Source of the DNA: Candidatus Poribacteria bacterium
Lineage (GTDB): Bacteria > Poribacteria > WGA-4E > GCA-2687025
Assembly: GCA_028818695.1 (NCBI GenBank)
Contig: JAPPNK010000020.1
Location: forward strand, 252,632 to 316,631
Direction of reading: 5' to 3'
DNA length: 64,000 bases
This document shows positions 1-64,000 of this stretch, piece by piece. The notes beneath the pieces are model-generated. The model saw nothing but the letters and a program-made list of their open reading frames with translations, did not search any database and was not told the origin of the DNA. Within the stretch, counting starts at the first letter, position 1. Every line of letters begins with the position of its first letter. A program made the position numbers and the translations under genes.

Positions 1-375
1 GACGCCCTGCAAGCCGCTCCGCAAGACCTGTTCACCGTCGAACTTCAGGAGGGGGTCAGCGAGTTTAAGGAGGTGTACCAGCGTCTTGTTGAATTGCATC
101 CAGGTCCGAGGGCAACCTACATCGCAGCTCTGCATAATGAAGTTGTCGACAGCATGATGGAATACAATGAGGAGCTGCAAGATCAAAACTTGGAGCGCGC
201 GGAACGCGCCGCCAGACTTGCCGCCCGCCTCCTTGAGACCGCGCAGCGGTTGGAGCCGCAGTACACCGCGATGCTGGCCAAAATACACCCTGAAGAAAAG
301 AAAGCGTACGCTCAATTCATTAAAAACAACACGCCCCGCAAACTGTTCGTTTTTCTCGGGTTGCTGCCTGAATAA
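1..375 (+). CDS. Membrane-anchored array paralogue, copy A (5' truncated by window edge)
   Basis: Frame 1 is open from the first base and ends at a TAA. The N-terminus lies outside the window. The visible part matches the C-terminal half of the gene at 2095-2757: both share DPFTVELQ-like, VELHPGP, NEVVDS, YNEELQDQNLE, ERAARLA and PRKLF segments. It is therefore the first visible member of a tandem family. The visible domain is helical, charged and rich in Glu, Gln and Arg, probably a short coiled-coil or helical bundle outside the cytoplasm, since the complete paralogues begin with one membrane anchor. Function is unknown. An internal ATG at 73 exists but cuts into the conserved domain, so it is not the true start. 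Confidence 0.75.
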   Translation, partial: DALQAAPQDLFTVELQEGVSEFKEVYQRLVELHPGPRATYIAALHNEVVDSMMEYNEELQDQNLERAERAARLAARLLETAQRLEPQYTAMLAKIHPEEKKAYAQFIKNNTPRKLFVFLGLLPE

Positions 376-383
376 AGCTGTTT

Positions 384-419
384 TCAGCGCCGCGGGCGGG
401 GGACCTCAAACGGCGTTCC
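384..419 (-). pseudogene. Relic of histidine-kinase 3' end behind copy A
   Basis: Read on the minus strand this 36-base stretch gives GTPFEVPRPRR plus a stop. The intact kinase gene at 3710-5548 ends GTSFEVALPAAR plus a stop. Nucleotide similarity continues on both sides, and the CGCCGCGGTG block near 452 matches the kinase at about 3780. Two small indels have destroyed the frame. It sits just after copy A, in the same relative place and orientation as the real kinase after copy D, so it is best read as the debris of a duplicated kinase gene. Confidence 0.55.
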
Positions 420-542
420 CTGCCCTGCTGCGCCAATCACTTTATGGATGTCGCCGCGGTGAAGGCAGTCTCTACAGACGACGATGTACGAAATCTTGTT
501 CAAATCGGACGGTATTCGCTAAAGCCATCTTTCCGCCCTTAG

Positions 543-559
543 CCCGCCGCGCAGGCGGG
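543..559. other. GC-rich hairpin upstream of the sigma gene
   Basis: CCCGCC and GGCGGG form a perfect 6-bp stem around a GCGCA loop, followed by GAATC. The arm plus GAATC resembles the core of the dispersed repeat described elsewhere in the window (GGCGGGAATC at 17350 and 45682), so this may be a decayed copy. It could also act as a terminator for copy A, but no long T run follows. Confidence 0.3.
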
Positions 560-652
560 AATCTTTTCCCAACAGCGCAAATAGACGCAATTGCATGTAA
601 AATCTCCGGAAGGAACTCCACATGTATATTGTATAGCGAAGGGAGCGGCGCC

Positions 653-1888
653 TTGAAAGATCAACCACTGACGGACTTCGACAAGACGGTTCTGGAGCAA
701 ATGGAGCGGATACGCGCCATCGGCAGACGCAAACTGCGCAACCAGGGCGAACTGGATGACTTCGTCCAAGAAACGGTCGCGCGGGCATACGCTAACCGCG
801 CCAAGTTGCGCAATCCCGCCAAGTTGAAGCAGTGGATCTACGGCATCGCGCGCAACACGGCGAGCGAATGGAACCGCGTCCATGAACGCTGGAACAGCAA
901 GCGTCAGACGCTGGACGAAGCCGAAGCGGCGAACATGCCGCATCCGCTCACCGCGCTTGAACAGGCGGAGAGCAACGAACAGATACGGCAGGCGTTAGAC
1001 AAACTGAACCCGATCGACCGCGACCTGCTGCGCGGGCGGTTTATGGACGAAGAGACGTATGAGGCGCTACAGAAGCGGCATGGGCTTTCCTATTCGGCGG
1101 TTGGGATACGGCTGCATCGCGCGAAGCGTCGGCTTCGGAAGTTGTTGACCGGAATAAAGGTCGCGTTGGCATTGGCGCTCGCCAGCATGAAACGAACAGC
1201 ATTTGGAGGAGTGCTTCTCATGACCAAAACGACCAAGATCGTTCTCGGAGTCGCGTCCGCTCTCATTCTCGCCTTGCTGGGCGGGTACCTGTGGATCGAA
1301 TACGACGGTTCGCCGGACGATTCGGAGCGCGGGCTGACGGTTGAGGAGCAATCGCCGCGCATTGAACAGAACTCTGATGGAGCGTCAGATCAAACCGCCG
1401 ACGAAATCTCTGCGCCGGCGCCGCAAGAGGAAACATCCGCCTCTGATGAGTCCGCTGTCGAAGTATCTGCCGTCTTTTCTGACGACAGCGAGAGCGCCGG
1501 CGCGACGCAGCCCGACGCCCCGCAAGTCTCTCCGCAAGATCCGTTCACGCTGGAGCTTCAGGAGGGGATAGATGAGCTGAACGAGCTTGCTGACCAATTT
1601 GTTCAGCAGTTTCCAAGTTCGATAGCGGCCGATCTGGCGGATATTTTAGTAGGGATCGGGAGAGATCTGATAAAATATGACGAGGAGCTCCGCGGGGAGT
1701 ACTTCACTCGAGAGGAGCGGACCGCCAAACTGCGCGCGTTTTGGCTAGAGTCCATACATCCGGCGACCGAATACTACAATGCCGTCACAACAGAATATTT
1801 AGAATCTGAAATAAAAAACGCGATGGATCAGTTCTTTAATAACAGCGCGCTTCATAAACTGGGCGCGCTTCTCGGATTGCCCAATTAA
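653..1888 (+). CDS. ECF-type sigma factor fused in frame to a membrane-anchored array paralogue (copy B)
   Basis: I place the start at TTG 653, eight bases after an AAGGGAG ribosome site; ATG 701 is an alternative. Residues about 20-75 form sigma region 2 (DDFVQETVARAYANR, then WIYGIARNTASEWNR). Residues about 110-170 form region 4 (LDKLNPIDRDLLRGRF, then LSYSAVGIRLHRAKRRLRKLL). This is an ECF-like sigma-70 factor of usual length. With no stop codon, the frame continues into MTKTTKIVL, one transmembrane helix, an acidic Ser/Ala linker and the helical domain of the array paralogues, about 411 residues in all. The paralogue's own ATG (1220) and its GGAGGA site (1205-1210) are intact, so a free copy B could also be made. 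As a fusion, the sigma module would be tethered to the membrane and the C-terminal domain would face outward. Confidence 0.7.
   Translation: MKDQPLTDFDKTVLEQMERIRAIGRRKLRNQGELDDFVQETVARAYANRAKLRNPAKLKQWIYGIARNTASEWNRVHERWNSKRQTLDEAEAANMPHPLTALEQAESNEQIRQALDKLNPIDRDLLRGRFMDEETYEALQKRHGLSYSAVGIRLHRAKRRLRKLLTGIKVALALALASMKRTAFGGVLLMTKTTKIVLGVASALILALLGGYLWIEYDGSPDDSERGLTVEEQSPRIEQNSDGASDQTADEISAPAPQEETSASDESAVEVSAVFSDDSESAGATQPDAPQVSPQDPFTLELQEGIDELNELADQFVQQFPSSIAADLADILVGIGRDLIKYDEELRGEYFTREERTAKLRAFWLESIHPATEYYNAVTTEYLESEIKNAMDQFFNNSALHKLGALLGLPN
1220..1888 (+). other. Possible internal translation unit: free copy B
   Basis: ATG 1220 is preceded at nine bases by GGAGGA (1205-1210), the same arrangement as at the independent paralogues that start at 2095 and 2915. 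Translation from here would give a 222-residue protein beginning MTKTTKIVL, with a transmembrane helix at about residues 7-25. It would equal copies C and D in layout and lack the sigma module. Whether one or both products are made cannot be told from sequence. Confidence 0.45.
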
Positions 1889-1959
1889 AGAAAGGATACG
1901 CCATGCGTCTCAACATCATTCTCGCCGTTTTTTGAGCCTGTTGTCTTGAACCGTCATCG

Positions 1960-1995
1960 CCGGCGGCTCTGGCGATGAACCTCAAACAGGCTTCC
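1960..1995 (-). pseudogene. Relic of histidine-kinase 3' end behind copy B
   Basis: The minus strand reads GSLFEVHRQSRR, matching GTSFEVALPAAR of the intact kinase, with the ACCTCAAA core on the plus strand conserved. It occupies the same position after copy B as the relics after copies A and C. The wider 1889-2094 gap holds this relic, a ten-codon ORF at 1903 and the leader of copy C, and nothing else I can support. Confidence 0.4.
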
Positions 1996-2035
1996 ATTGC
2001 CCGTCTTGGCGCGGGCGGTCGCATTTATTAGCCGT

Positions 2036-2094
2036 TTCGTGTATCATCAGGGCGTCAACCTATATGAGACGGCGATGGAGGAGGCGTTCTGATC
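2036..2094 (+). promoter_or_regulatory. Duplicated leader/promoter of copy C
   Basis: The stretch from TTCGTGTATCATCAG through CAACCTATATGAGAC and GGCGTTCTGATC to the ATG is almost identical to 2857-2914 before copy D. TATCAT at 2042-2047 is a candidate -10 box, and GGAGGAGG (2077-2084) is the ribosome site. Conservation of untranslated DNA reflects recent duplication, shared regulation, or both. Confidence 0.5.
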
Positions 2095-2757
2095 ATGACG
2101 AAAACGACCAAGATCGTTCTTGCGGCAGCGGCCGCTCTGCTGATTGCGCTGCTGGGCGCGTATCTTTGGATCGAATACGGCGGCGGGTCGGACGACTCGG
2201 AGCGCGGGCTGACGGTTGAGGAGCAATCGCCGCGCATTGAACAGAACTCTGGTGGAGCGTCAGATCAAACCGCCGACGAAATCTCTGCTCCGGCGCCGCA
2301 AAAGGAAACATCCGTTTCGGATGAATTCGCCGCCGCAGAATCTGCCGTCTCTTCTGACGACAGCGGGAGCGCCGGCGCGACACAGCCCGACGCCCCTCAA
2401 GCCGCCCCGCAAGACCCGTTCACCGTTGAACTTCAGGACGCTCTCGCTGAGTTTAAGGAGCTGATCCAGCGTTTTGTTGAATTGCATCCAGGTCCGGGGA
2501 CAACCGAAGTGGCAGCTCTGGCGAATGAAGTTGTAGACAGCGTGGCGGAATACAATGAGGAGCTGCAAGATCAAAACTTGGAGCTCGGGGAGCGCGCCGC
2601 CAGACTGGCCGAGCGTCTCGACGAGACCGCGGAACAGCTGTCGCCGCAGGCTAGTGAAGAACAGGAGGCGTACAAGCGATTCTTTGAATTCTTTGAAAAC
2701 AATCCGCCCCGCAAACTGTTCGCTCTTCTCAGAGTGCCATTGCCTGAATCCAAATAA
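2095..2757 (+). CDS. Membrane-anchored array paralogue, copy C
   Basis: This 220-residue protein starts at an ATG with a strong GGAGGAGG site. Residues 1-6 are charged, residues about 7-25 form one hydrophobic helix, and YLWIEYGGG follows. Then comes a low-complexity acidic Ser/Ala/Pro/Gln linker (about 35-105) and a helical, charged C-terminal domain (about 110-220) shared with copy A. There is no lipobox and no clear signal cleavage site, so it is probably an N-in, C-out single-pass inner-membrane protein. No family is recognised. Its neighbours are the sigma-fused copy B, copy D and a sensor kinase, which hints at signalling, but that is inference. Confidence 0.75.
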   Translation: MTKTTKIVLAAAAALLIALLGAYLWIEYGGGSDDSERGLTVEEQSPRIEQNSGGASDQTADEISAPAPQKETSVSDEFAAAESAVSSDDSGSAGATQPDAPQAAPQDPFTVELQDALAEFKELIQRFVELHPGPGTTEVAALANEVVDSVAEYNEELQDQNLELGERAARLAERLDETAEQLSPQASEEQEAYKRFFEFFENNPPRKLFALLRVPLPESK

Positions 2758-2774
2758 ACAAGGAGCATCTGGAA

Positions 2775-2810
2775 GCGGGTCGCGGGCAGGGCAGCTTCAA
2801 ACGGAGTTCC
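2775..2810 (-). pseudogene. Relic of histidine-kinase 3' end behind copy C
   Basis: Twelve codons on the minus strand read GTPFEAALPATR, differing at only three positions from the kinase C-terminus GTSFEVALPAAR. The rest of the kinase is missing; within about 55 bases the leader of copy D begins. This is the best preserved of the three relics and the clearest evidence that the duplicated unit once held both genes. Confidence 0.6.
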
Positions 2811-2856
2811 CTGTCCGCTGTGGCGCTGAAGGCAGGCAGGTTCTTTTTTCGGCGGG

Positions 2857-2914
2857 TTCGTGTATCATCAGAGCGTCAACCTATATGAGACGACGACGGG
2901 AAGGCGTTCTGATC
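2857..2914 (+). promoter_or_regulatory. Duplicated leader/promoter of copy D
   Basis: It is nearly identical to 2036-2094, with TATCAT at 2863-2868 as candidate -10. The spacer is four bases shorter near the ribosome site (GGGAAGG rather than GGAGGAGG). Because of this deletion an upstream ATG at 2885 is in frame with copy D, whereas the matching ATG before copy C is out of frame. Confidence 0.5.
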
Positions 2915-3700
2915 ATGACGAAAACGACCAAGATCGTTCTTGCGGCAGCGGCCGCTCTGCTGATTGCGCTGCTGGGCGCGTATCTTTGGATCGAATACGG
3001 CGGGTCGGACGACTCGGAGCGCGGGCTGACGGTTGAGGAGCAGTCGCCGGTCATCCATGCGGACAGCGCAGCCGATGCAGCGGACGACTCTTCAGCTGAA
3101 ACGGAATCGTCCGCCGACTCCAAAGCCCCGCAAACTCCTGAAGCGGAGGAAGCTGCCGACAACGGCGGCGCGGAAGATACAGCGACAGCGTCTCCCGACG
3201 CATCCGCGTCCGCCAACGCGCCTGACGAGTTTTCAACCCAGCTCCAAGAGGGCATACAGGAATTCGTGGATTATGCGGCAAAGATCAGAGCGCAAGTTCC
3301 TGAAATGGCTGCATACGCGGATATGACGCTCGCTTTCGTGGAAGGACTTGCGGAGCTGGACGCGCAATTGCGGGAGCAGGGGGCGTCGTTGGAAGAGCGG
3401 AGAGAAAAGCTGCTGATGAAGTCTATCCGTAACTCCATGGGCAGCGCAGGTTCCGTGGCGGCGGGGTTTGCCTCCATGACGCAGGACCCTGAGCGCATGA
3501 TGGAATTGTCCCAAAGCATCCAGAACATAGAGCAGCCTACGAAGCTGACGACGCTGCTGCAAGGCGATATGACGGATGAGCAGATGGTGGAGAAAATGAA
3601 GGCGACGCCTGAATATCAGGCGATGATGGAGGAGATGAGACAGAGTTTTGAAGGTCTTGATCTATCGGAGCCGATTGAGAATCCGTTTGAAGATCCGTAA
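2915..3700 (+). CDS. Membrane-anchored array paralogue, copy D (divergent C-terminal domain)
   Basis: This 261-residue protein begins with the same MTKTTKIVL segment, transmembrane helix and SDDSERGLTVEEQSP segment as copies B and C. A long acidic Ala/Ser/Asp-rich linker (about 50-105) follows, then a helical domain unlike that of A-C. It is Met- and Glu-rich near the end (MTDEQMVEKMKATPEYQAMMEEM) and closes with EPIENPFEDP. The conserved half therefore carries different C-terminal domains, as expected if the exposed domain is under diversifying pressure. The start could be 30 bases upstream (ATG 2885, in frame), but homology supports 2915. It converges with the kinase gene, the two stops being nine bases apart. 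Confidence 0.75.
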   Translation: MTKTTKIVLAAAAALLIALLGAYLWIEYGGSDDSERGLTVEEQSPVIHADSAADAADDSSAETESSADSKAPQTPEAEEAADNGGAEDTATASPDASASANAPDEFSTQLQEGIQEFVDYAAKIRAQVPEMAAYADMTLAFVEGLAELDAQLREQGASLEERREKLLMKSIRNSMGSAGSVAAGFASMTQDPERMMELSQSIQNIEQPTKLTTLLQGDMTDEQMVEKMKATPEYQAMMEEMRQSFEGLDLSEPIENPFEDP

Positions 3701-3709
3701 AAGCCCTTT

Positions 3710-5548
3710 TCAGCGCGCCGCGGGCAGGGCGACCTCAAATGACGTCCCTTCACCCTCCACGCTCACGGCGGTCACCTTGCCGCGGTGCGTCTCCACAATG
3801 CGCTTCACCGTGACAAGACCGAGGCCCAGCCCCTTCGCTTTCGTTGTGTAGAACGGATCGAACGCCTGCTCAACCTGCTGCGGCGACATTCCCGCGCCTG
3901 TGTCCGCCACGCTCACGGACACCGTGCGTCTGCGCCGTTCGCTGTAAATCAGACGCAGACGGCCGCCGTTCGGCATCGCCTGCGCCGCGTTGCGTATCAG
4001 GTTCACAAACGCCGCGCGCAGCTTTTCAGGATCCGCCATAACAGGGCGGCGCGTTTCAGGCGCTTCCTCCAGAACCGACACCCCCTGCGCCTCCAGGTCA
4101 TGCTCCATCGCGGCGCGCGCCTCCTGAACGATCTCCCAGATGTCCGTCTCCACAAAACGAAACGTCTTATCGCGCAGATAATTCAGCTCCTTCTCCACCA
4201 TGTCGGACAGCTCCGTCACGCGGCTCATGATCATGTTCATTTCGGAGACGATCTTTTCAGGCTCCGCGGCGAGGCCGAGCGGATCGCCCCTTTCAAAGTT
4301 GCGCCGCAGCATCTCGGCGGGGGAGCGTATCGAGTTGAGCAGATTGCGTATCTCGTGGCGCACCTGCGAGGTCATGACGCCGAATGCCGCCTCCCGTTCC
4401 GCCCTTAGCGCGCGTCGCTCCACAAGCCGGGCGCGCGCCTCGTTCACCGAAAACGACCAGATCGCCGCCGCGCTCAGCAAAGCCGCGCAGATCGGAGCGG
4501 CAGGGACCCAGATCCAGCGGAACAGCGCCAACGCCAACGCCCCATGAACTCCCGCCGCCAAGAGACCGCCCAGAACGATGCGCCGCGCTTTCGGCAGCTG
4601 TTTGCCGACCTTCAAACCGACAGGGATCAGCGCGGCGAACCAGAGCGCGAGAACGATTCCCGTTCCCCAGCCCGATTTGGAGCGCGCCAGCTGCCCCGTC
4701 ATCATGGCGCTGACCATGGAGGCGCGCAGCTCAAAGGCGGAAACGGAGCCGAACGCGGCGCGCGCCGTTTCAGCTGTCGGCAAGCTGGATCCTAGAACGA
4801 TCCATCTGCCGCGCGCCGCTTGAACCGCCTCCCGCTCTCCGTTCAAAAGAGCTCCGACCGAGACGGTTTTCACATTCGATTTTTGAAACGGCGTCAGAAC
4901 GCGCCCCAGCGCGTCGATCGGCAGGTTCAGTTCGCTGGGTTCCGCGTCCAGCGCGTCGGCGGCAAAGAGCGTCTCGATGGAATAATGTGGGCCGCTCTCG
5001 CCGGCGTTCGGGTCTAAGACGGCCGCTAGGCGGTGAACGCCATCCCGTTCGTCCGGCTCCGCCCCGCTGAAAGAGGCTGTCAGATTTAAAGCGGCTTTGA
5101 TATTGGGGGGAATCGGAAGGAAGCGCCGCCGTCTCGAAGCGGGAATCTCGGCAGTCCGTTGAGCGGCATAAATCGGCATCCGCAGGCTTGACCATCGGAC
5201 GCCGCCTTGCTTGATCTGCCCCAAGTCGTCGGCGATGTATACGCCCGCGCAGCCAGCCTTCTGGAGAGCTATGAGCGCATCGAGATAGTCGTCAGGGAGC
5301 CAGATCGGATAGGGGCGGGTGAGCTCTTCCGCTTTTTCGTCAATGTCGGCGGCGATCAGCTGCGGCGGCGCCTTCAACTTGAACCGATGCCACTGCTCGG
5401 CGCGCCAGTCGAACGCCTTCGTCTCAAGCCCGTCCAGCAGACCTACCCAGTCGGCGGCGAACGCGGCCGTCAAACAGACCGCCAGCTGAATCAGCAGCAG
5501 AAAAGCGTTGCGGTGTGAATCCAGCCCGAATGTAAGAGCCTTGCGCAT
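3710..5548 (-). CDS. CHASE2-type sensor histidine kinase
   Basis: This 612-residue kinase would sense an extracytoplasmic signal and pass phosphate to a response regulator, none of which is encoded nearby. An N-terminal membrane helix (about 13-33) is followed by an extracytoplasmic CHASE2-like region (about 40-290, with AFDWRA and DIDEKAEE). Three membrane helices lie at about 294-365. The HisKA box is VRHEIRNLLNSI with phospho-acceptor H398. The ATPase domain has an N box (N516, N520), a G1 box DTGAGM (D549), an F box and a G2 box GLGLGL (573-578). All catalytic residues are present. Promoter and operator candidates lie directly upstream. Fragments of the same C-terminus behind the array copies suggest it once travelled with them. 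Confidence 0.88.
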   Translation of the reverse strand: MRKALTFGLDSHRNAFLLLIQLAVCLTAAFAADWVGLLDGLETKAFDWRAEQWHRFKLKAPPQLIAADIDEKAEELTRPYPIWLPDDYLDALIALQKAGCAGVYIADDLGQIKQGGVRWSSLRMPIYAAQRTAEIPASRRRRFLPIPPNIKAALNLTASFSGAEPDERDGVHRLAAVLDPNAGESGPHYSIETLFAADALDAEPSELNLPIDALGRVLTPFQKSNVKTVSVGALLNGEREAVQAARGRWIVLGSSLPTAETARAAFGSVSAFELRASMVSAMMTGQLARSKSGWGTGIVLALWFAALIPVGLKVGKQLPKARRIVLGGLLAAGVHGALALALFRWIWVPAAPICAALLSAAAIWSFSVNEARARLVERRALRAEREAAFGVMTSQVRHEIRNLLNSIRSPAEMLRRNFERGDPLGLAAEPEKIVSEMNMIMSRVTELSDMVEKELNYLRDKTFRFVETDIWEIVQEARAAMEHDLEAQGVSVLEEAPETRRPVMADPEKLRAAFVNLIRNAAQAMPNGGRLRLIYSERRRRTVSVSVADTGAGMSPQQVEQAFDPFYTTKAKGLGLGLVTVKRIVETHRGKVTAVSVEGEGTSFEVALPAAR

Positions 5549-5573
5549 AGCGGCGCGCGTCCCCTGTCAAATT

Positions 5574-5601
5574 TGTATAGACAGCTGCCAGCAGCTGTTA
5601 A
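5574..5601 (-). promoter_or_regulatory. Kinase promoter with an operator-like palindrome between -35 and -10
   Basis: On the minus strand TTAACA (5601-5596) and TATACA (5579-5574) are separated by 16 bases. Inside the spacer sits a perfect inverted repeat, ACAGCTGC-CA-GCAGCTGT (5581-5598), exactly where a repressor would block RNA polymerase. The rest of the 5549-5792 gap shows nothing else I can name. Confidence 0.5.
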
Positions 5602-5792
5602 TACATGAATACACTGCAAGGGCGCAGGCGTCCACATTATTTTGTTTTAAATTTTAGTCGGATTCTCCTTGACCGATGCGGCTGCCATTTCCGACGACCA
5701 TGCGTCTTTAGTTTGCGCGCCGTATCGAATGAACCGTCTTACCGCGCCGCCATTCCGCGCAGCATGTTCTCGCTTACGCTATGAAGCTCATC

Positions 5793-6548
5793 CTACATAT
5801 CCGACTCAACGCCCTCCCATCGGCTCCATAGGTCTCCGTCCGCAGTGTCGAATTTCCACTCGTCCTGGTCTTTTCGGCTGATGCGCGTGATGAGAGCCAT
5901 GCGGGGTCGTTCGCCGGCGTTTGTGCTGGCGGTGTGGGAGATCCATCCATGCCAGAAGCAGACGTCGCCCGGTCCTCCCGTGAACTCATACGGCTCGCCC
6001 AGCGAAAAGTTGACGACCCCGCCCTGCGGCCCGTCGATCGGATGCGTTCGAAAATACTCGGCGAAGAGGCGGTGGCTGCCCGGCCATAAGGTGAACCCGC
6101 CGCCTTTATGGTCGACCGTGTCGATGTAGATCGTCGCGGCGACCATGAACCGCCCCGTCGTGCCTTTTGTGACGCCGTTGTGCGGGGTGTAATACCCGTC
6201 CAGATGTCCTCGCGCGGGTATATTCCATGCCTTGTTGGAGCGCGGGAACGAAATATGCGGGCTTGCGCCTCCCGGTCCGTATATGTTCTCGGCTCCGACC
6301 AGCTGTTGCGCCGCGCCATGCACTCCGCCTTCCCGCACAATCCGCTTTACGATGTCGGAGCCTCCGACGCCGCCGATCGTTTTGTAGCCTTGATCAACCC
6401 AAGAGGCGGGGTCGCTCCTCTCGGCGTCCAGATTCTCCCACACCAGATCCAGAGCCTCTTCCGTCCACTCGCGCGGGATCATCTCTCGGCAGACGAGATA
6501 ACCGTTCTCCTGAAAGAAGTTCACCTGCTCATTCGTCAAAATCGCCAT
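5793..6548 (-). CDS. Phytanoyl-CoA dioxygenase (PhyH) family protein 1
   Basis: A predicted Fe(II)/2-oxoglutarate-dependent oxygenase of 251 residues, cytoplasmic. The metal triad is visible: H115-x-D117 in HLDGYY and distal H205 in ISHTAS, with R216 in ERPRM as likely 2-oxoglutarate ligand. The N-terminal FFQENGYLVCREMIP segment is typical of the family. I start at ATG 6548 because GGAG lies six bases before it; a GTG at 6560 is possible. The substrate cannot be deduced. It is one of four PhyH genes in this window and is transcribed alone, with its own TTGACT promoter. Confidence 0.88.
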   Translation of the reverse strand: MAILTNEQVNFFQENGYLVCREMIPREWTEEALDLVWENLDAERSDPASWVDQGYKTIGGVGGSDIVKRIVREGGVHGAAQQLVGAENIYGPGGASPHISFPRSNKAWNIPARGHLDGYYTPHNGVTKGTTGRFMVAATIYIDTVDHKGGGFTLWPGSHRLFAEYFRTHPIDGPQGGVVNFSLGEPYEFTGGPGDVCFWHGWISHTASTNAGERPRMALITRISRKDQDEWKFDTADGDLWSRWEGVESDM

Positions 6549-6578
6549 ACGCTTCTCCACAGCGGTTCATTTGGGCAA

Positions 6579-6607
6579 ACAGTACCGACATCTATCGAAA
6601 AAGTCAA
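6579..6607 (-). promoter_or_regulatory. Promoter of PhyH gene 1
   Basis: On the minus strand TTGACT (6607-6602) and TACTGT (6584-6579) are 17 bases apart, about 30 bases before the start codon. The -35 is near consensus and the -10 is weak. Confidence 0.4.
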
Positions 6608-6686
6608 GCGGCGTCGTTTGAACCTGCTCCTAGGTTAGCGCATCGAAATAACGCCTGCCGCCGCAAAGGCAGAGTCGCGCCGTCGA

Positions 6687-7820
6687 CTACGACTTAATCC
6701 ACGGGAGGCCGCTTTTTTTCGTCATATAAAACACGCGCGGAGGAACCGTCCGGTCGTCTCGCAAGGCGGCAATCTCGTTCATCGTTTGAAAAATAGAGAC
6801 AGGGTCCGGCAGCGGATTCAACGCGCCCTTGATGATCGGAGTTCGGAATTTCGGCTCGCCGCTTGCGCGAACCAGCAGCGCCTCCGAGACCGTCGGCTGA
6901 CGCCATATGTCCAACAGATAATTCGGCAGCTGAATCTTTGACCAGTCGAGCGGATCGCGCAGCTCCCTTGCGAGTATGCCGTCTGAAACGGAGCTGAGCG
7001 GCGACTCCAGTATCTCAAAGTAGAGAGCTTGTCCGGGCGGGCTATCGAAGAGAACGAGCGCGTCATGCGCCCATCCGAGATTCCAGCTTGTTTTACGAAA
7101 CTGGACGCCGTAGCCGCGCTCAAGAGCCATGCGCGTGAGCTCAACGGACAGCTTCTCTCCGACATCCCACTCTTCGGAGGTCAAGCGCAGGCAGACCGCC
7201 AAGACGACCCCAGACGCGTCTCCCTGGAAAGCTGGGCGCGATGAAATGAAGATGCTCTTTTGGCGCTCCTCTTCAAGCGGCTCCTGAATCGGGGGAAAGT
7301 TGACGGGCGGCGGAGGCTGCGGCTCTCCGCTTTTCTTGTCGAGCATATAGGCGGTCGTCGGATCCTCCATCCATGCTCGTCTTGCGACGATGTCGTCCAG
7401 CGCTTGGTAGATGGACATCGGGCGCGGAAACGGCTCTAGCGCGTCCCGAGCGTTTCCGACCTCGCCGCTGACGCGAACGAAGACAACCGCTTCGATCCAA
7501 GGATGCGCCCAAATATCGAGCAGAAACGACGGGAAGTTCATCTTTTCCCACTCAAAAGGATCCTGAATCTCTTCCGTGATGAGACCGTGGGCGATGATGT
7601 CCGGCGGCGAGGCAAGTACTTCAAAAAGCAGCGTCCTAGACGGACCTCCCATCTGCTCAACGGCGACTTGAGGCGCATCGATATTCCAGCTGACCGCCCC
7701 AAACTGCATCCCGTAGCCGTATCGAATCGCCGACTTGGACAGGTCTATGGAGAGCTGCCGCCGCGCCTTCTCATCAACGCAGTCAGACAGCTTCGCCGCC
7801 GCAAAAAATGTCAAGCTCAT
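6687..7820 (-). CDS. Internally duplicated protein of unknown function
   Basis: This 377-residue soluble protein, with no signal or membrane segment, consists of two copies of a domain of roughly 160 residues (about 10-165 and 210-372). Paired landmarks are RYGYGMQFGAVSWNI with ERGYGVQFRKTSWNL, FPSFLLDIWAHPWIEA with LPNYLLDIWRQPTVSEA, PRPMSIYQALDDI with PDPVSIFQTMNEI, and YMLDKKSGEP with YMTKKSGLPW. A Pro-rich linker joins them. I do not recognise the domain. The aromatic, hydrophobic conserved core suggests a globular binding or pseudo-enzymatic fold. Start: ATG with AAGGA about eleven bases upstream and a good promoter behind it. Confidence 0.8.
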   Translation of the reverse strand: MSLTFFAAAKLSDCVDEKARRQLSIDLSKSAIRYGYGMQFGAVSWNIDAPQVAVEQMGGPSRTLLFEVLASPPDIIAHGLITEEIQDPFEWEKMNFPSFLLDIWAHPWIEAVVFVRVSGEVGNARDALEPFPRPMSIYQALDDIVARRAWMEDPTTAYMLDKKSGEPQPPPPVNFPPIQEPLEEERQKSIFISSRPAFQGDASGVVLAVCLRLTSEEWDVGEKLSVELTRMALERGYGVQFRKTSWNLGWAHDALVLFDSPPGQALYFEILESPLSSVSDGILARELRDPLDWSKIQLPNYLLDIWRQPTVSEALLVRASGEPKFRTPIIKGALNPLPDPVSIFQTMNEIAALRDDRTVPPRVFYMTKKSGLPWIKS

Positions 7821-7849
7821 ACGCCGTCCTTTCCTTATATCGCTGATTG

Positions 7850-7878
7850 ATCATAACGTCTGCGCATCTCAACGGCAA
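7850..7878 (-). promoter_or_regulatory. Promoter of the duplicated-domain protein
   Basis: On the minus strand TTGCCG (7878-7873), 17 bases, then TATGAT (7855-7850), about 30 bases before the start codon. It shares the TTGC-type -35 seen at several other genes here. Confidence 0.5.
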
Positions 7879-7900
7879 TCTTCAATTTCCGACCTTAAGG

Positions 7901-8024
7901 CTTTAGCTGGGTCATGTTGGCGGGCGGATGCGGACGATTTCTGCGGCGTCTCTAGATTCCCGCTTGCGCGGGAATGACGGCCTGGTTGGCGGAGCCTTTT
8001 CCCCATAAATAGAGAGATCATTCC
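7901..8024 (-). repeat. Dispersed non-autonomous repeat, reversed partial copy
   Basis: Compared with the full copies at 24353 and 50615 this one is inverted: CTTTAGCTGGGTCATG is a degraded right end, ATTCCCGC-TTGC-GCGGGAAT is the central hairpin (about 7956-7975), and CGGCCTGGTTGGCGG followed by ATAGAGAGATCATTC is the left arm. The left terminal repeat is missing. Its edge abuts the promoter of the gene at 8063. Confidence 0.65.
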
Positions 8025-8027
8025 TGT

Positions 8028-8056
8028 TTGCGTTTCCCGCTCTGTTGGTTTATTAT
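8028..8056 (+). promoter_or_regulatory. Promoter giving a probably leaderless message
   Basis: TTGCGT (8028-8033), 17 bases, TATTAT (8051-8056). Transcription should begin about six or seven bases later, at or next to the ATG at 8063, so there would be no room for a ribosome site. The downstream gene indeed has none. Confidence 0.5.
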
Positions 8057-8062
8057 GTAGGT

Positions 8063-8506
8063 ATGGATAGGAAAAACGACATACGGCGCATGTGGCTCAG
8101 TTTTGCGTTGGCGCTGACAGCCGGTTTTTTGGCGGTTGCGGCGTTGGCCGGCTTGGGGCTTGTTGCGTTGTTTGCGGCGCGCGTTCTGGGTCCTGGGGCG
8201 GTTCCGCAGGCGCTTGCCGCCTTCGCCGTGATCGCCGCCAGCGTCGCTCTCGGCGCGGCGTGCGGTACCTTCGCCAACGGTAAAACCTTGCGCGAGGGGC
8301 GCATTCTCGCCGTCTTGATCGTCGGGTCGTCGTTCATCGGAGCGGCCGCCGGCGCGCTCGCATATGCGACGCATGGGCTTGGACTCATCGCCCTGGCGGG
8401 TCTGCTTGGGACGGCGGGGGCGGTCGTCTCCGCGCGCGCCTCTTCCGCCTTTCACCGATGGATCGACCGCGCCTCCGCGAAACTGCCTCCAGAAAACAGA
8501 TGCTGA
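8063..8506 (+). CDS. Small four-helix membrane protein, unknown function
   Basis: This 147-residue protein is Ala-, Gly- and Leu-rich with four predicted membrane helices (about 11-39, 49-70, 80-101 and 106-125). A short positive N-terminus (MDRKNDIRRM) and an Arg-containing tail favour both ends inside. There are no charged residues in the helices and no recognisable motif, so I give no function. I chose ATG 8063 over ATG 8045 because the promoter places the transcript start there. Its stop overlaps the ATG of the next PhyH gene (ATGCTGA), suggesting coupled translation. Confidence 0.65.
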   Translation: MDRKNDIRRMWLSFALALTAGFLAVAALAGLGLVALFAARVLGPGAVPQALAAFAVIAASVALGAACGTFANGKTLREGRILAVLIVGSSFIGAAAGALAYATHGLGLIALAGLLGTAGAVVSARASSAFHRWIDRASAKLPPENRC

Positions 8507-9378
8507 CAGCCGAGCAGATTGAGAGCTACAAACGGCGCGGATATGTTGTCGCGCGCGGCGTCTTTAGCCAAAAAGAGATCGAAGAGCTGCGGCGAGTCGC
8601 AGACGAGTTTGTTGAACGCTCCCGCTCCGCCGTTGACCATACCGAGTTTTTCGACCTGGAGCCGAGCCATACCGCCGATCATCCGCGCCTGCGCCGACTC
8701 AAAAATCCTGTACGCGCCCATCCTGTCTTTGACGCCGCTCTGCGTCATGCGCCGCTTCTGGACATCGTTGAGCAGCTGATCGGCCCTGGCGTACGATTCA
8801 ACGGGGACAAGTTGAATATGAAATCAGGCGGGTACGGCAGCCCTGTAGAGTGGCATCAGGACTGGGCGTTTTATCCGCACACGCATGACGGCCTGCTCGC
8901 CGCCGGCGTCGCGCTAGACGACATGACGCTTGAAAACGGCTGCCTGCTGATGGTCCCAGGGTCGCACAAAGGACCTGTGTACGATCATCATCAGGACGGC
9001 GTCTTCATCGGCGCCGTGACAGACCCGCGCTTTGACCCCGCCGCTGAAACGATCGACTCTATTCAGATGCGCGCCGGGAGCGTCTCTCTGCATCATGTCC
9101 GCGCTGTTCATGGTTCGGCGCCGAACCGTTCCTCGTCTCCGCGCCGTTTGCTTCTGTTTCAATATGCGGCGATGGACGCTTGGCCGCTGCTGGGAATCGA
9201 AAGCTGGAAGGCGTTTCAGGACACGATACTGCGGGGCGAGCCGGTATGGGAGCCGCACATGGAGAATGTTCCGACGCGCATTCCGCTTCCGCCGCCTCCC
9301 CGCGCCGGATCGATCTATGAAATTCAAACGCAATTGAGCGACAGCTTGCGCGTATTAAGCAATCACAGCGGCGGATGA
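8500..9378 (+). CDS. Phytanoyl-CoA dioxygenase (PhyH) family protein 2
   Basis: A predicted Fe(II)/2-oxoglutarate oxygenase of 292 residues. H119-Q-D121 (EWHQDWAFYPH) and H204 (RAVHGS) supply the metal ligands; R215/R216 is the probable 2-oxoglutarate-binding position. DDMTLENGCLLMVPGSHKG is the usual cupin-core signature. The start is ATG 8500 (MLTAEQIESYKRRGYVV), which matches the family N-terminus; an upstream in-frame ATG at 8458 would lie inside the previous gene. It follows that membrane-protein gene with overlap and is followed at 14 bases by the GH2 gene. The neighbourhood suggests carbohydrate or sulfated-glycan metabolism, but substrate is unknown. Confidence 0.88.
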   Translation: MLTAEQIESYKRRGYVVARGVFSQKEIEELRRVADEFVERSRSAVDHTEFFDLEPSHTADHPRLRRLKNPVRAHPVFDAALRHAPLLDIVEQLIGPGVRFNGDKLNMKSGGYGSPVEWHQDWAFYPHTHDGLLAAGVALDDMTLENGCLLMVPGSHKGPVYDHHQDGVFIGAVTDPRFDPAAETIDSIQMRAGSVSLHHVRAVHGSAPNRSSSPRRLLLFQYAAMDAWPLLGIESWKAFQDTILRGEPVWEPHMENVPTRIPLPPPPRAGSIYEIQTQLSDSLRVLSNHSGG

Positions 9379-9392
9379 CCTGAAAGAATAAC

Positions 9393-12152
9393 ATGTCCGA
9401 GCGTCTTCTCAGCGGACCCGACTGGCTGCAGTATCTAGATTCAAAGAACGAAGGGCGCCGGCAAGGTTGGATGCATGAGCCGCATCCGGACGCTGTCGAG
9501 TCGGCCGTTCCGAGCTGCATTGAAGAAACCTTTCCGAACGCCGGGCAGGTCTCATGGCACTGGAAGCGTTTCGATCAGGACTCCCTGTCTGAGCAAAATC
9601 GATTCTTTCTTCAATTTGACGGCGTCGATTTTTTTGCGGAGGCGTGGCTGAACGGCCGCTATCTGGGCGGCAGCGAAAGCGCAAACCTTCCGTTCTCCTT
9701 TGACGCAACAGCGGCTCTCCAGAGGGGAGAAAATCTTCTGGCGGCGCGTCTTGTCAAGGCAGAACCCATCGGACAAGGCGGCGCGGGCGGCAAGCAGCTT
9801 AACTACGGCGGAATACTCCAAGATGTGCGCCTTGTCAGCAAGCGCCGGCAGTGGATTGAAGACGCATTCATACGCCCCAACCCGTCCGACTCTTCCATCG
9901 ATGTTTGGGTTGAAATTGGAGGCGGAGGCGGGATTCATGAACCGCTCACCTTGGAAGCGACCGTGTCGCCCGACTTTCCTGAAACAGGCCTTCCAGTCGC
10001 CCGCGCGCGCGGAGTTGCCGAAACCGGCGTCGGAAAGCAGACCTGTCGACTCAGCCTTTTCCTTCCGACTGCGCATTTGCGCCTCTGGGAAATCCACGAC
10101 GCCTTTCTCTACAGGCTCAACATTGCGCTCATGCGCGGCAGCGAAATATACGACCTGTGGACAGACCGTTTCGGGATGCGCGAATTTGGATTCGATGGAT
10201 CGCACATCACCTTGAACGGTCGGCCGCTGCTGCTGCGCGCGCTGCTATACCGGCAGGTGTGGCCTGTGACCGTCGCCCGCCCTTTCAGCGTCATGGCTGA
10301 ACGGGATATTGAGATGGCGCGGAAGGCGGGCGCGAATGCGATCTGCGCTTACAGCAAATCTCCCAGCAAGGCGACGCTGGACGCATGCGACGAGCAGGGG
10401 GTCATGGTTCAGGTGGAAACATTGGCAGCGTCCCATTTAAACCAAGGAAGCGCCGCCGCGCGCGCCCGTCGACTAGAGGAGCTGATGACGCGCCAGGTGA
10501 AACGCGACCGCAACCGCGCCTCGGCGCTCTGGTGGCGCTGTTTGAACGAAAACGGGGGAGAGCTGCTCGCCTATGCGACGCAGCAGGTCATGCCGAAACT
10601 GCGCGCGTTAGACCCGACGCGCATGATCGTGAACGCGAACAGCGGGGACCCAGAAGAGCGCGTCCAGTGGCTTCCCAACGAACCTGCGCCCAAACGGCAG
10701 TTCCATCAGCTTCGTCTGAACCGCGACGAAGACAGCGGGATGGAGCCTCTTGAAAGCCTGCGCGGACGAAAGCTCATGGAGCCGGCAGATTCCGACGCCC
10801 TGCCGTTTTACTTGAGCGAATGGGGGGCGCCGTCGCACGGTTCGGAGTGGGACGAGCTGTTGGCAAATTACGCCGCATACGACCTTCGCCTCGCCGATTT
10901 GGAGGCTTTCCGCGCCGTCGTCAATCATCACCGCGACCAGTATGCGCTGCATCAAATGGAGGAGCGCGGCTTCCCGACCTTCAACGCCTTTCTCACCGCA
11001 GGCAAGCTGGCGGCGGCGAAACGGTATGAGGAGTATCTGACCGCCCTATGGGGCAATCCGCGCGCGCTGGGACACTGCCTTGCGTCGCTGGAGGACAGCG
11101 GTTACGAGTTCTCCGGCGTGGTGGACATATGGCGGCGGCCGAAGGTTGGAGCCTTTCAAAAAATACGCGAGATGAACTCCAAATCGATGCTGAACGTCGA
11201 CTGGCAGCCGCGCTCGCTTTACATCAACGACCCGCTCAACATGGACATCGCGCTTGTGAATGAGCAGGCGGTGGAGCCGGGGGAGTATGTTCTCACGCTG
11301 AGCCTGCAGGCAGCCGACCAGACGACCTTGTGGCGGCTGAACGAAAACGTGCGCGTCACGGGAGAGCTGATTCAACCGCTCTTTGCCGATTCGCTCCCCG
11401 GCAGCTCATCGGGAGGACCGCACCGCCTCACTGCGCAGATACGCAAACTAGACGACGGGGAGAATATGCCGGCCGCCGTGCGCGTGCGCTCCATGACGAT
11501 CTATCCGCGCGAACTGGAACCGGCGCAAACGCCTGACCGACTCGTCGTCTGGGAAGAGAACGGCGAGCTGACGCAGCTGTTGAAACGCGCCGGGGCGTCC
11601 GTCCGCTCCTTGACATCTCTCGACGATGTTCAATACGCAGACGTTGCCGCTGTCTCAAAACGAACGCTGAAACCGAACGAAATGCCGATCTGGAATGCGC
11701 TGTTGAAGCGATGGAGAAACGGCGCTGCGCTTGTCGTCCTTGACCGCCGGCTCTTTGCGGACGAACAGGATTCGACAGCGCGGCTGCCTGAAATGGACGG
11801 ATGGAAGCCGCCTCTGCGCGCGCTTCCGAGAGACTTTGGCGCCGCGCGGTTTATTCTACGCCATCCGATTTTTGACGGGCTGCCCCAAGGATGCGCCGTC
11901 GGTTCGACCGACGTTTACGCGCGCGTCTGCCCCGTCGACAGCTGGGAAATACACAGCCGGCCCTCCTCCGTCGAATGTGAAACAGCTGCGCTGTATGCGG
12001 ACATTGGACGTCTGGATCCGTACGCCGCGGATGTCTGCATTCTGCGAAACGGAACGGCGCAGATGACGCTAACGACATTCAACCTTGTCGACCATCTGAA
12101 CGCCGACCCCGCCGCCGACAGGCTCGCGCTCAATATGATGACGGCTTTCTAA
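9393..12152 (+). CDS. Glycoside hydrolase family 2-like protein
   Basis: This 919-residue protein has the GH2 layout. A jelly-roll sugar-binding domain spans about 40-150 (FFLQFDGVDFFAEAWLNG, then GENLLAARL), followed by an immunoglobulin-like domain (about 160-265) and a TIM barrel (about 270-560). The acid/base is E386 in WRCLNENGG, and the nucleophile candidate is E476 in YLSEWGAP. Extra C-terminal domains (about 600-919) include a ThuA/trimerisation-like alpha/beta segment. There is no signal peptide, so it acts on imported oligosaccharides in the cytoplasm. In many GH2 enzymes the motif is NE within a longer, better conserved block; here it is divergent, so beta-galactosidase, mannosidase or glucuronidase specificity cannot be assigned. 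It lies between PhyH 2 and an HTH-methyltransferase. Confidence 0.72.
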   Translation: MSERLLSGPDWLQYLDSKNEGRRQGWMHEPHPDAVESAVPSCIEETFPNAGQVSWHWKRFDQDSLSEQNRFFLQFDGVDFFAEAWLNGRYLGGSESANLPFSFDATAALQRGENLLAARLVKAEPIGQGGAGGKQLNYGGILQDVRLVSKRRQWIEDAFIRPNPSDSSIDVWVEIGGGGGIHEPLTLEATVSPDFPETGLPVARARGVAETGVGKQTCRLSLFLPTAHLRLWEIHDAFLYRLNIALMRGSEIYDLWTDRFGMREFGFDGSHITLNGRPLLLRALLYRQVWPVTVARPFSVMAERDIEMARKAGANAICAYSKSPSKATLDACDEQGVMVQVETLAASHLNQGSAAARARRLEELMTRQVKRDRNRASALWWRCLNENGGELLAYATQQVMPKLRALDPTRMIVNANSGDPEERVQWLPNEPAPKRQFHQLRLNRDEDSGMEPLESLRGRKLMEPADSDALPFYLSEWGAPSHGSEWDELLANYAAYDLRLADLEAFRAVVNHHRDQYALHQMEERGFPTFNAFLTAGKLAAAKRYEEYLTALWGNPRALGHCLASLEDSGYEFSGVVDIWRRPKVGAFQKIREMNSKSMLNVDWQPRSLYINDPLNMDIALVNEQAVEPGEYVLTLSLQAADQTTLWRLNENVRVTGELIQPLFADSLPGSSSGGPHRLTAQIRKLDDGENMPAAVRVRSMTIYPRELEPAQTPDRLVVWEENGELTQLLKRAGASVRSLTSLDDVQYADVAAVSKRTLKPNEMPIWNALLKRWRNGAALVVLDRRLFADEQDSTARLPEMDGWKPPLRALPRDFGAARFILRHPIFDGLPQGCAVGSTDVYARVCPVDSWEIHSRPSSVECETAALYADIGRLDPYAADVCILRNGTAQMTLTTFNLVDHLNADPAADRLALNMMTAF

Positions 12153-12153
12153 A

Positions 12154-13272
12154 ATGCGCAACAAACAGCCCGACAGCCTTTTTTCGACCGAGACAGAGCA
12201 TCTTTTCCGAGAGGCGCGAAGGCGCATGTCGCTCCAAGAGATCGCCGACTGGATCGGGCTGCATGTCAACACCGTCAAGCGATGGGAGGAGACGGGAACC
12301 GTTCCTTCTGCCTACGAGGGCGATTTTCTGCGGATGAGCGGCAGAGACGGAAACGCCAGCCCGACCGGCGACCATGTGCGCGACAAGGATCAGTTTTACA
12401 CAAAGCCTGAAACGGCGCGGCGTTGTTACGCTTGGCTGCGGGAGGCGGCGCAAACGCTTGAGATCGATCTCGGCGAGTACTGGCATATTGAGCCGTCCGC
12501 CGGGGGAGGCGTCTTTTACAACCTCATGCCGGCGGACAGGCGGATTGGCGTCGACATAGACCCGCGGGGCGTTTGCGCCGATGAGCTGATTCAAACCGAC
12601 TATTTGCGGTGGCGTCCTGAGATCTCGGGGAAACGGCATATCGTATTCGGCAATCCGCCGTTCGGGTTGCGGGGTCATCTGGCGCTGCAGTTCATCAACC
12701 ATTCTGTTGATTTTGCCGATTTGACCGCTTTTGTGCTGCCGCAGCTGTTTGAATCGGACGGCAAAGGCGTTCCCGCCAAGAGAGTCGACCCGCGGTATCG
12801 GCGCGTCCTGTCGAAGCGGCTGCCCGCCGATTCGTTTGTTACAAGCGGCGGGCGCGAGGTGAGCGTCAGCGCCATTTTTCAGGTCTGGAGCAAGGTGAAC
12901 CTAGACAGGCTGCCGCGCGAAGAAGCGCTGACCTGCTCGGCGTATGCGTCGGTCTATTCGCTCTCGGACGGCGGAACGCCCGCCTCAACGCGCAACAAGA
13001 AGATGCTGTATCGGTGCGACGTCTATCTCCCGTCCACCTGTTTCACCGGCATGCGCGCCTATGAGTCGTTTGAAGAGCTGCCGCACCGGCGGGGGTACGG
13101 CGTCGTCTTTCATCGAGAAAAAGAGACGCTGCGCGCGCTGCTGCTGTCGCATGACTGGGAAAAGACAGCGTTTTACTCTACGAACGGGGCGTTGAATCTG
13201 CGGACAAGCTTGATTCAGAAGGTGATGACGTCGGCCGGTTTTTATGACCGCGCTGATAAGATGCGCCGCTGA
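12154..13272 (+). CDS. HTH-fused adenine-specific DNA methyltransferase
   Basis: A 372-residue protein. An N-terminal helix-turn-helix (about 25-47, SLQEIADWIGLHVNTVKRWEE) is followed by DKDQFYTKPETARRCYAWL, an entry motif of orphan N6-adenine methyltransferases. The SAM-binding motif I is EPSAGGG (113-119), with an acidic GVDIDPR strand end. The catalytic motif IV is NPPF (167-170), the form used by N6-adenine enzymes. No endonuclease is adjacent. The HTH could give site choice or autoregulation. It begins two bases after the GH2 stop, so it is probably co-transcribed with genes that have nothing to do with DNA modification. The C-terminal half (about 200-372) is not recognised and may hold target recognition. 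Confidence 0.78.
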   Translation: MRNKQPDSLFSTETEHLFREARRRMSLQEIADWIGLHVNTVKRWEETGTVPSAYEGDFLRMSGRDGNASPTGDHVRDKDQFYTKPETARRCYAWLREAAQTLEIDLGEYWHIEPSAGGGVFYNLMPADRRIGVDIDPRGVCADELIQTDYLRWRPEISGKRHIVFGNPPFGLRGHLALQFINHSVDFADLTAFVLPQLFESDGKGVPAKRVDPRYRRVLSKRLPADSFVTSGGREVSVSAIFQVWSKVNLDRLPREEALTCSAYASVYSLSDGGTPASTRNKKMLYRCDVYLPSTCFTGMRAYESFEELPHRRGYGVVFHREKETLRALLLSHDWEKTAFYSTNGALNLRTSLIQKVMTSAGFYDRADKMRR

Positions 13273-13321
13273 CCGTGATTCTTTTTTAATGATCGCTCTC
13301 GCTTATAGGCGCCGCGAACGA

Positions 13322-13350
13322 TTGCGCGGAGCGGCGCGTTCGTATAAGAT
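13322..13350 (+). promoter_or_regulatory. Promoter of PhyH gene 3
   Basis: TTGCGC (13322-13327), 17 bases, TAAGAT (13345-13350); an overlapping TATAAG at 13343 gives a 15-base spacer. The start codon lies 33 bases downstream with GAGGA before it. Confidence 0.45.
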
Positions 13351-13382
13351 GAACGCAAATGAGCGCATATGAGGAACCAGCC

Positions 13383-14423
13383 ATGAACGCGAGATTTAAC
13401 GAGCTGCGCGTCTCCAACGATGTTCTGAACGACCCGCCCGAACTTCGGCGGCGCATGAACGCCGAGGGGTACCTTTTCTTCAAACGGCTTCACAACGTCG
13501 ACCAGCTGCGCGAGTTGCGCCTGCGTATGATGACGCGCATTCAAAACGGCGGATGGCTCCTGCCCGACACCGACCCGATGGACGGGATCGCCGATCCTTC
13601 AAAGGCATGCACAGAAGGCGATCTCGAGTATACGGACGTCTACCATGATGTGTATAAGCTGGAGGCGTTTCACCGGTCGGCGCACTGGCCGGAGGTGATG
13701 GATGCCATCGAAAAGATCGTCGGCGGGCCGGCGCTGCCGCATCCGCAGAAGGTGGCGCGGCTTTGGTTCCCGCAATTCACCCAGCATACGACCCCTGCGC
13801 ACCAAGATTTTGTCCATTTTCAGGGCAACTTTGAAACGTACACCGCCTGGTCGCCGGTCGGCGACTGCCCGATTGATCTCGGCGGGCTTGCCGTTCTGCC
13901 GGGGTCTCACAAGGTCGGTCGAGTCTTGGACCACCGTTTCTCGCTTGGGGCGGGGCAGCTGAAATTGACCGGCGAAGATGAAACGGGCGATTGGACGACG
14001 ACCGACTACGAGATCGGCGACGCGCTCATCTTTCCCGCGCTCACGGTGCATCGCGCGCTGCCGAATTTGACGGAAGACCGGCTGCGGTTATCGCTTGACA
14101 ATCGATACCAGGCGAAGGAGGCGACCATCTCCGAGCATGTCTTAACGCCGCATCTGGACAGCTACAACCCTCTCACATGGGAGGAGGTGTATGCGGATTG
14201 GGAGTCGGAAGAGCTGAAATACTACTGGAAAGGCGCCGGGGCGACGGTGATTCCAAAGGACAACCGTTACGCTCAAAAAGGATTCCAGGACGCTGTTGAG
14301 CTGGCGAAACGGGGGGACGAGGGGGCGCAGCTCCATCTGCGGCGCGCCGTTTTGAAAGACCCGAACTCGGAGGAGGGCAAAGCCGCGCGCGCTGTCTTAG
14401 AGCAGATCGGGGTCGAGATTTGA
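13383..14423 (+). CDS. Phytanoyl-CoA dioxygenase (PhyH) family protein 3
   Basis: A 346-residue Fe(II)/2-oxoglutarate oxygenase. H140-Q-D142 (PAHQDFVHFQ) and H223 (TVHRALPN) are the metal ligands, with R233 or R235 for 2-oxoglutarate. It is longer than PhyH 1 and 2: a C-terminal extension of about 80 residues ends in a helical segment (QKGFQDAVELAKRGDEGAQ). I start at ATG 13383, preceded by GAGGA, rather than ATG 13359. It overlaps the following sulfatase by four bases (TTGA), so the two are translationally coupled. An oxygenase paired with sulfatases suggests work on a sulfated organic compound, possibly oxidative opening before or after desulfation; that is inference. Confidence 0.87.
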   Translation: MNARFNELRVSNDVLNDPPELRRRMNAEGYLFFKRLHNVDQLRELRLRMMTRIQNGGWLLPDTDPMDGIADPSKACTEGDLEYTDVYHDVYKLEAFHRSAHWPEVMDAIEKIVGGPALPHPQKVARLWFPQFTQHTTPAHQDFVHFQGNFETYTAWSPVGDCPIDLGGLAVLPGSHKVGRVLDHRFSLGAGQLKLTGEDETGDWTTTDYEIGDALIFPALTVHRALPNLTEDRLRLSLDNRYQAKEATISEHVLTPHLDSYNPLTWEEVYADWESEELKYYWKGAGATVIPKDNRYAQKGFQDAVELAKRGDEGAQLHLRRAVLKDPNSEEGKAARAVLEQIGVEI

Positions 14424-15943
14424 AAAGCGGGGCGGAAAAGCCGAATATCCTGATTGTTACGACCGATCAGCAGCGCGCCGATTCGCTCAGCTGCTACGGC
14501 TCCGACTTCACCTCAACGCCGCATATCGACCGGCTTGCGTCGGAGGGCGTCCGATTCGACCGCGCCTACTGCCCAAACCCTGTCTGTACTCCCTCCCGCG
14601 TCTCGCTGTTCACCGGCAAAGCTGTTTCGCGGCATGGCGCATGGAATGTGGGCGTCCATGCGCGAAAAGATGAACGTATGCTGTCGCATCTGCTCGCCGC
14701 GGAAGGTTATCAGACGCATTACATCGGCAAGGCGCATTTTCAGTCGTTCGGATCTGCCGACCCGCTTTCGCAAGAGCGGACAGGGCGCTGGGCGGACGGC
14801 TATGAAGGGTGGAACGGTCCTTACTACGGATTTGAGACGGTTGAGCTTGCTCTTGGGCATGCGACGTACGGAATCAGCGGGCATTACGGCGAATGGGTCA
14901 GGCGGCATGCGAAGCCCGGCGACCTAGACAGGTGGCGCCGGGCGAAGAATCTGCATGCCTTCGGATTCGGTGGAAACGCTTTTGACTGGGAGATGCCGCT
15001 GGAATTTCACAACAGCGTCTGGACGGCGAATCGCGCCGAAGCGTTTCTCAAAGAGCGCGATCGGAGCCGCCCCTTCTTCCTCGCCGTCGGCTTTCAAGAT
15101 CCGCACCATCCGCATGCCGTTCCTGTTGAGCAAACCGATCGGGTTGATCCTGCCGACGTCCCGCCGCCAGATTATACGGAGGAGGAGCTTGAGGACAAAC
15201 CGCCCCATTTTTTGGCGGCGCATGAGGGGCGGCTTGGGACATCGGACGCGCGCGGGCGGTTTCATGTTGCGGGTCAAGGCGCCGGGTGCGACTATCGGCG
15301 CGTGACCGAAAAAGACGCCCGACTCGGACGCGCCTACTACTATTCGATGGTGAAACTGATTGACGCCCAGTTCGGGCGCATTCTCCGCGCGCTGGATGAA
15401 CAGAACCTGGCGAACGACACCCTCATTATCTTCACAACCGACCATGGCGAACTGTTAGGCGACCATGGGCTTTGGATGAAGGGGCCGTTCCATTACGAAC
15501 CGCTGGCGCGGGTTCCGTTCATTGTTCGTTGGCCCGCCCGCATTCCAGGCGGGCGGTCTTGCGGAGACCTTGTCAATCTGATCGACGCCGCGCCTACATG
15601 TTTATCCGCCTTGTATATGGAGACGCCGTCTGACATCGGCGGAATAGACCTGCTGCCGACTCTTTTGGGCGAAGATGAAAATCAACGCGCCTCTACGATC
15701 ATAGAGATGACAGACGACCCGAACGCCCTGCGCCTCAAAACGCTCGTAACCCAAAACCGGAAACTGACGCGGTACGCGGGGCAGACATACGGCGAGCTGT
15801 ACGACCTTGAGAACGACCCGCGCGAAAAAATCAACCGATGGAGCGACCCGAAATACGCCGGCGAAAAGGCGGCTCTTCTGAACGAGCTGCTGGACGCATA
15901 CGAGCCGCTTGAACGGCGCGAAACTCGACACTGCTACGCATAA
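14420..15943 (+). CDS. Sulfatase 1 (type I, Cys-type)
   Basis: A 507-residue arylsulfatase-superfamily hydrolase. The maturation motif is C56-T-P-S-R60 followed by VSLFTG; C56 must be converted to formylglycine by a maturase that is not in the window. Metal and active-site elements include D16 (VTTDQQRAD), H36 region (TPHIDRLA) and FTTDHGELLGDHG. No signal peptide is visible, so it would act in the cytoplasm, unlike most marine polysaccharide sulfatases. The TTG start overlaps the stop of PhyH 3. A second sulfatase follows nine bases after its stop. The substrate could be a sulfated sugar or a choline-sulfate-like small molecule. Confidence 0.9.
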   Translation: MKSGAEKPNILIVTTDQQRADSLSCYGSDFTSTPHIDRLASEGVRFDRAYCPNPVCTPSRVSLFTGKAVSRHGAWNVGVHARKDERMLSHLLAAEGYQTHYIGKAHFQSFGSADPLSQERTGRWADGYEGWNGPYYGFETVELALGHATYGISGHYGEWVRRHAKPGDLDRWRRAKNLHAFGFGGNAFDWEMPLEFHNSVWTANRAEAFLKERDRSRPFFLAVGFQDPHHPHAVPVEQTDRVDPADVPPPDYTEEELEDKPPHFLAAHEGRLGTSDARGRFHVAGQGAGCDYRRVTEKDARLGRAYYYSMVKLIDAQFGRILRALDEQNLANDTLIIFTTDHGELLGDHGLWMKGPFHYEPLARVPFIVRWPARIPGGRSCGDLVNLIDAAPTCLSALYMETPSDIGGIDLLPTLLGEDENQRASTIIEMTDDPNALRLKTLVTQNRKLTRYAGQTYGELYDLENDPREKINRWSDPKYAGEKAALLNELLDAYEPLERRETRHCYA

Positions 15944-15952
15944 AGGAGAACG

Positions 15953-17323
15953 ATGCCTCTCAACGTTTTATGGATCTACGGCGAAGACCTGTCCCCCGAC
16001 ATCGCATGCTACGGAACTCCCGCTGTTCAGACGCCGAATATCGACCGGCTCGCCGCCGAGGGGGCGCTCTATACGAACGCTTTCGTTACATGCCCCGTCT
16101 GCTCTCCGAGCCGATCCGCTCTCATCACGGGAACCTACCAGACCTCCTTTGGGGCGCATCAGCACCGCAGCAAGCGCGGCTCGCCGCTTCCTGAGCATAT
16201 GGAGCTGATCACAGATCGGTTTCGCGCCGCGGGTTATTTCACCTCAAACAGCCCAGGTCCCCCTTTCAACCGCCGCGGAAAAACCGACTTCAACTTCAAC
16301 GCGCCGAATCCGTTCGATGGGATTGACTGGAGCGAACGGGGAGCCGACCAGCCGTTTTACGCCCAATGCAACATTCCAGACACGCACCGCGTTTTCACGC
16401 GCGATCCAGAGCGGCCTGTCGACCCTGAAGCGGCGGAGCTTCCGCCCTATTATCCCGACCATCCGCTGACGCGGGCTGATTGGGCGCGGTATCTTGAAAG
16501 CGTTCAGGTTGTCGACCGAAAGTTGGGAAAGATTCTGGAGCGTCTTGACGAAGAGGGCTTGGCGGACAACACGGCTGTCTTCTTTTTGAGCGATCATGGA
16601 CGGGCGCATCCGCGCTGCAAGCAATTTCTGTACGACGGCGGCATACGCATACCGCTCATTGCCCGCATCCCCGGCGGAGAGAAGGGCGTCGTGAAGGACG
16701 ATCTTGTCAGCGGAGTCGATCTAGCGCCGACCGCCCTCTCTCTCGCCGGCCTTCCGATTCCAGGTTACATGGAAGGGGCGCCCTTCCTCGGTCCGGACGC
16801 CCAGACGCGGGGTTATATCGTCTCAGCGCGCGACCGGTGCGACGGAACGGACGACCGCATCCGGTGCATACGAACGAAAACGCATAAATATATCCGCAAC
16901 TTCCATCCTGAACGCCCGTATCTGCAGTTCAACGCCTACAAAAAACTGCAGTATCCCGTCCTGGCGCTCCTGGAGGCGCTGCGGAACCGCGGCGAGCTGA
17001 GCGCGGCGCAGCTGCCCTTCATGGCAGATGAACGGCTTTCGGAGGAGCTGTACAACCTTCAGAACGATCCGCATGAGACGGCGAACCTTGCCGGGGAGGC
17101 TGAGAATCAGGAGACGCTGCGCGTCCTTAGACAGACGCTTGATGAGTGGATTCGCGTTACAGCCGATCAAGGCGAGACGCCCGAAGACCCAGCAGTTGCC
17201 GCCGAAGAGGACAAGAAGATGCAGGCGTCGTATGAAGGCGGGATGGAGCGGCGCAACCTCCCAACAGACATTTCGCCTGAAGCGTATCTTGAGTGGTGGA
17301 TGGAGCAGTTTGGGTTGAGTTGA
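15953..17323 (+). CDS. Sulfatase 2 (type I, Cys-type)
   Basis: A 456-residue sulfatase with maturation motif C50-S-P-S-R54 followed by SALITG. The first metal site reads E11-D12 (YGEDLS), a variant of the usual Asp pair. TPNIDRLAAEG and FLSDHGRAHPRCKQ are conserved active-site blocks. The start is an ATG with AAGGAG seven bases upstream. No export signal is seen. It is clearly not a recent duplicate of sulfatase 1, since the two differ in length and most of their sequence, so they probably act on different sulfate positions or compounds. Together with PhyH 3 it forms a three-gene operon. Confidence 0.9.
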   Translation: MPLNVLWIYGEDLSPDIACYGTPAVQTPNIDRLAAEGALYTNAFVTCPVCSPSRSALITGTYQTSFGAHQHRSKRGSPLPEHMELITDRFRAAGYFTSNSPGPPFNRRGKTDFNFNAPNPFDGIDWSERGADQPFYAQCNIPDTHRVFTRDPERPVDPEAAELPPYYPDHPLTRADWARYLESVQVVDRKLGKILERLDEEGLADNTAVFFLSDHGRAHPRCKQFLYDGGIRIPLIARIPGGEKGVVKDDLVSGVDLAPTALSLAGLPIPGYMEGAPFLGPDAQTRGYIVSARDRCDGTDDRIRCIRTKTHKYIRNFHPERPYLQFNAYKKLQYPVLALLEALRNRGELSAAQLPFMADERLSEELYNLQNDPHETANLAGEAENQETLRVLRQTLDEWIRVTADQGETPEDPAVAAEEDKKMQASYEGGMERRNLPTDISPEAYLEWWMEQFGLS

Positions 17324-17349
17324 CGCGAGCTGGTATTGTTACCCATAAG

Positions 17350-17408
17350 GCGGGAATCCAAGCAGAAACCGTCTGCCTCCGCCAGGCGGCATGCTCTAAC
17401 TAAAGCGC
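17350..17408 (+). repeat. Dispersed repeat, partial copy (right half)
   Basis: GGCGGGAATCCA, then an AGACGT-less spacer, GCATGCTC and AACTAAAGCGCT match the right half of the full copies at 24353 and 50615. The left half is lost. It fills much of the 17324-17501 gap after the sulfatase operon; the remainder carries the upstream region of the lipoprotein gene. Confidence 0.5.
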
Positions 17409-17501
17409 TGAGAATTGCATTTTGCAGGCATTTGCTGTAGGGTTACTTGAAGGACATTTGTCTATTGAAGTGTACGCTTTGAACTTGGAAGGAATTGAGT
17501 C

Positions 17502-18056
17502 TTGAAAAAAGCGATGTTTGCTGCGCTGGCGTTTGCCGCGTTTGCTTTCTTGATCTCGTGCGGCGAGGATGAGCCAGACCCAGACCCGGAGCCGGAGCCT
17601 AATCATCAGCAGATCATTGACGAAGTGAACGCTCGTTTGGACGCGCTTGGCTTCGTCTTGAATGCCGACAATTCCGCAGCCATGGTCGTCTCGTTTAATT
17701 TTAAAACCGCCGACACGGCTGAGAACAGGGCGCTGCTGAAGGTACTTGCGCCGAACGCCCCGACCGACGGCCGCCTCATCGTCAGATCCGAGCAAACTCT
17801 TGAGGAGTTCACAGCAGGGGTAGAGCCTCCGTTGGAGGTCGGCAACATGAAGCTGGAGGTCGCATCCGAAACGAGCGTCGCGATGAATGTTGAATTCATC
17901 GGAACGGTGACGATCGACGAAAACGATGTGCCGATCGGCATCAACACGGAGAATACAGGCTCCGAAACGTACACGATCAAATACCCTCTTTCAGCCGGCG
18001 GGCTTGAGATCGACGGCGCCTGGTATGCGGCAGTAGAAGCAGAGGAAACTCCTTAA
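17502..18056 (+). CDS. Lipoprotein, twin 1
   Basis: A 184-residue predicted lipoprotein. The hydrophobic N-terminus ends in a lipobox FLISC, so Cys would be lipidated after signal cleavage. An acidic, Pro-rich stretch (GEDEPDPDPEPEP) then spaces a folded domain of about 150 residues from the membrane. That domain is rich in beta-forming segments (AMVVSFNFKTADT, VGNMKLEVASETS, MNVEFIGTVTIDEN, WYAAVEAEETP). No family recognised. The start is TTG with GAAGGA upstream. The neighbour at 18162 is a close paralogue. The repeated Val/Thr/Glu pattern suggests a beta-sandwich exposed at the outer or inner membrane. Confidence 0.75.
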   Translation: MKKAMFAALAFAAFAFLISCGEDEPDPDPEPEPNHQQIIDEVNARLDALGFVLNADNSAAMVVSFNFKTADTAENRALLKVLAPNAPTDGRLIVRSEQTLEEFTAGVEPPLEVGNMKLEVASETSVAMNVEFIGTVTIDENDVPIGINTENTGSETYTIKYPLSAGGLEIDGAWYAAVEAEETP

Positions 18057-18060
18057 CGCC

Positions 18061-18101
18061 GCGCCGTTCACTTGGTGTGGATGCCGCCGCGGTGAACGCT
18101 G
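18061..18101 (+). repeat. Short block shared with the 3' flank of array copy A
   Basis: CACTTGGTGTGGATG followed by CCGCCGCGGTGAA here matches CACTTTATGGATG followed by TCGCCGCGGTGAA at 438-463. The latter lies in the kinase-relic flank of copy A. The two places are 17 kb apart, so this is either another relic of the duplicated flank or a small dispersed sequence. Confidence 0.4.
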
Positions 18102-18103
18102 CA

Positions 18104-18132
18104 TTGCGCATTTTGGTTGGTTATGTTATTGT
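18104..18132 (+). promoter_or_regulatory. Promoter of lipoprotein twin 2
   Basis: TTGCGC (18104-18109), 17 bases, TATTGT (18127-18132). The ATG follows 30 bases later with GGAG in front. The same spacing and -35 type recur at several genes here. Confidence 0.45.
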
Positions 18133-18161
18133 TGCAGTCAACTTGGAACTTGGAGAAAGTC

Positions 18162-18710
18162 ATGAAGTGGACTTTGTTTGCGGCGGCGTTCATTGGCGCC
18201 GCTTTTTTGATCTCGTGCGGCGAAGATGATCCAGACCCGGAGCCGGGTCCTGATCATCAGCAGATCATTGACGATGTGAACGCTCGTTTGGACGCGATTG
18301 GCGGCGTCTCGAACATCGGCAGCGCCACAGCCATGGTCGTCACATTTGATTTTGCAACCGCCGACACGGTTGAGAACAGGGCGCTGTTGGGCGTACTTGC
18401 CCCGAACGCCCCGACCGACGGCCGGCTCATCCTCAGAATCCAACAAACCTTAGAGCAGGTCGCGGCAGGGGAGCCTGGGATGTTGGAGGTCGGCAATATG
18501 AAGCTGGAGGTTGAATCCGAAACGAGCGTCGCCATGAATGTTGACTTCATCGGGACGGTGACGATCGACGCAAACCAAGTGCCGATCGGCGTCAACACGG
18601 AGAATTCAAGCTCCGACACGTTCATGATCAAGTACCCGCTCATGGAGGGCGGACTTGATATTGACGGCGTCTGGTATGCGGCAATACCGCCAGTGGAGGA
18701 AACTCCCTGA
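18162..18710 (+). CDS. Lipoprotein, twin 2
   Basis: A 182-residue paralogue of the gene at 17502, with most residues identical in the folded domain. It has the lipobox FLISC, then GEDDPDPEPGPD, and shared blocks DHQQIIDDVNARLDAIG, VLAPNAPTDGRLI, VGNMKLEVESETSVAMN and IKYPLMEGGLDIDG. I start at ATG 18162 with GGAG upstream; an in-frame ATG at 18117 lies before the promoter's -10 and is not used. The separate promoter implies that the twins can be expressed independently. Function unknown. Confidence 0.75.
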   Translation: MKWTLFAAAFIGAAFLISCGEDDPDPEPGPDHQQIIDDVNARLDAIGGVSNIGSATAMVVTFDFATADTVENRALLGVLAPNAPTDGRLILRIQQTLEQVAAGEPGMLEVGNMKLEVESETSVAMNVDFIGTVTIDANQVPIGVNTENSSSDTFMIKYPLMEGGLDIDGVWYAAIPPVEETP

Positions 18711-18712
18711 CG

Positions 18713-19729
18713 CTACTTGAATTGCGCTGCCAGCTCTTCAGCCCAGCGTTTGTTTGCGTCGATGGTTCGGCCGGCGTTGTGCGGCGTATGCACAACGTTC
18801 GGCCGACCTAGCAACGGGTCGTCCAGCGGCAGCGGTTCAATGTCCCAAACATCCGCGGCGAGGGCGAGTTCGTTTGCCAGAACGCGTCTGCGCACCGCTT
18901 CCATGTCGCAGATGCGGGCGCGCGTCACCAGCACGACGAGGCAGCCTTTCGGCAGCGCGTTGATATGCTCCGCCGTTACGATTCCGCGCGTTGAATCGCG
19001 GAGGGGAACCATCGGCGCGAAGATTTCCGCGTCGGAGACGAGCCTGTCGAGCCGCCATTCTTTGCGCCCGCCGCCTCGGTGGAAGCACGGGTCTGGGGCG
19101 TAGGGGTCCCACGAAGCCACATCCGCCCCAAGAGCCGAGCAGAAGCTGGCGTAGCGCGAGCCGATATTGCCCGCTCCGACGATCCGGACGCGCTTGCCGT
19201 GAATCGTCCCGCTTGTGAAGTTGGGATCGTCGCCAAACTGATGACCGCGGGCACCCGGTTTGCCGACGCCGCCGGGCGGGTTGTAGTTCCACGGGGCGAG
19301 GTCGTTGATGATCTGGCGGTGGAGCTGCGGGATTCGCCGCAGGGCGCAGAGCGTGAGGGCGAGTCCGTATTCGGAGACGGTTTGCCCCCAGAACCCTTCG
19401 CTGGTGTGGCGGTAGGTCTCGACGCCTCGCTCCTTGAGCAGCTGCCGAGCCTTGTCGTTGAAGTTGGAGCCGTAGCTGCCTTGGAAGACCGCCTCTTCCA
19501 GTTGCGGCATCGCCTTGAGACATTCGAACGTCACGGGCGCGCCCATGCTGACAAGTCGGCGGGCGTTTTCAAGGGCGGAGGCGGCTTGTCCAACCGTTCG
19601 GCTGTCGCCGGGTTCTAATCGGATAAACTCAACCTCGCCCTGCGCTTTCCACAGGCGGTGGAAGTGATCAGCGGCATACGGCCAGACGCCGTCAAAATTT
19701 GGGTGTACGACCATCAAGCTTTCGCTCAT
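18713..19729 (-). CDS. D-isomer-specific 2-hydroxyacid dehydrogenase
   Basis: A 338-residue NAD-dependent oxidoreductase. The nucleotide-binding loop is GAGNIGSRY (about 185-193) within GKRVRIVGAGNIGSRYASF. The catalytic Arg is likely in VTRARICDMEAV, the Glu in DVWDIEPL and the His in VHTPHNAGRT. The N-terminal lid is typical. In PGDH-like families the Arg is usually in NxxRG; here it reads VTRARI, a variant. It is the last gene of a minus-strand run with the restriction-modification genes upstream (15-base gap) and has an AGGGAG ribosome site. Substrate could be a glyoxylate-, phosphoglycerate- or sugar-acid-like hydroxyacid. Confidence 0.85.
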   Translation of the reverse strand: MSESLMVVHPNFDGVWPYAADHFHRLWKAQGEVEFIRLEPGDSRTVGQAASALENARRLVSMGAPVTFECLKAMPQLEEAVFQGSYGSNFNDKARQLLKERGVETYRHTSEGFWGQTVSEYGLALTLCALRRIPQLHRQIINDLAPWNYNPPGGVGKPGARGHQFGDDPNFTSGTIHGKRVRIVGAGNIGSRYASFCSALGADVASWDPYAPDPCFHRGGGRKEWRLDRLVSDAEIFAPMVPLRDSTRGIVTAEHINALPKGCLVVLVTRARICDMEAVRRRVLANELALAADVWDIEPLPLDDPLLGRPNVVHTPHNAGRTIDANKRWAEELAAQFK

Positions 19730-19744
19730 GTTTTCTCCCTTGCA

Positions 19745-20899
19745 TCATTGCGCAGATTGTAAAAGTTCATTCCAGTAACGGATATGCGAGTCTTTGATGT
19801 TCGCATCCAGCATAAAATCTGAGCGTATATTTTTTGTATAATAATCCAAGAAGAGCGTCGGATCGCTCAATAGGCGCAGATAATACTTGATAGACGGCAA
19901 TATTCCATTGACAATCACCTCGCAACCATGCTGATCACGAATTCGGCGGATTGAGTCGTTCACCGCGCTTCTGTCATCAATGTCGTTCTCGGCTGTTGTG
20001 AGGATATAGTAGCGAGAAAGTGCCGCGTCGGAAAATTTATGGTAGGCGTCATCGACAATGCTTGAAGAAATTGTGATGTTGTGCTTGATTTCCACCGCCT
20101 CAAAATAATTGCCTTTTTCGTCAAGAACCTCAATATCTCCGATTCCTCCAGATTTTGCATCCGATACAGTGTGAAATTTTAGTTTTTGGAGCGTTTTATT
20201 TCTATACCTTTCAATGCTCATGAGCATCTCGTATGCCGAAAAGACCGCCAATACAGGCAGTCTAGAAGCCCCGGCAACTCCATAATTAAAGGACAATTGC
20301 TGTCTTAGGAGATTCATGATTTCATCGATTGTGATGCTTTTTGATCTTACGGACTGGGTATATCTTCGCGCAGATGCGGACATATTATCCAGATCGGCGA
20401 TCGTTCGATCCATAACATCATTCAGAGCGACAAAAACTGCGCAAAGATACAGATTCGGATCCTCTTGATTTTCCTCAACATCGTTGAGAATCTGCAGAAA
20501 CGATTCTCGTACAGAAATATCTCGAATCCTGCCAGGATAGTCCAGCGTGTAGGGATGAGCTTGTTCAAGCGAACGAGTTAGCCATCCGCTGCCTCCTTTC
20601 ATGGCGAATCTCGGAAATCGATCTCGAATAAAAGGCGTAACGTGTTGTGTGTCATATCCCCTGCCTGAATAGCCGTTTAAAAGCTCTTTTTTATGGCTGC
20701 GAACGTCTTGACTAGGAGATTCAATCTTTTTCGTCAAAGAGGTAATCAAGACCGCAAGAACCGCCTTCTGAGATTCTGCTTTTTCTATGATTTCTTCAAC
20801 CCACCCTCTTTGTTGATCAGAAAGTTCCGAAAAAATATTCGCATTCGACAACGCTTTCTGATACGATCGTTCCAAGATGGAAGCGGCTAGGCTGCTCAT
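19745..20899 (-). CDS. Type II restriction endonuclease (PD-(D/E)xK type)
   Basis: A 384-residue protein, AT-richer than its neighbours, starting inside the stop of the adjacent methyltransferase (TAATG). A PD-(D/E)xK nuclease core is visible: D255-I-E257 in GGIGDIEV and E270-I-K272 in AVEIKHN, separated by a short hairpin, as in many type II enzymes. The N-terminal half (about 1-200) is helical, with no recognised domain, and may bind DNA. SacI-family endonucleases are a possible relative; I am not sure of that. The gene pairing and base composition argue for horizontally acquired restriction-modification. The recognition site cannot be read from sequence. Confidence 0.75.
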   Translation of the reverse strand: MSSLAASILERSYQKALSNANIFSELSDQQRGWVEEIIEKAESQKAVLAVLITSLTKKIESPSQDVRSHKKELLNGYSGRGYDTQHVTPFIRDRFPRFAMKGGSGWLTRSLEQAHPYTLDYPGRIRDISVRESFLQILNDVEENQEDPNLYLCAVFVALNDVMDRTIADLDNMSASARRYTQSVRSKSITIDEIMNLLRQQLSFNYGVAGASRLPVLAVFSAYEMLMSIERYRNKTLQKLKFHTVSDAKSGGIGDIEVLDEKGNYFEAVEIKHNITISSSIVDDAYHKFSDAALSRYYILTTAENDIDDRSAVNDSIRRIRDQHGCEVIVNGILPSIKYYLRLLSDPTLFLDYYTKNIRSDFMLDANIKDSHIRYWNELLQSAQ

Positions 20900-21933
20900 T
20901 ATTTTCTTTCAAACAATTTATAGACGGCATGCGGCGTATCGGATACCCGCCGACGGGCATCCTTGCAATATTCAGGATTGATTTCGTAGCCGATATAACG
21001 GCGCCCCATGTTTTTACAGGCGACCGCTGTCGATCCCGACCCCATAAACGGATCTAAAACCAGCGCGCCGGGCGGGGTCAAAAGATGCAAAAATTCTTCG
21101 ACGATCTCTACAGGATAGATCGCCGGATGCTTGTTGCCTTTGACAGCGGCGACCGGCGTCTCGATCACATCACGCTTGAGACGCCTTCCATGCATTCGAA
21201 TGATGGTGAAGCCCTTATTCTTGATCTGCAGCTGGCGTCCTCCCGCCTGCCCGCCGAACGGCTCGGCATGGACGCCGCGTATCTTCATTCGAAAGCTGTA
21301 GGTCTCCCCGCGGCGAACTTCTTGTATGACCTCGGTTAGTTCGCGTCGGGCGGCTTTTTTTTCGTCTTTCGACAGGTCCGATTGTTCAATCAGCTCAAAA
21401 TACCGTTGGCCGATCTTGGAGGACGGTTTGTTGCCGGCTTGCATCGGGGCGTCAGACTTCGCCAAAAATGCGTCTATATCGTAGTAGTACCGATCCGATT
21501 TCACAAAATGAAAAAACGGCTCTGTGCTGCTGACAAGGCGCCGGCGAAATTGCCTCGGCGTTGGATTGCGCTTCACCCATGTGATTTCATTGACCAGCTT
21601 GACCAGTCCTGTTTCGGCTGCCGCAAGCGCAAAACGGTAAGGTACCAGAAGCAGACTCCCGTCCAGATATTTGTCGCCCACATTGAAGACGAGACTCCCG
21701 CTTTTCTTTACGACCCTGACGCATTCGCAAAATAGACTCAGCAGTTTCTCGATATAGTCGTCCACATGCTGTTCGTTGCCCATTCCGCCGCCGTAGTCAC
21801 GCTGCTGAAAGTAGGGCGGAGAGGTGATCGCAAGATCAACACTCTCATTCGGCAGCTCGCGAATCAGCTCTAGGTTGTCGCCGCAGACGATTTGATCAAT
21901 CGGCAAGGATTCGAATCGGTCAAAGCCGCGCAT
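20899..21933 (-). CDS. Type II DNA methyltransferase (beta class, SPPY type)
   Basis: A 344-residue SAM-dependent methyltransferase that protects DNA from the endonuclease next door. The motif order is that of the beta class. Catalytic TSPPY (37-41) lies near the N-terminus, the target region is in the middle (about 150-260), and SAM-binding DPFMGSGSTAVAC lies near residue 305. SPPY is characteristic of N4-cytosine methylation, although some N6-adenine enzymes share it. I start at ATG 21933 (MRGFDRFESLP), two bases after the ThuA stop. A longer ORF start would overlap that gene. Co-transcription from upstream is likely, since there is no gap for a separate promoter. Confidence 0.87.
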   Translation of the reverse strand: MRGFDRFESLPIDQIVCGDNLELIRELPNESVDLAITSPPYFQQRDYGGGMGNEQHVDDYIEKLLSLFCECVRVVKKSGSLVFNVGDKYLDGSLLLVPYRFALAAAETGLVKLVNEITWVKRNPTPRQFRRRLVSSTEPFFHFVKSDRYYYDIDAFLAKSDAPMQAGNKPSSKIGQRYFELIEQSDLSKDEKKAARRELTEVIQEVRRGETYSFRMKIRGVHAEPFGGQAGGRQLQIKNKGFTIIRMHGRRLKRDVIETPVAAVKGNKHPAIYPVEIVEEFLHLLTPPGALVLDPFMGSGSTAVACKNMGRRYIGYEINPEYCKDARRRVSDTPHAVYKLFERK

Positions 21934-21935
21934 CG

Positions 21936-22604
21936 TCAAACTCGCCGCGACGCCCATCTCGCCGCGTTCACAAACACCTTGCGGCACGGCTCCTCAAACA
22001 GGACGCGGTACGTCTCATGCCCCGGACGAAAATAAAAGATGCGCCCCAGACCGCGCTCCCAGCAGCAACCTGTGCGGAACACCTCGCCCTCCCGAAACGA
22101 AGAAATCATAACGATGCAGTCCGGCGTCGGTATGTCGAACGGCTCCACATACATTTCCGCCTCCGGCAGCGTGAACTTCTGCCCCAAGCCCTCCGCGATC
22201 GGATGCGACGGCTCAACGATATACACATGCTCCTCTTCCTCTTCTTCGCGCCAGCCGGCAATGTTGCCTGTCGTTCCAAGAATGGCGCGAAACGGCTTCG
22301 AGTGGAGAGCGGAATGGATCGGCACAAAGCCCATCCCCCGCGCGAGAATATGTTTCAGGACGCGGGCTGTTGAGTCGTCTGTGACCTGCCCGTGGCGCGA
22401 GTGCGCCCAGTAGAACAGCACATCCGCCCGCGCCAGCGCCTCCTCGCTCAGACCCTGGTCAGGGTCGGACAGCTGCGCCGTCTCCGCCTCAATCCCTGCC
22501 TCGCGCAGCGCGTCCGCAACAGCGCCGTTGATCCCGTCCGGATAGACCGACTCAGGCTCCGACCGTTCCGTCCAGCAGAGGGCTTTGATCGGTTCTTGAC
22601 TCAT
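21936..22604 (-). CDS. ThuA-domain protein
   Basis: A 222-residue class I glutamine-amidotransferase-like fold protein of the ThuA (trehalose-utilisation-like) family. Typical blocks are ADVLFYWAHSRHGQV, GMGFVPIHSALHSKPF, HPIAEGL and RIFYFRPGHETYRV. There is no signal peptide and it is probably cytoplasmic. The family accompanies Gfo/Idh oxidoreductases and DUF1080 proteins in glycoside and keto-sugar degradation, both present elsewhere in this window. A strong AAGGAG site lies ten bases before the ATG. The restriction-modification genes follow directly on the same strand, probably as later insertions into the transcript. Confidence 0.85.
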   Translation of the reverse strand: MSQEPIKALCWTERSEPESVYPDGINGAVADALREAGIEAETAQLSDPDQGLSEEALARADVLFYWAHSRHGQVTDDSTARVLKHILARGMGFVPIHSALHSKPFRAILGTTGNIAGWREEEEEEHVYIVEPSHPIAEGLGQKFTLPEAEMYVEPFDIPTPDCIVMISSFREGEVFRTGCCWERGLGRIFYFRPGHETYRVLFEEPCRKVFVNAARWASRRV

Positions 22605-22684
22605 TTAATACGCTCCTTCGTTTGCGTTGTTTGCGTTACGGTTCGTTTCTGTAAATCGTACATTGCCCGCCCGAATCTTTTGTT

Positions 22685-23515
22685 TCATGCATACGTTCTG
22701 CATTTTCTCCGTTCCCGTATCTGCTCTTTGGTCGGCGCTCCCATCGGACCGACCGTTTCGACCGCGAGGGAGGCGGCGCAGTTTGCAAAATCGACCGCTT
22801 CGCCCGCCTTTCCTGTTTTTGCATAACATATCAAAAACGCTGCCGCAAACACATCGCCCGCTCCTGTCGGGTCGCGCTCCTGCGCTTGATACGCCGGGAA
22901 CGACTCCGCCTTGCCCTTCTCATACAAGACGGCTCCGCGCTTCCCCTGCGTCAAGACGGTCAGCGGCGACAAGGAGCGGAACCGTTCTAGTTCGTCAGGA
23001 AAAGGGGCGATGTCCTCCTCGCTCAAAATCAGCGCGTCCAGCTGCGGCAAAATGCGCTCCGCATGTTCCATGCGTTTTGCGCGGACATTTCCCTCCTCGT
23101 CCCATGCGCGAAGCCACCCCTGCGGCGCCGCGCCCGTCAACTTCCCGCAAACCGCCTCCAGCGCGCATGGCTTCACCTCGTCAGCCAGGGGGCATAGATA
23201 GAGAATGTCCGGCTTTCCAATATCGGTTGGCACAGCCTTTTTTGTCAAAAGCGCGGCGCGGCTGTGCAGACGCTGCGTTCGGCGCCCATGGATGTCGTAT
23301 CGGTTTTCGAAAGTCGTTGTGCGCTGCGAATGGACCCGGCGGATGTCTATATCGTCGGGGAGGTTGGGGTCAAAATCGGGGGCGAAGGAGGTAATGAGCT
23401 CCGTCTTTGCGCCAAGATTGCGCGCCGTAACGCCCGCATACGCGGCAGATCCGCCCAGCATATACCCGCTTGAGACGATGTCGCGGCACAAATGACCGAC
23501 GCTGACAAACCGCAT
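22685..23515 (-). CDS. PfkB-family carbohydrate kinase
   Basis: A 276-residue ribokinase-superfamily kinase. Signature 1 appears as GGSAAYAGVTARNLGAKT (about 23-40). Signature 2 is DPTGAGDVFAAAF near the C-terminus, with catalytic Asp in GAGD. The chosen start, ATG 23515 (MRFVSVGHLCRD), has AAGGG seven bases before it; a longer ORF adds 17 residues that lack family similarity. The TTGC-type promoter upstream fits. Substrate may be ribose, fructose or another sugar or nucleoside; specificity is not visible. No transporter is next to it. Confidence 0.87.
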   Translation of the reverse strand: MRFVSVGHLCRDIVSSGYMLGGSAAYAGVTARNLGAKTELITSFAPDFDPNLPDDIDIRRVHSQRTTTFENRYDIHGRRTQRLHSRAALLTKKAVPTDIGKPDILYLCPLADEVKPCALEAVCGKLTGAAPQGWLRAWDEEGNVRAKRMEHAERILPQLDALILSEEDIAPFPDELERFRSLSPLTVLTQGKRGAVLYEKGKAESFPAYQAQERDPTGAGDVFAAAFLICYAKTGKAGEAVDFANCAASLAVETVGPMGAPTKEQIRERRKCRTYA

Positions 23516-23537
23516 GCTCAACCCTTGTTTTAACGCT

Positions 23538-23566
23538 ACTTTAATCCGAGAAGGCGCCGCGCGCAA
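23538..23566 (-). promoter_or_regulatory. Promoter of the PfkB kinase
   Basis: On the minus strand TTGCGC (23566-23561), 17 bases, TAAAGT (23543-23538). The start codon is 22 bases downstream. Confidence 0.4.
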
Positions 23567-23591
23567 GAGGCGCCGCTCATACTCGTCTAAC

Positions 23592-23610
23592 GATGTCCCA
23601 ACTTTAGGCG
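23592..23610 (-). repeat. Solo terminal repeat of the dispersed element
   Basis: GATGTCCCAACTTTAGGCGC is the reverse complement of the left end of the full elements (CCTAAAGTTGGGACA). No central hairpin or right end is nearby. It may be the remnant of an excised or decayed copy between divergent genes. Confidence 0.4.
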
Positions 23611-23626
23611 CGGAGTCGGGGTTCTG

Positions 23627-23654
23627 TTGACTTGAGCGTCAAAATGTGTACCAT
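23627..23654 (+). promoter_or_regulatory. Promoter of the small secreted protein
   Basis: TTGACT (23627-23632), 16 bases, TACCAT (23649-23654); the ATG at 23689 has AGGAG upstream. Confidence 0.4.
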
Positions 23655-23688
23655 GCGCAGAAAGCCCAAACTATCAGGAGAATAGACG

Positions 23689-24297
23689 ATGAAACGAATT
23701 TTTTGGATTGCCGGCGCGTTTGCCCTGCTGATTTCCTTCTCGGCGCATTCGGCGGTGGTCCGCGTGAGCGGAGACAACGCTTGGCAGGTGTTTCACAACG
23801 GCGAAATGATCGCGCAGGGGGACAACTGGCAGGCTCCGACCGTGACCGAATTTCAGCTGGACAACCGAGGCTACGCGCTGATCGCAATTTATGTTCACGA
23901 CGCTGAACCTGGAGACGCCGGCAAAGGCGGATTTCTTGCGGACATCATTCTCGATGACGGAGAATATCTTTCAACAAACGCCGACGATCCTCGATGGAAA
24001 TGCGATTCGGGGGACGTTATCGCCTCTCGAGACGACGGATGGGAAACGGCGGGTTTTGACGATTCGGAATGGATGGAGCTGACCTACTATGAGCAGTTTG
24101 GAGAAGGCATCTGGGGCTTTGGGGCAGACGCCATGCGCAACCATCTAAATGATCCCGACTGCGAAGCGTATTGGGCGTGGTGCGGTCCAAATGACGGGGC
24201 GGACGACGTGTACTTCAGGTATGTGATTGGCGAGCTGGATGTGAAGCCTGCCGGCCGTTTGGCGGCCAGTTGGGGGGAGATCAAACAAGGGCGTTAG
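23689..24297 (+). CDS. Small secreted protein with a sugar-binding-like sandwich fold
   Basis: A 202-residue protein with a signal peptide (MKRIFWIAGAFALLISFSAHSA) and no lipobox. The mature part begins VVRVSGDNAWQVFHNGEMIAQGDNW, a pattern seen in the jelly-roll binding domains of GH2 and rhamnosidase proteins (VNG.., then a Trp-rich strand). It has several Trp and three Cys in the second half (CDSGD, DPDCEAYWAWCGP). The short length means no catalytic barrel follows. It may be a stand-alone carbohydrate- or surface-binding module. No close family name can be given. Confidence 0.65.
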   Translation: MKRIFWIAGAFALLISFSAHSAVVRVSGDNAWQVFHNGEMIAQGDNWQAPTVTEFQLDNRGYALIAIYVHDAEPGDAGKGGFLADIILDDGEYLSTNADDPRWKCDSGDVIASRDDGWETAGFDDSEWMELTYYEQFGEGIWGFGADAMRNHLNDPDCEAYWAWCGPNDGADDVYFRYVIGELDVKPAGRLAASWGEIKQGR

Positions 24298-24352
24298 CTG
24301 CCAAACAGCTCGGAGGCGGGGGCAAAATCGACAGGGTTGCTGACATCATGCC

Positions 24353-24515
24353 TAAAGTTGGGACAGTTGAACGAATGATCTCTCTATTGATGGGAAAAGG
24401 CGCCGCCAACCAGGCCGTCATTCCCGCGAAGCATGTCCCCGTGAAAACGGGGAGCGGGAATCTAGAGGCGCCGCAGAAACCGTCCGCGTTCGCCCAGGCG
24501 AATGTCCCAACTAAA
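24353..24515 (+). repeat. Dispersed non-autonomous element, full copy with nested hairpin
   Basis: The ends are TAAAGTTGGGACA (24353-24365) and ATGTCCCAACTAAAGCGCT (from 24502), an imperfect inverted pair. The centre is ATTCCCGC and GCGGGAAT, between which a second hairpin (TCCCCGT-GAAA-ACGGGGA) has been inserted. Arms GGCGCCGCCAACCAGGCCGTC and GTCCGCGTTCG are shared with the copy at 50615. There is no ORF inside. This element fills most of the gap before mfd. Confidence 0.7.
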
Positions 24516-24575
24516 GCGCTAAGGTCAGAGGGTTGATCTTTACAGACGGCGTTCTCCCGGCTAACATAATCTTGT

Positions 24576-27500
24576 ATGCGCGCCTTCATAGACCGTCTTC
24601 TCAAGTTTGAGCCGTTCCTTGCGTTGCTGCGCCGCTTAGACGCTTCGGACGCCCCGCTCGTTGATGCGACGGGGCTTCATGGATCGGCGGGCGCGATGCT
24701 GATCGCCGCCCTGCGTCAAACGCTCCCGTCCGACGCTTCCATTCTCTGCGCGCTGCCGACGCAAGCGGACGCCCGAAAATGGCAGAACGACCTCAAAGCG
24801 TTCGGCGTCTCCAACGCGGCATGCTTCCCTCTTGTGCCGGACATCTACGGCGAGCTCGGCTCCGACTCGCTCTGGGCTTTGCGCGCCGACCGTATGGACG
24901 CGGCGGAGGCGCTCATCGGCGGGGGCGTCGTTGCGGCGTCGGCGTATGCGCTTGCGCAGCGGCTTCCGCCGATAGACGAGGCGCTCAAGGCGTCGCCCAT
25001 TCTTGAGGTTGGCGAAACCTTCGGCTTTCAAAATCTCGCGGCTTCGCTGGCGCGCCTCGGTTACCGCCGGCGCGATACGGTGGAGGCGCCGGGCGAGTTT
25101 GCCGTGCGCGGCGGCATCATGGACATTTTCCCCCCAACTTTCGACCGCCCCGCCCGCATCGAATTCTGGGGCGATGAAATCGAGTCGATACGCGCATTTG
25201 ACGAGGGAACGCAGCGGTCGATGCATGCGCTGGAGTCGCTGCGTTTGGCGCCGGCGGGCGAAACGCTGTTGACAGACGAAGCGCGGCAAGAATGGACAAA
25301 GCGCGCCAACGCCAGAGCCGCCGAATACCCCTCCGTTCGGCTGCGCGGCGAAATTGACGAACTCACCGAACAGATTTATGAATCGGACGCCCCAACAGGA
25401 ATGGAGCGTTACTATCCGCTGCTGTTCCCAGACGGAAAAACGCTTTTAGACATGGCTCCCGACAACTCAATCCTCGTCATGTGGGAGCCGCGCTGGATGT
25501 TCCGCGAGTTGAACCGTTTTCATGAAAAAGTGGACGGACTAGCCGAGCAGGCGCGCGGCGAGGACAGGCTCTGGATGACAGCGGAGGAAACGTACCTCAA
25601 CGAAGAGCGTCTGCGCGGCGCAATGTCCCGCTTCAAAACGATTCGATCCTCGTTGACGCCGGTTGACGGGAGCGGCGAGTCGAAGCGCATCGATTTTAAG
25701 ACGCAGCCGATCGTCTTAGGCAAGGGCGGACTTCAGCCTTTCTTTGAGGCGCTGAACGCATGGCTGGCGGACGGCTGGCAAACGCTTGTGGGCTGCGCGG
25801 ACGAGGCGTCCAGCATGCAGCTGCGCGATCTGTTGAAGGAGCGCGGTTTGCTCAAAGAAGCGGTCGCGGTGGAATCGATGCCGCTCTCCTCCTCTTTCAT
25901 GAGCGAAGAGATGCAGTCTGCCGTTGTGTCGCATGAAGGCGCTTTTGGACGGGCGCGCAGCCTGCCGGCGCGGTCGCGGCGCAGACCAGGCGTTCCCCTG
26001 TTGAGCCTTATGGAACTGGGCGAGGGAGACTATGTCGCCCATATCGCGCATGGCATCGGCAGGTACAGAGGAATACGGCGCATGAGTTCAGACGGGCAGG
26101 CGCAAGATTTTCTCCTGTTAGAATATGCCGGCGGCGACATGCTTTATGTCCCAGTCCACAACATCGACCTTGTACAAAGATATGTCGGGCCGCAGGGAGA
26201 AAAAGGTCCCCCGCTAGACCGCATCGGCGGGACCGCTTGGAAACGGGCGTCTGCGCGGGCGAAGCGTTCTGCCGAGCGGCTGGCGGAGGAGCTGCTGTCT
26301 CTTTATGCGCAGCGGGAGGCGATGCCGGGGCGCGCCTACTCGTCCGACACGCTCTGGCAAAAAGAGTTTGAAGCCGCCTTTCCGTATGAAGAAACGCCCG
26401 ACCAGGCCGCCGCGATTGAGGATGTCAAAGAGGATATGGAGCGGGCGCGTCCGATGGACAGGCTCATCTGCGGCGACGTCGGCTACGGCAAAACGGAGGT
26501 CGCCATGCGCGCCGCCTTCAAAGCGGTCATGGACGGAGCCCAAGCCGCCTTTTTAGCCCCGACGACCGTTCTGGCGCAGCAGCATTACCACACGATCCAG
26601 GAGCGATTTAAAGAATTTCCGATACAGGCGCGTCTGCTAAGCCGCTTGATTCCGCCCAAAGAAAACAGGCAGACGATCGCCCATCTCGCCAACGGGACGG
26701 TCGATCTGGTCGTTGGGACGCACCGCCTGCTTTCGGCGGATGTGCAGTTTCGGCAGCTCGGCTTGCTGGTGATCGACGAGGAGCATCGGTTCGGAGTGAA
26801 GCAGAAGGAGCGGTTGAAGCAGCTCAAGAAGGTGGTCGACACGTTGACGCTCACCGCGACGCCGATTCCGCGGACTCTCCATATGGCGGTGTCGGGCGCG
26901 CGCGATATGAGCGTCATAGCGACGCCGCCCGAAAACCGCCTGCCGATTGAAACGTACGTGATCGAATACCGGCCGGAGCTGGTGCGCGCCGCCATTCTGC
27001 GCGAGCTCGGTCGGGAGGGTCAGGCGTTCTTTGTCCATAACCGCGTTCGGGGGATCGAGACGATCGCCGAAAATCTGCGTCAGCTTGTCCCGGAGGCGCG
27101 CTTCTCGGTCGCGCATGGACAGATGCGGGAGCGCGCTTTGGAGGACGCGATGCTCCGCTTTATTCAGCATGAAAGCGATGTTCTCGTATGCACAACGATC
27201 ATTGAGTCCGGTTTGGACATCCCAAACGTCAACACGATCATTGTAAACCGCGCGGACGCCCTCGGCCTGGCGCAACTTTATCAGCTCCGCGGCCGCGTCG
27301 GGCGGTCCGACCGCCGGGCGTACGGCTTTTTGATGTATCCTAACGACCGAACGCTCGGCGAAACCTCCCTAAAACGGCTCCGCGTCATTGAAGAGTTTAC
27401 AGAACTGGGCGCAGGGTTTAAAATAGCTCTGCGCGATATGGAAATACGCGGCGCCGGCAATCTGCTCGGACCGGAGCAGCATGGACACATGGCGTCGGTC

Positions 27501-28034
27501 GGGTATGATCTGTATTGCCGTCTGTTGAAAAATGCTGTAGCCGAGCTGAAAGGCGAGGAGATTGAAGAGGAGTTGGAAACGAAGATGCGCTTTCCGATGG
27601 CGGCGTATCTGCCGGACGAGTACATCGCGGACAGCGGATCCAAGTTTGCGCTCTATCGACGCATTGCGCGCGTCCGAACGATGGAGGATCGCGACATGAT
27701 CATCGACGAAATGCGCGACCGCTACGGCCCCCTGCCGGACGAGGCGCGCCATCTGCTGGAGATCGCGTGTTTAAAGGGAAGAGCGTCGGCTCTCGGCGCG
27801 ACGTCGCTGTCGGCGGTCGGCGGCGAGGCGCGAATCTCGTTTGACGAAAAGCTGGCGAAGGTGGAGGTTGAGCGCGTGTTGGCTCTTGTCAATTCTGACG
27901 CAAAGGCGCGGCTGATACCGCCCTCGCAGCTGTCGGCGCCCTTGCCTTCAAGCCGATCATATGACATATTTTCACAGTTGCATACTATTTTTGACATGCT
28001 AGAGGTTCCTAAAGAGGAGGCGTACCGCTCATGA
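24576..28034 (+). CDS. mfd: Transcription-repair coupling factor Mfd
   Basis: A 1152-residue SF2 translocase that removes stalled RNA polymerase and recruits UvrA. Domain order: a degenerate UvrB-like N-terminal region (about 1-350), an RNA-polymerase interaction CarD-like domain (about 485-550, EGDYVAHIAHGIGRYRG), and a helicase core. The core has Walker A GDVGYGKTEVA (about 633), DEEH (about 732) and TATPIPRTLHMA. A RecG-like C-terminal part follows (RGRVGRSDRRAYGFL), then a TRCF domain at the end. The length is that of the family. The ATG is only five bases after a CATAAT box, so the message may start at or near the codon; no clear -35 is seen. The last codons overlap the next gene (ATGA), which ties mfd to the envelope genes downstream. 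Confidence 0.95.
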   Translation: MRAFIDRLLKFEPFLALLRRLDASDAPLVDATGLHGSAGAMLIAALRQTLPSDASILCALPTQADARKWQNDLKAFGVSNAACFPLVPDIYGELGSDSLWALRADRMDAAEALIGGGVVAASAYALAQRLPPIDEALKASPILEVGETFGFQNLAASLARLGYRRRDTVEAPGEFAVRGGIMDIFPPTFDRPARIEFWGDEIESIRAFDEGTQRSMHALESLRLAPAGETLLTDEARQEWTKRANARAAEYPSVRLRGEIDELTEQIYESDAPTGMERYYPLLFPDGKTLLDMAPDNSILVMWEPRWMFRELNRFHEKVDGLAEQARGEDRLWMTAEETYLNEERLRGAMSRFKTIRSSLTPVDGSGESKRIDFKTQPIVLGKGGLQPFFEALNAWLADGWQTLVGCADEASSMQLRDLLKERGLLKEAVAVESMPLSSSFMSEEMQSAVVSHEGAFGRARSLPARSRRRPGVPLLSLMELGEGDYVAHIAHGIGRYRGIRRMSSDGQAQDFLLLEYAGGDMLYVPVHNIDLVQRYVGPQGEKGPPLDRIGGTAWKRASARAKRSAERLAEELLSLYAQREAMPGRAYSSDTLWQKEFEAAFPYEETPDQAAAIEDVKEDMERARPMDRLICGDVGYGKTEVAMRAAFKAVMDGAQAAFLAPTTVLAQQHYHTIQERFKEFPIQARLLSRLIPPKENRQTIAHLANGTVDLVVGTHRLLSADVQFRQLGLLVIDEEHRFGVKQKERLKQLKKVVDTLTLTATPIPRTLHMAVSGARDMSVIATPPENRLPIETYVIEYRPELVRAAILRELGREGQAFFVHNRVRGIETIAENLRQLVPEARFSVAHGQMRERALEDAMLRFIQHESDVLVCTTIIESGLDIPNVNTIIVNRADALGLAQLYQLRGRVGRSDRRAYGFLMYPNDRTLGETSLKRLRVIEEFTELGAGFKIALRDMEIRGAGNLLGPEQHGHMASVGYDLYCRLLKNAVAELKGEEIEEELETKMRFPMAAYLPDEYIADSGSKFALYRRIARVRTMEDRDMIIDEMRDRYGPLPDEARHLLEIACLKGRASALGATSLSAVGGEARISFDEKLAKVEVERVLALVNSDAKARLIPPSQLSAPLPSSRSYDIFSQLHTIFDMLEVPKEEAYRS

Positions 28035-30232
28035 ACGGATTATGGAAACGATTTCATTGGGTTAAATTCATTGCCGCAGCGGCTCTCTCATCAGCGCTGA
28101 TCGCTTGCGGCGCGTCGCATGCATCGACGCAGGAAGAACAGATCGATTCAGAAGAGGCGGCGGTCGAGCAATCTGAAGCAGAAGAGGCGGCGACAGCGGA
28201 GGAAGCGAAACCGGAAGATGTCCTGCTGGCGACATTCGCCTGGAAAGGCGAAGAGCATACGATCACCTTGGCGGAGCTGCTGCAGGAGCTGGAGGAGCTG
28301 CCGTCCTACCACAAGCGCCGGTATGAAGGGCGGGAAGGGCGGCAAACCTACCTCGCCCTGATGGCCGAGAGCCGCATCGCCCTTGAGCGCGCGATGGAGC
28401 TGGGGCTTGAAGACGATCCTGTCGTCGAAGCGAAGACGGAAGAGCTGCGCCGCAAGATACTGCTGGATGCGGTTGAAAAAGTGGAGGTGGAGGACAAGGC
28501 GGTTGTCACGGACGAGGCGGCGGAAGATTATTACAACCGCAACCTTGAAAAGTACCATCTGCCGGAGCGCGTCCGTCTTCTCAGTTTGGCGGTGAAGGAC
28601 GAGGAGCAGGCGGGCGGCTATTTGAAAGAGATCAAGGACGGAACGCGCACGTTCGACGAGATCGTGAAGCAGCTGTCCGAAGACGGGCTAAACGAGGGGC
28701 CGGGCGGACGCAACAACGGCGACACAGGACTCTTTGCGCAGGATTCGTTTGTGGGGGCGGAGCCGTTCACCGAGGCCGCTTTCGCCCTTGAAGTCGGGCA
28801 GATGACCGAAGAGGTGTTTTCGTTGGAGTATAACGGCGAGACGTACTTCATGCTGTTTCGGCTTGAGGAACGCGCAGAGCCGTATCAGCAGACGCTCGAA
28901 GAGGTGATCGACCGCGCCCGCCGCTCCGCCGAAATAGAGTTGACCGAAGCGCGCGAAGCCGCCTGGGCAAGCGAGCTTGAACAGATTGGGCAGCTGACGC
29001 TTTACCCGGACAGGTTGCCGGAGCCGCCCATGAGAGATGTGGTTGAAGAGACGCCCGAAAACGGCGAAGAATCGACCGACTCAGAGTCGTCAAAAACTGA
29101 CTCGGAGTCGTCAAAAGGGAAAGAGCTGGTTCCCGCCGACGAAGTCGTGTTCGCCGACCTTGAGATGGACGCCGCGACCGTGCTGGCTGAATGGACCTGG
29201 GACGGAGTTCAGCGCGCCTACACGTGGGGACAACTGCAGGCGCATTTTGACGAATTGCGCCCCTACCGCAAGAGCCGTTACGCCGGCGTGGAGGGATGGA
29301 CAAATCTTGTGAAAGAGCGCGCTTTGGAGGAGCTGAAGGTTTTGGAAGCCGAGGCGCTCAATCTCGGCAAAACGGATGAAGACGCCGCTCAGCTGGCGGA
29401 ATATCGGCGCCAGCTCATGATTGAGCAGCTGTACGAAAAAGAGATCAAAGGGATGGCGGACATCTCCGAGGAGCGGCTCATGGCGTACTATAAGGAGCAT
29501 GCTTCCGAGTATGTGGAGCCTGAAAAGGCGCGCTTGACCTGCATCACGCTGCTGGACGACAAAGAGGCAGCCGACAAGCTGTTCGCCGAGCTCGTCAACG
29601 GGCGGGACATCGCCGAAGCGGCGCAAACCCTCTCGGAAGCGGAGAAAAACCAAGGACCAGGCGGACGCAACAACGGCGACACGGGCTTCATCACCCGAAA
29701 CACCTTCGCGCAGGCGGAGGCGTTCACCGAAGCTGTTTTCTCCACAGAGGCGGGTCAGATCGTTTCCGAGGTGGTTGTTCAACCGCTGGGCGAAGACGCG
29801 ACCTACTACATGATCTTCAGAGTTGAAGAAAAAATGCCGCAGCGTCAACAAACCTTTGAGGAAGTTCGTTCCACTATAGAGAAGGCGGTTGGAAAGATCG
29901 CCCGCGAGGAACGGCTAAACGAATGGCTGACGGCGTTGAAGGAGCGGACGAATTTGACGATTTATCCTGAGCGTCTGCCCGAAGATCCGCCGCCCGAAGA
30001 AGAGAACGTCGAAGAAACTCCCGAAGGCGGCGAAGAATCGACAGACGCCGAAAGCGATCCCTCAAACATTGGAAATGTTGAGGGAGATAACAACTCGGTC
30101 GAGAACGAGATCAAAATAAATGTCGAGGGCGAAAACAAGATCAAAATCAAAAAAAATGTTGAGGGCGAAAACGACTCCATCGAGATCGACGGAGAAGAGG
30201 CGGAAACGAATGACGAAGAATCACCGGAGTAG
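28031..30232 (+). CDS. Lipoprotein with two SurA/PpiC-type prolyl isomerase units
   Basis: A 733-residue periplasmic chaperone-isomerase. The lipobox is ALIAC near residue 26, so it is a lipoprotein. The body is an internal duplication. Residues about 65-345 and 385-655 each have a SurA-N-like helical part (ELPSYHKRRYEG, ELRPYRKSRYAG) followed by a parvulin domain (about 178-290 and 495-610), with GPGGRNNGDTG repeated in both. Catalytic residues are not all conserved, so chaperone activity may matter more than isomerase activity. The C-terminus (about 670-733) is low-complexity, with NVEGxN repeats and acidic ends. Mfd overlaps it by four bases; SurA_N and LptD follow without gaps, so it is probably made for outer-membrane assembly. 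Confidence 0.85.
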   Translation: MNGLWKRFHWVKFIAAAALSSALIACGASHASTQEEQIDSEEAAVEQSEAEEAATAEEAKPEDVLLATFAWKGEEHTITLAELLQELEELPSYHKRRYEGREGRQTYLALMAESRIALERAMELGLEDDPVVEAKTEELRRKILLDAVEKVEVEDKAVVTDEAAEDYYNRNLEKYHLPERVRLLSLAVKDEEQAGGYLKEIKDGTRTFDEIVKQLSEDGLNEGPGGRNNGDTGLFAQDSFVGAEPFTEAAFALEVGQMTEEVFSLEYNGETYFMLFRLEERAEPYQQTLEEVIDRARRSAEIELTEAREAAWASELEQIGQLTLYPDRLPEPPMRDVVEETPENGEESTDSESSKTDSESSKGKELVPADEVVFADLEMDAATVLAEWTWDGVQRAYTWGQLQAHFDELRPYRKSRYAGVEGWTNLVKERALEELKVLEAEALNLGKTDEDAAQLAEYRRQLMIEQLYEKEIKGMADISEERLMAYYKEHASEYVEPEKARLTCITLLDDKEAADKLFAELVNGRDIAEAAQTLSEAEKNQGPGGRNNGDTGFITRNTFAQAEAFTEAVFSTEAGQIVSEVVVQPLGEDATYYMIFRVEEKMPQRQQTFEEVRSTIEKAVGKIAREERLNEWLTALKERTNLTIYPERLPEDPPPEEENVEETPEGGEESTDAESDPSNIGNVEGDNNSVENEIKINVEGENKIKIKKNVEGENDSIEIDGEEAETNDEESPE

Positions 30233-30235
30233 GCG

Positions 30236-30910
30236 ATGAGAGCAAGTTGTCAAAAGCGGATTGGTTGGATCGCGGCGGTACTGCTGTGCGCGGCGATGGC
30301 ATTTCCGACGCATTCGAACGCGAAGATTGTGGACCGCATCGTCGCGTTTGTAAACGCGGAAGCGTTGACGCAGGGCGATCTTCAGGGGTTGATTCGAGAC
30401 CATGCGCAGCTGCTGCAGGCGTTTCAACGGCTGAGTCCGTCCGAAGCGCAGCGCGCGGCAGAAGAGCAGTCGGAGGCGCATCTAGAGGAGCTGATCGCGA
30501 CCAGCCTGCTCGTTCAGGAGGCGCGCCGTCAGGAGCAGGAGAATCCGCAGTATCAGATCGCTCAGACGACTCTGGACGATTTCATCCGCGCCTTTCGAAT
30601 GGAGCGGCAGTTGACCGACGACGCGGACTTCGCTCTGGCGCTGCGCCAGCGGAATCAGACCCAAGAGGCGTTTCGCCGAGAGATGATGCGCACTCTGCGG
30701 ATACGGGAGCTGTTGACGCGCGAGCTGATACCGCGCTTGAATGTGACGGACAAGGACGCAGCCGCGTATTATGAGGCAAACAAAGAAGCGTTTGCCTCCA
30801 AAAACGAAGCCCGCCGCGCCCTGCGCGAAAAGCGTTTTCTAGAGGAAAGGGAAACCTACATCGCCCGTCTGCGTCAAAAAGCGTTCGTGAAGGTGTTGAT
30901 CCAGTTCTGA
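30236..30910 (+). CDS. SurA N-domain-like periplasmic chaperone (no isomerase domain)
   Basis: A 224-residue protein with a signal peptide (cleavage near SNAKIV). The SurA-N pattern KIVDRIVAFVNAEALTQGDL is followed by helices with ELIATSLLVQEA and later EAFRREMMRTLRIRELL. This is the substrate-binding core of SurA; the parvulin domains that follow it in Proteobacteria are missing. Here they may be supplied by the preceding lipoprotein or by modules within the following LptD. GGAG sits just before the ATG, and its stop TGA overlaps the ATG of LptD (TGATG). Confidence 0.75.
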   Translation: MRASCQKRIGWIAAVLLCAAMAFPTHSNAKIVDRIVAFVNAEALTQGDLQGLIRDHAQLLQAFQRLSPSEAQRAAEEQSEAHLEELIATSLLVQEARRQEQENPQYQIAQTTLDDFIRAFRMERQLTDDADFALALRQRNQTQEAFRREMMRTLRIRELLTRELIPRLNVTDKDAAAYYEANKEAFASKNEARRALREKRFLEERETYIARLRQKAFVKVLIQF

Positions 30911-33900
30911 TGCGAATTGCCGCGTTCATCATCTGCCTGCCGATTCTATTGGGCGCGCGCTATGTCTGGGCGGAGGAGACGCCGGACGTTCCCCCATCCG
31001 AAGCCGACGGCAACGGTTCAACGGCGGAGCAAACGCAGGACAGCGAAGAGGCGGGCAAAGAACAGGACAGCGAAGAGGAGGACATCGGCGCCGCTTCCGA
31101 GGTGTCCATTCTAGACCGCGATATGCGCCTCAAATCGGACGAGGTGTATATTGACGCGGGCGACACGGTCGTCTGGACCGAAGAAGGCGCCCATGTGCGC
31201 GGCGACGCTTATATCCGATTCTCCGATATGACGCTGCAGGCGGACGATGTGTGGATGCATATGGAAAAAAAGGCTCTGCGCGCCAAAGGCAACGTCCGCC
31301 TGACGGTCGAGAACGAAATCACCTACGCCGACGAGCTGGTCTTCAACTTTGAAACAAAACAGGGGGTCGCATACGGCGGCGCGGCGTACGGAGAGCCTTG
31401 GTACTATCAGGGGGTCAAGATCGTCCGCGTCTCGGAGCGCGAGTCGCTCATCAACAACGGCATCTTATCGACCAGCTCTCTCAAATATCCGCATACCTAC
31501 TTCAAGGCGTCGCAGATCTTCGTTCATTTAGAGCAGGAGATCATCGCCAAAAACGTGGTGTTCATGATTGGAGGCGTTCCACTGCTCTGGATACCTGTTT
31601 ACCGGCGCAGCTTGCGCGAAAAAAAGCCGGCGCCGTTGATTGTGAAGGTCGGCAGCGACAGCTATCTGGGGCATTGGGCGACCTTTATTTTGCCGTTGCG
31701 GCGCACTCAGCGGATGCGCAGCATTCTTCAGTTCGATTGGTCGACCTCAAGAGGAACGGGGCAGGGCTTTGAGACGACCTACAATGTGCGCGATGTGAAT
31801 CTGCGCTGGATCGTTTTTAAAAAACCGGAGGACGCGACAGCCGCTGAGCTGTCCGATTTGCGCAAAAAAGCGGCGCAGGTGCATGCCCGACTAAGAGGAG
31901 ATTTTGACAATCGGCTCATCCTTCGGCTTTTCTTGCCTTACGAAATAGGGGCAGAGGACATAGACCGCGCCCGATCCAGAGCGCAGGAGGTTCAAGACGC
32001 GCTGGCGCAGGGAGAGGATTTTGGCGATCTGGCGGGGCGCTACTCCTCCGAATCGACTTCCGCCCAGAACAAAGGTTTTCTGGGCTATATGGCGGCGGGA
32101 GACGGTCTCCTTCGCCCCGAGCTGGAAGCGGCGGCCCTCTCTCTGGAATACGGCGAAACGAGCGAACAGATCGAAGCGGAAGACGGCCACTACTTTTTTC
32201 GAGTGAACGATATTCTGGAAACGCATGGGCGCATCGAAAAGCAGACGCAGATGATTCATGTCGCCGTTGAGGCGAGCGAGGCGTCTCGAGAGACGACGCG
32301 CAACCTCGCCGAGTCGCTCATGGACCGCGCCAATTCGGGCGCCGATTTCCGGGAGTTAATCAACGAATACGAGGCGGACCCTCCCGAATCGATGCTCGGC
32401 GAAACGGAAGAGCCGGCAGCGCATGGCGGCGCCGCGAAGGAGTCGAACCTGCCATTGAACCAGTATGAATGGGGGCAGCAGCAAGAGCTGCGCAAAATGC
32501 AGGTCGGCAGCGTGTCGACCCCGATTCAGTTTCGGGAGGGGCTGCTCATTGTGAAGCTGCTCGGAAGGTCCGAGACGCCCGATTTCAGCGCTCTTGCCAA
32601 GCAGCTGTCGGACGACGAAGAGACGCGCGACAACGGAGGCTACCTGGGATGGGTCGGCCCGGGCGATCTGCCGCGCAGGGTGTACAGCGCGTCGCGCGTT
32701 CTTGAACAGGGAGAGGTGAGCGCCAGCGTCGTCGAGACGGAGGACTCGTTTGTGATGACGAAGTCGGAGGGGCGGCGCAACATCACAGGCCAAGCGACGG
32801 TGTCCCGCGAAGACCTGCGCTCCTACAGCCGAGAGAACGCCTATAAAACGGGCGATCAGTATTCGGCGTATCTGCGCCATCAGCAGGACATTCCCCTTGG
32901 ATGGGAGCGCGAGGGCAAGCGGTTGGCGTTCTGGTCGCGGCTCGATTACAACAGCCGCATTCCGCGCACCGATTCGGAAGGAAATGCGTATATTCAAGAG
33001 AGCTCGGAGATGCGCGCGTTTGGAACGATCGTTTTCGACTCCGCTGAGGATCTTTACAATCAACGAGAACTCTCGCTCCGGTCGCGTCTAACGGTCGACA
33101 AGAGCTTTGACTTTGCGGACGGGCTTGGCTCTACGCATAAGCAGCCTGAACTGGATATGTCTCTGGACGGGCAGCTGTCGCGCATTTACGGCGTCAGGCG
33201 GATCAATCGGACGCTGCGCGACCTTTCCGTCAAATGGGACAAGCTAAACGTTCCGATCTTGAAGGTTCCGACGTTTGACGATATGGACTTTTCTTTAAAC
33301 GCCGGCGCGACGAACCTGAAACGCGATCGGTACCGTTTTTCGGACGCGATCTACGCCATACGTCAAGAGCGCGGTTTGGAGGGAGAGCAAACGCAGGATG
33401 TGTCGCTCTGGACGGCGGACGCAAGCTTGAACATCGACAAAGACACGACCGTCACCGTCACAAGTACCCGAGCGGTCACCTTCAGAATGTACGGCGCTGG
33501 GCGCTTGGTGTACAATGAAGAGGATCAGAAAGGAAACCAGCATATTTTGCGCGGCGTTGTGAGCGGGAATGTGGCAGCGAACAACACGCTTGCGCGCGTG
33601 TATGACATCAGCTTTATCCCTGGCGCAAGCCGTCTCCGCCATGAGATCGCGGCCTCCGCCGATTTCGACTGGTCCCCGTCAGCCAACGACGAGGCGGAAG
33701 ACCCTGATAATCCCGACCCGGACGATATTTTGCTGTATCCGTTTGGCTCCAGCGTGTATGTGTATGAGCGGAAAGAGATCGGTATGAGCTTCGGCTCCAC
33801 CATTCGGGTGAAGACAAAGCTGAATAAGGAGTTTCAGGCGCTGCGTTTCGATGCGAGCGTGAGCCGCGATTTCACGAACCGCCCTTATCTCGGCAATCGG

Positions 33901-34539
33901 AAGTGGGACTTTCTGCGCATGGAACTGAGCTCGCAGCCTCTGTCAAGCGGAAAGCTGACGACAACCGTCACCAGCAACTGGGATCCGAACACGTACAGCC
34001 CCGATTCTGCCATTCAGCGCGATCCGTTCACGATGGTTTCTTTTTCGTCAAGCGTCCGTTACCGCTCCGGCGACTTCACGAAAGGGTGGAGCGTCAACGT
34101 AGGCACGCAGTATCAGCGCCTCGCGTCCCGTTCTCCCCGCAGCGCGTTCACCAGCTTTTCGTGGCGGCCGAGCAAGCTGTTCAACATTGATGTGAGCGCG
34201 CGGTGGGAATATGACCGCGATCGGCTTGAGAATCCTCCCGCATGGCGCTCCAACTCGATTGCGAAAGCGATCGGAATCGCGCATATCCACCCGTATTCGC
34301 AGGAGATACGTCTGCGCCGAAATCTGCGCGACTGGGATATGCGCATCACATGGCGCCGATTCGGAAGCCTCGGCAATGTTCGCAAAGAGTTCACCTATCA
34401 GATCAACCTGATTGCCGATCCGACCCTGACGCTGGGCGTCGGGCATGACGCCGTGACGAACGACTGGGGATTCCGCAGCCTGCCGCTTGGCGTGCCGCCG
34501 ACCTTCACAGGCGGAAGCCTCGGTCGGTCGCGTTTCTAA
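30910..34539 (+). CDS. LptD-like outer-membrane LPS translocon with embedded parvulin-like modules
   Basis: A 1209-residue protein. After a signal peptide and an acidic linker (about 22-65), an LptA/OstA-like jelly-roll domain is clear (about 66-160; SDEVYIDAGDTVVW, ALRAKGNVRLTVENE). Then come the LptD signature FMIGGVPLLWIPVYRRSL and the first barrel strands (to about 300). About 301-625 is foreign to LptD. It has parvulin-type patterns: FGDLAGRYSSESTSAQNKGFLGYM, a degenerate second module (about 445-550) and a third with DFSALAKQLSDDEETRDNGGYLGW and EQGEVSASVVETEDSF. Strands resume near 645 (YSAYLRHQQDIPLGW) and run to the end. The C-terminus is Phe, as expected for BamA-assembled barrels. 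In E. coli SurA assists LptD assembly; here isomerase-like domains sit inside the barrel protein. Confidence 0.85.
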   Translation: MRIAAFIICLPILLGARYVWAEETPDVPPSEADGNGSTAEQTQDSEEAGKEQDSEEEDIGAASEVSILDRDMRLKSDEVYIDAGDTVVWTEEGAHVRGDAYIRFSDMTLQADDVWMHMEKKALRAKGNVRLTVENEITYADELVFNFETKQGVAYGGAAYGEPWYYQGVKIVRVSERESLINNGILSTSSLKYPHTYFKASQIFVHLEQEIIAKNVVFMIGGVPLLWIPVYRRSLREKKPAPLIVKVGSDSYLGHWATFILPLRRTQRMRSILQFDWSTSRGTGQGFETTYNVRDVNLRWIVFKKPEDATAAELSDLRKKAAQVHARLRGDFDNRLILRLFLPYEIGAEDIDRARSRAQEVQDALAQGEDFGDLAGRYSSESTSAQNKGFLGYMAAGDGLLRPELEAAALSLEYGETSEQIEAEDGHYFFRVNDILETHGRIEKQTQMIHVAVEASEASRETTRNLAESLMDRANSGADFRELINEYEADPPESMLGETEEPAAHGGAAKESNLPLNQYEWGQQQELRKMQVGSVSTPIQFREGLLIVKLLGRSETPDFSALAKQLSDDEETRDNGGYLGWVGPGDLPRRVYSASRVLEQGEVSASVVETEDSFVMTKSEGRRNITGQATVSREDLRSYSRENAYKTGDQYSAYLRHQQDIPLGWEREGKRLAFWSRLDYNSRIPRTDSEGNAYIQESSEMRAFGTIVFDSAEDLYNQRELSLRSRLTVDKSFDFADGLGSTHKQPELDMSLDGQLSRIYGVRRINRTLRDLSVKWDKLNVPILKVPTFDDMDFSLNAGATNLKRDRYRFSDAIYAIRQERGLEGEQTQDVSLWTADASLNIDKDTTVTVTSTRAVTFRMYGAGRLVYNEEDQKGNQHILRGVVSGNVAANNTLARVYDISFIPGASRLRHEIAASADFDWSPSANDEAEDPDNPDPDDILLYPFGSSVYVYERKEIGMSFGSTIRVKTKLNKEFQALRFDASVSRDFTNRPYLGNRKWDFLRMELSSQPLSSGKLTTTVTSNWDPNTYSPDSAIQRDPFTMVSFSSSVRYRSGDFTKGWSVNVGTQYQRLASRSPRSAFTSFSWRPSKLFNIDVSARWEYDRDRLENPPAWRSNSIAKAIGIAHIHPYSQEIRLRRNLRDWDMRITWRRFGSLGNVRKEFTYQINLIADPTLTLGVGHDAVTNDWGFRSLPLGVPPTFTGGSLGRSRF

Positions 34540-34548
34540 AAGGCGCAG

Positions 34549-34577
34549 TTGCGCTTGTCTTCATGATCGGGTATGAT
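34549..34577 (+). promoter_or_regulatory. Promoter of the PQQ-propeller gene
   Basis: TTGCGC (34549-34554), 17 bases, TATGAT (34572-34577), 42 bases before the ATG. Located just after the LptD stop, so the following genes form a separate unit. Confidence 0.5.
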
Positions 34578-34618
34578 AGTTACGACGACGAGAGTTTATA
34601 TGCGAGTTGGAGTTGTCC

Positions 34619-35836
34619 ATGAAACGAGTACTCTTGGCGGCGGGTTTGGCCGCTGTCTTCCTTTCTGTAACGGCGAACAGTTTTGCGGGCGATTGGCCTG
34701 AATGGCGCGGACCGAACCGAGACGGAACCACCTCCGAATCGGTCGGCTGGCTGAGCGGCGAGCTGAAAACGGTCTGGCGCATGAATTTTGGCGACGGATT
34801 TTCCGCTGTCTCGGTTGTCGGAGACCGAGCCTACACCATGACATCGGACGAAGAAAGCGAATATCTGGTGTGCCTTGATGTCAAGACAGGCGACGAACAC
34901 TGGCGGCAGCGCACCGACGCGATCTTCAAGGACAGGCAAGGCGGCGATGGACCGCGCGCCACGCCGGCCGTCGTCAACGGCATGGTCTATACGATCTCCG
35001 CGCACGGAAAACTGCATGCGATGAACGCCGAATCGGGCAAACCGGCATGGATGAAAGACCTTGTCAAAGATTATTCTGGCAGGAAACCGTATTGGGGGTA
35101 CTCCGGTTCCCCGCTTGTCATCGAAAACGTCGTCTATGCCGAAGCGGGCGGCCCTAACGGTCAATGCTTTGTCGCAATAGACGCAAAGACGGGCGACACC
35201 GTTTGGACATCCAACTCCAGCAAGCCCGGCTATGCAACGCCGGCGCTCATGAACTTGGCGGGGATGGAGCAGCTCGTCTTCTTCCCGGCAGACGGCGCTG
35301 TCGGAATCTCGCTTACGGGAGAACCGCTCTGGTCATATCCATGGAAAACGAGCTACGACGTCAATTCGGCGACCCCGCTTCAAGTGAACGACAGACGCCT
35401 GCTGCTCGCGTCCGGATACGACAAAGGCACATCGGTCGTCGAGATCGCAAAGGAGAACGGTTCCTACACCGCCAGCGGCGTCTGGACAAACAAGGTTCTG
35501 AAAAGCCAGATGGCGTCGCCTGTCTTTAAAGACGGCTACATCTACGGCTTCGATGGCGGAACGTTGAAGTGCGTCAACGCCGACACGGGCGATGATAGTT
35601 GGGCGGTAACGCGCACATTTGGACGCGGCACCGTCATTTTGGCAAACGACAAGCTGGTCATTCTGGGCGAACAGGGCAACCTCGCCGTCGCAGACGCCGC
35701 GCCGGGCGCCTACAATGAGCATGTCCACAAAATGGCGATCGAAACGGCTCGCAAAGGCTGGACAAGCCCCTCATTGTCGAACGGGTTCCTGTTTATCCGC
35801 AGCCTTAAGGAGATTGCATGTATAGACGTTCGCTGA
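34619..35836 (+). CDS. Secreted PQQ-like beta-propeller protein 1
   Basis: A 405-residue protein with a signal peptide (MKRVLLAAGLAAVFLSVTANSFA) and a mature start GDWPEWRGPNRDG, the usual PQQ-propeller opening. Repeats of the W-docking type (CLDVKTGDEHWRQ, AIDAKTGDTVWTS, CVNADTGDDSWAV) suggest a seven- or eight-bladed propeller. There is no PQQ-dehydrogenase catalytic motif, so it is more likely a scaffold or binding protein. I start at ATG 34619, preceded by GGAG. It overlaps the next receptor gene by 19 bases, unusually long, implying co-translation. Confidence 0.85.
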   Translation: MKRVLLAAGLAAVFLSVTANSFAGDWPEWRGPNRDGTTSESVGWLSGELKTVWRMNFGDGFSAVSVVGDRAYTMTSDEESEYLVCLDVKTGDEHWRQRTDAIFKDRQGGDGPRATPAVVNGMVYTISAHGKLHAMNAESGKPAWMKDLVKDYSGRKPYWGYSGSPLVIENVVYAEAGGPNGQCFVAIDAKTGDTVWTSNSSKPGYATPALMNLAGMEQLVFFPADGAVGISLTGEPLWSYPWKTSYDVNSATPLQVNDRRLLLASGYDKGTSVVEIAKENGSYTASGVWTNKVLKSQMASPVFKDGYIYGFDGGTLKCVNADTGDDSWAVTRTFGRGTVILANDKLVILGEQGNLAVADAAPGAYNEHVHKMAIETARKGWTSPSLSNGFLFIRSLKEIACIDVR

Positions 35837-37941
35837 TTCAGGTTTTCGCGCCGCTTCTCGCGCTTGTGTGGACGGTCCCCGCTTTCAGCCAAGACAGCGA
35901 AGAAGCGGAGATGGAAGAAACGACGCTGGAGGAAGTGATCGTCACCGACGAGAGGCTTTCCTCCATCGCGTTCAAAACGCCGCTCTCATTTTTGGAAACG
36001 CCGTTGAGCGTCGGCGTTGTGTCCAGCGGGCTTCTGGATAGTCAGTCGGCGGTCGGCCTAGGCGACGCGCTTAAGAATGTGAGCGGCGCGCAGGCGCAGG
36101 GCGGCTTCGGCGTTTTTGAAACATTCCTTATACGCGGCTTTGAGTCGCTCAGCAGCGGTCTAGTTATGACGGACGGCTCGCCCGAACCGGAGGTCGGCTT
36201 CTATGATCTCTACAACATTGAGCGGGTTGAGGTCTTGAAAGGACCTGGCGCGTTTCTTTACGGCGGAAACGCTCTGTCGGGAACGGTCAACCTAGCGCGA
36301 AAGAAGCCGACGGGCGATACGTTCGCGCATTTCCGCTTCGGCTACGGACAATTCAACACGAGGGGCGCAGCGGCGGATTTCGGCTGGGGAGAGGATACTC
36401 CTATCAGCGTCCGCCTGAACACAATGTGGGAGCAGTCCGACCGGTATCGGGACGACAAGGAAAGCGGCGCGGTTGCTGTGAATCCGTCCTTCCTGTATGA
36501 GCTGGACGAGTCGACAACGATCGGCGCAGAGCTGGAATACTCGTTTGTGGAGCGCAAATCGGACGCGGGGATCCCGCTCATACCGGACATGATGTTAGGG
36601 CAAGGCAACTCGCTGTTGCCGAACACGCTGCCGGATGTGCCGAGGACGACCTCCTATCAATCGGACGCGGATATGTCGGAACAGACGACGCTGCGCGCCC
36701 AGCTGAATTTTGAAACGAAGTTGAGCGACCGGTTCACGCTTCGGGACAAGCTGTACTTCACCGATTTTAAGTGGGATTCAGCCGGGTCGCTTTTTGCGGG
36801 ATTCGGCCTGGATAGGGGAGTCGTTGACGCCTACCGCGTTTTGACGGAGCTGGACGACGCGCAGGTTGTGATCGGAAATCAGCTGGAGGCGCTGCTGTCT
36901 GTCAAGACAGGTCCGGTTCCGCATGAGTTCCTGATCGGGTTGGACGCGGCGCGCTGGACGGACGAATTCACCATTGACGTCTCGGCGATTTCGCCCATCG
37001 GCGTCTATGACTTTGTAACCTTTCCAATAGACCCAATTCCGCTGCCGCAGCAGTCGCAGGCGGCGGACGCATCCTCGCTCATCTTGGCGCCCTATGTTGT
37101 CGACAGGTTGAATCTGACGGAGGACATCCAGGTCTTCCTCGGCGCCCGGTTCGACTCCATCAGCTACGAGGACCCGATCACCGAAACGGAGCGCAGCTAC
37201 TCGCAGCTCAGCCCGTTGGCAGGGGCGGTCTATCCGTTAAGCGAGAGCGGATCCGTTTATGCGAGCTTCAGCCAAAGCTTCGCCCCGCCCTCGGCGCGCG
37301 TCGTCGGGGAACCGGAAGCGGAAACGGCGCAGCAGGCGGAGATTGGAACGAAACATCTGCTCATGGACGGCAAGGCGCAAATTTCCCTCGCGTTGTTCAG
37401 GATGGAGAAAGACATCCAACTGCCGGACGATTCGGGCGTCCTGTCTCAAACAGGAACGCAGCTCTCGCAGGGGGCGGAGATCGACATCGCCGCCGAGCTG
37501 AAGCCCGGATGGACGGCGATGATCGCCTACGCCTTCACCGACGCTGAATATACGGAGCTGATTCGCACGCTCCCGTTCCCGATGCCGGACGGCTCCATCG
37601 TTCCGACGAACATCGATTATGCGGGCAACACGCCGCAATTCGCTCCGTCGCACCTGCTGCATTTATGGACTGAAAAGCGGCTTGAAAACGGGCTGGGCGT
37701 CTCGGCCGGCTGGCGTTATGTCGGCGCGCAGTTCATCGCGCCGGACAACGCCTACGAATTGGACGGCTACTCGCTGCTGGACGCTTCGGCGTTTTACGAG
37801 TATGAGGGGTTCCGCGTCCGCTTGACAGGCAAAAACTTGACCGACGTGGAATACGAGATGTGGGGGTTTGGCGGGCTGTCGCTTATCCCCGGCAATCCGC
37901 GGGAGGCGTTCCTCTCGGTTGAATGGGGTTTCGGAGGATAA
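35818..37941 (+). CDS. TonB-dependent outer-membrane receptor
   Basis: A 707-residue siderophore-type receptor. After the signal peptide comes a TonB box-like EEVIVTDE. The plug domain follows (about 45-165), with YNIERVEVLKGPGAFLYGGNALSGTVNL. A 22-strand beta-barrel fills the rest, ending in REAFLSVEWGFGG, close to the aromatic C-terminal signature. It would take up an iron chelate, cobalamin or carbohydrate. The start lies inside the upstream propeller gene, and a PhyH gene follows one base after the stop. Next come genes for a chorismate-derived product, so uptake of an iron chelate or aromatic compound is plausible. Confidence 0.9.
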   Translation: MYRRSLIQVFAPLLALVWTVPAFSQDSEEAEMEETTLEEVIVTDERLSSIAFKTPLSFLETPLSVGVVSSGLLDSQSAVGLGDALKNVSGAQAQGGFGVFETFLIRGFESLSSGLVMTDGSPEPEVGFYDLYNIERVEVLKGPGAFLYGGNALSGTVNLARKKPTGDTFAHFRFGYGQFNTRGAAADFGWGEDTPISVRLNTMWEQSDRYRDDKESGAVAVNPSFLYELDESTTIGAELEYSFVERKSDAGIPLIPDMMLGQGNSLLPNTLPDVPRTTSYQSDADMSEQTTLRAQLNFETKLSDRFTLRDKLYFTDFKWDSAGSLFAGFGLDRGVVDAYRVLTELDDAQVVIGNQLEALLSVKTGPVPHEFLIGLDAARWTDEFTIDVSAISPIGVYDFVTFPIDPIPLPQQSQAADASSLILAPYVVDRLNLTEDIQVFLGARFDSISYEDPITETERSYSQLSPLAGAVYPLSESGSVYASFSQSFAPPSARVVGEPEAETAQQAEIGTKHLLMDGKAQISLALFRMEKDIQLPDDSGVLSQTGTQLSQGAEIDIAAELKPGWTAMIAYAFTDAEYTELIRTLPFPMPDGSIVPTNIDYAGNTPQFAPSHLLHLWTEKRLENGLGVSAGWRYVGAQFIAPDNAYELDGYSLLDASAFYEYEGFRVRLTGKNLTDVEYEMWGFGGLSLIPGNPREAFLSVEWGFGG

Positions 37942-37942
37942 G

Positions 37943-38890
37943 ATGCAAGGCAATGGCAAGAGCGCGCAGCGGCTGACCGACGAGGAGCGGCGGCAGTATG
38001 AGGAGGATGGTTACTTCATCCGCCCAAGGATGTTCGGCGCAGACGAGATGGACGCCCTGCGCGCGCGGGCTGATGAGATTGCGGAGCTGGTTGAAGCGTC
38101 CGACGCGCTCACCCAACAGCAGAAAGAGACGATTCTGCGCCGACCGAACCCGACGGATGAGTCGACAGGTCCGCTTCCATTAGACAACATGTACCGCATT
38201 CACACATTCAGCCCGTTTGTGCGCTCTCATATCCGAGACGAACGGCGGCTGGCTCCTGTGAGAGACATTGTCGGACTCGATCTGTTTTGTCCAAACGACC
38301 TGTACTTTTTGAAGCCGCCGGGAACAGGGCGCCCTGTCGCGTGGCATCAGGACTCCTGGTATTTCCGCAACACCTATATGAGCAGCGTCGGGGAGGACAT
38401 CGACCGCTCCACGATCGGCACATGGATGGCGCTGGACGACGCGGACGAGCAGAACGGCTGCCTGTGGGTCGTCCCTGGGAGCCACCATCTGGGCGTTGTT
38501 GATCATGGGCAAGTGGAAAGCGAGGGGTATTTCCTGCAAAAACGGCTCACCATGCCGGACGAGTTGGCGGAGCAGGCGATCCCTGTTGAGGTTCCAAAAG
38601 GTTCGCTCGTCTTTTTCAACAACGCGCTCTTCCACGGCAGTCATCAAAACCGCTCCGATCGATACCGCCGGGCGTACGTCGTCCATTACATGAAATCGAC
38701 GATTCAGCATATCGAAGGAAAGCGGTGGATCGTACCCGGGACCGAAGAGTGGGGCACGCCGGAGATGTATGTTTGCGGGCGGCTGTATCCAGGCTGCGTC
38801 CAAACGACGCCGCCGGAAGCGAGCATGAACTGGGACGCGGCGCTGGGGCGAACCTTGACCAAAGACGAGGTTCGGGTCAAGAGCAATTGA
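37943..38890 (+). CDS. Phytanoyl-CoA dioxygenase (PhyH) family protein 4
   Basis: A 315-residue Fe(II)/2-oxoglutarate oxygenase. H135-Q-D137 (VAWHQDSWYF) and H231 (ALFHGSHQN) are the metal ligands; the conserved Arg is in DRYRRAY. Because Asp is present in the HxD motif, it is a hydroxylase-type enzyme rather than an iron halogenase, which has Ala or Gly there. The start is ATG 37943 with GGAGG five bases ahead; a longer ORF would overlap the receptor. It may hydroxylate an intermediate made by the following chorismate lyase and halogenase genes. That link rests only on gene order. Confidence 0.87.
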   Translation: MQGNGKSAQRLTDEERRQYEEDGYFIRPRMFGADEMDALRARADEIAELVEASDALTQQQKETILRRPNPTDESTGPLPLDNMYRIHTFSPFVRSHIRDERRLAPVRDIVGLDLFCPNDLYFLKPPGTGRPVAWHQDSWYFRNTYMSSVGEDIDRSTIGTWMALDDADEQNGCLWVVPGSHHLGVVDHGQVESEGYFLQKRLTMPDELAEQAIPVEVPKGSLVFFNNALFHGSHQNRSDRYRRAYVVHYMKSTIQHIEGKRWIVPGTEEWGTPEMYVCGRLYPGCVQTTPPEASMNWDAALGRTLTKDEVRVKSN

Positions 38891-38929
38891 GATGGCGAAT
38901 CAACGTTTCAAAGCGGATACGTTAGCCGC

Positions 38930-39484
38930 ATGAGCGGCCTGTTTATCGCCCAGGAGTCGCGTCCTGACGGTCTTCTGGACCTGGACGTAGACGCCTTGAC
39001 GCCGTTTCAGCGCGCGCTGCTCGTCATTGACGGGACGGTGACGCAGTTCATTGAGGCGTACACGGCGGAGCGGGTTGATGTAACATGCCTGAGCCAAAAA
39101 CGGCGCGTCTTGACGCAGCCGCACACATGGCTTGAGGTTGAGAGCGGAGCAAGCGTCATTGCGCGGGATGTGTTGCTGAAAGGCGCAAAAACGGGCGAGG
39201 TGTATGCCTACGGAACGTCGCTCATCGCCCCTGAACGGCTTGAAGGTCCACTGCTGGCGGGGGTTGAAGGCGCGGAGGAATCGCTCGGCAGGCTGCTTCG
39301 GCAGAATCGCGCCGAGACCTACCGCGAGCTGCTCTGGCGCGGTCTAGAGCCGGCGGACGCGCCTCCCTGCCCCGGCATGCAAAACAAGCGTCAGCCGCAC
39401 ATCTGCAGATGCTACCGCATGATCTGCCGAAACCATCCGCTCATGGTGATCGTCGAAAGGTTTCCGCTGAATCTTCATGTCTGA
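38930..39484 (+). CDS. Chorismate pyruvate-lyase (DUF98/Rv2949c-type)
   Basis: This 184-residue enzyme should turn chorismate into 4-hydroxybenzoate and pyruvate. It fits the DUF98 family rather than UbiC. Landmarks are ALLVIDGTVTQFIEAY, ARDVLLKGAKTGEVYAYGTSLI, SLGRLLRQNRAETYRELLWRG and the C-terminal CYRMICRNHPLMVIVERFPL. They line up one after another with the mycobacterial Rv2949c, as I remember that sequence (LKG, ESLI, ETFKE, YRVISGGQPIMVVTEHF). It lies 40 bases after PhyH 4 and overlaps the ligase gene by eight bases. No clear ribosome site. In mycobacteria the product feeds phenolic glycolipids, in marine bacteria bromophenols. Confidence 0.82.
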   Translation: MSGLFIAQESRPDGLLDLDVDALTPFQRALLVIDGTVTQFIEAYTAERVDVTCLSQKRRVLTQPHTWLEVESGASVIARDVLLKGAKTGEVYAYGTSLIAPERLEGPLLAGVEGAEESLGRLLRQNRAETYRELLWRGLEPADAPPCPGMQNKRQPHICRCYRMICRNHPLMVIVERFPLNLHV

Positions 39485-40736
39485 ACTCCGCGATCGGGCT
39501 AGCATTGAACGGCGTCAACTGAAACGTCTGAACGCGGCTCTTGAGCGGATGATGCCGTCCAATGAATTTTACCGCCGAAAATTCGGCTCGGACGCGCGTG
39601 TCGATTCGTTGGAGGCGTACCGACAACTGCCCTTTACCCAAAAAACGGAGCTATCGAACGACCAGATTGAACGCCCGCCCTACGGAACGAACCTGACCTA
39701 CGCGCCCGATGCGTATATCCGCATCCATAAAACCTCCGGCACAACAGGGCGGCCGCTGCGGTGGCTTGATACCGAAGAGAGTTGGAACTGGTGGGGCGAA
39801 TGCTGGGCGGAGGTGTACCGCGCCGCCGGCGTGACGCGCCATGACCGCGTCTTTTTCGCCTTTTCGTTTGGACCGTTCATCGGGTTTTGGAGCGCGTATG
39901 AGGGAGCGCGACGCATCGGCGCTCTGGCGCTGCCCGGCGGGGCGATGTCCTCCGAGCAGCGCATTGACGCGATCTTATCGAACGAGGCGACAACGCTGGT
40001 TTCGACGCCCACCTACGCGCTTCGCTTGGCTGAAGTCGCCGAAGCGGCCGGCATGGACATCGCCTCTTCTGCCGTCCGCGCGACGATACACGCGGGAGAG
40101 CCAGGCGCCTCCATCCCCGCCGCGAAACAGGCGATTGAAACGGCATGGGGCGCCAAATGTTTTGACCATGCAGGCGCGACAGAGGTCGGCGCATGGGGGT
40201 ATACCTGCGAAGCGGAAGAGGGAATGCATCTGAACGAGGAGGAGTTCATCTTTGAGATCATCGATCCTGAAACAGGGGAGCAAGCCGACGAAGGCGAGCT
40301 GGTCGTCTCCAACCTCGGCCGCGTCGGCATGCCGATCATCCGCTACCGGACGGGGGATCATGTCCGCTGGTTGAAGGGAAACTGCCCCTGCGGGCGTCCG
40401 TCCCGCCGGCTGGACGGCGGCGTCGTCGGGCGGGTGGACGACGCGCTTTTGATACGCGGAGTTGTCGTCTTTCCGAGCTCTATCGAGGCGGTCGTCCGCC
40501 GTTTTCCGCAGGTCGCGGAGTATTCGGTGGAGGTGAGCCGCCCCAGCGCGTTGGACGTTGTTACGATGCGCGTTGAGCTGAAAGAAGGGGATGGCGAGAC
40601 GCTCAAAAAAATAGGCGCCGCTTTCCGATCCGCCTTAGGATTGAGCGTCGCAGTGGAGCGGGCGGAGTCGGGAACGCTCCCCCGCTTTGAGATGAAGGCG
40701 CGCCGCGTAACGGACAAACGCGCGGATACAACATGA
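39477..40736 (+). CDS. Phenylacetate-CoA-ligase-like AMP-forming enzyme
   Basis: A 419-residue ANL-superfamily ligase of the PaaK type, which activates aromatic acids as CoA or carrier thioesters. The P-loop-like motif is KTSGTTGRP (85-93). Later core motifs are DHAGATEVGAWGY and IIRYRTGDHVRW, followed by the small C-terminal domain with VGRVDDALLIRGVVVFPSSIE. A Cys pair (NCPCG) matches the metal-free turn common in PaaK. Gene order suggests 4-hydroxybenzoate or its halogenated form as substrate. The start overlaps the chorismate lyase stop by eight bases, and the end overlaps the halogenase start (ATGA). Confidence 0.85.
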   Translation: MSELRDRASIERRQLKRLNAALERMMPSNEFYRRKFGSDARVDSLEAYRQLPFTQKTELSNDQIERPPYGTNLTYAPDAYIRIHKTSGTTGRPLRWLDTEESWNWWGECWAEVYRAAGVTRHDRVFFAFSFGPFIGFWSAYEGARRIGALALPGGAMSSEQRIDAILSNEATTLVSTPTYALRLAEVAEAAGMDIASSAVRATIHAGEPGASIPAAKQAIETAWGAKCFDHAGATEVGAWGYTCEAEEGMHLNEEEFIFEIIDPETGEQADEGELVVSNLGRVGMPIIRYRTGDHVRWLKGNCPCGRPSRRLDGGVVGRVDDALLIRGVVVFPSSIEAVVRRFPQVAEYSVEVSRPSALDVVTMRVELKEGDGETLKKIGAAFRSALGLSVAVERAESGTLPRFEMKARRVTDKRADTT

Positions 40737-41986
40737 AAACGCAAATCGAAAACAGATACGATGTGATCGTCGCCGGCGGCGGGCCGGCAGGTTCTACCGC
40801 GGCGGCTCTATTGGCTGAAGCGGGAGTCAAAACGCTGCTGCTTGAACGCGCGGAACACCCTGTCTTTAAAGTGGGCGAATCGCTCATACCAGGCACATAT
40901 GCGACATTAAAACGTCTTGGCATGGTGGAGAAGCTGAACGCAACCGAATTCCCCCGCAAATACAGCGTCCAGTTCTTCTCCAGCTCGGGCAAGGCGTCCC
41001 GTCCTTTCTATTTTTTTGAAAGCCGACCCGGCGAGCAGTCTGTCACATGGCAGGTTCTTCGCGCCGATTTTGACGAGATGCTGCTTGAAAACGCTGCTGA
41101 GAAAGGCGCATGCGTCGTCCGAGGGGCGCGCGTTTTGAACGCCCTTTTCGACGGCGAGCGCGCTGTCGGGGTCCGCGCAAAGCTCCCGAACGGAGAGGAG
41201 ACGGAGATTCGCTCAAAGGTATTTATGGACGCGACGGGGCAAAGCGCTCTCGCCGCCCGCCGTATGAAGATCTGCGAGCCTGACCGGCGCCTGCGCAAAG
41301 CCGCCGTTTACACGCATTTTATTGGCGCGAAACGGGACGAGGGCATTGACGAAGGAGCCACCTTGATTCTCAGTTCGCGCGGAAAAGATTCCTGGTTCTG
41401 GTATATTCCGCTGCCGCGCGATCATGTGAGCGTCGGAGCCGTCGGGTCGATAGAGGAGCTTTTCAGCGACCGATCCTTGAACGCGGAGCAGATTTTTAAG
41501 CGGGAACTTGAGAAGTGCGAGCCGCTGCAGGAGCGGTTAGAAGGCTCCCGCCTAGCGTTTCCGATGAAGACGACGAAAGATTTCTCCTACCGCTCCTCCC
41601 AGATCGCCGGACCTGGATGGGTTTTAATCGGGGACGCATACGGCTTTCTCGACCCGATCTATTCGTCCGGCGTCTATCTGGCGCTCCAGTCGGGCGAATG
41701 GGCGGCGGACGCGGCGATCGAAGCAATTCAAACGGGCGATCTCTCCGCGGAGCGGCTCGGCGCATTCGGACCGAAGCTCAGCGAAGGAATGGAAGCGTTT
41801 CGCCAGCTGATCTACGCCTTTTACATGAAGGAGTTCAGCTTCTCCCGTTTCCTCACGGAGCGCCCCGAATGCCGAATGGGGGTCGCCGACATACTCAGCG
41901 GGTATGTTTATACCGACGAGGTAGAAACGGCGCTAACAGGCTTGGACGCCTTTCTCCGCTCCGCTTCGGCGGACGATCAGGTGTAG
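40733..41986 (+). CDS. Flavin-dependent halogenase-like enzyme
   Basis: A 417-residue FAD enzyme. The GGGPAG FAD-binding loop lies at 15-20. The halogenase signature WxWxIP is intact as W221-F-W-Y-I-P226. K76 in FPRKYS sits where the conserved Lys of phenol-type halogenases forms the haloamine or positions HOX. GDAYGFLDPIYSSGVYLAL (300-318) is the family block that closes the FAD site. This set separates it from geranylgeranyl reductases and ordinary monooxygenases. Substrate is probably 4-hydroxybenzoate or its activated ester, given the flanking genes. It converges with the radical SAM gene with ten bases of overlap. A flavin reductase is not nearby. Confidence 0.8.
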   Translation: MKTQIENRYDVIVAGGGPAGSTAAALLAEAGVKTLLLERAEHPVFKVGESLIPGTYATLKRLGMVEKLNATEFPRKYSVQFFSSSGKASRPFYFFESRPGEQSVTWQVLRADFDEMLLENAAEKGACVVRGARVLNALFDGERAVGVRAKLPNGEETEIRSKVFMDATGQSALAARRMKICEPDRRLRKAAVYTHFIGAKRDEGIDEGATLILSSRGKDSWFWYIPLPRDHVSVGAVGSIEELFSDRSLNAEQIFKRELEKCEPLQERLEGSRLAFPMKTTKDFSYRSSQIAGPGWVLIGDAYGFLDPIYSSGVYLALQSGEWAADAAIEAIQTGDLSAERLGAFGPKLSEGMEAFRQLIYAFYMKEFSFSRFLTERPECRMGVADILSGYVYTDEVETALTGLDAFLRSASADDQV

Positions 41987-43338
41987 CGCGAGTTGCGGTA
42001 TTTTTCGGCGTAAAACTCCGGCAGCAGCTGATCAACCCGTAGGAAGCCCGCCTGCGTCAACTCGATTCCACTGCCGTCGAATTCCAGCATGCCTTCGCTG
42101 CGCAGGCGCTCCAACGCCCCGCGATGCCGCTCAATGATGTCGACTCCAAACTGATCGCGGAACGGCTGCGCGTTCAGCTTTCCAATTTTTAGCTGGAGGA
42201 TCATCTGTCGGGTGACGCGTTCATCCTCGGTCGGTTGGAAGGCGCGCTGAATCGGCAGCCGCCCTTTCGCCGCCGGTTCCAGATACCCGTCCCAATGAGG
42301 CGCATTTTGAAAATGAACGCCCCCGACATGCGAGAAGGAGGCGACGCCCGTTCCGATCAGGTCCTGCCCCGTCCAGACCGCGTCCCGATAGACGAACCCG
42401 CGCGAATTCTCCCTCTTGATGACCGTATAGGCGCTGGAAATCTCATACCCGGCGGCGCAAAACTGCTCAAAAGCGTGAGCGTGCCATTCCCGCTTCTCGT
42501 CCCATGTCGCGACAGCCGTCTCCACCATCTCCCCTGTTTTGAGATCGCGCGAATAGACCGTGTTGTGGGGCAACTCCAACTGGTACACGGTCACGCTGTC
42601 CGCGTTCAGATCGATCGTCTTTTGAACGGTGTCGCGCCAGTTCTCCCAAGTTTCGCCAATCATCCCCGCGATGAGGTCAACGTTCAGCTGGTCAAACTGC
42701 GCGTCCAAAACCCAGGGCATGACGCGGTACACCTCCTTTGAGATGTGCGCGCGCCCGTTCTCGCGCAGGATGTCGTCGTTCAGATTTTCAACGCCGAGGC
42801 TGAGACGCGTAACCCCAATCTCCTTGATGGCGGCGACCTTCGGCTGCGTGAGCGTTCCCGGTTCGCATTCAAACGCGACCTCTTCAGCCTTGTCCCATGG
42901 CATCGCCGCTTTGACGCGGTCGGTGAGCTGTTTCAAATGGCGCGAGCTGATGTAAGAAGGCGTCCCTCCGCCGAAATACACAAAATGGAGCGGTCGGTTC
43001 TCGATGCGCGGAAGCGCGGCGTAGGTCTCCACTTCAGTCGCAAGCGCATTCGTATAGGTTTCAATGTCCCGCGCGTTTTTGTCGGTGTACACCCGAAAAT
43101 AGCAAAACTTGCACCGCTTCCGGCAGAACGGAATATGCATGTAGAGGCCGAGCAGCGGCGCGGGGGCGTCGTCAGGCAGCGGAGCGTTCAGAACGGCATG
43201 CGCCTCTGAAACCGCGTCCGCGTTCCAAAACGAATACGGCGGATAGTTCGAGACAAAGACGCTGCCGATGTCCGTTGTTTTGGAATCGAGCCGCGTTGTC
43301 GCCGGTTCTGGTTTAACGAGAGTCAGAGCTTCCTTCAT
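41977..43338 (-). CDS. HemW/HemN-like radical SAM protein
   Basis: A 453-residue protein with a radical SAM cluster motif CRKRCKFC (C72, C76, C79), followed by FGGGTPSYIS and EVAFECEPGTLT. LSLGVENLNDDILRENGR matches coproporphyrinogen oxidase-like and HemW proteins. HemW binds and donates heme rather than oxidising coproporphyrinogen; which role applies is not visible. The C-terminal winged-helix region (about 385-440) is typical. It overlaps the propeller gene upstream by 26 bases, and its 3' end overlaps the halogenase gene. The overlap is probably incidental, because the genes converge. Confidence 0.83.
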   Translation of the reverse strand: MKEALTLVKPEPATTRLDSKTTDIGSVFVSNYPPYSFWNADAVSEAHAVLNAPLPDDAPAPLLGLYMHIPFCRKRCKFCYFRVYTDKNARDIETYTNALATEVETYAALPRIENRPLHFVYFGGGTPSYISSRHLKQLTDRVKAAMPWDKAEEVAFECEPGTLTQPKVAAIKEIGVTRLSLGVENLNDDILRENGRAHISKEVYRVMPWVLDAQFDQLNVDLIAGMIGETWENWRDTVQKTIDLNADSVTVYQLELPHNTVYSRDLKTGEMVETAVATWDEKREWHAHAFEQFCAAGYEISSAYTVIKRENSRGFVYRDAVWTGQDLIGTGVASFSHVGGVHFQNAPHWDGYLEPAAKGRLPIQRAFQPTEDERVTRQMILQLKIGKLNAQPFRDQFGVDIIERHRGALERLRSEGMLEFDGSGIELTQAGFLRVDQLLPEFYAEKYRNSRYT

Positions 43339-44464
43339 TTTTTTCTAAGCTTCCAAAGCAGTAAACGACGCCGTCGGCGGCGCCGATGACAAGTTTATTC
43401 GACGCGACGCTCGGCGACGCGACAATGTCGGATCCTATCTCATATTGCCACACAATCTCGCCGTCGGTCAAACGCAGCGCGATTAGTTCGCCTCCCGCCG
43501 TTCCAAAAAAGACGCGCCCGCCCGCCGTCACAGGCGACGAATCGATCTTGGAGCCGACCGGTTTCGTCCATATCGGCTTTCCCGTCTTGCGGTCGATGGC
43601 GTGAAGCGTTTTATCGCGCCCTCCAATGAGATACATCTTCTCGGTCAAGGCGCCGGAGGCGAGAAACGGAAACTGGCGCGTCGGATGTTTATATTCCCAA
43701 AGAATGTCCGCTTTCTCCAGATCGATGGCGAGGGCGCGCGCGCCGTAGGAGGCGAGAAAGGCGGTCTTTCCGTCCACCGAGGCGCTGGAGCCGATGTAAT
43801 CTTCAAGGTTCAGGTTTAGGTTTTCCGCGCCTGTGATCGGATCAACGGCGCGCAGGACGCCGTCGCAGCCCGCGACGACCGCGCCCAGCTCGGAAGAAGC
43901 GGGGCTGGCATGGATGTAATTGTCCGTTTCTATCTTCCAGAGCTCTTCGCCGTTTTCAATGGAGACGCCCCGCAAGTATCCGTCGTATGATCCAAAGACG
44001 ACGCGCCCTTTAACGACGAGCGCGCCGGAGTAGATCTCGCCCGCCGTTTCAACGCGCCATATTTCCCCGCCGTTGTCGGCATGGACGGCAAAAAAGACGC
44101 CCGTCTCGCTGCCAAAATAGAGCGCGCCTTCATGGTAGGTCGGAGAGGAGTTGACGGGGCTGCCCGCGTCAAAATGCCATTTTTCGGTTCCGTCGGAAAG
44201 ATGAAGCGCGTATAGTTTTCCGTCCCCAGATCCGATATAGACCGTTCCGTCATAGATCGCTGCGGTCGATTCGACGCTTCCTTTCGTCATGAATGTCCAG
44301 ACCCGTTCCAGTTTATCGGGCAATTCGCTTTGGGCGACTCCTTTTAATTGCGGACCGCCTCGAAAGCCCAGCCAGCTGTCTTTTTTCTCCTCTGCAGACG
44401 CCGACAGCGTCAAGAAGAGAAGCGCAAGAAGCGCGTTTGCCTGCTGTTTAATACGCTTGTTCAT
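43313..44464 (-). CDS. Secreted PQQ-like beta-propeller protein 2
   Basis: A 383-residue protein with signal peptide (MNKRIKQQANALLALLFLTLSASA) and PQQ-type repeats of about 40 residues, such as LYALHLSDGTEKWHF, FFAVHADNGGEIWRV, LHAIDRKTGKPIWTK and LIALRLTDGEIVWQY. The regular W-docking motif suggests a seven- or eight-bladed propeller like BamB. It lacks a lipobox, so it is soluble in the periplasm. I start at ATG 44464; the longer ORF start lies inside the alcohol dehydrogenase gene. It overlaps that gene's 3' end by 17 bases and the radical SAM gene by 26. Confidence 0.85.
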   Translation of the reverse strand: MNKRIKQQANALLALLFLTLSASAEEKKDSWLGFRGGPQLKGVAQSELPDKLERVWTFMTKGSVESTAAIYDGTVYIGSGDGKLYALHLSDGTEKWHFDAGSPVNSSPTYHEGALYFGSETGVFFAVHADNGGEIWRVETAGEIYSGALVVKGRVVFGSYDGYLRGVSIENGEELWKIETDNYIHASPASSELGAVVAGCDGVLRAVDPITGAENLNLNLEDYIGSSASVDGKTAFLASYGARALAIDLEKADILWEYKHPTRQFPFLASGALTEKMYLIGGRDKTLHAIDRKTGKPIWTKPVGSKIDSSPVTAGGRVFFGTAGGELIALRLTDGEIVWQYEIGSDIVASPSVASNKLVIGAADGVVYCFGSLEKNEGSSDSR

Positions 44465-45572
44465 AGAGACAGCGCAGCGAGGTCGAATCGACAGGATGAG
44501 GATTGAAGTTGGCTGTCCACTCTTCAGCTGCGCGGGCGGCAAGGTCGGGCAGATCGGCGGAAGGTATGCCCCGGTCGCGCAGCCGTTTCGGCAGTTGCGC
44601 GGCGGCTCGCAATTTCAGAAAACGCTCCTCAACGGAGCAATCAATCCCCGCCGCTTGCGCCAGCTCGTCGTAAAGGTCTCCGGCGGTTTGCCGGTTGTAG
44701 CGCATCACATGCGGGAGCGTCAAAGCGACAGCCTCCCCGTGCGCGATCCGATACCGCGCCGTGAGCGGATTCGCCATCGCATGCGCGGCGCCAAGCATGG
44801 AGAGCTCTATGCCCATACCGGCGCAGTATGCGCCGAGAAGCGTTCCCGCGCGCGCCTGAATGTTGGACGGCTCGGCAAGGGCCGTTTCAAGGCTGCCCTC
44901 CATCAGCCGCCATGCCTCGCGCGAATACATCTGCGAAAGCGGATTGCGGCGCAGGCTGACATAGCTTTCAAGCGCATGGGAGACGGCGTCGATCCCCGCA
45001 GCGGCAGAGACGCCTCTAGGCGCGCTCGCAACGAGGGACGGGTCAAGGATGACGGCATGAAAGCGCGCCTTCGGGTCGCCGCACGCCATTTTGCGTTTCG
45101 TTTCGTCGTCCGAGATGATCGCATACGACTGCGCCTCGCTGCCCGTGCCGGCGGTGGTCGGAACGCCGATAGAGGGAAGCATCGGCTTATTCGCTTTGCC
45201 GAAGCCCCAGTAATCGCGCATTGTTCCGCCGTTGGCGAGCAGGAAGTTGACGCCTTTTGCGCAGTCCATGACGCTTCCGCCTCCGACAGCGGCAATCAGA
45301 TCGAAGGGGCCGGCGTCGCGCGCAAATTGAGCGGCGCGCTCCACCTGCCGAGATTCGGGATTCGGCTCCGTCTCTTTGAAGTCGGCATGTTCGATCTTCG
45401 CTTTGTCTAGGGAGTCCTGCGCCCTGTGGAGTATGCCTGCCTGGACGATGCCCATGTCGGAGATGAGCAGGACGCGCCGCGCCCCCGTTTCTTTGACGAG
45501 GCTGCCGAGTTGCGAGACGGCGCCGTCTCCGAAGACGACGCGCTGAACCAAATGGGCGTCAAAAGGCTGCAA
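44448..45572 (-). CDS. Iron-containing alcohol dehydrogenase
   Basis: A 374-residue NAD(P)-dependent group III alcohol dehydrogenase. The nucleotide loop is GGGSVMDCAKG (about 96-106). VPTTAGTGSEAQ follows. The metal ligands D-H-H-H are spread over DAVSHALESY, GAAHAMANPL and ARYRIAHGEAVA. The whole protein is the family's usual length. The TTG start has a TTGCCG/TATTAT promoter about 50 bases upstream. Substrate is unknown, but it could reduce or oxidise a short-chain alcohol or sugar lactaldehyde. It heads a three-gene minus-strand unit with the propeller and radical SAM genes. Confidence 0.9.
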   Translation of the reverse strand: MQPFDAHLVQRVVFGDGAVSQLGSLVKETGARRVLLISDMGIVQAGILHRAQDSLDKAKIEHADFKETEPNPESRQVERAAQFARDAGPFDLIAAVGGGSVMDCAKGVNFLLANGGTMRDYWGFGKANKPMLPSIGVPTTAGTGSEAQSYAIISDDETKRKMACGDPKARFHAVILDPSLVASAPRGVSAAAGIDAVSHALESYVSLRRNPLSQMYSREAWRLMEGSLETALAEPSNIQARAGTLLGAYCAGMGIELSMLGAAHAMANPLTARYRIAHGEAVALTLPHVMRYNRQTAGDLYDELAQAAGIDCSVEERFLKLRAAAQLPKRLRDRGIPSADLPDLAARAAEEWTANFNPHPVDSTSLRCLYEQAY

Positions 45573-45619
45573 ATAGAACGCTCTTTTCGTTATTGCCGAC
45601 AGGTCTGCTATCCATGTAT

Positions 45620-45648
45620 ATAATACAACGCTGACGGCTGAACGGCAA
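45620..45648 (-). promoter_or_regulatory. Promoter of the Fe-alcohol dehydrogenase unit
   Basis: On the minus strand TTGCCG (45648-45643), 17 bases, TATTAT (45625-45620). The start codon is about 48 bases downstream. Confidence 0.5.
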
Positions 45649-45670
45649 ACGCGGCTTCTGATTGCGCCTC

Positions 45671-45750
45671 ATAAGCGTCCCGGCGGGAATCCAGAGTCTA
45701 GCAGTAGACGTCCGCGTTCACAGCCAGAATTGTCCCAGCTAAAGACGTAA
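45671..45750 (+). repeat. Dispersed repeat, partial copy (right half)
   Basis: CATAAGCGTCCCGGCGGGAATCC, AGAGTCTAGCAGTAGACGTCCGCGTTC and TGTCCCAGCTAAAGACGTAAGGTC match the right half of the copies at 24353 and 50615. The left terminal repeat is missing. It lies between two divergent promoters in the 45573-45835 gap. Confidence 0.6.
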
Positions 45751-45765
45751 GGTCAGAACCTCGAC

Positions 45766-45794
45766 TCGATTTGCGCGCGCATCGGCGCTATACT
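45766..45794 (+). promoter_or_regulatory. Weak promoter of the hydroxyacid dehydrogenase/kdsB unit
   Basis: TATACT (45789-45794) is a fair -10 box. TCGATT (45766-45771) lies 17 bases upstream, a poor -35. TTGCGC at 45771 would be too close. GGAGAGGA precedes the TTG start. Confidence 0.3.
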
Positions 45795-45835
45795 TTTTGA
45801 GCCTGACGAGCCGCGCTATCTAGGAGAGGACTCTG

Positions 45836-46810
45836 TTGAAGCCAACGATATTTGTCACGCGCCGCCTGCCGCAGCCGCCTCTGGACCGCCTCGCGGAGGT
45901 TTTTGACGTCTCGATCAACCCTGACAACCGCGTTCTTTTAAAACAGGAAGTCATGGACGGCGTCCAGGGAAAAGACGCGCTGCTCTGCCTCTTGACCGAC
46001 GCGATTGACGCCGAAGTGATGGACGCGGAGCCGAATCTGCGCGTCTTGTCGAACTACGCTGTCGGGTACAACAACATTGACGTCCAAGCGGCGACGGAGC
46101 GCAAGCTGCCCGTCACGAACACGCCTGGCGTCTTGACCGACACGAGCGCCGATCTTGCCTTTGCGCTCATACTCGCCTCGGCGCGGCGCATCGCCGAGGG
46201 GGACGCCTTCACCCGCGCCGGCAAATTCGACGGATGGGGTCCGCTCATGATGCTTGGGTACGATGTGTACGGCAAAACGCTCGGAATCTTGGGCATGGGG
46301 CGCATCGGAACCGCTGTCGCCAAACGGGCGCAGGGGTTCGATATGCGCGTCCTTTACACGAACCGATCCGCCCGCCCCGAAGCGGAGCAGAAATACAACG
46401 CGCAAAAAGTGGACCTGGAAACGCTTCTGCGCGAGAGCGACTATCTCTCCATCCATGTTCCGATGTCGAAGGAGACGCGGCATATGATCGGGGCGGAGCA
46501 GCTGGCGGCGATGAAGCCGACGGCGTTTCTCATCAACACGGCGCGCGGACCGATTGTGGACGAGGCGGCGCTTGTCGAGGCGCTGCGTTCTGGCTCCATC
46601 GCCGGCGCTGGGCTGGATGTGTATGAAGAGGAGCCGAAGCTGGCGCCCGGTCTGGCGGAATGCGAGAATGCGGTTCTCATCCCGCATCTCGGCAGCGCGA
46701 CCATCGAAACGCGGACGAAGATGGCGCAGCTGGCTGTTGAAAACGCCATCGCCGTCATCGAAGGGCGGCGTCCGGCGCATCTTGTGAATCCTGAAGTTCT
46801 GGACAGCTGA
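45836..46810 (+). CDS. 2-hydroxyacid dehydrogenase (glyoxylate/hydroxypyruvate reductase-like)
   Basis: A 324-residue NAD(P)-dependent dehydrogenase. The dinucleotide loop is GMGRIGTAVA (about 153-162). The catalytic Arg lies in INTARGPIVDEAAL, the Glu in LDVYEEEP and the His in LIPHLGSAT. This is a better match to glyoxylate/hydroxypyruvate reductases than the paralogue at 18713. TTG start with GGAGAGGA. A Gfo/Idh gene follows at 13 bases, overlapping with kdsB, which suggests an operon producing or recycling sugar-acid precursors. Confidence 0.9.
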   Translation: MKPTIFVTRRLPQPPLDRLAEVFDVSINPDNRVLLKQEVMDGVQGKDALLCLLTDAIDAEVMDAEPNLRVLSNYAVGYNNIDVQAATERKLPVTNTPGVLTDTSADLAFALILASARRIAEGDAFTRAGKFDGWGPLMMLGYDVYGKTLGILGMGRIGTAVAKRAQGFDMRVLYTNRSARPEAEQKYNAQKVDLETLLRESDYLSIHVPMSKETRHMIGAEQLAAMKPTAFLINTARGPIVDEAALVEALRSGSIAGAGLDVYEEEPKLAPGLAECENAVLIPHLGSATIETRTKMAQLAVENAIAVIEGRRPAHLVNPEVLDS

Positions 46811-46823
46811 AAGCGGGGGCGGC

Positions 46824-47855
46824 ATGGCGGTACGTTTTGGGCTCATCGGATGCGGAGTCGTCTCGCCGACGCACGCCGCTGCCCTGAACGGCATCGAAGG
46901 CGTTCAGCTGGCAGCCGCGGCGGACACCTCTCAAGAGCGTCTGGATGAGTTTACAGCCGAATTCGGCATACCGCGCAGCTACACGGATTACCGCCGCCTC
47001 TTGGACGATCCGTCCGTCGATGCTGTGTGCGTCTGTTCGCCTCATTTTCTGCATGCGCCGATGGCGATAGAAGCCGCTGAAGCGGGCAAGCATGTTCTCG
47101 TTGAAAAGCCGATGGCGACCTCTCTGGAGGATGCGGACAGGCTCATTCAGGTGTGCGGAGAGCGGGGCGTCCTGCTCGGCGCCGTTCTTCAACACCGTTT
47201 CGACCCGGCGGCGATCTATGTAAAACGGCTCATTGACGAAGGGCTGCTTGGAATTGTGACGCTTGCGAGCGTCTTTGTGCGCTGGTTCAGGGAAGCCGAC
47301 TATTACGATCCGAACTCGTGGCGCGGCTCAAAAGAGAAAGCGGGCGGAGGCGTACTCATCAACCAGGCGATCCATGCGCTGGATGTGCTGTGCTGGGCGA
47401 TGGGGGGCGCCGTCAGCGTAACGGGCTATTGTACAGCGCGCGCCTACGATATTGAGGTGGAGGACACAGCCGCCGCCGCCCTGCGTTTCGCAAACGGGGC
47501 TATCGGCATTGTGGAAGCGTCCACCGCCGCCTACCCGCAGACGGAGGAGCGCATTGAGATTTCAGGGACGCTTGGGACAGTCGTTATCGAGGGGGAGCGG
47601 GTTTTCACGCGCGGGTTGAAGAACGCGCCGCCCCTGCCTGAAGTGGAAGAGGAGAGCCGCTTTCAAGGCAAATCCTACTACGGAAGAAGCCATCCGCGCG
47701 CGCTGGAGGACTTCGCGGCGGCGGTTGCGGAAGGGCGCCCGCCTAAAGTGGACGGCGCAGAAGGGCGCAAAGTTTTAGAAACGATCTTCGCCATCTACGA
47801 ATCGTCCCGCTTGGGAGGGCGCGAGACGCCCATTTTAGGAGGAGCTGTCAAATGA
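46824..47855 (+). CDS. Gfo/Idh/MocA-family oxidoreductase
   Basis: A 343-residue NAD(P)-dependent sugar oxidoreductase. The N-terminal loop is GLIGCGVVSPTH, the EKP motif lies in VEKPMATS (about 93-100), and the catalytic His is in INQAIHALDVLCW. The family oxidises or reduces glucose, inositol and UDP- or keto-sugars. It fits the ThuA, DUF1080 and sulfatase genes in this window and suggests glycan degradation. It shares a four-base overlap (ATGA) with kdsB, so its expression is tied to Kdo activation. Confidence 0.92.
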   Translation: MAVRFGLIGCGVVSPTHAAALNGIEGVQLAAAADTSQERLDEFTAEFGIPRSYTDYRRLLDDPSVDAVCVCSPHFLHAPMAIEAAEAGKHVLVEKPMATSLEDADRLIQVCGERGVLLGAVLQHRFDPAAIYVKRLIDEGLLGIVTLASVFVRWFREADYYDPNSWRGSKEKAGGGVLINQAIHALDVLCWAMGGAVSVTGYCTARAYDIEVEDTAAAALRFANGAIGIVEASTAAYPQTEERIEISGTLGTVVIEGERVFTRGLKNAPPLPEVEEESRFQGKSYYGRSHPRALEDFAAAVAEGRPPKVDGAEGRKVLETIFAIYESSRLGGRETPILGGAVK

Positions 47856-48616
47856 GTCCCCGTCCCAAAGTTCTGGGGGTGATCCCTGCTCGCTATGAAT
47901 CGTCCCGTTTTCCGGGCAAACCGCTCGCCTCCATTCTCGGCAAACCGATGATACAGCATGTGTATGAGCGCGCTGTCCGCGCTCAGTATGTGGATTGGAC
48001 GGCGGTTGCGACGGACGATGAGCGAATCGCGCGCGCCGTCGACACGTTCGGCGACGCCGTCATGACGGGCGAATGCGCGACAGGGACCGACCGCGTCGCC
48101 GAGGTGAGCGCCCGTTATCCAGAATATGAGATTGTGTTGAACATACAAGGCGACGAGCCGCTGCTGGAGCCGGCGATGCTGGACGCGCTGGCGGAGCCGT
48201 TTTTCCGCGACGACGCGGTTGTCATGACGACGCTTGCCGAAAAGCTGACCGACCGCGCCGATTTCATGAGCCGAAACGTTGTGAAGGTTGTCACGGATCG
48301 GGAGGGCTTTGCGCTTTACTTCTCCCGCGCGTCCATCCCCGGTTGCCGCGCGGACGATCATTCAGACCCTGAGCAGCTGTCGCTGCGCCATGTCGGTCTA
48401 TACGGGTTTCGGAGCGATTTTCTCCGTACCTTGACAAGTCTTGAGCCGACGCCGTTGGAGCGGCGCGAAGGGCTTGAGCAGCTGCGCGCCCTTGAGAACG
48501 GCTACCGCATCTATGTGTCCGTGACGCCGCACTCAACGATCGGCGTCGACACGCCCGAAGAGCTGACGGCGGCTGAAGCGGCGATGCGGAAAAGGATGCG
48601 CCGCTCCGGCGAGTAA
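47852..48616 (+). CDS. kdsB: 3-deoxy-manno-octulosonate cytidylyltransferase KdsB
   Basis: A 254-residue cytoplasmic enzyme that activates Kdo as CMP-Kdo for lipopolysaccharide inner-core synthesis. Landmarks are VIPARYESSRFPGKPLA, WTAVATDDERIA, ATGTDRVAEV, IVLNIQGDEPLL and HVGLYGFRSDFL, all of the expected family pattern and length. The start codon lies in the stop of the Gfo/Idh gene. The presence of KdsB with LptD indicates that the organism has an LPS-bearing outer membrane. Confidence 0.94.
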   Translation: MSPRPKVLGVIPARYESSRFPGKPLASILGKPMIQHVYERAVRAQYVDWTAVATDDERIARAVDTFGDAVMTGECATGTDRVAEVSARYPEYEIVLNIQGDEPLLEPAMLDALAEPFFRDDAVVMTTLAEKLTDRADFMSRNVVKVVTDREGFALYFSRASIPGCRADDHSDPEQLSLRHVGLYGFRSDFLRTLTSLEPTPLERREGLEQLRALENGYRIYVSVTPHSTIGVDTPEELTAAEAAMRKRMRRSGE

Positions 48617-48654
48617 CCTGACAAACCGACGTCAAGATTCAAAGGCAAGATCCG

Positions 48655-49974
48655 CTATGTTTTTTGCGGACGTTCCTTCGCCGCGGGGAACAGGACGTTG
48701 TTTAAGATGAGGCGGTAGCCTGGGGAGTTGCGGTGCAGGTTCAGGTCGGTCGGTTTCTCCCCGACCGTGTGGCGGTAATCTTCCGGGTCATGCCCGGCGA
48801 GGTAGGTAAAGAACCCCTTGCCGAATTTCCCGTGGATGTACTTCACATAGTCGGTTCCGCGCATATCGCCCAAGATCGTGACGGAGTTTTTGAGCAGGCT
48901 GCGCCGAAACGAGGTGGTCTGCCCCAGAAAACCGCGCACCCGCGACACATGGCACTGCGTCAACATCGTCGGGATCGGATCGTATTTGGCGGAAAATTCA
49001 AACAGGGTGAAATTCTCCGTCCCCGTATCGCCGTATAGATCCGGATCAGAGTTGTCAATGTCGGAGAACTCATACAAGAGCGGGTCCGGGAGAAGCTTGA
49101 AGTTTTCAAACGCAAGCGTTTCGTTGTAGTCCAGCTTCTGCGCGAAACTCGAGTCGATGGGCGACCCGTCAATCTCCGGCGCGACAATGTCGACCTTGCC
49201 TTCTTCGGAGGCGAGCGCGATGTCAAGCGTTTCCGGCGCGGAACACATGGCGAAGACGAACCCGCCGGACGCGATGTACTTCCGTATCTCTGCGGCGACC
49301 TTCCCCTTCGCTTCCGCGACCCGTTCGAAGCCCAGGCGTTTCGCCTCTTCTTGAAAGAGCGCGGTTCGCTGCTGGTACCAGAACACGCTGCGGTAGGCAC
49401 CGTAGAATTTTCCGTGCTGCCCCGTAAAATCCTCATGGTGCAGATGGAGCCAGTCGTACGTTTCGATATTCACTTCGCCGCGCACAACCTGCTCATCCCA
49501 GACCGTGTCGTAGGGTATCTCGGCGTATTCGAGCGCCATCTTGACGGCGTCGTCCCACGGGTCTTCAAAGTGAGAGTCGTCCGGCGGGGCGTAGACCGCT
49601 ATCTTCGGAGCTTTTTCCAGCGTGACAACATCCATGTTGCCGTCCGCCATGACGGTTTTGATCGCGCGTATCTGCGCGTCCGTGACAGGCTCCACGGCGA
49701 CGCCGCGCGACAACGCCCAGCTGCGCACATCGGGCCGGTCCTCCAATAAAAAAGAGCCGCCGCGGTAATTCAGCAGCCACTCCGCCCTGTAAGACCTCGG
49801 CTCCTGAAGCGTCCAGTAAGCCAGCCCGTACGCTTTCAGATGGTCTGTCTGCTTGTCGTCCATCGGCGCGAGCAGCCCGTCCGCCTGCGCTGTCGCCGCG
49901 ACAAAGAGGAAAGCTGCCAGAAGCGCCTTAAAATTTGCGTATTTTGATATTTTTAAACCATACCTTTCCACCAT
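48655..49974 (-). CDS. Secreted protein of unknown function (asparagine-synthetase-B-labelled family)
   Basis: A 439-residue protein with an N-terminal membrane or signal segment (FKALLAAFLFVAATAQA). The mature part contains LKAYGLAYWTLQ, AEWLLNYRGGSFLLED, WLHLHHEDFTGQHGKFYG and YLAGHDPEDYRHTVGEKPTDL. As I recall, relatives in Bacteroidetes are often labelled asparagine synthetase B, but I see no synthetase motifs and treat that as a naming artefact. The middle has a ThuA/GATase-like look (GGFVFAMCSAPETLD). The start is uncertain: ATG 49974 overlaps the DUF1080 gene by 47 bases. Confidence 0.65.
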   Translation of the reverse strand: MVERYGLKISKYANFKALLAAFLFVAATAQADGLLAPMDDKQTDHLKAYGLAYWTLQEPRSYRAEWLLNYRGGSFLLEDRPDVRSWALSRGVAVEPVTDAQIRAIKTVMADGNMDVVTLEKAPKIAVYAPPDDSHFEDPWDDAVKMALEYAEIPYDTVWDEQVVRGEVNIETYDWLHLHHEDFTGQHGKFYGAYRSVFWYQQRTALFQEEAKRLGFERVAEAKGKVAAEIRKYIASGGFVFAMCSAPETLDIALASEEGKVDIVAPEIDGSPIDSSFAQKLDYNETLAFENFKLLPDPLLYEFSDIDNSDPDLYGDTGTENFTLFEFSAKYDPIPTMLTQCHVSRVRGFLGQTTSFRRSLLKNSVTILGDMRGTDYVKYIHGKFGKGFFTYLAGHDPEDYRHTVGEKPTDLNLHRNSPGYRLILNNVLFPAAKERPQKT

Positions 49975-50521
49975 GATCTTGAAGCCCAATATAGCCTTTG
50001 CGGGGAAGATCCGCCCATGCGTTTTTAAATTTTGTACGGCTGCCGTCCGGGTTTTCATGCGGCTTCGTCCAGCGGGAGATGTCCGCCTCAACGACGGTCT
50101 CGCCGTTCATGTCAATGCGGATATTGGCGCCGTCGCAGACGATCGTTGTTGAGTTCCATTCGCCGGCGGGTTTCATCATCTGTTTTTGGGGAGGGACCAG
50201 CTCGTAGAGCGCTCCGCAGTCGCGCGTCCCGACGCGGCGGTCGCCAGGGGTGTCCAGTATCTGCATCTCTAAGCCTGTATGGACCGGATCGTTCAGGTTT
50301 GACCATTGAAAAAAGATGCCGCTGTTGCAGCCAGGAGCGATCTTCCAGTCGATGCGCAGTTCGTAATTTTCGTACGCTTTCTCGGTGTGGAGATATCCGC
50401 CTCTCTGGGCGAGGCAGGCGATTGTTCCGTCTTCAACCGTCCATGCGTCGGGGTTGCCGGTCGCGCTCCATCCGTTCAGCGTTTCCCCGTCGAACAGGCT
50501 TGCCCAGTCGTCATTCGCCAT
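49928..50521 (-). CDS. DUF1080 (3-keto-disaccharide hydrolase-like) protein
   Basis: A 197-residue jelly-roll protein of the DUF1080/LamG-like family. Typical blocks are SLFDGETLNGW, YELRIDWKIAPGCNSGIFFQW, LEMQILD and GYIGLQDHGGKVWFKNIKIR. No signal peptide is seen in the chosen version; the start is ATG 50521 with perfect AAGGAG. The family binds or hydrolyses glycans and is abundant with Gfo/Idh and ThuA genes. The TTGACA/CATAAT promoter upstream is the strongest of the window. Its 3' end overlaps the following secreted-protein gene. Confidence 0.9.
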   Translation of the reverse strand: MANDDWASLFDGETLNGWSATGNPDAWTVEDGTIACLAQRGGYLHTEKAYENYELRIDWKIAPGCNSGIFFQWSNLNDPVHTGLEMQILDTPGDRRVGTRDCGALYELVPPQKQMMKPAGEWNSTTIVCDGANIRIDMNGETVVEADISRWTKPHENPDGSRTKFKNAWADLPRKGYIGLQDHGGKVWFKNIKIRKF

Positions 50522-50560
50522 GTCGTCTCCTTGGTCTTGTATGCATGCGGCTTCTCTGAT

Positions 50561-50589
50561 ATTATGGCGCATGCGGGCTGTTTTGTCAA
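50561..50589 (-). promoter_or_regulatory. Strong promoter of the DUF1080 gene
   Basis: On the minus strand consensus TTGACA (50589-50584), 17 bases, CATAAT (50566-50561). The start codon is 40 bases downstream. Confidence 0.6.
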
Positions 50590-50614
50590 ATGCCGTTTGG
50601 ACCGATCTCATGCG

Positions 50615-50755
50615 TAAAGTTGGGACATTTGAACGAATGATCGCTCTATTTATAGGAAAAAGGCGCCGCCAACCAGGCCGTCATTCCCGCGAAAGCGGGA
50701 ATCCAGAGTCCAACAGGCGACGTCCGCGTTCGCATGTCGACATGTCCCAACTAAA
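50615..50755 (+). repeat. Dispersed non-autonomous element, full compact copy
   Basis: This 141-base element has ends TAAAGTTGGGACAT (50615-50628) and ATGTCCCAACTAAA (50742-50755), 13 of 14 positions complementary. The centre is a perfect hairpin ATTCCCGC-GAAA-GCGGGAAT (50683-50702) with a GNRA loop. It contains no ORF. It is the cleanest copy and defines the family. It ends just before the fluoride-channel gene. Confidence 0.75.
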
Positions 50756-50782
50756 GCGCTAATGTCGGCGTTTGGAGCGGCG

Positions 50783-51145
50783 ATGCGCGATCTGTTCTAT
50801 GTAGGGATCGGCGGTTTTTTGGGCGCGGCGTGCCGTTATCTTGTGTCGGTCTGGGCGCGCGGCTGGACGGCGCAATTTCCGTTTGGAACGCTGACGGTGA
50901 ATGTTCTTGGATCGTTGGCGCTCGGTTTTTGCGCGGCATTTTTAACAAAAGAGTCTCTGCGTTTGGGCGTTGCGGTCGGTTTTTTAGGTTCGTTCACCAC
51001 CTTTTCCGCTTTTAGTTATGAGTCGATGCTGCTGTGGGAAAGCGGGCGCTGGGCGGCGTTTTTGTTGAACGCGGCGTTGAATGTGGGCGCATGTCTAGGC
51101 GCGGCGGCGCTGGGGATCTATGCGAGCCGCGCGTTGACATCGTAA
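50783..51145 (+). CDS. crcB: Fluoride channel FluC/CrcB
   Basis: A 120-residue inner-membrane protein of four helices that exports fluoride as a dual-topology dimer. Family markers are GGFLGAACRYL, FPFGTLTVNVLGSLALG and GFLGSFTTFSAFSYES, the last holding the TTFS selectivity segment. I use ATG 50783 with GGAG five bases upstream; ATG 50762 falls at the repeat boundary and adds residues the family lacks. I looked upstream for a fluoride riboswitch and found none; the repeat element occupies that space. Confidence 0.93.
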   Translation: MRDLFYVGIGGFLGAACRYLVSVWARGWTAQFPFGTLTVNVLGSLALGFCAAFLTKESLRLGVAVGFLGSFTTFSAFSYESMLLWESGRWAAFLLNAALNVGACLGAAALGIYASRALTS

Positions 51146-51171
51146 TTTGGGAGAGTATTTGAAGGAGCGCG

Positions 51172-53163
51172 ATGGAAAAGCCTAAGGCGAATCCAGCGGA
51201 ATCGCTGCGCAAAGAGCTGGCGAGCCGAGATCGATACTCCTTTTCGCGCGGCTGGTGGGTTTGGGACCGCCTGCGCTACCGTTATGCGGAGGGCGGACGG
51301 GAAGACCGCGCCGCCTTTCAACAGCTGGAGGCGGCTTTCCGCGCGCTCATTCTGGACTGGCATGAGAAGCTGGAAGCGAAGAGCGAAGGCGATCATATGT
51401 ATCTCTACTTCACGACGCGGACGGGAACGCGCCGGGAAGAGATCATTGACCAGGACGGGCGCATTCTCCGCCGAGATATCCATGGCGGCGGATACCATGG
51501 CGGATGGGGCGGCGCCGCCCGCATGCGCGTCTATGAGGAGCTGGCGAACCAAGGCGCGCTTTCCGACAGCGACCAAGAGCGGTTCCAACGGCTCGTCTAT
51601 CAGAGCCTGGAGAAGCGGTTTATCGACTTTACAGCGAAAACGCAAGCCGCCAACAACCATTCTTATGGAAACGCGGGCGGCGTCGCTTTGGCGCTCAAGC
51701 TGTTTCCTGACGCGCCTCAAGCGGACGAAGCGGGCGCATGGATCGACCGCATCTGGCAGCATCTGTCCGATTTCGGCGACTGGAAAGAATGGAATTACTA
51801 CCCGTACGGTCCCATCTTCCTGCATGGCATGCTGGACATCGCCGAAGCGACGAGGCGCATCGACTCCGACCGCGCGCTGATTCAGACGATCGGCGATCGT
51901 TGCCTCGGTTTTGTGCGCGCGGGCGTTCGCGGCAATCCGAATTGCGGCTCTCCGACGCGGAAAGAGCTGTCCGCTGTTTATGAGGACCCTTGGAATGTCG
52001 GCTATTACGAGGTGGAGACCTCCGGGCGGGACGCGCATTTTTGGCGGCGCATGGCGCGTCACTTTGAAAAGCCTGAATATCTTTGGGCGGCGGAGCAGGT
52101 TTCTTTGGGCGGACGTCCGCCCGACGGAGACGCGCCGCGCGACTATGAAGCCGCATACCGCTGTGCTTTTGGATGGTTCGCCGACCGCGGAATTCATCCG
52201 CGCGCGCCTTCTGGAGGCTCCTGCGTCGGCATGCTCAGCCCCGGCAAGCGGAACGTACCGGAGCGGCTTTATTTGAGCTCTAGTCGAGAGCCGGGCGCGC
52301 CCTTCGCCTCCTTTTTTCTATACGATAAAAAAGAGGCGCATCTCGACAACCTAGGCGGCTTTTTATATGAATACGCTGCAAACGGAGCCAAGTTTCTCCA
52401 CTGCTCCGGCAAGTACAACAATGTCTATTCAGGCGATGTTCTGCGCGGCGGCGGGGCGGGCGAATCGAGTCTCGACCTGCTGGTCGCCGTCCACAAGCGG
52501 CATGCGTTTCCGCATCATCCGAACCGCAAAGGCGACGGGCGCGATCCGATGCGCATGGGGCAGATTCAGCTGGACGCCGATTCCCCTACGGCAGAAAACA
52601 ACTCGGACGGCGACGCCTACGGACATTTCGCATTCAACAGCTTCTACGGCGTCGACAGCCGATGGACGCGCCGCGCGATTCTCACAACGGAAGGCGCGCT
52701 CATCGTCGCGGATGAGTACATCCCAGGCGCGTCGCTTGGAGAAGCGTATCAGGCGGGACCTGTATGGCATCTCGCGGCGGAAGAACGCATGACAACAGGC
52801 GCGCAGGAGGCGAACTGGTTCTCTGCGCCGGCGTTGGATCAAGCATGGTGGCAGACCGAGCCTCAACGGGTCGCGCTTTATTTTCATCCAGACGCGGGCA
52901 ACCGGTACGGCTCCGTTCAGCAGACCGTTTCGCAAGACATCGGCGGCCGCAACTTCGCCGCTTTCGCCTGCCGCTCTGTGAAAGCTGAAGAAACGGCGCG
53001 CTTTCTGAGCGTCTTCGTTCCGTTCTGCGGGGATGCGGCGGGCGAAGAAGCCGCTGCGCAGATTAAAACCTCTCTATCCGAATCGGGCGAATACGCGGTT
53101 GAGATTGGAAATATCGAAGCGCGGATGGACGCGGGAGGCGGTTGGTCCATTCTCCGCAAATGA
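51172..53163 (+). CDS. Large protein with polysaccharide-lyase-like architecture
   Basis: A 663-residue protein with a helical N-terminal half (about 60-330: NNHSYGNAGGVALALKLF, YYPYGPIFLHGMLDIAEA) and a beta-rich C-terminal half (about 340-660: KEAHLDNLGGFLYEYAANGAKFLHCSGKYNN, RRAILTTEGALIVADEY). This alpha/alpha-barrel plus beta-sandwich order is that of heparinase II/III, alginate and chondroitin lyases. Candidate catalytic residues are N and H in NNHSYGN and Y/H pairs after it, but the match is by layout only. There is no signal peptide, so its substrate would have to be imported or exolytic fragments. AAGGAG precedes the ATG. Confidence 0.55.
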   Translation: MEKPKANPAESLRKELASRDRYSFSRGWWVWDRLRYRYAEGGREDRAAFQQLEAAFRALILDWHEKLEAKSEGDHMYLYFTTRTGTRREEIIDQDGRILRRDIHGGGYHGGWGGAARMRVYEELANQGALSDSDQERFQRLVYQSLEKRFIDFTAKTQAANNHSYGNAGGVALALKLFPDAPQADEAGAWIDRIWQHLSDFGDWKEWNYYPYGPIFLHGMLDIAEATRRIDSDRALIQTIGDRCLGFVRAGVRGNPNCGSPTRKELSAVYEDPWNVGYYEVETSGRDAHFWRRMARHFEKPEYLWAAEQVSLGGRPPDGDAPRDYEAAYRCAFGWFADRGIHPRAPSGGSCVGMLSPGKRNVPERLYLSSSREPGAPFASFFLYDKKEAHLDNLGGFLYEYAANGAKFLHCSGKYNNVYSGDVLRGGGAGESSLDLLVAVHKRHAFPHHPNRKGDGRDPMRMGQIQLDADSPTAENNSDGDAYGHFAFNSFYGVDSRWTRRAILTTEGALIVADEYIPGASLGEAYQAGPVWHLAAEERMTTGAQEANWFSAPALDQAWWQTEPQRVALYFHPDAGNRYGSVQQTVSQDIGGRNFAAFACRSVKAEETARFLSVFVPFCGDAAGEEAAAQIKTSLSESGEYAVEIGNIEARMDAGGGWSILRK

Positions 53164-53192
53164 ACGGGCATTTGCAGTTGACGGACCCTCTT

Positions 53193-53222
53193 AAGATTCC
53201 CGTCTGCGCTGCGCAGGGATAG
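53193..53222. other. Hairpin between convergent genes
   Basis: ATTCCCGTCTGCG-CTG-CGCAGGGAT forms a short stem (CTGCG/CGCAG plus flanking CCC/GGG pairs). It lies between the lyase-like gene and the convergent YCF48-repeat gene. It could serve as a bidirectional terminator, but no T run is present; it may instead be a decayed core of the dispersed repeat. Confidence 0.3.
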
Positions 53223-53249
53223 CGGTCTCCCATGCGGTGGCTGCCCGCG

Positions 53250-56200
53250 TTATGAGGCTGGGGGGCGCGGAGCCTTCAAAATGAGACCCCATTCGCCCAA
53301 AGCCCAGAGCGCCGCGCCGTCCTCCGACACGGCTAAGAAGCGCAGGGCGTATTTCACAGGCGAACGCAGCTTTCGCCATGTCTCTCCGCCGTCCGTTGTG
53401 TGAAGAATGACGCCCTCGTTTCCGACCGCATACGCCTCCTTCTCCGACAGCGCCTCGACCCAGTTCAGGTCGCTTGAGAGGCCGCTCTTCTGCTTTGTCC
53501 ATGTGGCGCCGATGTCTTCCGTCCGCAGAATGATGCCGTATTGACCGACCGCCCACCCGACGCGGGGCGACGCCGCGCAAACGCTGCTCAATGAGTACGC
53601 CGTGCCGCTTTCCTGGTCTCGCCAGCGCATTCCGCCGGAGGAGCTGTGCAGCAGAATGCCGCGCGAACCTGCGATCCAGCCGTAGCCGAACCGGTCAAGA
53701 TGAACGGAGCGCAGGTCGTACCCTTCGCCTTTCATCTGCCGTTCCCATTCGGGTCCGCCGTCCGGGTTATGGACGATGACGCCGCCTCGCCCGACCGCCC
53801 ATGTTTCGCCGAAGCCTGACATGAACCCGCTGTTCAGCCGGATGCGCCCCGGCAGCGACTCCGATTCCAACGGCGCCCATCTGGAGCCGTCTTCGGTGAA
53901 GAGATGCGATCCGCCGGCGTCCAACGCCCATCCAAAACCGCGCCCTTTGCTTGCCCAGTGCATGGCGATGATGTCGGGACCGCCGCTTTTCTGCTCTGTC
54001 CAGGTTTGTCCGCCGTCGGCCGTGTGGAGAATCAGCCCCTCCTCGCCTGCCGCCCATCCCTCGTCCATCGACAGAAACCGACCCGCGCCGAGAGCCTGCG
54101 GCGAGCTTTCGACAAGCGGATCCCATGACGCGCCCCCATCCGTCGTTCTATACAGGCGGCCGCCTTCTGCCGCCCAGCCCTGCGACAGCGACAGAAAATA
54201 GGTGGACGCAAAACGCTGCGAGCCGGCGGGCGACCAGCTCTGCCCTCCGTCCTGCGTGAAATACGCGCGCCCCTGACGCTGCGCCGCCCATGCCGTTTGT
54301 CCATCCAAGACGCGCGCCTTCTGCATGCCGAGCAGGCGCCGCTGGCCGCCCGACTCCCAGGTCTCTCCGTCCTTTGTCACGAGCGTCTGTCCGCTGGATG
54401 AGATTGTCATTCCGTTCGTTGGGCTAAAGAAGAGAATAGCCGCCGGCGTCTGCTCAGGTTTCGCCTGTATCGCCCAGGTTTCTCCGCCGTCGCGCGTGTG
54501 GAGAATGAAGCCGCCCTCGCCCCGCTGCGGGGCGACCGCCCATCCATGCGTCGGCGAGACGAAAAAGAGGGTTCGCACCGCCGCGTTTGTCGCCGCGGTG
54601 TCCTTGTGGAGCCATGTTTGTCCGCCGTCGCTTGTGCGCAGGATCGTCCCATGCCCCGCGCTGATCCAGGCATGCTGCGCGTCTAGAACAAACAGATCGG
54701 TGAAACGCTGGCGCGCAGAGGAGTTTTGATACTCCCATGTTTCGCCGCCGTCTTTTGTGGCGAGTATCGTTCCTTCGCCGCCGATCGCCCAGCCATGCAT
54801 ATCGTCCGCAAAAGCGACGCGGGTCAAGCGGTTTTGTACGCCTGATTCGCGCGGCTCCCAGGTCTCTCCGCCGTCGTTCGTCAAGGCGATCATGCCGTTC
54901 AAGCCGACAGCGGCGCCGCGCATCTCATTGGCGAAGGCGACGTCCAGAAACTGGGTCGGCCATGCGCTGACGCGGACAACTTCCCAGCCCGCTTCCACTT
55001 CAGGAACGCGCGGCGGCTCTTCAACGGTCGGGCGCGTCTGAGCGATCACATCGTCCAGCGACCCCTGGTCTGGTTTGATGTCAGGCGTGTAGCGGATGAC
55101 GATTCCGCCCTGCCCGACCGCGACGACGCCCTCGGAGGAGATCGCAAAATCGAGCAGATCGTTTTCGGAGCCGCTCTCGGTTTGAACCCATGTCTCGCCG
55201 CCGTTGACGGTTGTCAGAAGCATGCCGTCGTCCCCGATCGCCATCCCCCAATACTCGTTCAGAAAGAAGACGCGGTTCAGGTTTGTGAGCGTCCCGCTGA
55301 ATTGAAACGCCCATGTTTCGCCGCCGTCTTTAGTGTGCAGTATTTCGCCCTCTTGCCCGACGATCCATCCGAGATCGCGGTTCACAAAATGCAGTCCGTA
55401 GAGTTCGTTGAAGGTGCCGCTGTCTTGCCGTTCCCAGGTCAACCCGCCGTCCTGGGTGCGGTAAACAATGCCCGGCCATCCGACGATCCAGCCATCGTTT
55501 TGGTCAAGGAAGAAAACGGCGGTGAGCATCTGAAAATCGAACGGCTTCTGATGAACCCAGTTGCGCCCGCCGTCTTTGGTGTAGATGATCGTGCCGAGAT
55601 CGCCGACCGCCCATCCGCGGTTCGCGTCCAGAAAAAATACTCCGTTCAGCTGGAATCCCATGCCGCCTGTCTGGTAGCGCCATGTTTTTCCGCCGTCTTC
55701 GGTGTGCATAACGATGCCGCGTTCGCCGACCGCCCATCCGCGCAGTTCGTCGATGAAGGCGACGCTTTTGAGCGTGTCGACCTGCCCCGTTTTCTGCTCA
55801 ATCCATGTTTTTCCGCCGTCTTCGGAAGTGAGAAGCGTCCCGCCCGTTCCGACAGCGATCGCGCGTTCGTCCGAGATAAATTCGACCGATTCAAGATGGT
55901 GCGCCGTGACGGCTCCGCTGACCGTGTTCCACGTTTTTCCGCCGTCTTCAGAGTGGAGAATGACGCCGTACCATCCGCATACCCACGCTTCATTTTTCGA
56001 GACGAATTGAATGTCGGTCAGGTTTGTTTGATAGCCGCTGTTGCGGAGCGTCCATGTGTCGCCGCCGTCGTCGGTTTGGGTGATATGCCCGCCGCTTGCG
56101 ACGGCTGCGCCGTTCCTGTCGTCCCAGAAGTCGATGCCGTTCACCGAGAAACGCACATGGTCGGTGAACGGAATTCGGCTGTCTTGGAGTTCCCAGCTGC

Positions 56201-56891
56201 CGCCGCCGTTGACCGTCTTGAAAATGGAGCCGTCCGTTCCGCAGACCCAGCCGACCCTCTCGTTGTAGAAATCGGCGCGGTGGTAGTTGTTGAGAAGCCG
56301 TCCTTCCATGCCTTCGTAGCGGGTTGTGAGCGTCTTCCAGGACTGTCCGCCGTCCAGCGTTTTCAGCAGAACCTCCATATCGCCCATGGCGTATCCGATC
56401 TGTTTCGTGACGAATTCGGCGTCGTTGAGCGGATATTCGGCGCCGCTGGAGACGCTCGCCCACTCTTCGCCCGCTGTTTCGCTGGCGTAAATATCCCATG
56501 ATTCGCCGACGGCATGAACGGTGTTTCGGTCGGTGTAATGGGCGCCGCGCAGGATCGCCCGCGACGGAAAGTTTGCCCGCTTCCATTGCTTTCCGCCGTC
56601 CGTTGTGTACACAACGGTTCCGAGTTCGCCGACAGCGAATCCGCGCAGCTTGTCGTAAAAATGGATGTCGTACAGTTCTAGGTTGACGCCGCTTTCTTGC
56701 CGTTCCCAGGTCTGCCCGCCGTCGGAGGTGTGGGCGATCATGCCGCCGGATCCGACGAACCATCCGCGTTTGGCGTCGACGAAGGAGAGGGCTCGGAAGT
56801 CGGTTTCCCAGTCCGCTTTTCGGACGACCTCGTGACGCGCGCATCCGAGTATGCATAGGGCGGCGGCAATCAAGGCGCAATGTCTCAACAT
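53250..56891 (-). CDS. Giant YCF48-repeat lipoprotein
   Basis: A 1213-residue lipoprotein (lipobox CILGC near residue 17). The body is about 26 consecutive repeats of about 43-46 residues, each with a G-W-AVGE-G-I core and ending in TxDGGxTW. This is the motif of YCF48/HCF136 (photosystem II assembly) and BNR-type beta-propellers. The number implies several propellers of about seven blades. One linker (IKPDQGSLDDVIAQTRPTVEEPPRVPEVE, near residue 600-630) separates the two halves. In plants and cyanobacteria the fold binds an assembly partner; here no photosystem is expected, so it is a surface scaffold or ligand-binding protein. Its promoter is TTGCCC/TTTAAT. Confidence 0.8.
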   Translation of the reverse strand: MLRHCALIAAALCILGCARHEVVRKADWETDFRALSFVDAKRGWFVGSGGMIAHTSDGGQTWERQESGVNLELYDIHFYDKLRGFAVGELGTVVYTTDGGKQWKRANFPSRAILRGAHYTDRNTVHAVGESWDIYASETAGEEWASVSSGAEYPLNDAEFVTKQIGYAMGDMEVLLKTLDGGQSWKTLTTRYEGMEGRLLNNYHRADFYNERVGWVCGTDGSIFKTVNGGGSWELQDSRIPFTDHVRFSVNGIDFWDDRNGAAVASGGHITQTDDGGDTWTLRNSGYQTNLTDIQFVSKNEAWVCGWYGVILHSEDGGKTWNTVSGAVTAHHLESVEFISDERAIAVGTGGTLLTSEDGGKTWIEQKTGQVDTLKSVAFIDELRGWAVGERGIVMHTEDGGKTWRYQTGGMGFQLNGVFFLDANRGWAVGDLGTIIYTKDGGRNWVHQKPFDFQMLTAVFFLDQNDGWIVGWPGIVYRTQDGGLTWERQDSGTFNELYGLHFVNRDLGWIVGQEGEILHTKDGGETWAFQFSGTLTNLNRVFFLNEYWGMAIGDDGMLLTTVNGGETWVQTESGSENDLLDFAISSEGVVAVGQGGIVIRYTPDIKPDQGSLDDVIAQTRPTVEEPPRVPEVEAGWEVVRVSAWPTQFLDVAFANEMRGAAVGLNGMIALTNDGGETWEPRESGVQNRLTRVAFADDMHGWAIGGEGTILATKDGGETWEYQNSSARQRFTDLFVLDAQHAWISAGHGTILRTSDGGQTWLHKDTAATNAAVRTLFFVSPTHGWAVAPQRGEGGFILHTRDGGETWAIQAKPEQTPAAILFFSPTNGMTISSSGQTLVTKDGETWESGGQRRLLGMQKARVLDGQTAWAAQRQGRAYFTQDGGQSWSPAGSQRFASTYFLSLSQGWAAEGGRLYRTTDGGASWDPLVESSPQALGAGRFLSMDEGWAAGEEGLILHTADGGQTWTEQKSGGPDIIAMHWASKGRGFGWALDAGGSHLFTEDGSRWAPLESESLPGRIRLNSGFMSGFGETWAVGRGGVIVHNPDGGPEWERQMKGEGYDLRSVHLDRFGYGWIAGSRGILLHSSSGGMRWRDQESGTAYSLSSVCAASPRVGWAVGQYGIILRTEDIGATWTKQKSGLSSDLNWVEALSEKEAYAVGNEGVILHTTDGGETWRKLRSPVKYALRFLAVSEDGAALWALGEWGLILKAPRPPAS

Positions 56892-56945
56892 AGGGTTTCG
56901 CCTTCTGAGTTGAAGTGAGCAGCGTCAATGATCAGACATAACCTT

Positions 56946-56974
56946 ATTAAAGCGCCTATATGGTCAGGGGGCAA
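56946..56974 (-). promoter_or_regulatory. Promoter of the YCF48-repeat gene
   Basis: On the minus strand TTGCCC (56974-56969), 17 bases, TTTAAT (56951-56946). The start codon lies about 55 bases downstream. Confidence 0.45.
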
Positions 56975-56993
56975 GCGGCTTCCCAATGTTGAC

Positions 56994-57044
56994 GCTTTAG
57001 CGGGACATGCTGCCCGCGCTCAATTGGGCGTGTCCAACTTTTTA
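56994..57044. repeat. Possible very short derivative of the dispersed element
   Basis: GCTTTAGCGGGACATG and TGTCCAACTTTTTAAG resemble the element's two ends, and a GCCCGC/GGGC pairing lies between them. The whole is only about 50 bases. It may be an internally deleted copy, but the ends diverge and the call is weak. Confidence 0.25.
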
Positions 57045-57065
57045 AGGGGACGGTCGGAACGGGTA

Positions 57066-57094
57066 TAGTCAATAAGCGGCAAAGCGTATACAAT
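57066..57094 (+). promoter_or_regulatory. Promoter of binding protein 1
   Basis: TAGTCA (57066-57071), 17 bases, TACAAT (57089-57094). The segment from the -10 to the ribosome site aligns with the same region of the paralogue at 58436. Confidence 0.3.
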
Positions 57095-57142
57095 AACGCG
57101 GGAGTTGACATTGTCCATCAACTCAGATTGAAGGGAGGAAAG

Positions 57143-58342
57143 ATGTTCAGAAAATCGCGCTGGATTGCTCTATTGGCGGCGGCAGCCCTGTTCGCATTGG
57201 GATGCGACTCTAAAAAAGACGCCGTTCGGATCGGCGTTGCGTGTCCGATCACCGGAACCGCCGCCGCCTTCGGGGAGCAGATCAAGATGGGCGCCGAGCT
57301 CGCGCGCGACCAGATCAACGCCGCTGGCGGCATCAACGGACGCGATCTTGAACTCCAAATTGAAGACGACGAAGGAGAAAGCAGCCAAGCGGCGGCCGCA
57401 GCCAAGCGGCTGGCGGACAACAACTCCATTGTCGCTGTCGTCGGACACTACAACTCCGCCTGCTCCGCCGCCGGAAGAGAGATCTACAAGCAGGCGGAAA
57501 TACTGCAGTTCTCCCCCGGCTCAACCAACATCAACATCTGCCGATTGTCCGAGTGGACATTCCGAAATCTGTACCATGACGGATACCAAGGCATTTCCGT
57601 CGCCCGGTATATCAAGAATGTGCTTGGGCATGATTCCGCGGCGGTCTTTTACGAGAACGACGATTACGGGCGAGGGTTAGGAGATGCGTTTGTCGAAGAA
57701 GCGGAGAAAATCGGTCTCGAAATCGTTGGCGTTGAGCCGTATATACGCGAACAGACGCGCGACTACACGGTCCCGCTGAATAAGATGCTGGCGAAGAACC
57801 CCGGCATCGTCTTCATTGCAGGCCTCTACAGCGAGGCAGCCACCATCGCCAGACAGTCTAGGGACAAGAACATCGACATACCGTTCCTGGGCGGGGACGC
57901 GCTGTATTCGCCTGAACTCATCAGTCTCGGCGAGGAAGCTGTGGAAGGAATGCTCCTGACGACGCCGTTTATCGTCCATCCCGCCATCGGCGGAGAACTG
58001 GCGCAGGACTTCCTGAAAGCGTTCCAAGAAAAGTACAACAGCGACCCAGACACCTGGGCGGCGCTCGCCTATGACGCGGTCAAAATGGTCGCAGATACGA
58101 TCCAGAAGGTTGGAACCGACCGGACTGCCGTCAGAGACCATTTCGCGTCGATCATGTCGCCTGAGGAAGCGTTTGAAGGCGTGACAGGTCTCACGTACTT
58201 TGACGAACATGGCGACTGCCCGAAGAAGGCGTATGTCGCAGTCGTCCAGAACGGCGCGTTTGAGCCAGCCCCTGAACAGCTCCCCGACGAAATGGAAACG
58301 CCGAAAGAGGAAGAGGCGTCGGAAGAGAATGGGGCCGAATAA
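57143..58342 (+). CDS. LivJ-type substrate-binding lipoprotein, twin 1
   Basis: A 399-residue lipoprotein (lipobox ALGC at C21) of the branched-chain amino-acid/amide-binding family, a bilobed periplasmic-binding fold. Blocks include IGVACPITGTAAAFGEQIK, GGINGRDLELQIEDD, VGHYNSACSAAGREIYKQA, TFRNLYHDGYQG and PDTWAALAYDAVKMVADTIQ. The ligand side chains are not assignable. I start at ATG 57143 (GGGAGGA upstream); TTG 57128 would add five residues. No permease or ATPase genes accompany it. The C-terminus is a Glu-rich tail. Confidence 0.88.
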   Translation: MFRKSRWIALLAAAALFALGCDSKKDAVRIGVACPITGTAAAFGEQIKMGAELARDQINAAGGINGRDLELQIEDDEGESSQAAAAAKRLADNNSIVAVVGHYNSACSAAGREIYKQAEILQFSPGSTNINICRLSEWTFRNLYHDGYQGISVARYIKNVLGHDSAAVFYENDDYGRGLGDAFVEEAEKIGLEIVGVEPYIREQTRDYTVPLNKMLAKNPGIVFIAGLYSEAATIARQSRDKNIDIPFLGGDALYSPELISLGEEAVEGMLLTTPFIVHPAIGGELAQDFLKAFQEKYNSDPDTWAALAYDAVKMVADTIQKVGTDRTAVRDHFASIMSPEEAFEGVTGLTYFDEHGDCPKKAYVAVVQNGAFEPAPEQLPDEMETPKEEEASEENGAE

Positions 58343-58412
58343 GCCTCTTTGAATGCATCCTGAGGGAATGTCGGACAATTAGGACGCTGTCTTTGAGGAG
58401 AAGGTTGCGCGA

Positions 58413-58441
58413 TTCACCGACAGCGGCAATGCATGTATAAT
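58413..58441 (+). promoter_or_regulatory. Promoter of binding protein 2
   Basis: TTCACC (58413-58418), 17 bases, consensus TATAAT (58436-58441). It gives the second twin a stronger promoter than the first. Confidence 0.5.
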
Positions 58442-58489
58442 ATGGGCAGTTGCCATCGTTCATCGACTCACATTGAAGGGACAAGGACG

Positions 58490-59752
58490 TTGAAAAAATC
58501 TCACTGGATTGCTCTTTTAGCGGCGGCAGCCGTGTTCGCATTGGGATGCGGCTCTAAAGACGAGAGCAAGGAACCGTCATCGAAAGAGGGCGTCTCCTCC
58601 TCTACGACAGACCCCATTCGGATCGGCATCGCGTGTCCGGTCACTGGAAGCGCCGCCGCTTTCGGGAGGCAGATCAAGATGGGCGCCGAACTCGCGCGCG
58701 ATCAGATCAACGACGCCGGCGGTATCAACGGACGCATGATTGAATTCCGAATCGAAGACGACGAAGGAAAAGACAGCCAAGCGACGACGGTCGCCAACCG
58801 GCTGGCGAACGACAACTCCATTGTCGCTGTCGTCGGACACTTCAACTCCACATGCTCCGCCGCCGGAAGAGAGATCTACAAGCAGGCGGGAATACTGCAG
58901 TTCTCCCCAGGCTCAACCAACATCGACATCTGCCGATTGTCCGAGTGGACATTCCGAAATCTATACCATGACGGGTACCAGGGCATCTCCGTCGCCCGGT
59001 ATATCAAGAATGTGCTTGGGCATGACTCCGCGGCGGTCTTTTACGACGACGACGATTACGGGCTGGGCCTCCGAGATGCGTTTGCCGCAGAAGCGAGGAA
59101 GATCGGTCTCGAAATCGTCGTCAATGAATCGTACACGCGCGAGGTGACGCTCGACTACGCGGTCGCGCTGGACAAGGTGGAGGCAAGGAACGCCGACATC
59201 ATCTTCATCTCCGGCCTCTACAATGAGGGTGCCGCTATCGCCAAACAGGCAATGGACAAGAACATCAACATACCGTTCCTGGGGGCGGACGGGCTGTATT
59301 CGCCTGAACTCATCAACCTCGGCGAAGATGCGGTGGAGGGAATGCTCCTGACGACGCCGTTTATCGTCCATCCCGACGTCGGCGGAAAAATAGCGCAAGA
59401 CTTCCTGAAAGCGTTTCAGGCAAAGTATAATGAGGACCCCGACACCTGGGCGGCGCTCACCTACGACGCGGTCAACATGGTCGCGGATGCGATCCAGAAG
59501 GTTGGAACCGACCGAACCGCTATCAGAGACCATTTCGCGTCGATCATGTCGCCTGAGGATGCGTTTGAAGGCGTGACGGGCCTCACCTACTTTGACGAGC
59601 ATGGCGACTGCCCGAAGAAGGCGTATGTCGCAGTCGTCCAGGACGGCATCTTTCAGCCTGCCCCTGAGCAGCTTCCCGACGAAATGGATACGTCGAATGA
59701 GGAAGAGGCGTCGGAAGGCGGCGAAATGTCGGAAGAGATGGGAGCCGAATAA
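58490..59752 (+). CDS. LivJ-type substrate-binding lipoprotein, twin 2
   Basis: A 420-residue paralogue of the gene before it, with most residues identical. The lipobox is ALGC (C20). A Ser/Lys/Glu-rich insertion (about 22-42) after the lipobox and a longer acidic tail account for the extra length. The TTG start is preceded by AAGGGA and AGGA. The two ligand-binding clefts differ at several places, for example VGHYNSACS against VGHFNSTCS and VEPYIREQTRDYTVPLNK against VNESYTREVTLDYAVALD, which suggests different ligands. No transport genes are adjacent. Confidence 0.88.
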   Translation: MKKSHWIALLAAAAVFALGCGSKDESKEPSSKEGVSSSTTDPIRIGIACPVTGSAAAFGRQIKMGAELARDQINDAGGINGRMIEFRIEDDEGKDSQATTVANRLANDNSIVAVVGHFNSTCSAAGREIYKQAGILQFSPGSTNIDICRLSEWTFRNLYHDGYQGISVARYIKNVLGHDSAAVFYDDDDYGLGLRDAFAAEARKIGLEIVVNESYTREVTLDYAVALDKVEARNADIIFISGLYNEGAAIAKQAMDKNINIPFLGADGLYSPELINLGEDAVEGMLLTTPFIVHPDVGGKIAQDFLKAFQAKYNEDPDTWAALTYDAVNMVADAIQKVGTDRTAIRDHFASIMSPEDAFEGVTGLTYFDEHGDCPKKAYVAVVQDGIFQPAPEQLPDEMDTSNEEEASEGGEMSEEMGAE

Positions 59753-59789
59753 GCCTCTTCTGAACGCATGAGCTGAAAGGAATCTGCTC

Positions 59790-60206
59790 TTGGATCATGT
59801 CAGCCCAGAGCGGCGCTCCGAGATCATGCGCGCTGTGAAGAGCCGCGGCACAAGCCTAGAGCGGCGATTCTTTCAGCTCATGCGCGAAGCGGGCATCGCC
59901 GGTTTTGAGACGCACCCTGAGCGAATGCCGGGCAACCCGGACGCAATTTTTAAAGAGGCGAAGATCGCGTTGTTCATCGACAGCTGCTTTTGGCATGGCT
60001 GCCCAAAACATCTGCGCCGGCCGAGCAGCAACCAGGAGTACTGGAACGCCAAAATCGACCGGAACATGCGGCGCGACCGCCGAAACCGAGCGGCGCTGCG
60101 GCGTAAAGGCTGGTCTGTGCTGCGCGTGTGGGAGCATGACATGCGCAAGCCGACAGCCGCCTTGAACCGCATACGGCGGAAGTTGGAGGAGCGGTTGACA
60201 AAATAA
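59790..60206 (+). CDS. vsr: Very short patch repair endonuclease Vsr
   Basis: A 138-residue DNA mismatch endonuclease that nicks beside T:G mismatches produced by deamination of 5-methylcytosine. The family pattern is intact: RRSEIMRAVKSRGTSLERRF at the N-terminus, PDAIF with the catalytic Asp, FIDSCFWHGCP with zinc and catalytic residues, and NQEYWNAKIDRNMRRDRRN. The start is TTG with AAAGGA upstream. Vsr usually accompanies a 5-methylcytosine methyltransferase, but the methyltransferases in this window are of the adenine and N4-cytosine types, so its partner must lie elsewhere or be absent. Confidence 0.92.
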   Translation: MDHVSPERRSEIMRAVKSRGTSLERRFFQLMREAGIAGFETHPERMPGNPDAIFKEAKIALFIDSCFWHGCPKHLRRPSSNQEYWNAKIDRNMRRDRRNRAALRRKGWSVLRVWEHDMRKPTAALNRIRRKLEERLTK

Positions 60207-60207
60207 A

Positions 60208-60230
60208 CGGCTCTTAAAACATATGAGCCG
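60208..60230 (+). terminator. Weak hairpin after vsr
   Basis: CGGCTC and GAGCCG form a stem around an AT-rich 11-base loop, two bases after the vsr stop. No T run follows, so it is at best a weak terminator. Confidence 0.25.
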
Positions 60231-60299
60231 CCGTAAGCGGTCTAGCGCCTCCGCCTCCGTTTGCCTCCATGCGCCAACAAATATCAAAGGCGAGCGCGT

Positions 60300-60326
60300 T
60301 TGACCAACTTCCCTTCAGGCTATAAT
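60300..60326 (+). promoter_or_regulatory. Promoter of the RND pump operon
   Basis: TTGACC (60300-60305), 15 bases, consensus TATAAT (60321-60326), 67 bases before the ATG. GAGAGG precedes the start codon. Confidence 0.5.
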
Positions 60327-60392
60327 GTTCATGCGTGATCGCATGTCGCATGAATTGCGCGTCATGACGCAGATCTTTTTCGAGAGGTAGTT

Positions 60393-62612
60393 ATGCGAAA
60401 AATTGCTGTTATTGCAGTCGCGGCAGCGGTCGCGGCGTTTTTCATCTTCCGCGCTCTGACGCGGCCGCAGGGGCCGTCGGAGTCGGAGATTGCGCGTCAG
60501 TCGGCGGTCGGCTTGTCGACGCGCGACGCAGACCCGGCTGATTACCGCGCCCTGCCGCATCTTGAACAGGGGGCGAAGGGGGCGGTCGTTTCCGCCGTTC
60601 ATGCGCATCACATCGCGGAAAAAGCGGGTTTCAAAAGCGGCGATTTGATCCTCTCGGTGAACGGCATTGAGACGAAGTCGGCGGCGGAATATGAGGAGGC
60701 GCTGCAGCAGGCGCTGGAGGCGGACAGGCTAGAATACCGCATACGGCGCGCGTCCGGCGTCGAAACGATCCGTTTCTCGCTCGATTATGGCGCGTCGTTC
60801 AACTCGATCGGGGCGGCTCTCATGCGGGATGGGAAGCTGGACGAAGCGGAGGCGGCGTTTCAGCGCGCCTTAGCGATAGAGCCGGACTTCGCTGAAGCGC
60901 ATTATAACCTAGGGAATCTGAACCTTAAACGCAGCGATGTAGAGGCGGCCGTCTCGATGTTTCAGAAGGCGGTTGAGGCGGATCCGAATATGCGCGAGGC
61001 GCTGTATCAGCTGGGCGAGGCGTATGCGCAGTTAAAGCAGTATGAACGCTCCATCGCCGCCTTCAAGCAGCTCATCGCCGTCGCTCCGCCGGAGACGGCG
61101 GAGCGGGAGCTGCGCCCTGCGCATGCGGCGTTCGCGTCGCTGGGCGAAGTTCTCCGCCAAATTGAGGCGTCCGGCGAGGTGGAAGCGGGAGCGCATGCGG
61201 CGGTGTTTCCAAAGGCGCAGGGCGTCATTGTGGAGATGCCGGCGGAAGAGGGCGACCGCGTTCAAAAAGGGGATGTTCTCGCGGTCATTGAGCATGAGGA
61301 GCTGAAGATTGCGGCTGTTCAAGCGAAGGCGTCTTTGGAGGCGGCGTCTGCGGCGTATGCTCAGGCGCAGAAGCTGGCGAAGACGGCGACGCTGGCGCGG
61401 TTGAAGCAGGCGGAAGCGGGGGCGGCGCTGGCGCGGGCGGCGCTGGCGCAGGTGGAGGATATCAGCGAAACGCGCGCCCGCGCCCAGACGGAGCAGGCGC
61501 AGGCGGGACTGGAAGCTCTGCGGGCGAACCTGACGAAGCTGAAATCAGGTTTGCGCGAGGAGGAGAAACTGCAGGCGCTGGCGGCGCGGAATCAGGCGCG
61601 CTCGGCGTTGACAAGCGCCGAAAGCGAACGGCAGCGCGTCAAGGCGTTGTTTGAAGGCGGGGCGGTGAGCCTGCAGACGTTTGATCTGTCGACGGCGCAG
61701 CTGGACGCGGCGCAGGCGCAATTTGACGCGGCGGAGCAGGGCTGGGTTCTTGCGCAGAAGGGCGCTCGGGAGGAGGACATCTCCGCGCTGGAGGCGCAGG
61801 TTGATCAGGCAGAAGCGGCGCTTCGACTGGCGCAGGCGCAGCTGGAGACGCAGACATGGGAGAAGGACGCCGCGATGGCGCAGGCGCAGGTTGATCAGGC
61901 AAACGCGGCTCTTTTGACAGCGCAGGCAAGCGTGGACGCTGAATCGTGGCGGGCGGAGATTGCGGCGGCGAAGGCGGCTCTAGCGCAAGCCCAAGCCGCC
62001 TCCGATTTAGCCGAAAAAAGAGTCCGCGACGCCTCCGTGCGCGCGCCCATCGGCGGCGTCGTTTCCAAACGCATGCTGGACCTGGGCGGGCGCGCGTCGC
62101 CTCAGCAGCCATTGTTTGAGATTCATGATCAAGACGCGGTGGCGGCGTCCGTGCCGATACTGGAAGCGGACATCGCCTGGGTGAAGCCTGGTTTGAAAGC
62201 GCGCGCGTATCTGTCGGCGCTGGCGGAGCCGGTTGAGGGCGTCGTCGCGTCGGTCAGCCCTTCCGTCGATCCGCAGACGCGGACGGCGACCGTGGAGATT
62301 GCCCTGGATAACCCAGGCGGAGCGGTGAAGCCTGGGATGTTCGCGCGGGCGGCGATCGATATTGAAACGCGCGCGGACGCTGTCTTGGCGCCGCGCGACG
62401 CGCTTGTGACGGAGAACAGCCTCTTTGTCGCGCGGAACGGGCGCGCTCATTTGACTCAGGTGGAGGTGGGCTTGACGTTCGGAAACGCGGTGGAGATCTT
62501 GTCGGGCGTTCAGCCGGGAGAGGCGATTGTGTTCATCGGGCAGAGAAGCCTGCGGGACGGCGACTTTATTCAGATTGTGCGCAGCGTGGACGATTGGCGG
62601 TCGAAGCCATGA
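60393..62612 (+). CDS. RND efflux adaptor with N-terminal PDZ and TPR domains
   Basis: A 739-residue membrane fusion protein. After one N-terminal membrane anchor comes a PDZ domain (about 60-130; GAVVSAVHAHHIAEKAGFKSGDLILSVNG). About three TPR units follow (about 135-240; ALMRDGKLDEAEAAFQRALAIEPDF). The usual adaptor follows: a lipoyl-like half (about 260-300), a long Ala/Gln/Glu coiled-coil hairpin (about 300-545), the second lipoyl half (VRAPIGGVVSKRMLDLGG) and beta-barrel domains. PDZ and TPR modules are not part of ordinary adaptors. They may read substrate or anchor partners in the periplasm. It overlaps the permease start (ATGA). Confidence 0.87.
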   Translation: MRKIAVIAVAAAVAAFFIFRALTRPQGPSESEIARQSAVGLSTRDADPADYRALPHLEQGAKGAVVSAVHAHHIAEKAGFKSGDLILSVNGIETKSAAEYEEALQQALEADRLEYRIRRASGVETIRFSLDYGASFNSIGAALMRDGKLDEAEAAFQRALAIEPDFAEAHYNLGNLNLKRSDVEAAVSMFQKAVEADPNMREALYQLGEAYAQLKQYERSIAAFKQLIAVAPPETAERELRPAHAAFASLGEVLRQIEASGEVEAGAHAAVFPKAQGVIVEMPAEEGDRVQKGDVLAVIEHEELKIAAVQAKASLEAASAAYAQAQKLAKTATLARLKQAEAGAALARAALAQVEDISETRARAQTEQAQAGLEALRANLTKLKSGLREEEKLQALAARNQARSALTSAESERQRVKALFEGGAVSLQTFDLSTAQLDAAQAQFDAAEQGWVLAQKGAREEDISALEAQVDQAEAALRLAQAQLETQTWEKDAAMAQAQVDQANAALLTAQASVDAESWRAEIAAAKAALAQAQAASDLAEKRVRDASVRAPIGGVVSKRMLDLGGRASPQQPLFEIHDQDAVAASVPILEADIAWVKPGLKARAYLSALAEPVEGVVASVSPSVDPQTRTATVEIALDNPGGAVKPGMFARAAIDIETRADAVLAPRDALVTENSLFVARNGRAHLTQVEVGLTFGNAVEILSGVQPGEAIVFIGQRSLRDGDFIQIVRSVDDWRSKP

Positions 62613-64000
62613 GGCTGGCGCGCTTTTCCGTCAAAAACGTGCTGCTCATCAACCTTGCGATGGCGACGATTCTACTTTTGGGGGCGTATGCGTTTCTTGT
62701 GCTGCCGCGCGAGGCGTCCCCCGACATTAACTTCAACTGGGCGTTTGTGACAACGCCGTACCCCGGCGCCGCGCCCATTGAGGTGGAGCAGCTTGTCACG
62801 ATACCGATGGAAGAGGCGATACGCGAGGTGAGCGACGTCAACATGGTCACCTCCACCTCCAGCGAGGGGCTGAGTTTTATCAGCGTCAAATTCGCCCAAA
62901 ACATGTCGCGCGACGATTTTGACAAGCGTTTTCAAGACCTTCAAACGAACATACGCGCCGCGGAGGTTCCAGACGGCGCCGAAGATCCGGACATCCGCAA
63001 GCTGGACACGCAGGACTGGTGGCCCGTCGTGAGCGTCGCGGTGAGCGGGCAGCTGCCGGAGCCTGTCATGAATCAGATCGCCGAGGATCTGATGGACCTA
63101 TACGAGCAAAACGACGACGTGGGGCAATTGACCGCTGTCGGAATGCGCGAGCGGGAGATCTGGGTCGAGGCGGATCCGGACGCGATGAACAGCCTCGGCA
63201 TCGGTTTTCAGAGCGTCGTTCAGGCGCTGGCGGCGCGTAATTTGAACGTGCCGGGCGGGGAGCTGCGCCCCGGCGGGCGCGGCGAATTTCTTGTCCGCAC
63301 CCTTGGCAAGATCAACGCGCCGGAAGAGGTGCGCCAAGTCATCATCCGAACCGGCCCGTCGGGGCGGCAGGTGCGCGTCGGCGACGTCGCCGAGGTGACG
63401 GACGCCTTTGAAAAAGCGCGCATGATCTCCCGCCTCGACGGAGAGCCATGCATCACGATCAATGTCGCCAAAAAACGCGGCGCCAGCACCATTGACGTCG
63501 TGGACGATGTGCGCGAGTTGACCGCCCGATACGAGGCGGAGCGGCTTGTCCCAGGCGCGCGCCTGAATTTAGTGAACGACTCCTCCGAATATATCATCGA
63601 TATCATCGACAAGCTGCAGTCGAACGCCGTCTTCGGAATCGTCTTTGTGACGCTGGCGCTCTGGCTGTTTATCGGCTGGCGGGCGGCGCTGGCGGTCGTC
63701 GTCGGCATGCCGGTCACCTTCGCCGTCACCTTTATCTTTATGCGCGCGACGGGTCGGTCGTTGGACGGAAACGCGCTGTTTGGGCTGGTGCTGGTCTTGG
63801 GAATGATCGTTGACCATGCGATCGTCATCGCGGAAAACTGCGTCCGCCATCTACAGATGGACAAGTCGAAGGCGCAGGCAGTCATTGACGGCGTCGGCGA
63901 GGTGTTTCAGCCGGTGCTGGCGGCGACGCTGACGACCATCGCAGCGTTTTTGCCGTTGATGCTCATGCCGGGCATCATGGGCGCGTTTATGCGCATCATT
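62609..64000 (+). CDS. RND efflux permease (3' truncated by window edge)
   Basis: The first 464 residues of an AcrB/HAE1-type or heavy-metal-type RND pump. TM1 lies at about 11-29 (VLLINLAMATILLLGAYAFLVL). The porter domain contains PYPGAAPIEVEQLVTIPMEEAI. The next helices start near 350 and include the family motif VLVLGMIVDHAIVIAENCVRHLQ. ATLTTIAAFLPLMLMPGIMGAFM begins the part cut off by the window. The ATG overlaps the adaptor stop, so the two form a tripartite pump with an outer-membrane partner not seen here. Substrate unknown. Confidence 0.92.
   Translation, partial: MRLARFSVKNVLLINLAMATILLLGAYAFLVLPREASPDINFNWAFVTTPYPGAAPIEVEQLVTIPMEEAIREVSDVNMVTSTSSEGLSFISVKFAQNMSRDDFDKRFQDLQTNIRAAEVPDGAEDPDIRKLDTQDWWPVVSVAVSGQLPEPVMNQIAEDLMDLYEQNDDVGQLTAVGMREREIWVEADPDAMNSLGIGFQSVVQALAARNLNVPGGELRPGGRGEFLVRTLGKINAPEEVRQVIIRTGPSGRQVRVGDVAEVTDAFEKARMISRLDGEPCITINVAKKRGASTIDVVDDVRELTARYEAERLVPGARLNLVNDSSEYIIDIIDKLQSNAVFGIVFVTLALWLFIGWRAALAVVVGMPVTFAVTFIFMRATGRSLDGNALFGLVLVLGMIVDHAIVIAENCVRHLQMDKSKAQAVIDGVGEVFQPVLAATLTTIAAFLPLMLMPGIMGAFMRII

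Follow-up and report, generated by a model that had tools for sequence, protein, structure and literature searches.

A predicted LptD of Candidatus Poribacteria with three parvulin domains, two nested in the third, inside its barrel

The LptD encoded in a 64,000-nucleotide stretch of a Candidatus Poribacteria genome (hereafter, the window) almost certainly carries three parvulin domains, two of them nested in the third, between two strands of its β-barrel. LptD is essential in many diderms, is notoriously slow to assemble and is an antibiotic target. The architecture, which extends across the phylum, is apparently undescribed so far: we found no open-access paper on an LptD joined with a parvulin domain, or on such an LptD in Poribacteria, in a literature search that covered open-access papers.

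The reading frame encodes a predicted LPS translocon

The lptD ORF is uninterrupted, is present in one copy in its own genome and comprises the following parts outside the parvulin cassette.

30910..34539, + strand: lptD ORF, 1209 aa, with internal parvulin cassette (ORF list, Pfam, AF2, structure matches)
31144..31611, + strand: LptD periplasmic jelly-roll, about residues 79-234 (AF2 strands, E. coli LptD match)
31612..31821, + strand: LptD barrel strands 1-4, about residues 235-304, strand 4 running into the first strand of module A (AF2, alignment)
32785..34410, + strand: LptD barrel strands 5-26, about residues 626-1167 (AF2, structure matches)

An AF2 model of the protein, computed with a 52-row family alignment (mean pLDDT 80, pTM 0.57; protein residue = model residue + 60), contained a jelly-roll and 26 barrel strands. 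Its best structural matches were E. coli LptD structures (VIA-align Z 20.8, rmsd 6.8 over 619 residues), and Foldseek matched it to 4q35 (E 3.0e-20). The classical LptD Pfam family, PF04453, stayed below the cut-off throughout Poribacteria, and likewise in a Bacteroides control. PF19838 (LptD_2) gave no above-cut-off match in the Pfam search of the window protein and exceeded the cut-off in the relatives L108 (E 4.7e-9) and L114 (E 4.9e-6). In addition, the lipid A and Lpt pathways co-occur with poribacterial LptD: LpxC was found in 79 of 81 poribacterial genomes, the window's genome encodes LptF/G, and LptE was found in the window's genome (E 2.1e-11) and in 32 further genomes, which also disfavors the cassette as a substitute for LptE. 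By its modeled fold, the ORF is a genuine LptD of Candidatus Poribacteria, as the original prediction had proposed, and the barrel strands resume past the parvulin region as it had described. In one related genome, lptD is divided into two overlapping ORFs (L055:9851-13511; 865 + 450 aa), probably by a frameshift or sequencing error.

Two parvulins are enclosed by a third

The cassette occupies about residues 295-627 (about 330 residues; 320-510 across Poribacteria) and is composed of two complete modules and one module in two parts.

31792..31902, + strand: parvulin module A, first part (b1-a1), residues 295-331 (AF2, structure match, profile comparison)
31909..32223, + strand: parvulin module 1, residues 334-438, nearest to the SurA PPIase domains among the families compared (Pfam, AF2, structure match, profile comparison)
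32230..32571, + strand: parvulin module 2, residues 441-554 (Pfam, AF2, structure match, profile comparison)
32572..32790, + strand: parvulin module A, second part (a2 to b4), residues 555-627, its last strand running into barrel strand 5 (Pfam, AF2, structure match, profile comparison)

The Pfam Rotamase family (PF00639) matched three stretches of the protein (E 3.4e-31 for the protein as a whole). In the AF2 model, barrel strand 4 is a single long strand (282-304) that extends into the first parvulin strand, and a module A helix (311-328) lies ahead of module 1. Modules 1 and 2 are complete parvulins in tandem, enclosed by the two parts of module A, and the last strand of module A and barrel strand 5 form one strand (613-637). 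When the model was compared with known structures by VIA-align, module A superposed on PrsA (6vj4) with Z 15.7 at 1.3 Å over 94 residues in the model range 234-565, and on SurA PPIase-1 (2pv1) with Z 15.6 at 2.0 Å; modules 1 and 2 together matched the two-domain PPIase 8hm4 (Z 16.5, 205 residues, model 267-496). The PDB parvulins aligned to the discontinuous module A cover only about 94-108 residues within model 234-565, and a profile of the rejoined halves aligned with the whole of SurA P2 (E 4.8e-14, 91 columns). Since both the PDB parvulins and the rejoined-half profile align across the split parts, module A is a parvulin that hosts the two others. Taken together, it is near certain that this LptD has three parvulin domains, two nested in the third. 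The original prediction of about three parvulin-like modules inside LptD, flanked by barrel strands, was thus correct; the insert that it had placed at residues 301-625 is present, with its limits refined and its third module found to be discontinuous. A nested parvulin whose sheet continues barrel strands is an unusual junction of a soluble domain and a β-barrel.

In most Poribacteria (L038, L043, L049 and other f8 loci), an acidic low-complexity linker of about 50-150 residues lies in module A between the second and third helices; it is absent in the window.

The cassette is placed on the periplasmic side

LptD has a periplasmic jelly-roll and a 26-strand barrel, so that the turns after even-numbered strands are periplasmic. 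An alignment of poribacterial LptD with that of E. coli and with 13 further non-poribacterial LptDs located the cassette at the short E. coli LptD turn ENEFRYLSQ-AGAGLMELDYL, between strands 4 and 5. As the turn that links these two strands is periplasmic, the cassette is expected on that side of the membrane. The AF2 strand order agrees with the alignment to E. coli and other LptDs, indicating that the insert maps to a periplasmic turn, a point that had been put forward for testing. An extracellular cassette, inserted after strand 5 in an outside loop, was rejected, since alignment and model both place the insert after strand 4. How cassette and barrel are oriented to each other is uncertain in the AF2 model (pTM 0.57).

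The architecture is found throughout Poribacteria

Scanning 84,980 species genomes with a profile, we obtained 71 loci, every one of them poribacterial; in the search within the phylum, a match was found in 81 of 84 genomes, and 20 of 21 genera were represented. All 65 full-length LptD ORFs were matched by each of five HMMs, which represent the N-terminal region, the three modules (1, 2 and A) and the C-terminal barrel; these HMMs were built largely from the same sequences, but a cassette-less copy would still have failed them. Sequence identity is 43-60% for the modules, versus 52-66% for the jelly-roll and barrel segments. Because the architecture occurs in 65/65 full-length loci, single-contig closed chromosomes included, an assembly error is excluded. 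An assembly or annotation artefact joining two genes, which had been named in advance as an outcome that would overturn the prediction, is refuted by these independent loci, and its residual probability is vanishingly small.

Outside the phylum, we searched 204 genomes (of 288 in total), in which most phyla were represented by one or two genomes. The non-poribacterial LptD matches listed end near profile position 310, where the cassette starts, and come from ORFs mostly of 660-760 aa. In the 14 best non-poribacterial LptDs, the parvulin HMMs M1, M2, SP1 and SP2 had no match; the N-terminal HMM matched all 14. Among the matches listed from this 204-genome sample there was no LptD-parvulin fusion, and rare cases are possible. 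A scan of genome contigs with the single window protein gave no matches, and neither did a scan of viral contigs. One LptD from outside the phylum (L125:2576-5839, 1087 aa) is extended at its N terminus by about 340 residues ahead of the jelly-roll and has no parvulin.

lptD follows a surA gene that is short in the window's family

Three genes upstream of lptD belong to a syntenic block.

24576..28034, + strand: mfd, conserved start of the syntenic block (Pfam, neighbourhood comparison)
28031..30232, + strand: gene of the cluster for a 733-aa protein with two parvulin domains of PpiC/PrsA-like type (Pfam, neighbourhood comparison)
30236..30910, + strand: surA, core only, 224 aa, without PPIase domain, its last base shared with the lptD start (SurA_N_3 PF13624, E 1.4e-9)

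Across Poribacteria, mfd is followed by the PpiC-like parvulin gene(s), surA and lptD, in this conserved order. The comparison with the E. coli surA-lptD neighbourhood, drawn in the original prediction, therefore applies across the phylum, with surA directly upstream of lptD. In the window's family, the SurA adjoining lptD is 224-288 aa long and consists of the N domain and the C-terminal part only, versus about 430-530 aa with two PPIase domains in the other poribacterial families. The PPIase-less form beside lptD is confined to the window's family, where it also occurs in G006, G007, G008 and G010. Judged by domain content, the SurA of this family has lost both PPIase domains and keeps its core. 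Apart from this SurA, the window's genome encodes a single SurA_N_3 protein, which is PpiD-like and 656 aa long; in some relatives of the family, another SurA_N protein is encoded elsewhere (441 aa in G010, 476 aa in G009). A transfer of the PPIase domains from SurA to LptD in the window's family was rejected, since the cassette occurs in all families, most of which have a full SurA too.

The two-parvulin gene at 28031-30232 is found in the window's family, and most relatives have two tandem PpiC-like genes of 320-370 aa in its place. It probably arose by gene fusion.

The modules are related to the SurA PPIase domains

In profile-profile comparisons, module 1 scored 146/128 with P2/P1 of the phylum's own SurA versus 50 with the PpiC-like neighbours, and module 2 scored 110/107 versus 33. 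By these scores, both modules are much closer to the SurA PPIase domains than to the neighbouring PpiC-like parvulins, and a derivation of the cassette from the PpiC-like genes is disfavored. A profile search also matched the SurA chain 1m5y across modules 1 and 2 (query 322-569, E 4.5e-15). The SurA N domain and C-terminal helix were not found around the LptD parvulins, the Pfam search giving no SurA_N match in LptD. The outgroup lineages f9 (L047/L140) and f10 (L046/L108) have the cassette and a full SurA together, so the insertion predates the divergence of the phylum's lineages.

In the LptDs of f9 and f10, strands 10 and 11 are joined by another periplasmic turn, which holds a fourth parvulin. 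In L140, positions 23-102 of the SurA-P2 HMM match residues 248-333 and positions 6-39 then match residues 345-378. This order, with the second half first and the first strand and helix after it, looks like a circular permutation, and the fourth parvulin of both lineages is apparently permuted. In L108, the fourth module (13008-13376) has a canonical RHIF first strand. The AF2 model of this outgroup LptD contained the nested cassette again; the fold of the fourth module rests on sequence only, because its pLDDT is about 30-60.

No module keeps the dual-histidine motif

We examined the positions of the dual-histidine motif in the 52 aligned sequences. The consensus residues are Q (41/52) and H (42/52) in module 1, D (42/52) and Y (43/52) in module 2, and E (47/52) and R (41/52) in module A; the window's own residues are R/Y, H/L and W/V, respectively. 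Both histidines occur together in no module, either in the consensus or in the window sequence, and the replacements are module-specific and conserved. Module 1 of most relatives retains the second histidine and an acidic residue. The idea of an isomerase cassette is thus weakened: as none of the three modules keeps the motif, loss of activity is likely. It is not proven, because the motif is reported to be mainly structural in Pin1 (PMC6557836). As the motif is absent from every module, the cassette more probably serves in binding or docking than as an isomerase.

Discussion

In E. coli, LptD folding is strictly SurA-dependent, SurA contacts OMP clients via its core and P1, and it can do without its PPIase activity (PMC9820271). 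The core of SurA is functional in vivo by itself and is the docking site of PPIase-1 (PMC11366764). We give about even chances to the reading that the poribacterial cassette is a non-catalytic, SurA-P1-like peptide-binding or docking module, placed in cis on its client LptD and aiding its assembly. During LptD biogenesis, the cassette would hold or shield later barrel segments or, alternatively, serve as the docking point of the LptD chain for the SurA core and BAM; once LptD is assembled, the cassette would remain in the periplasm next to the jelly-roll. The rest of the chaperone would be supplied by the companion SurA core encoded directly upstream. Self-chaperoning by the cassette, as originally suggested, is plausible; an action on Lpt partners, the alternative raised there, would be a further candidate role. 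The cassette is not simply a SurA replacement, since most Poribacteria also keep a full SurA with PPIase domains. For the window's family, a further step is conceivable but doubtful: SurA would be split, its 224-aa core and its PPIase-like modules residing on separate proteins, with the modules on LptD, the client most dependent on SurA. The core would dock on these modules in the way that core and PPIase-1 associate within E. coli SurA. If true, one essential protein would have a dedicated chaperone that is targeted to it covalently.

The fixed position of the cassette in a periplasmic turn beside the jelly-roll, and the conservation of its fold despite the lost catalytic motif, would also fit a permanent docking platform of the finished translocon, one that binds LptE, BAM, the LptA bridge or another partner in the envelope and is no folding aid. 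LptE and LptF/G are present as candidate partners, and the outgroups place a fourth module at a second periplasmic turn. The kinship with the SurA PPIase domains and the surA synteny, however, suggest biogenesis, and we hold the platform to be possible, if tentative. An insertion of little functional weight, fixed in the phylum's ancestor and tolerated since, is easy to accommodate structurally: periplasmic turns accept insertions, and the parvulin fold fits into a hairpin because its N and C termini are close together. The modules are also somewhat less conserved than the jelly-roll. Against this, the cassette is present in every full-length copy in 20 genera, and a demanding discontinuous fold is kept with fixed non-catalytic residues in each module, making mere tolerance unlikely. 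Prolyl isomerase activity of one or more modules, directed at LptD or at neighbouring periplasmic proteins, is very unlikely. The well-preserved parvulin fold, the second histidine and acidic residue of module 1 in most relatives, and the mainly structural role of the dual-histidine motif in Pin1 (PMC6557836) would permit it, but the first histidine has given way to Q/R in module 1, D in module 2 and E in module A, and the second to Y in module 2 and R in module A; in the window, module 1 has neither histidine and module 2 only the first.

The reason for the SurA dependence of LptD and the role of the SurA PPIase domains are open questions in the field (PMC11366764). SurA-like PPIase modules inside LptD, with the catalytic motif gone, constitute a natural experiment, which argues that binding matters, not isomerization. 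By its location, the cassette marks the strand 4-5 turn as a site needing help, and its presence suggests that hard-to-fold LptD brings part of its own folding or docking machinery.

The poribacterial protein shares the jelly-roll, the 26-strand barrel and the strand order with the LptD of E. coli and other diderms, as well as the LptE, LptF, LptG and LpxC encoded in the genome and the surA gene adjoining lptD. It differs from E. coli LptD in that the periplasmic turn between strands 4 and 5 holds the three-parvulin cassette. Mature window LptD, unlike that of E. coli, has no cysteines, and therefore no E. coli-type disulphide checkpoint. Like SurA, which consists of an N domain, PPIase-1, PPIase-2 and a C helix, the cassette has two tandem parvulin domains, modules 1 and 2; in contrast to SurA, it is covalently part of the client, and the first histidine of the motif is lost in the consensus of both modules, with Q and D instead. 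Module A resembles PrsA/Pin1-type parvulins in superposing on PrsA (6vj4) at 1.3 Å over 94 residues, but it is discontinuous, encloses two further parvulins and has outer strands that are extensions of barrel strands.
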